Of a stretch of 12,191 nt of DNA, positions 1 to 12,191 are shown one piece after another; the first letter of the stretch is position 1, and every line of letters begins with the position of its first letter. Position numbers and translations under genes: made by a program. Source of the DNA: Pseudomonadota bacterium (GTDB taxonomy: Bacteria; Pseudomonadota; Gammaproteobacteria; Burkholderiales; Burkholderiaceae_C); contig JAUPTP010000021.1 of NCBI GenBank assembly GCA_030918015.1, positions 1 to 12,191 on the forward strand. Direction: 5' to 3'. The notes below the pieces were generated by a model. It had not been told where the DNA came from, made no database searches, and saw only the letters and a list, made by a program, of their open reading frames with translations.

Positions 1-121
1 TCACCACCACCGGCGGCTCGACCAGCCGGCGCGCCAGCTCGCCGCTGAACAGCACCGACAGCGCCAGCGACAGGCGGCGGAAGAAGGAAGGCGGAGGCGC
101 GGAGCGGTCTGGGTTCGACAT
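1..121 (-). CDS. N-terminal fragment of a small protein, possibly DUF2760 family (cut by window edge)
   Basis: An ATG at 121-119 on the minus strand opens a frame that runs off the left edge, giving 40 residues. The fragment has a Pro/Ser-rich start followed by an amphipathic stretch, FFRRLSLALSVLFSGELARR. Short proteins opening with this kind of FxRRLxLAxxVLF helix are found in DUF2760, which in proteobacteria often sits next to an Hsp70-family gene; the neighbour that would test this lies outside the window. No strong Shine-Dalgarno sequence is seen upstream. The gene follows yigZ on the same strand after a 74-base gap. That it is coding is fairly likely from codon use; the family name is a guess from a short piece. 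Confidence 0.5.
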   Translation of the reverse strand, partial: MSNPDRSAPPPSFFRRLSLALSVLFSGELARRLVEPPVVV

Positions 122-195
122 CGGGCAGATCGGGTCGGAATCGGAAAAATCGGATGCAACCAAGGCTGCAGGCCGGGGATTCTATCGGCCGGGAC

Positions 196-786
196 TCAGG
201 CCAGCGCGAGCCAGCCCACTCGCCCCTGACCGGCCTCGTCGAGCCGGGCCTTCAGCGCCGCGGCCCGGGTCTCGGGCAGCTGGAAGTTCAGCTCGACCTG
301 CGCGCCGTGGCTCACCTCGCCCAGCAGCGCGCCGGCGGCCTCGAGCTCGCGGCGCAGGCGGCCCTCCAGCGCATAGGGCACGGTGCAGCGCAGCGCGGTC
401 ATGCGCTGCAGCAGCACCTTCTCGGCGCCCAGCAGCGCCTGCGCGACCGCATCGGTGTAGGCGCGCACCAGGCCGCCGGCGCCCAGCTTCACGCCGCCGA
501 AGTAGCGCACCACCGTGGCCAGCACGCCCTCCAGATCCTGATGGCGCAGCACGTCGAGCATCGGCCGCCCGGCGGTGCCGCCGGGCTCGCCATCGTCGTT
601 GGCGGCCGACTGCCCGCCCGCCAGCAGCGCCCAGCAGACATGGGACGCGCCCGGATGCTCGGCCTTCAGCCGCGCCACCACCTCCAGGGCGCCGGCACGG
701 TCGGCCATCGGCTGCACGCAGCCGATGAAGCGGCTCTTCTTGATCAGCAGATCGCTGTGGACGGGGGCGGCGAGGGTCTGGGGCAT
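196..786 (-). CDS. yigZ: YigZ / IMPACT-family protein (UPF0029)
   Basis: This 196-residue protein carries the hallmarks of the YigZ/IMPACT family: KKSRFIG at residues 16-22, NDDGEPGGTAGRPML at 63-77, and VVRYFGGVKLGAGGLVRAY at 92-110. The N-terminal two thirds form the IMPACT (UPF0029) domain. The last ~50 residues fit the small ferredoxin-like DUF1949 domain that resembles EF-G domain IV. Length is normal for bacterial members (about 200 residues). The proteins are cytoplasmic; eukaryotic IMPACT modulates Gcn2 signalling, while the bacterial role is unsettled, with a link to translation or nucleic-acid binding suggested. The ATG at 786 was chosen because the family's conserved N-terminus follows directly. 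It lies 65 bases downstream of the ligase stop on the same strand and is probably a separate housekeeping gene. Confidence 0.93.
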   Translation of the reverse strand: MPQTLAAPVHSDLLIKKSRFIGCVQPMADRAGALEVVARLKAEHPGASHVCWALLAGGQSAANDDGEPGGTAGRPMLDVLRHQDLEGVLATVVRYFGGVKLGAGGLVRAYTDAVAQALLGAEKVLLQRMTALRCTVPYALEGRLRRELEAAGALLGEVSHGAQVELNFQLPETRAAALKARLDEAGQGRVGWLALA

Positions 787-851
787 GGGGCGGCCATCTT
801 AGAGGGTGTTCACGCTGACCTCGGCGCCGCCCCGGCGCGATGCACGCCCGC

Positions 852-2120
852 CTACACCCAGTCGACCAGCTTGCCCTGGGCGTTGCGCGGCAGCTCGGCG
901 CCGAGCACAAAGGCGCGCGGCCGCTCGGCGGTGCTCAGCCGCGGGGCCAGCCAGCTGTCCAGCCGCTGGATCAGGTCGACCGTGTCGGCATCAACCTTGG
1001 GCACGACAAAGGCCTTGAGCCGCGCACTGTCCTGCAGGGCCACCAGACGCACGGCGGCGTCGGCCACCTCGGGGTGCTGCAGCAGCACCTCGCGCACACG
1101 GGACGGAAAGACATTGATGCCGCCCACCTGCACCGCCTGATCCAGACGGCCGGCCACGTTGAAGCGGCGCGGGCTGTGCCAGTTCAGCGCATCCTGCAGC
1201 ACGAACGCGCGCGGCGCCGTGTGGTCCGACAGGCGCAGCAGCTCATGGTCCCGGCCCTCCGGTCGTGTCCAGTGGGTCATCAGTTCGTAGGGGGCCGCGG
1301 GCGCATCGCGCCAGGCGATGCCGGCGGTCTCGGAGCTGCCATACACCTGCACCAGCCGATGCAGGCCCAGGTCGACCAGCGCCTGGGCGGTGGCGTCCGG
1401 ACAGGGGGCGGTGGAGGTGGCGCCCACCACCCCTGCAGGCAAGGCGCTGGCGTGGCGCGCCAGCAGCGCCCAGTGCACGGGATGGCTCACCAGCAGGTCT
1501 CCCGACGACAGGCGTTGGGGCAGGCTGTTGACCGCCAGCGCACGCACATCCTGCACCGGCAGATGCCCCAGCTCGACCGGCAGCAGCACGGTGAACAGGA
1601 AGCCGTAGATGTGGTGCGCAGGCACTGCCGTCAGCACGCGGCGCAGCGGCTCGGGGTGGGCGCCCGCGAACAGGCCGGCCAGGAAGCGGGTCTCCTGCTG
1701 CAGATCGGCCAGGGTGTGGGTGCACGGCTTGGGCTGGCCGCTGCTGCCCGAGGTGCGGAAGGTCAGGCGCGCATCGAACTGCTCCAGCGCCCGCCCCGTG
1801 ATCTTCAGCCAGTCGCCGAAGCTGGGCTGCGTGGTCAGCAACTCGTCGGCGCCGCTTTCATGCAGATGCAGCGCCTCGCTCAGGGCGGCCGCCACCGACA
1901 TGCGCTCCAGCGAGTCCAGCCCCAGGCCGTCTTCGCCCAGCGAGGTGTGCAGCGGCCAGGGGCCCGCAGGCAGGGCGGGTGCGCCCGGGCGCAGATGGGC
2001 GGTCTCGCTCACCACGAGATCAGCCACGAAGCGCGCCAGCGCGCCGGGCTGCTGGTGCCAGGGCCGCATCAGACGAGAGGATGCGGGAGCGGTGCAGGGG
2101 GAAGCTTCCAGAAGGTCCAT
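852..2120 (-). CDS. pcl: 4-coumarate--CoA ligase, photoactive-yellow-protein activation type
   Basis: An AMP-forming (ANL superfamily) ligase of 422 residues. Visible motifs are the P-loop TSGSSGQPK at 123-131, YGSSETAG at 260-267, the hinge-region GRLD at 324-327, GGINVFPSRVREVL at 333-346, and the C-terminal PRNAQGK with the presumed catalytic Lys417. It is much shorter than plant 4CL (about 540) because the first part of the usual N-terminal domain is missing. Only about 120 residues precede the P-loop, and these include a carrier-protein-like LGEDGLGLDSLERM at 61-74. The short build fits the PYP-activation ligase family (TIGR02372). Its expected reaction is ATP-dependent formation of p-coumaroyl-CoA, the donor of the PYP chromophore. 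That job is strongly backed by the pyp gene upstream on the same strand. It starts 179 bases after the CheA-like gene stops, so it may have its own promoter. No good ribosome site precedes ATG 2120; an internal ATG at 2069 is an alternative. Confidence 0.88.
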   Translation of the reverse strand: MDLLEASPCTAPASSRLMRPWHQQPGALARFVADLVVSETAHLRPGAPALPAGPWPLHTSLGEDGLGLDSLERMSVAAALSEALHLHESGADELLTTQPSFGDWLKITGRALEQFDARLTFRTSGSSGQPKPCTHTLADLQQETRFLAGLFAGAHPEPLRRVLTAVPAHHIYGFLFTVLLPVELGHLPVQDVRALAVNSLPQRLSSGDLLVSHPVHWALLARHASALPAGVVGATSTAPCPDATAQALVDLGLHRLVQVYGSSETAGIAWRDAPAAPYELMTHWTRPEGRDHELLRLSDHTAPRAFVLQDALNWHSPRRFNVAGRLDQAVQVGGINVFPSRVREVLLQHPEVADAAVRLVALQDSARLKAFVVPKVDADTVDLIQRLDSWLAPRLSTAERPRAFVLGAELPRNAQGKLVDWV

Positions 2121-2240
2121 GTCGTGCTACGCAGGGTGGGCCGCCGGTTCGTGAAGGGGCGGCGTGGGCCGGACAGGGTGATGCACGGACAGTTTTGCGC
2201 CTTCGAGACGGGCGGTATCGTGGCAAGTAAGGGCGCAATT

Positions 2241-2256
2241 GCCCGCGTTCGCGGGC
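2241..2256. repeat. Perfect GC-rich palindrome in the gap before pcl
   Basis: The 16-base sequence gcccgcgttcgcgggc has two perfect 7-base arms around a 2-base centre. It lies within the 179-base gap between the CheA-like gene and pcl. There is no T-run on the minus strand just after it, so it is not a canonical intrinsic terminator. An operator or an RNA hairpin affecting pcl expression is possible. It could also be a chance product of the high GC content. Confidence 0.3.
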
Positions 2257-2299
2257 TTGCGGGCGACCCGCCGCAGCGCGGCATGCGCGCCCGCCCCGT

Positions 2300-3748
2300 T
2301 CAGGCCGGGCAGACGCTGCCCTGCAGACGGCTGATTTCGGTCAGATCCAGCACGCCGATCACCCGCCTTTCGGACTGGATGAAACCGCGCAGCCGGGTCG
2401 CCTGCAGCCCCTCAGGCACGGCGTGCATGGCGGCACGGCGCGTGCCCTCGATGCCGGACACGCGCAGCGCCATGCGGCGGCCCCGGTCGGGCTGCACGAT
2501 CACATAGGCATCTTCCGACCGGCGCACATTGTTGACGTTGAACAGCAGAAGCCCGGCATCGGCCACGGGGATGGGTTCGCAGCCGTCGCGGGCGGTGAGC
2601 GCACGGCCGCGCAGGCGCAGGTGATCGGCACTGCGCTGCTCGATGGACTCCACCGAGCTCAGGGGCACGGCCAGCCAGCCATCGGTGGCGTCATCGATGG
2701 AACGCACCACCAGATAGTCGGTCACCCGGCGCAGGCTGCACCGCACTTCCAGCCGGCTGCCACGCTGTGGGGTCTGCTCCAGATTCAGGCGCACATTGTG
2801 GATGGCATCCGAGGTCTGGTTGCGCGCATACACCACCGTGCCGTCGCCATCGTCGCTCAAGGTGAGCACCACATCGCTGGCGTCCACGCTGATCTGGACA
2901 TCCAGAGTGACGAAGGCCGCCTGCTGGTCGGCGAGACGCTGCTCGGTGCAACGGTTCAACGCCTGCGCCTTCAGGGCCAGCACCCACTCCTCGCTGAGAT
3001 CCACCAGCAAGCGCGCCACGTCGGGGGGCATGAAGATCTTGCGGTCGAAGCCCTGCAGTCGCGGCAGGACACGCAAGGGGGCCCCATCGAGGGCCTTCAG
3101 CAGACGATACTCGAGCGCGGCACCGGTGTCTTCGCCGGTGAGCACCAGGGCACGCTCGATCTCCTCGACCACCACCTCCACGGCCTTGTCCAGCTCGCGC
3201 CGGGCCTCAGGTGCCTCCAGCTGCTGGTGCACCTGGTCCAGGGCCATCAGCAAGGCCTCCACGGCCCGATTGGCCCCGCCACTGGCGCTGCTCATGCGCT
3301 CCAGCAAGCGCCCGTTCTGCTCGGAGCCCCGCCGGGCCGTCTCATGGAGGTCGGTCCCGATCTTCTCCACCAGCAGCAGGCTGTCGACGTCCAGGAAGTG
3401 GCGCAGCGTCTCCAGCAGTTCGCCGAGCAGAGCGCCGGCGGCCATCAGGCCCGGCGAGGCGCCGTCCTGCATGTTCTGGTACTGCATCTGCTGGTTGCAG
3501 CGGTTCCAGATCAGCCGCAGCTCCAGCCAGGCGTTGGCCAGGGTCTGAGGCAATTCGTAGGTGTCACCGTCCGGGCAGACGTCACGCACCGCCTGCGCCA
3601 CGCCTTCGATGTGGGCAAGGTAGTGGTCGGCCTGCTGCCGGTGCGCGCCCGGCTCGTTCGCCCCCAGGGCGACCAGCATCGATTCCACCTGATTGCGCAA
3701 GACATCGGCATCCAGCGCGGCCAGCACGCCTTCGAGTTTTTTGAGCAT
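2300..3748 (-). CDS. Degenerate CheA-like protein with C-terminal CheW-like domain
   Basis: A 482-residue cytoplasmic protein. Residues 37-140 contain a helical module shared with the 150-residue protein encoded at 4837-5289; the core at 70-85 is LANAWLELRLIWNRCN. Residues 140-235 are helical. Residues 240-345 look like a decayed CheA-type ATPase: VTLDVQISVDASDVVLTLSD followed by DGDG recalls the CheA D-box region, but the Asn-rich N-box helix (HxxRNAxDHG in CheA) is absent. Residues 345-475 resemble CheW: YLVVRSIDDATDGWLAVPLS at 345-364, then a second half with MALRVSGIEG at 426-435. No Hpt-type phosphorylatable His motif is recognisable. I infer a non-catalytic scaffold that could couple PYP to chemoreceptor arrays or other partners. 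ATG 3748 starts 12 bases after the HDOD stop, so co-expression is likely. The CheA/CheW reading is from pattern only and moderately sure. Confidence 0.62.
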   Translation of the reverse strand: MLKKLEGVLAALDADVLRNQVESMLVALGANEPGAHRQQADHYLAHIEGVAQAVRDVCPDGDTYELPQTLANAWLELRLIWNRCNQQMQYQNMQDGASPGLMAAGALLGELLETLRHFLDVDSLLLVEKIGTDLHETARRGSEQNGRLLERMSSASGGANRAVEALLMALDQVHQQLEAPEARRELDKAVEVVVEEIERALVLTGEDTGAALEYRLLKALDGAPLRVLPRLQGFDRKIFMPPDVARLLVDLSEEWVLALKAQALNRCTEQRLADQQAAFVTLDVQISVDASDVVLTLSDDGDGTVVYARNQTSDAIHNVRLNLEQTPQRGSRLEVRCSLRRVTDYLVVRSIDDATDGWLAVPLSSVESIEQRSADHLRLRGRALTARDGCEPIPVADAGLLLFNVNNVRRSEDAYVIVQPDRGRRMALRVSGIEGTRRAAMHAVPEGLQATRLRGFIQSERRVIGVLDLTEISRLQGSVCPA

Positions 3749-3760
3749 GGCATTTGCCTG

Positions 3761-4840
3761 TCAAGCAGGTACAGCGTCCCAGCGCTTCAGAATCGCTTCG
3801 ATGCGCTGGCGAGGCGCCGACAGCGCCCCCTTGGCCCAGATCTCGTCCAGATTCGCCATGTCGTGGCGCGACACGGCATGGTCCACCGCGTCAGCCAGGT
3901 AGAGCGCCTCGGACAGTGGCTCGTGGTGCAGGGTCGGCACCTGGCGATGGTGATTGCCGATGGCCGCCACAGCACGCTGCCCGAGCTGCCAGCGCTGTGC
4001 AGCCAGCGCACCCAGCGGCTCATGCGTCACCGAGAGCAGGGCATGAAAGAAGTCCGGCGGCAGGTCGATGCTGCGCCGGCGCGCGGCCCGCAGCACCGAC
4101 ATGCGGTCGAAGACGATGAGCTTGCCGACGTCATGCAACAGCGCCAGCGTCATGGCCTCGTCGGGATTGACGGACAGCGCAGGCGCCAGGCACTGGGCAA
4201 TCGGGCCGGTGCGGATCATGTGGGCCCAGACCTGGGCCGCCATCGCGTTGTATTGCCCGCCCGGCAGCGACAGCAGATTGCTGGCACAGCTGGCGGTCAG
4301 CACCGCGCGGGCATTGGTCAGTCCGATGCGGTCCAGCGCCGCGGCCATGCCCAGCACAGGATCACGCCCACCGCTGAAGGCGACGCTGTTGGCCGTGCGC
4401 AGGATGGCCTCCGTCAGGCTCGGATCGCGCGCCAGATGGCTGACCAGGCGTCCACGCTGCAGATTGGGGTCATCGCACATGGCCAGCGCCTCGCGCGCCG
4501 AGGCCGGCAACTGGCGGATCAGCTCGTCGGGGCCGCTCTCCAGAAGCTCGACCAGCGCCCGGGCGTCGGGCACGCCAGATGCGTGCTCCTCCACCAGCCG
4601 ACTGCGCAGGCTGCTTTGCGCATTCCAGTGCGCCAGCGGATCCAGGGCCTGTGCCGCCGGCCAGGCCGGCACGGTGACCTCAGGAACAACCGGCCGAGGC
4701 TCAGCCGCAACCGGCGCAGTCTCCGCCTCAGGGCTGACCGGCAGCGCCGGCTGCGGCGAAACGCGCTTCGCTTCGGGCGTCGATGCTTCAGCATACCGAG
4801 GCCAGCCCAACCACCGCCAAACGAAGCGCATCATCGTCAC
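3761..4840 (-). CDS. HDOD-domain signalling protein
   Basis: A 359-residue protein with a Pro/Ala-rich, probably disordered segment at about 20-65 and an HDOD domain at about 95-315. Visible signature residues are ALLHDVGKLIVFD at 233-245, THEPLGALAAQRWQLG at 272-287, and the IGNHH motif at 294-298. HDOD domains are non-hydrolysing relatives of HD phosphohydrolases that act in bacterial signalling, often beside chemotaxis or second-messenger proteins. Here the HD pair (236-237) is retained, so metal binding cannot be excluded. The frame can start at GTG 4840, which overlaps the stop of the upstream gene by four bases (GTGA) and would couple translation. An in-frame ATG at 4834 has a GAGG ten bases upstream and is an equally good choice. 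In this gene set it is the most obvious output or adaptor protein. The partner is unknown. Confidence 0.88.
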   Translation of the reverse strand: MTMMRFVWRWLGWPRYAEASTPEAKRVSPQPALPVSPEAETAPVAAEPRPVVPEVTVPAWPAAQALDPLAHWNAQSSLRSRLVEEHASGVPDARALVELLESGPDELIRQLPASAREALAMCDDPNLQRGRLVSHLARDPSLTEAILRTANSVAFSGGRDPVLGMAAALDRIGLTNARAVLTASCASNLLSLPGGQYNAMAAQVWAHMIRTGPIAQCLAPALSVNPDEAMTLALLHDVGKLIVFDRMSVLRAARRRSIDLPPDFFHALLSVTHEPLGALAAQRWQLGQRAVAAIGNHHRQVPTLHHEPLSEALYLADAVDHAVSRHDMANLDEIWAKGALSAPRQRIEAILKRWDAVPA

Positions 4841-5289
4841 ACCGCCTCGTCAGGATGGCTCATGGAGTGACGCAGGCTGTCGATGAGAGACAGCGCTCTT
4901 TGGTTCAGGCACTGGATCTGATCGGGCTGAAGCAGGGACTCGATGCGCTGGAAATAGTAGGAGCTGATGCTGCCGCGCACCAGATCGATCGGCTTGGCCT
5001 CGCCATGGCGCATCAGGTCGTAGTTGGCCACATCGTTGTGCCGCTGCCACTGCAGGCGCAGTTCAAGCCACAGGGAAGCCAGCGCGCCGTACAGCTCCTC
5101 GGCATCGTCGGGATCGCACATGGCGTCAGCCAGGGTGCGGATCTGCAGAGCGGCACAGTGCGCCTCATGCTGGACCAGGGTGCGGGCGGCATCGTCAATG
5201 TCCACCGCCGTGATGAACGCGCTCGTGTCGGCAGAGACGACATCGACATCGGCAATGTGCGACAACCGTTGCGGAAGGTCGTAGGTCAT
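4837..5289 (-). CDS. Unknown 150-residue protein sharing a module with the CheA-like protein
   Basis: I do not recognise the family. The protein is acidic and helical, with no signal peptide or membrane segment. Its core LASLWLELRLQWQRHN at residues 70-85 matches LANAWLELRLIWNRCN at residues 70-85 of the CheA-like protein in 11 of 16 positions (W74, LELRL 75-79, W81, R83, N85 among them). The flanks also align without obvious gaps over roughly residues 37-140, so the two probably share an ancestral module. The frame is open further upstream to 5373, but that would overlap pyp by 31 bases, and ATG 5289 (protein start MTYDLPQRL) avoids the overlap. It lies 53 bases after the pyp stop and overlaps the HDOD start by four bases. 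A direct partner of PYP or of the HDOD protein is plausible but unproven. Confidence 0.78.
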   Translation of the reverse strand: MTYDLPQRLSHIADVDVVSADTSAFITAVDIDDAARTLVQHEAHCAALQIRTLADAMCDPDDAEELYGALASLWLELRLQWQRHNDVANYDLMRHGEAKPIDLVRGSISSYYFQRIESLLQPDQIQCLNQRALSLIDSLRHSMSHPDEAV

Positions 5290-5342
5290 GGACAGGTATC
5301 CGGTATTGGGTTTCGAGGCAAAGGAGGCTGTGGGCCGGACGG

Positions 5343-5717
5343 TCAGGCCACACGCATGCTGACGAAGACCCAATTCGAGCCCGACGGCGTGTGGCGCAGC
5401 ATGCGGATGCGCACGTTCGTCGGCTTCATCTTGTAGGTGAAGGTGTAGTTGAACTCGGTGTCCAGGTCATTGCGCGCCACACCGTCCTTGAACTTGCCGT
5501 ACACCAGACGATTGTTGGTGCAGGCCGCCACCTGGGTGAAGAAATTGCTGCCCTCGGCCACGGAAATGGGCACACCGGCCATCTCGGACTCCCACTTGTT
5601 GTAGAGCTTGATGACACCCTGATCATCCACCTGGACCACGCCGTAGGGCTGCGCATCAGCCGCGCTGCGGTCGATGGCGGGGATTTTCGAGATGAATTGA
5701 GGTGCGACAAAGGACAT
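5343..5717 (-). CDS. pyp: Photoactive yellow protein (blue-light PAS photoreceptor)
   Basis: A 124-residue stand-alone PAS protein, nearly the same length as Halorhodospira halophila PYP (125). Aligned to that protein from memory with a constant offset of three, it keeps the chromophore Cys69 (here Cys66 in NFFTQVAACTNN), Tyr42 (Tyr39) and Glu46 (Glu43) in LYNKWESEMAG, Met100 (Met97), and the YGKFK and WVFV signatures. PYP binds p-coumarate as a thioester on that Cys and cycles under blue light by trans-cis isomerisation and proton transfer. Changes near the chromophore are Thr50 to Ala47 and Arg52 to Val49, which should alter colour or kinetics. ATG 5717 is preferred over GTG 5723 because a GGAG lies about five bases upstream and the length then fits. 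It sits 93 bases after the coiled-coil gene and heads the signalling genes; pcl lies downstream. Cytoplasmic. Confidence 0.95.
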   Translation of the reverse strand: MSFVAPQFISKIPAIDRSAADAQPYGVVQVDDQGVIKLYNKWESEMAGVPISVAEGSNFFTQVAACTNNRLVYGKFKDGVARNDLDTEFNYTFTYKMKPTNVRIRMLRHTPSGSNWVFVSMRVA

Positions 5718-5730
5718 GGTCACTCCAAAC

Positions 5731-5749
5731 GGTCAAGGGGAGGGTCAAG
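5731..5749. repeat. Short direct repeat just upstream of pyp
   Basis: GGTCAAG occurs at 5731-5737 and again at 5743-5749, a spacing of 12 bases. Read on the pyp strand, this is two copies of CTTGACC ending about 13 bases before the start codon. Each contains a TTGAC-like block, but no matching -10 element fits before the start codon. It could bind a regulator or be chance. Confidence 0.25.
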
Positions 5750-5810
5750 TGGAATCGGACGAGGCAAGACACCTGCGGGCTTTATGCGTCCGGGAGGGCA
5801 ACGATGGAAT

Positions 5811-6485
5811 TCATCTGAGCGATTGCGACACGAGCGCATCGATCATTTCGCGCGCGCGCCGCTTGGTGATGAGGATGTCGGCCTTGAGATTGGCGCACTC
5901 ATGGAGCAAGTCGTTGCGCTCGTCGAGCAGGGCGGCGACCTGTTCAGTGAGGCTTTGCGCCATGAAGGCCGCATCCCGGTGACCCAGGGTCAGGCCTTCG
6001 CTCTCCGCGTACAGGGCAGCCAGCTGGGCCTGGAGCGACTGCACGGTGAAATGCAGCTCGGCCACGCCCGTTTCGCCCAGATCGGCACTGATCTCACGCA
6101 GTTCGCGCTCCTCGTACAGGGCGTGCAGCTGCTGGTTCAGTCCGTCGATGGTGACCTGCAGGCGGTTTTCAGCACCTTCGGCACCGGCCTCGCGCAACGC
6201 ATAGAACTCGGCCAGCTGAGCGGTCAGACTTTCCACGCTTTCACGCAGGTCGGCGATGGTGCGAGCGCTCAGGCGCTGCTTGTCTTCGTAGAGAGCCGCC
6301 AGCGACTCCTCCGTGGGAAGCATGACGCTGCTCTCGCGCTCCCTGTCGGCGTAGATGCACACCAACTGTTGCTCCAGACTGGCCAGGGATTCCCGCAGTG
6401 ACTCGATCGAATCTGCTGCAGCGTTGTGGTGTGACAGGTTCATGGGTGCACTTGGGTCTGCGGTTTGGTGTGCATCGTCGGACAC
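5811..6485 (-). CDS. Coiled-coil protein with six Leu/Tyr repeat units, first gene of the PYP set
   Basis: A 224-residue protein, acidic over most of its length, almost entirely predicted helix, with no recognisable catalytic domain. A degenerate unit of the form SLxxQLxxLYxERE recurs. Clear copies are SLASLEQQLVCIYADRERE (33-51), SLTAQLAEFYALRE (86-99), GLNQQLHALYEERELRE (115-131), SLQAQLAALYAESE (150-163) and SLTEQVAALLDERN (178-191), with a half copy at 61-68. The aromatic position falls at residues 45, 66, 95, 124, 159 (Leu at 187), spacings of 21, 29, 29, 35 and 28, near multiples of seven as expected for a coiled coil. The C-terminus ends in a basic patch (KRRAR, 208-212). The start is uncertain: GTG 6485 gives the longest frame, ATG 6443 would remove 14 residues, and neither has a good ribosome site. 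A scaffold or oligomerising role is inferred from shape and position only. Confidence 0.75.
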   Translation of the reverse strand: MSDDAHQTADPSAPMNLSHHNAAADSIESLRESLASLEQQLVCIYADRERESSVMLPTEESLAALYEDKQRLSARTIADLRESVESLTAQLAEFYALREAGAEGAENRLQVTIDGLNQQLHALYEERELREISADLGETGVAELHFTVQSLQAQLAALYAESEGLTLGHRDAAFMAQSLTEQVAALLDERNDLLHECANLKADILITKRRAREMIDALVSQSLR

Positions 6486-6659
6486 CCGGTGAGAAGCCCC
6501 GGTAGCCGCGACATCGGCACAGGTTTATTGTCGACAGCCCACGGTGCTGAGTTGAGTACGTTAGAGGGGCTTTCGATCACCATTTCGTGGCACAGCGCAA
6601 TCCTCGACCTCGTCTCCAGCGTCCATGCCATCGCCTCTTCCGCTGCAGCGGCCTCTGTC
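6486..6659. promoter_or_regulatory. Divergent intergenic region, probable promoter area of the PYP gene set
   Basis: This 174-base gap separates the coiled-coil gene (leftward) from the 227-residue protein gene (rightward). By position it should hold the promoter of the PYP gene set and that of the divergent gene. The most AT-rich patch is around 6520-6560 (for example ggtttattgtcgaca). I could not find a convincing -35/-10 pair on either strand. Confidence 0.35.
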
Positions 6660-7343
6660 ATGACCTCATTCCACCCCGCGTTCGAACGCACGGCTTCGGG
6701 CCCCGTGAACGGCGCCTGGCGCCCCTTGCTGAGAACTCGCCTTGTCGGCCGCGCCGAGCCGCTGTTCATCGACACCGACGGTCTGCGCAGTGCGGCCTCG
6801 CTCTGGAGCGGCGCACTGGTGTGGGCGCAGCTGCTGCGCGCCCACCCCGACATCACCGGCGTGGTGGTGTGGCAGACCGAGCGTCTGGCGCTGATGCAGC
6901 TGCTGGTGGCGGCCCTGTGGGACGGCCGCACCGTGCGGATCGAGGCGACTTCACGCGCGCCCCGGCCTGACGCCTGGTGCCTGGACGGCCGGCAGGTGAT
7001 GCACGACGGCCAGGCCGTGTGCCGTCTGGGCGATGGGGGCTGGCCGGATCTGGCCGGGCCGGCGCGCCTGTCCACCCTGGACATGCTGGCCGGTGCGCCC
7101 ATGCACGGCGACCTGGCGGTGCGCGACCGACAGGCCAGCCACGGCGATCTCTGGCAGGACCTGGGCGCGCCGCTGAGCGCGCAGCAGCCGGCGCCACAGC
7201 CGGCCAGCGGCATGCAGGAGCCCAGGATCGAGGTGCTGGAGCCCTTCGACCTGGCCGCGCTGGCCACGCCGCACGAGGTGCTCAACGATGCCCTGCTGCC
7301 GCTGCTGCGCTGCACCGAAGTCTGGGAGCGGCAGGCGACCTGA
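6660..7343 (+). CDS. Unknown 227-residue protein with a weak ANL-ligase N-terminal-like segment
   Basis: I do not recognise the full-length family. The frame is open from 6465, but the upstream residues look non-coding and overlap the start of the coiled-coil gene, so ATG 6660 (protein start MTSFHPAFER) is chosen; no ribosome site is evident. Residues 35-105 (LFIDTDGLRSAASLWSGALV at 35-54, VVVWQTERLALMQLLVAALW at 68-87, then DGRTVRIEA at 88-96) follow the pattern of the first subdomain of acyl-CoA synthetases. In those enzymes a helix precedes a strand, and a second helix ends in a short A-x-x-x-G-x-x-V turn. The P-loop and all later ligase motifs are absent. The pcl enzyme in this window lacks just this subdomain, so a split-ligase partner is possible but speculative. 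Residues 165-190 are Pro/Gln/Ala-rich. The stop lies 24 bases from the convergent decarboxylase stop. Cytoplasmic by sequence. Confidence 0.6.
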   Translation: MTSFHPAFERTASGPVNGAWRPLLRTRLVGRAEPLFIDTDGLRSAASLWSGALVWAQLLRAHPDITGVVVWQTERLALMQLLVAALWDGRTVRIEATSRAPRPDAWCLDGRQVMHDGQAVCRLGDGGWPDLAGPARLSTLDMLAGAPMHGDLAVRDRQASHGDLWQDLGAPLSAQQPAPQPASGMQEPRIEVLEPFDLAALATPHEVLNDALLPLLRCTEVWERQAT

Positions 7344-7367
7344 ATTCGGCCAGGCCGCCGCCCGAGA

Positions 7368-9326
7368 TCACTCCAGCGGCCGCAGCCGCGCCCGCTCGGC
7401 CTCGCGCAGCACCCGCAGGTGCGGCTCGCCGTCGCGCATCGCCAGGCCGTGCAGCTCGATGGAGCGCTGCGACTGCAGCAGCCGCACCAGGTAGCCCAGG
7501 ATGGCCGCGTCGATCACCTGCCCCGGCACCAGCACCGGGATGCCCGGCGGATAGGGCACGATCTGGTCGCAGCCCACCCGCCCGACCAGCGCCGGATTGG
7601 GCAGGCCGCTGTCGTCGAGCAGCGCCAGGCGCTCGCCGGCCTCGTAGAAGGCGTCGCGCGGCAGGCAGGCCAGCCGGGTGAAATGCGGAATGCGCGGCAG
7701 CCGTGCCGCCGGACGGGGCTCGCGGCGCTCCTTCTGCGCCTGGCGCGCCAGCCGCAGCATCGCGTCGAACAGCCGCGAGACCTTGCTGCGGGTCGTGCCG
7801 ATGGTCAGCAGCAGCGTCAGCGTGCTGTGGGTGTTCTTCTCGATCTGGATGTTGAAGCGCTCGCTCAGCTCGTCGCGCAGCTCGTCGGCGCCCCAGCCGG
7901 AGGCGGAGATGTCGATGGTGAGCTTGGTCGGATCGAGCCGGATGCCGTCGCCTCGCACCTCGTCGGCCAGCAGCTCGTCCAGGCCCAGCACCCGGAACAC
8001 GCCGGTGGCGTCGATCTTCTCGCGCAGCTCGGCGGCGAAGCCCAGCGAGCGCTCGAGCAGGCCGTAGCCCTCCATCACCGCCTGCCGGCGCGCCACGTCC
8101 AGGCTGGCAATCAGGCCGTACTGCGGGCTGGTCGAGGCGTGCATGTTGAAGTTCTCCCGGAACAGGTGCTCGTCGAAGCCAGGATCGTTCACATGGATCA
8201 TGCTGGCCTGGGAGAAGGCCGACAGCACCTTGTGCGTGCTCTGGGTGACATAGTCGGCGCCGGCCTCCAGCGCGGTCGGGCGCAGCTCGGGGTGGAAGCG
8301 CGCATGCCCGTACCAGGCCTCGTCGACGATCACCTTGATGCCGGCGGCGTGCGCCGCCTCGATGATCGGCGCCAGCTCGTAGCGCAGGCCGTCGTAGGTG
8401 CAGCTGGTCAGGATCAGCACGCGCGCCTCCGGGTGCTCCTGGATCGCCTGCAGCACCCGCGCGCGCGGCACCGGCCCGAACAGGCCGTGGCGCTCGTTGA
8501 CCGAGGAGTCCAGGTACACCGGCCGCGCGCCCGACAGGATCACGCCGTGGTGCACCGACTTGTGGCAGTTGCGGTCGAGCAGCAGCGTGTCGCCCGGCGC
8601 CAGCAGGGTCTGGAAGATGACCTTGTTCGAGGTCGAGGTGCCGTTGGTGGCGAAGTAGGTGCGCCGCGCGCCGAAGGCCTGCGCGGCCAGGCGCTGCGCC
8701 TGCGCGATCACGCCGGTCGGGTGCAGCAGCGAGTCGAGCTGCGGCACCGACACCGAGAGATCGGCGCGCAGCATCTGCTCGCCCACGAAGTCGTGGAAGT
8801 CGCCGACCCAGGGGCTGGCGCGGTAGGCGTCGCCGCCGGCGTGGCCCGGCGTGTGCCAGGAATCCTTGGCCTGCGCCACATAGGCGCGCAGCGCGTCGTA
8901 GAAGGGCGTGGCCGCGGTCTCGGCCACCTCGGCGGCCAGGATGCGCACCCAGCCGGCCGGATCGGCGTCGCCGCGGAAGAAATAGCCGTCGACCCGCTCG
9001 CTGGCCAGCGCCTCGACCAGGCCGCGGGTGTCGCCCTCGTCGAGCAGCAGGTAGATCGACAGCTCCGGGCGGCACTGGGCCAGCGCCTGCGCCAGCGCGA
9101 CCGCCGCGTCGCCCTGCGCGATGTCGATCAGCACCAGCTGCACCGCCGCGGCGGCGCGCACCGCCGCCAGCGCCTGCCCGGGCGCGGCACCCTGCACTTC
9201 CAGACGCGGCGACATCGCGGCCCGGCGCGCCTGCGTCGCCAGGGCCAGGACCTGCTCGGCGCGCGCGGACTCGTCCTCGGCCACGACCAGCAGATGAATC
9301 ACGGGGTCGGCAACAGCGGCAGACAT
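7368..9326 (-). CDS. PLP-dependent Orn/Lys/Arg decarboxylase (fold type I)
   Basis: A 652-residue member of the bacterial ornithine/lysine/arginine decarboxylase family. Residues 1-135 form the degenerate receiver-like wing domain (AVQLVLIDIA at 61-70). The catalytic PLP domain shows the phosphate-binding NGTSTSNK at 228-235, HKS at 255-257, Asp335 in VDEAWYGHARF for the PLP pyridine nitrogen, and the Schiff-base Lys366 in STHKVLSAFSQASMIH. The C-terminal domain ends in the conserved PYPPGIPVLVPGQ segment. It is shorter than AdiA or CadA (roughly 715-755 residues). It removes the carboxyl group of a basic amino acid to give a polyamine or diamine, in acid resistance or polyamine synthesis. 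Arginine is perhaps the likeliest substrate, but the sequence as read here does not settle it. ATG 9326 is supported by an AGAGG six bases upstream. It is convergent with the 227-residue gene and not evidently linked to PYP. Confidence 0.9.
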   Translation of the reverse strand: MSAAVADPVIHLLVVAEDESARAEQVLALATQARRAAMSPRLEVQGAAPGQALAAVRAAAAVQLVLIDIAQGDAAVALAQALAQCRPELSIYLLLDEGDTRGLVEALASERVDGYFFRGDADPAGWVRILAAEVAETAATPFYDALRAYVAQAKDSWHTPGHAGGDAYRASPWVGDFHDFVGEQMLRADLSVSVPQLDSLLHPTGVIAQAQRLAAQAFGARRTYFATNGTSTSNKVIFQTLLAPGDTLLLDRNCHKSVHHGVILSGARPVYLDSSVNERHGLFGPVPRARVLQAIQEHPEARVLILTSCTYDGLRYELAPIIEAAHAAGIKVIVDEAWYGHARFHPELRPTALEAGADYVTQSTHKVLSAFSQASMIHVNDPGFDEHLFRENFNMHASTSPQYGLIASLDVARRQAVMEGYGLLERSLGFAAELREKIDATGVFRVLGLDELLADEVRGDGIRLDPTKLTIDISASGWGADELRDELSERFNIQIEKNTHSTLTLLLTIGTTRSKVSRLFDAMLRLARQAQKERREPRPAARLPRIPHFTRLACLPRDAFYEAGERLALLDDSGLPNPALVGRVGCDQIVPYPPGIPVLVPGQVIDAAILGYLVRLLQSQRSIELHGLAMRDGEPHLRVLREAERARLRPLE

Positions 9327-9360
9327 GATGAACCTCTCGAAAAGATGGCAGAAAGAAAGG

Positions 9361-9387
9361 GATAACCCGTGAATTTGTTACGTTATC
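9361..9387. repeat. Inverted repeat upstream of the decarboxylase
   Basis: GATAAC at 9361-9366 and its exact complement GTTATC at 9382-9387 form 6-base arms separated by 15 bases. The stretch is AT-rich for this genome and lies 35-61 bases before the decarboxylase start. Size and placement suit a transcription-factor operator. No known regulator motif is recognised. Confidence 0.35.
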
Positions 9388-9431
9388 TGTCCAGCAATCC
9401 TTCTTGATACGCAAAGGGACCAGAATCGGCG

Positions 9432-9449
9432 CCTCCCCCCGAAGGGAGG
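9432..9449. other. Hairpin-forming sequence between the decarboxylase and the GNAT gene
   Basis: CCTCCC (9432-9437) pairs perfectly with GGGAGG (9444-9449) around a six-base loop; on the minus strand the loop is TTCGGG. On the plus strand five T's follow at 9458-9462, too far from the stem for a typical terminator. On the minus strand it would lie in the decarboxylase leader if transcription starts upstream of it. A leader structure, a weak terminator or chance are all open. Confidence 0.3.
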
Positions 9450-9560
9450 GTGACGCATTTTTCATGGCCGCTAGTCTGTGCAGGTCGGCCTGCCTTGTCC
9501 TGGCGGCCGGCGAGCGCGATCTCTCCCCGGTCCCCTCCCGCTGAAACAAGGAAGAAGAGC

Positions 9561-10202
9561 CTGCTGGCTCCCGCCCGACACGACCCTTCCCGGCGACAGA
9601 CCCTCAACGCCGGCGCCCCCACCGCGCACCCGAGCCGGCCGGAGACCGACCGGCTGCACACCCGGGTGAGCCGGCCCGCCGACTGGATCGAGATGCTCGA
9701 GCTGCTCGACCGCTGCTTTCCCTACGCGACCGAGGCCATGATGGGGCACTGGCTGTGCCACCAGCGGCCGATGATGCATGTCGCGCGCATCGGCGGGAAG
9801 GTGGCCGGCTTCGTCCATGTCCAGATCCGTCCCGAGAGCGGCACGCTCTGGATCAACATGCTGGCCGTGACCGAAGGCCACCGCCACCGCGGCGTGGCGC
9901 GCCATCTGCTGGCCCACTGCGAGCGCCTGGCCGCCCAGTGGGGCCTGGGCCGGCTGGGGCTGCAGTGCCACGAGGACAACCTCGCCGCCCTGCGGCTCTA
10001 CCAGCGCCAGGGCCACCGCCGGGTGGGCGAGACGATCCGGGCGCACGCCGGCGGCCGCTACATCGTCCATGACAAGCCCCTGCCCTGCACCATGCCGGCG
10101 CGGCCCTGCACGCCACCGCAGCCGGACCCGCGCTGGCAGCGCCTGGCCCTGCGGCTGCTCTACCTGGGCTGGTTCCGCCGTCAGGCCCGCCTGACGCGCT
10201 GA
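9561..10202 (+). CDS. GNAT-family N-acetyltransferase
   Basis: The frame encodes a GNAT acetyltransferase that would move an acetyl group from acetyl-CoA to an amine. The acetyl-CoA-binding motif A is visible as INMLAVTEGHRHRGVARHLL (9855-9914), containing the Q/RxxGxA loop RHRGVA. Motif B follows as LGLQCHEDNLAALRLYQRQG (about 9957-10016), ending in the usual NxxAxxLYxxxGF-like element. About 50 basic and Pro-rich residues follow the domain. The start is uncertain: the frame is open from GTG 9450, and the first in-frame GTG/ATG nearer the domain (9666, 9693) would clip or remove strand 1. A strong AAGGA at 9548-9552 sits eight bases before an in-frame CTG at 9561, so I place a non-AUG start there tentatively. 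The substrate is unknown, and there is no clear link to neighbours. Confidence 0.8.
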   Translation: MLAPARHDPSRRQTLNAGAPTAHPSRPETDRLHTRVSRPADWIEMLELLDRCFPYATEAMMGHWLCHQRPMMHVARIGGKVAGFVHVQIRPESGTLWINMLAVTEGHRHRGVARHLLAHCERLAAQWGLGRLGLQCHEDNLAALRLYQRQGHRRVGETIRAHAGGRYIVHDKPLPCTMPARPCTPPQPDPRWQRLALRLLYLGWFRRQARLTR

Positions 10203-10315
10203 TCGCCGCACCGTCGCACCGCCGCGGGCGGGCTGTCCCGGCCGGAAATGCAACTTGCTGCCGGCTTGTATCATCCTCACGCCCTCGACCATCGGGGGGC
10301 ACATCGAGGCAAGGG

Positions 10316-12191
10316 ATGACGAGCAGGCGGGGATCGGAAACAGGGCGGCGCCACCGGGTCGCCGAGGTGGTGGCGAGCCAGGTGGCGCCGCTGACACGCT
10401 TCTCGGCCCAGGATCTGAGAGAGCTCGGCCCCGAGCAGGAATCCTGGGCCGAGCTCACGGTGACCACCCGCCAGCGCGTCGAGCTGGAATGGACCGTCAC
10501 GATCCACCCGGGCGACGCGCCGGAAGGACTTGCGGTCTGCCCGGATGCCCCGGCCCTCGAGCGCGAACTGCAGGCCCGTCTGGACGAGGCCGAGCGCACC
10601 GCCCCGGCACTGATCCAGCACTGGGCGCAGGAGGACAGCGGTCGCTACCGCCGTCTGCTGCCGGGCGGGCTGTTCGTCGCCGGACTCGATGCGCCGCTGG
10701 GGGTGAGCGAAGACTGCCCGGACTGCGCAGGCCGTGGCCGCCTGGCCTGCCCGGCATGCCGGGGCGGGCACCTCGACTGCACGCGCTGCCAGGCCCGCGG
10801 CCGCCTGGTGTGCGCCAGCTGCCACGGGTCGGGCCGCCTCGCCTGCCCGGACTGCCAGGGCCGGGGGCAGCACGAAGCCCCGACCGCCCCCCGCCCCGGC
10901 GAACCGGCTGCCCCTGCGGTGCCCTGCCCGACCTGCATCGGCCGCGGCTGGAGCCCCTGCCCGGCCTGTGCCGGCCAGGGCGAAGCCCCCTGTCCGGACT
11001 GCGCCGGCCACGGCCAACGGGACTGTCCGCATTGCCAGGCCACCGGCGAGATCGACTGTCCGGGCTGCCACGCCAGCGGCCGGCGCCACCGCATCGGGCA
11101 GCTGCACGAGCAGCTCGTCGTCGAGGACCAGATCGAGGTGCAGCACGCCGATCCGGCCGTGGCCGAGACCTGCGCGCGACAGCTGGGCGATCCGGTGCGC
11201 ATCGGCCAGATCGCCCAGCTCGAGACGATCCGCTGGACCACCGCGCCGCTGGCCGTCCAGGCCACCCACCGGCTGCGGCTGGCCGTGCGGCAGGCCGCCC
11301 TGCAGATCGGGGCCCGGCCGCAGACCTTCACCGCGCTCGGGCCGGAGCTGTGGGTGCCGGAGCTGCACCATGCGGTCTCGCGCCTGCTCGCGCTCGATCA
11401 GCAGACGCTCGAGCGCAACACCTTCGGCAGCGGCCGCCACCTCGGCGATGCGCTGCAGCGCTTTCTGGACTCGCCGCTCCATGTCCATCTGGCGGTCGAG
11501 GGGCCGACCGCGGCGCCGCCGGACGACCGGATCGCGCCCGAACACCCGGCGCAGGCCGTGCAGCTGATGCGCCAGGCGGTCGAGCGGCTGTGGCTGCAGC
11601 GGCTGTGGCGCCCGGCCGTGGCGGCGCTGGCCGGCTCGGGCCTGATCTCCGGCGCGCTGGTGATGGCAGCCGCGCCCCGGCTCGGCTGGCCGCAGGCCGC
11701 GCTGGCCGGCACCGCCCTGGCCGCCGGCCTGTGGAGCCTGCTCGACTGGCGACTGCGCCGCCAGCTCGCCGGCGAGCTCGGGCGGGAGGCCGGTCCGGCG
11801 CTGACCCGGACGCTGCCGGGCGCACCGCCCTGGCGCCGCAGCTTCCTCATCCAGGTGGGCGCGGCCCTGCCGACCTGCGGCCTCCTCGCCCTGGCCGCCA
11901 CCCGGCTGCCCCCGGCGGCGGCCCGCATCGCCGTGCAGCAGACCGAAGTCCGCAACGAAACCCTGCTGGCCGACTGGGCGCGCAGCGACCGCGACTACCG
12001 GCTGCGCACCTACCCGCCCGCCGACTGGCTGCAGGCGCGCGCGGCTGCCGGCGACCTCGACGCGCAGCTGGTGCGGGCCTGGGCGCTGCTGCTGGGCATC
12101 GAGAACACGCCGGCGGCGGCTCCGGCCCGGCGACTGCTCGACGCGCTCGCGCAAGGCCCGCGCGCCACCGAGGCGGCCGTGCGCATCGGCC
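10316..12191 (+). CDS. Membrane protein with ten CxxC zinc knuckles in two blocks (C-terminus beyond window)
   Basis: An uninterrupted frame from ATG 10316 runs off the right edge after 625 residues; a GAGG lies six bases before the start. Residues 1-130 are unrecognised. Ten CxxC knuckles with DnaJ-like spacing (CxxCxGxG, about 11 residues apart) follow in two blocks of five. The first cysteines of each pair are at 134, 145, 155, 166, 177 and at 204, 215, 226, 237, 248, with a Pro/Ala-rich linker between blocks. Residues 260-425 are mixed alpha/beta of unknown type. Hydrophobic segments at about 433-453, 458-477 and 510-530 suggest membrane anchoring. From about 570 on, helices such as AAGDLDAQLVRAWALLLG recall Sel1/TPR-type repeats. 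DnaJ has only four such knuckles, and no J-domain is present. Zinc binding is likely; the function is unknown. It lies 113 bases after the GNAT stop. Confidence 0.82.
   Translation, partial: MTSRRGSETGRRHRVAEVVASQVAPLTRFSAQDLRELGPEQESWAELTVTTRQRVELEWTVTIHPGDAPEGLAVCPDAPALERELQARLDEAERTAPALIQHWAQEDSGRYRRLLPGGLFVAGLDAPLGVSEDCPDCAGRGRLACPACRGGHLDCTRCQARGRLVCASCHGSGRLACPDCQGRGQHEAPTAPRPGEPAAPAVPCPTCIGRGWSPCPACAGQGEAPCPDCAGHGQRDCPHCQATGEIDCPGCHASGRRHRIGQLHEQLVVEDQIEVQHADPAVAETCARQLGDPVRIGQIAQLETIRWTTAPLAVQATHRLRLAVRQAALQIGARPQTFTALGPELWVPELHHAVSRLLALDQQTLERNTFGSGRHLGDALQRFLDSPLHVHLAVEGPTAAPPDDRIAPEHPAQAVQLMRQAVERLWLQRLWRPAVAALAGSGLISGALVMAAAPRLGWPQAALAGTALAAGLWSLLDWRLRRQLAGELGREAGPALTRTLPGAPPWRRSFLIQVGAALPTCGLLALAATRLPPAAARIAVQQTEVRNETLLADWARSDRDYRLRTYPPADWLQARAAAGDLDAQLVRAWALLLGIENTPAAAPARRLLDALAQGPRATEAAVRIG

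Follow-up and report, generated by a model that had tools for sequence, protein, structure and literature searches.

A conserved gene block around PYP with a CheA-like protein and an HDOD protein: a candidate blue-light signalling module

Six genes on one strand of a 12,191-nucleotide stretch of DNA (the window: contig JAUPTP010000021.1 of the Pseudomonadota bacterium assembly GCA_030918015.1), together with a seventh that diverges from them, place a PYP-family photoreceptor and its ligase (PCL) beside an HDOD protein, a CheA-like protein (CHEAL), a free-standing homologue of CHEAL's N-terminal domain (U150) and two further proteins, CC and ORF8. All seven genes recur in unchanged order and orientation in Sphaerotilus natans ATCC 13338, a strain of the same genus. 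We read the block as a dedicated blue-light signalling module that would work by protein contact rather than phosphotransfer, and give this reading a probability of a little under one half (about 0.48); the three alternatives weighed below share slightly better than even odds between them.

How the light sensor PYP passes on its signal is for the most part unknown, and its signal transduction chain is called an important knowledge gap in the abstract of a 2025 survey (PMC12826048). The block supplies concrete, testable partners, with U150, CHEAL, the HDOD protein, CC and ORF8 as five candidates and a culture-collection strain that carries them all. An initial annotation had proposed a compact light-signalling pathway at this locus; the conserved block and our reading of CHEAL speak for it, and the pathway itself is what we infer from them.

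Gene layout and the photoreceptor

The window coincides with one contig of a draft genome of 2.96 Mb (550 contigs, 69% complete). The six genes that the initial annotation had listed are all present on the minus strand, transcribed in the order CC, PYP, U150, HDOD, CHEAL and PCL from 6443 (or 6485) to 852; that list had left out the divergent ORF8, which travels with the cluster.

Table 1. Features of the block in the window
Feature	Position	Strand	Description
ORF8	6660..7343	+	227-aa protein; start ATG 6660; divergent from the cluster
CC	5811..6443	-	210-aa coiled-coil-like protein
PYP photoreceptor	5343..5723	-	124-126 aa
U150	4837..5289	-	150-aa free-standing homologue of the CHEAL N-terminal domain
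HDOD protein	3761..4840	-	short N-terminal segment, Pro/Ala-rich linker, HDOD domain at residues 110-299
CHEAL	2300..3748	-	U150-like helical N-terminal domain, helical linker, P4-like domain, CheW-like P5 domain
PCL	852..2120	-	PYP-type 4-coumarate--CoA ligase

From CC to PCL, successive genes are separated by 87, 53, -4, 12 and 179 bases in the window and by 90, 55, -4, 16 and 124 bases in S. natans, so the tight junctions noted earlier on either side of the HDOD gene (the overlap with U150 and the short gap to CHEAL) hold in both genomes. The open reading frame of CC begins at 6485, but its start is more likely ATG 6443, since a stop codon lies three codons before that Met in S. natans; the 87-base gap is the same with either choice. 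For PYP, the GGAG upstream makes ATG 5717 the more likely start. Between the starts of ORF8 and CC (ATG 6443) lie 216 bp; the S. natans counterpart, measured up to the first start codon, is 186 bp. The 87- and 179-base gaps leave room for internal promoters, which counts against the module reading; no sigma-70-like site was found between 600 and 7000 (0.4 in shuffles).

The PYP protein matched TIGR02373, its sole NCBIfam match, with 102.8 bits (E 1.3e-29), below the curated equivalog cut-off of 143.05 bits. That cut-off was exceeded in 1 of 60 genomes searched and is therefore stricter than the published family, and we describe the window protein as a PYP-family protein rather than as an equivalog of the type protein. 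Its PDB matches at E <= 0.001 were by name all PYPs or PYP derivatives (33 of 33, one named PPR; best E 1.4e-23), and the alignment retains, in H. halophila numbering, Y42, E46, F62, V66, A67, C69, F96 and Y98; the chromophore-binding Cys69 is thus present together with Glu46 and Tyr42. Pocket changes are I31V and P68A, with T50A and R52V in addition, and other usually conserved positions carry L26Q, F28Y, F75V and G86N. At position 50 the family consensus is Ala, as against Thr50 of the type protein, according to the passages of PMC12826048 used here.

PCL matched TIGR02372 over positions 10-385 of 386 with 322.1 bits (E 3.8e-96), narrowly missing the cut-off of 334.7; its adjacency to pyp supports the role of a PYP-type ligase, and with these scores and residues the earlier identification of both proteins stands. 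A PYP-type ligase makes p-coumaroyl-CoA, which loads PYP at Cys69. The tyrosine ammonia lyase family PF00221 was found in none of the 13 genomes of the genus. In a tree of PYPs that includes two fragmentary rows (35 and 41 aa) and drew a long-branch warning from the program, the window and S. natans proteins form a sister pair that groups with the ligase-linked PYPs of three other genomes (G007, G414 and G160), not with the GGDEF-linked ones. The window's own genome also encodes a second PYP (PYP2, region L026), followed by a PAS-GGDEF protein.

The HDOD protein matched PF08668 with 99.9 bits against a gathering cut-off of 22.9, retains the HD motif and matched the HDOD structures 3m1t and 3hc1; its layout of short N-terminal segment, linker and HDOD domain is shared with a protein of another genus (region L112) at 25% identity. 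U150, CC and ORF8 matched no family above its curated cut-off: CC, with a repeat resembling S-L-x-x-Q-L-x-A-L-Y-x-E-R, gave weak matches to coiled-coil families only, U150 had no Pfam or NCBIfam match, and neither ORF8 nor its S. natans copy had a Pfam match. The idea that ORF8 supplies an N-terminal half absent from a split coumarate ligase was rejected on hhalign probabilities of 0.3 and 0.1 against two genus sets of acyl-CoA synthetases, a weak test given that the sets contained out-of-frame ends and 11 of 12 sequences.

A CheA-like protein lacking kinase motifs

The domains of CheA are named P1 to P5, and the model of CHEAL, of medium confidence (pTM 0.45), folds as CheA P4 and P5. The structure matches listed for this model fall at residues 202-473 and name no fold for the N-terminal domain, and the CheW-like domain matched CheA P5 in complex with CheW and receptor (4jpb). 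Among Pfam families only CheW (PF01584) is a plausible match, at 22.4 bits against a gathering cut-off of 23.5 for the window copy; it was found in 20 of 20 CHEAL family members (E up to 10, best E 2.9e-8), and HATPase_c in none of the 20. As to the N box and ATP lid of the ATPase domain, Asn occurs at any one position of 236-266 in at most 7 of 20 rows, and only 26 residues separate DDGDG (299-303) from GSRLEVR (330-336), the final strand, whereas this stretch is long in the genus CheA set; the lid is thus missing from CHEAL. Judged from the modelled fold, CHEAL likely descends from CheA, and the missing N-box Asn and lid support the earlier label 'kinase-dead', with loss of activity as the probable consequence. 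A HMMER profile built from 20 CheA sequences of the genus, some of them shortened, did not reach CHEAL at E <= 1e-3, and hhalign aligned CHEAL with the genus CheA set at a probability of only 25; both results count against the module reading.

The CheW-like domain is also a ground for the best-placed alternative, phototaxis through the ordinary chemoreceptor array, in which PYP, with CC and U150, would alter how this domain competes with CheA and CheW for receptors, the real CheA kinases would give the output and the HDOD protein would tune motility separately. The domain's presence in 20 of 20 family members and its match to a P5 in complex with CheW and receptor speak for this route, CheA-type genes (PF02895 over its cut-off) are present in 13 of 13 genus genomes, and passages of PMC12826048 and PMC9664959 report PYPs fused to MCPs and MCP genes as neighbours; the PYP-ligase pair of another genus genome adjoins an MCP gene (region L018). 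Against it, the ten window proteins scanned matched no MCP or CheY family (nor GGDEF, EAL or HisKA), and the tight junctions on both sides of the HDOD gene, to U150 and to CHEAL, point to a joint product. We regard this array route as rather unlikely as a whole.

Conservation and distribution of the block

Conservation of the genes beside pyp in a related genome had been set beforehand as a test of the proposal, and the same block lies on a 346,292-base contig of S. natans, equal in length to NZ_FTMZ01000002.1, its seven products 61-89% identical to those of the window. The chromosomal setting differs: YigZ, the Orn/Lys/Arg decarboxylase, the acetyltransferase and the gene at 10316-12190, which flank the block in the window, have no match in 19.9 kb around the S. 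natans copy, and the block is therefore a conserved unit. Between the two copies all seven genes show pN/pS values under 1 (PYP 0.10, CHEAL 0.25, U150 0.27, PCL 0.30, HDOD 0.32, CC 0.37, ORF8 0.51).

Across the genomes searched, the cluster has a narrow distribution. Of 13 genus genomes the same two carry ORF8, CC and U150, with ORF8 divergent in both, and the cluster-type HDOD is confined to those two, the other HDOD proteins of the genus being 24-33% identical over part of the protein. In samples of 399 genomes each from the order and the family, from which S. natans was presumably not drawn as it is not among the matches, a full-length CHEAL match was found in the window's own genome only, as was a U150 match in the order sample. 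Three weak CHEAL-like matches in the order sample (E 1.4e-5 to 7.3e-5) and two in the family sample (E 7.2e-4 and 9.6e-4) were not counted; all five span only 41-85 residues around the P4-like region, and one that we inspected looked like an antisense frame. A scan of GTDB r220 contigs with two short peptide patterns, which diverged relatives can escape, found S. natans only; plasmids gave no CHEAL match and viral contigs no PYP relative. That the full cluster is known from two genomes counts against the module reading, as the gene neighbourhood then carries limited weight.

More distant relatives appear among database proteins, which, counting those of the window, number at least 19 for CHEAL (from a search that scored the 8000 candidates sharing most words), 47 for U150 and 37 for ORF8. 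The longest contigs bearing these proteins are of equal size in 6 cases for CHEAL and U150, 3 for CHEAL and ORF8 and 5 for U150 and ORF8 (one of the last, at 21403, being the window's own sequence), where jittered controls gave 0.05, 0.05 and 0.20. The equal-size CHEAL-U150 cases include the most diverged CHEAL, and because their longest contigs are equal in size we suggest that CHEAL and U150 remain linked in relatives at 47% and 61% identity.

We compared 27 PYP neighbourhoods, made up of the window plus 13 regions each from 60 relatives and from the order sample, in which 66 of 399 genomes had some PYP match at E <= 0.001. These regions, of 5.6 to 19.9 kb, cover all 16 PYP places with E < 1e-14 in these sets outside the window's own genome; weaker order-sample matches and the weakly matching region L031 were left out, and the queries were window and genus proteins, so that diverged neighbours can be missed. 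U150, CHEAL, CC and ORF8 occur in 2 of the 27 (the window and L019), compared with GGDEF in 17, PCL in 9, HisKA/HATPase in 7 and MCP in 1. HDOD occurs in 5: both clusters, plus three genomes that belong to a single other genus (L112-L114). In these three it is on the same strand as pyp and within about 4 kb of it, after PYP-GGDEF-GGDEF, with gaps before it of 527 and 897 bases in two of them; this is a second, looser PYP-HDOD association, although another member of that genus (G091, L120) lacks HDOD at its PYP locus.

The patchy distribution in different chromosomal settings also fits a small island of co-inherited neighbours, in which PYP would need its ligase only and signal through none of the others, and third-position GC of 0.79-0.90 in the block, against 0.94-0.96 in two flanking genes, also agrees with an island. 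Against this, gene order, overlap and spacing have been retained at a dS of 0.54-0.99 (from six genes), and pyp is an internal gene of the block rather than a marginal one; we consider mere co-inheritance improbable.

U150, a proposed mechanism and known systems

The initial annotation rightly recorded a 150-residue protein but called it unknown, missing its likeness to CHEAL. Profile matches between U150 and the CHEAL N-terminus in either direction reached E 1.1e-9 to 1.2e-7; the U150 profile found it at E 1.2e-7 in the window and 3.5e-9 in S. natans, tblastn gave 28% identity (E 1.4e-6) and hhalign a probability of 96 (E 2.1e-9, 108 columns). The window proteins share W-L-E-L-R-L-x-W-x-R-x-N-x-x-x-x-Y-x-x-M-x-x-G. 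By these sequence comparisons, in both species, U150 is a free-standing homologue of the CHEAL N-terminal domain, a relation that is new here.

Histidines bear on whether phosphotransfer persists. U150 His84 is present in 34 of 35 rows (the remaining row is a gap), and U150 His41, in 25 of 33 rows with a letter, is aligned by hhalign to CHEAL His42, which like His46 is present in 18 of 19 rows with a letter; no histidine is invariant in all 20 CHEAL rows. A CHEAL histidine might be phosphorylated, which tells against the module reading. A persisting phosphorelay, with U150 and/or the CHEAL N-terminal domain (which presumably sits where CheA carries P1) as phospho-acceptor of another CheA or histidine kinase and CHEAL as scaffold, is nonetheless the least probable of the alternatives, as CHEAL has Cys at the position matching His84 in 19 of 20 rows (Trp in the other), its most diverged member (P0019) has Leu in place of His42, and U150 shows no similarity to the genus CheA set (hhalign probability 0.1, with a set cut at 1500 bases either side from which some P1 domains may be missing).

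The module reading draws on the kept order and spacing, the shared distribution, the equal-size contigs, the pN/pS values below 1, the missing kinase parts, the homology of U150 to CHEAL and the retention of both the chromophore residues and the ligase, with Ppr and the HDOD proteins described below as precedents. In such a dedicated module, p-coumaroyl-CoA from the ligase would load PYP at Cys69, and light-switched PYP would pass its signal by protein contact, not phosphate, to U150, CHEAL or CC. A complex built on CHEAL and U150 would receive it, with CHEAL, a former CheA presumably without kinase activity, as relay or scaffold through its CheW-like end. The most likely output would be the HDOD protein, acting on motility or attachment, because HDOD proteins from other systems influence flagella and attachment; it could, however, serve another input, and the CheW-like domain might alternatively dock into the cell's chemoreceptor arrays. 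It is likely that a CheA has been pared down here to a pseudo-kinase, one of its domains being duplicated as a stand-alone protein. A fuller history, in which a CheA shed its kinase parts and turned into a relay, a copy of its N-terminal domain gave rise to the free adaptor U150, and PYP and HDOD replaced phosphorylation as input and output, we offer tentatively as one possible course.

Related links are already known: passages of PMC12826048 place pyp beside c-di-GMP genes, and PMC2993699 ties Ppr to CheW. The former covers 984 PYPs and 113 operons with GGDEF/EAL, HisKA/HATPase, pCL, TAL and BLUF, and PMC9664959 names transcriptional regulators, histidine kinases, GGDEF proteins and chemoreceptors around PYP. 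The terms 'HDOD' and 'CheW' are absent from the main text of both, and neither is in Table 2 of PMC12826048; earlier mention elsewhere is possible, for instance in the 2012 survey of PYP contexts by Meyer (10.1039/c2pp25090j) that PMC12826048 cites.

Single-domain PYP operons, as these two papers present them, likewise set pyp beside signalling genes and often pCL, and PYP2 of the window's own genome is of this kind; they carry GGDEF/EAL or histidine-kinase genes, whereas the ten window proteins scanned matched no GGDEF, EAL, HisKA or MCP family. Ppr of Rhodocista centenaria, a PYP-phytochrome-histidine kinase, also links PYP input to a CheW-type protein, its kinase domain binding CheW (PMC2993699, in the parts drawn on); it is one fusion with a kinase domain and a phytochrome, whereas here the proteins are separate and the CheA-like one has no recognisable catalytic parts. 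Among HDOD proteins, SadB, GsmR and HdpA share PF08668 with the window protein. In the passages used of PMC6543031, HdpA and GsmR influence attachment and flagellar genes, and SadB, which has an additional YbaK-like domain, binds c-di-GMP, the binding not being assigned to the HDOD domain itself; those passages mention no photoreceptor link. With CheA itself, CHEAL would share the modelled P4-P5 fold and the P5/CheW-like domain, and it differs in having neither N-box Asn nor ATP lid and in an N-terminal domain held in common with U150.

ORF8 and other features of the window

The divergent ORF8 encodes a conserved protein in which the motifs W-D-G-R and G-G-W-P are invariant and the C-terminus is likewise conserved. 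Elsewhere in the window, an incomplete protein carries numerous CxxCxG-type repeats, of the kind found in the DnaJ zinc-finger region, followed by a long C-terminal part. Within the cluster, an 11-base string, GTCCGGCCCAC, is common to the gap between PYP and the cluster gene U150 and the gap between CHEAL and the PYP-type ligase gene PCL; it was not found in the corresponding gaps of Sphaerotilus natans ATCC 13338.

Coordinates of features in the window and of PYP loci on other contigs
Feature	Location	Coordinates	Strand
ORF8	window	6660-7343	+
Incomplete repeat protein	window	10316-12190	
PYP-U150 gap	window	5290-5342	
CHEAL-PCL gap	window	2121-2299	
Four PYP-family matches, ligase-like ORF	G160, L110	4639-8452	
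PYP and ligase ORFs	G007, L018	6464-10262	
Second PYP, PAS-GGDEF protein	own genome, L026 (contig C274)	2286-4077	

p-Coumarate supply and ligase-associated PYP loci

A family search for aromatic ammonia lyase (PF00221) found it absent from all 13 of the 13 genus genomes. At two other loci PYP-family sequences lie with a ligase or ligase-like ORF: in genome G160 one strand carries four PYP-family matches in ~3.5 kb, with a ligase-like ORF among them, and in G007 the PYP ORF overlaps the ligase ORF by 4 bases and a methyl-accepting chemotaxis gene is convergent with both.

PYP beside HDOD and GGDEF genes

Outside the cluster, an HDOD gene lies downstream of PYP2-GGDEF-GGDEF on the same strand at L112, L113 and L114 (three genomes, one other genus), where spacing is loose with no tight gaps; the L112 HDOD protein has the layout of the window's. 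In the window's own genome, a second PYP is followed by a PAS-GGDEF protein, and this pair is the known PYP/c-di-GMP arrangement.
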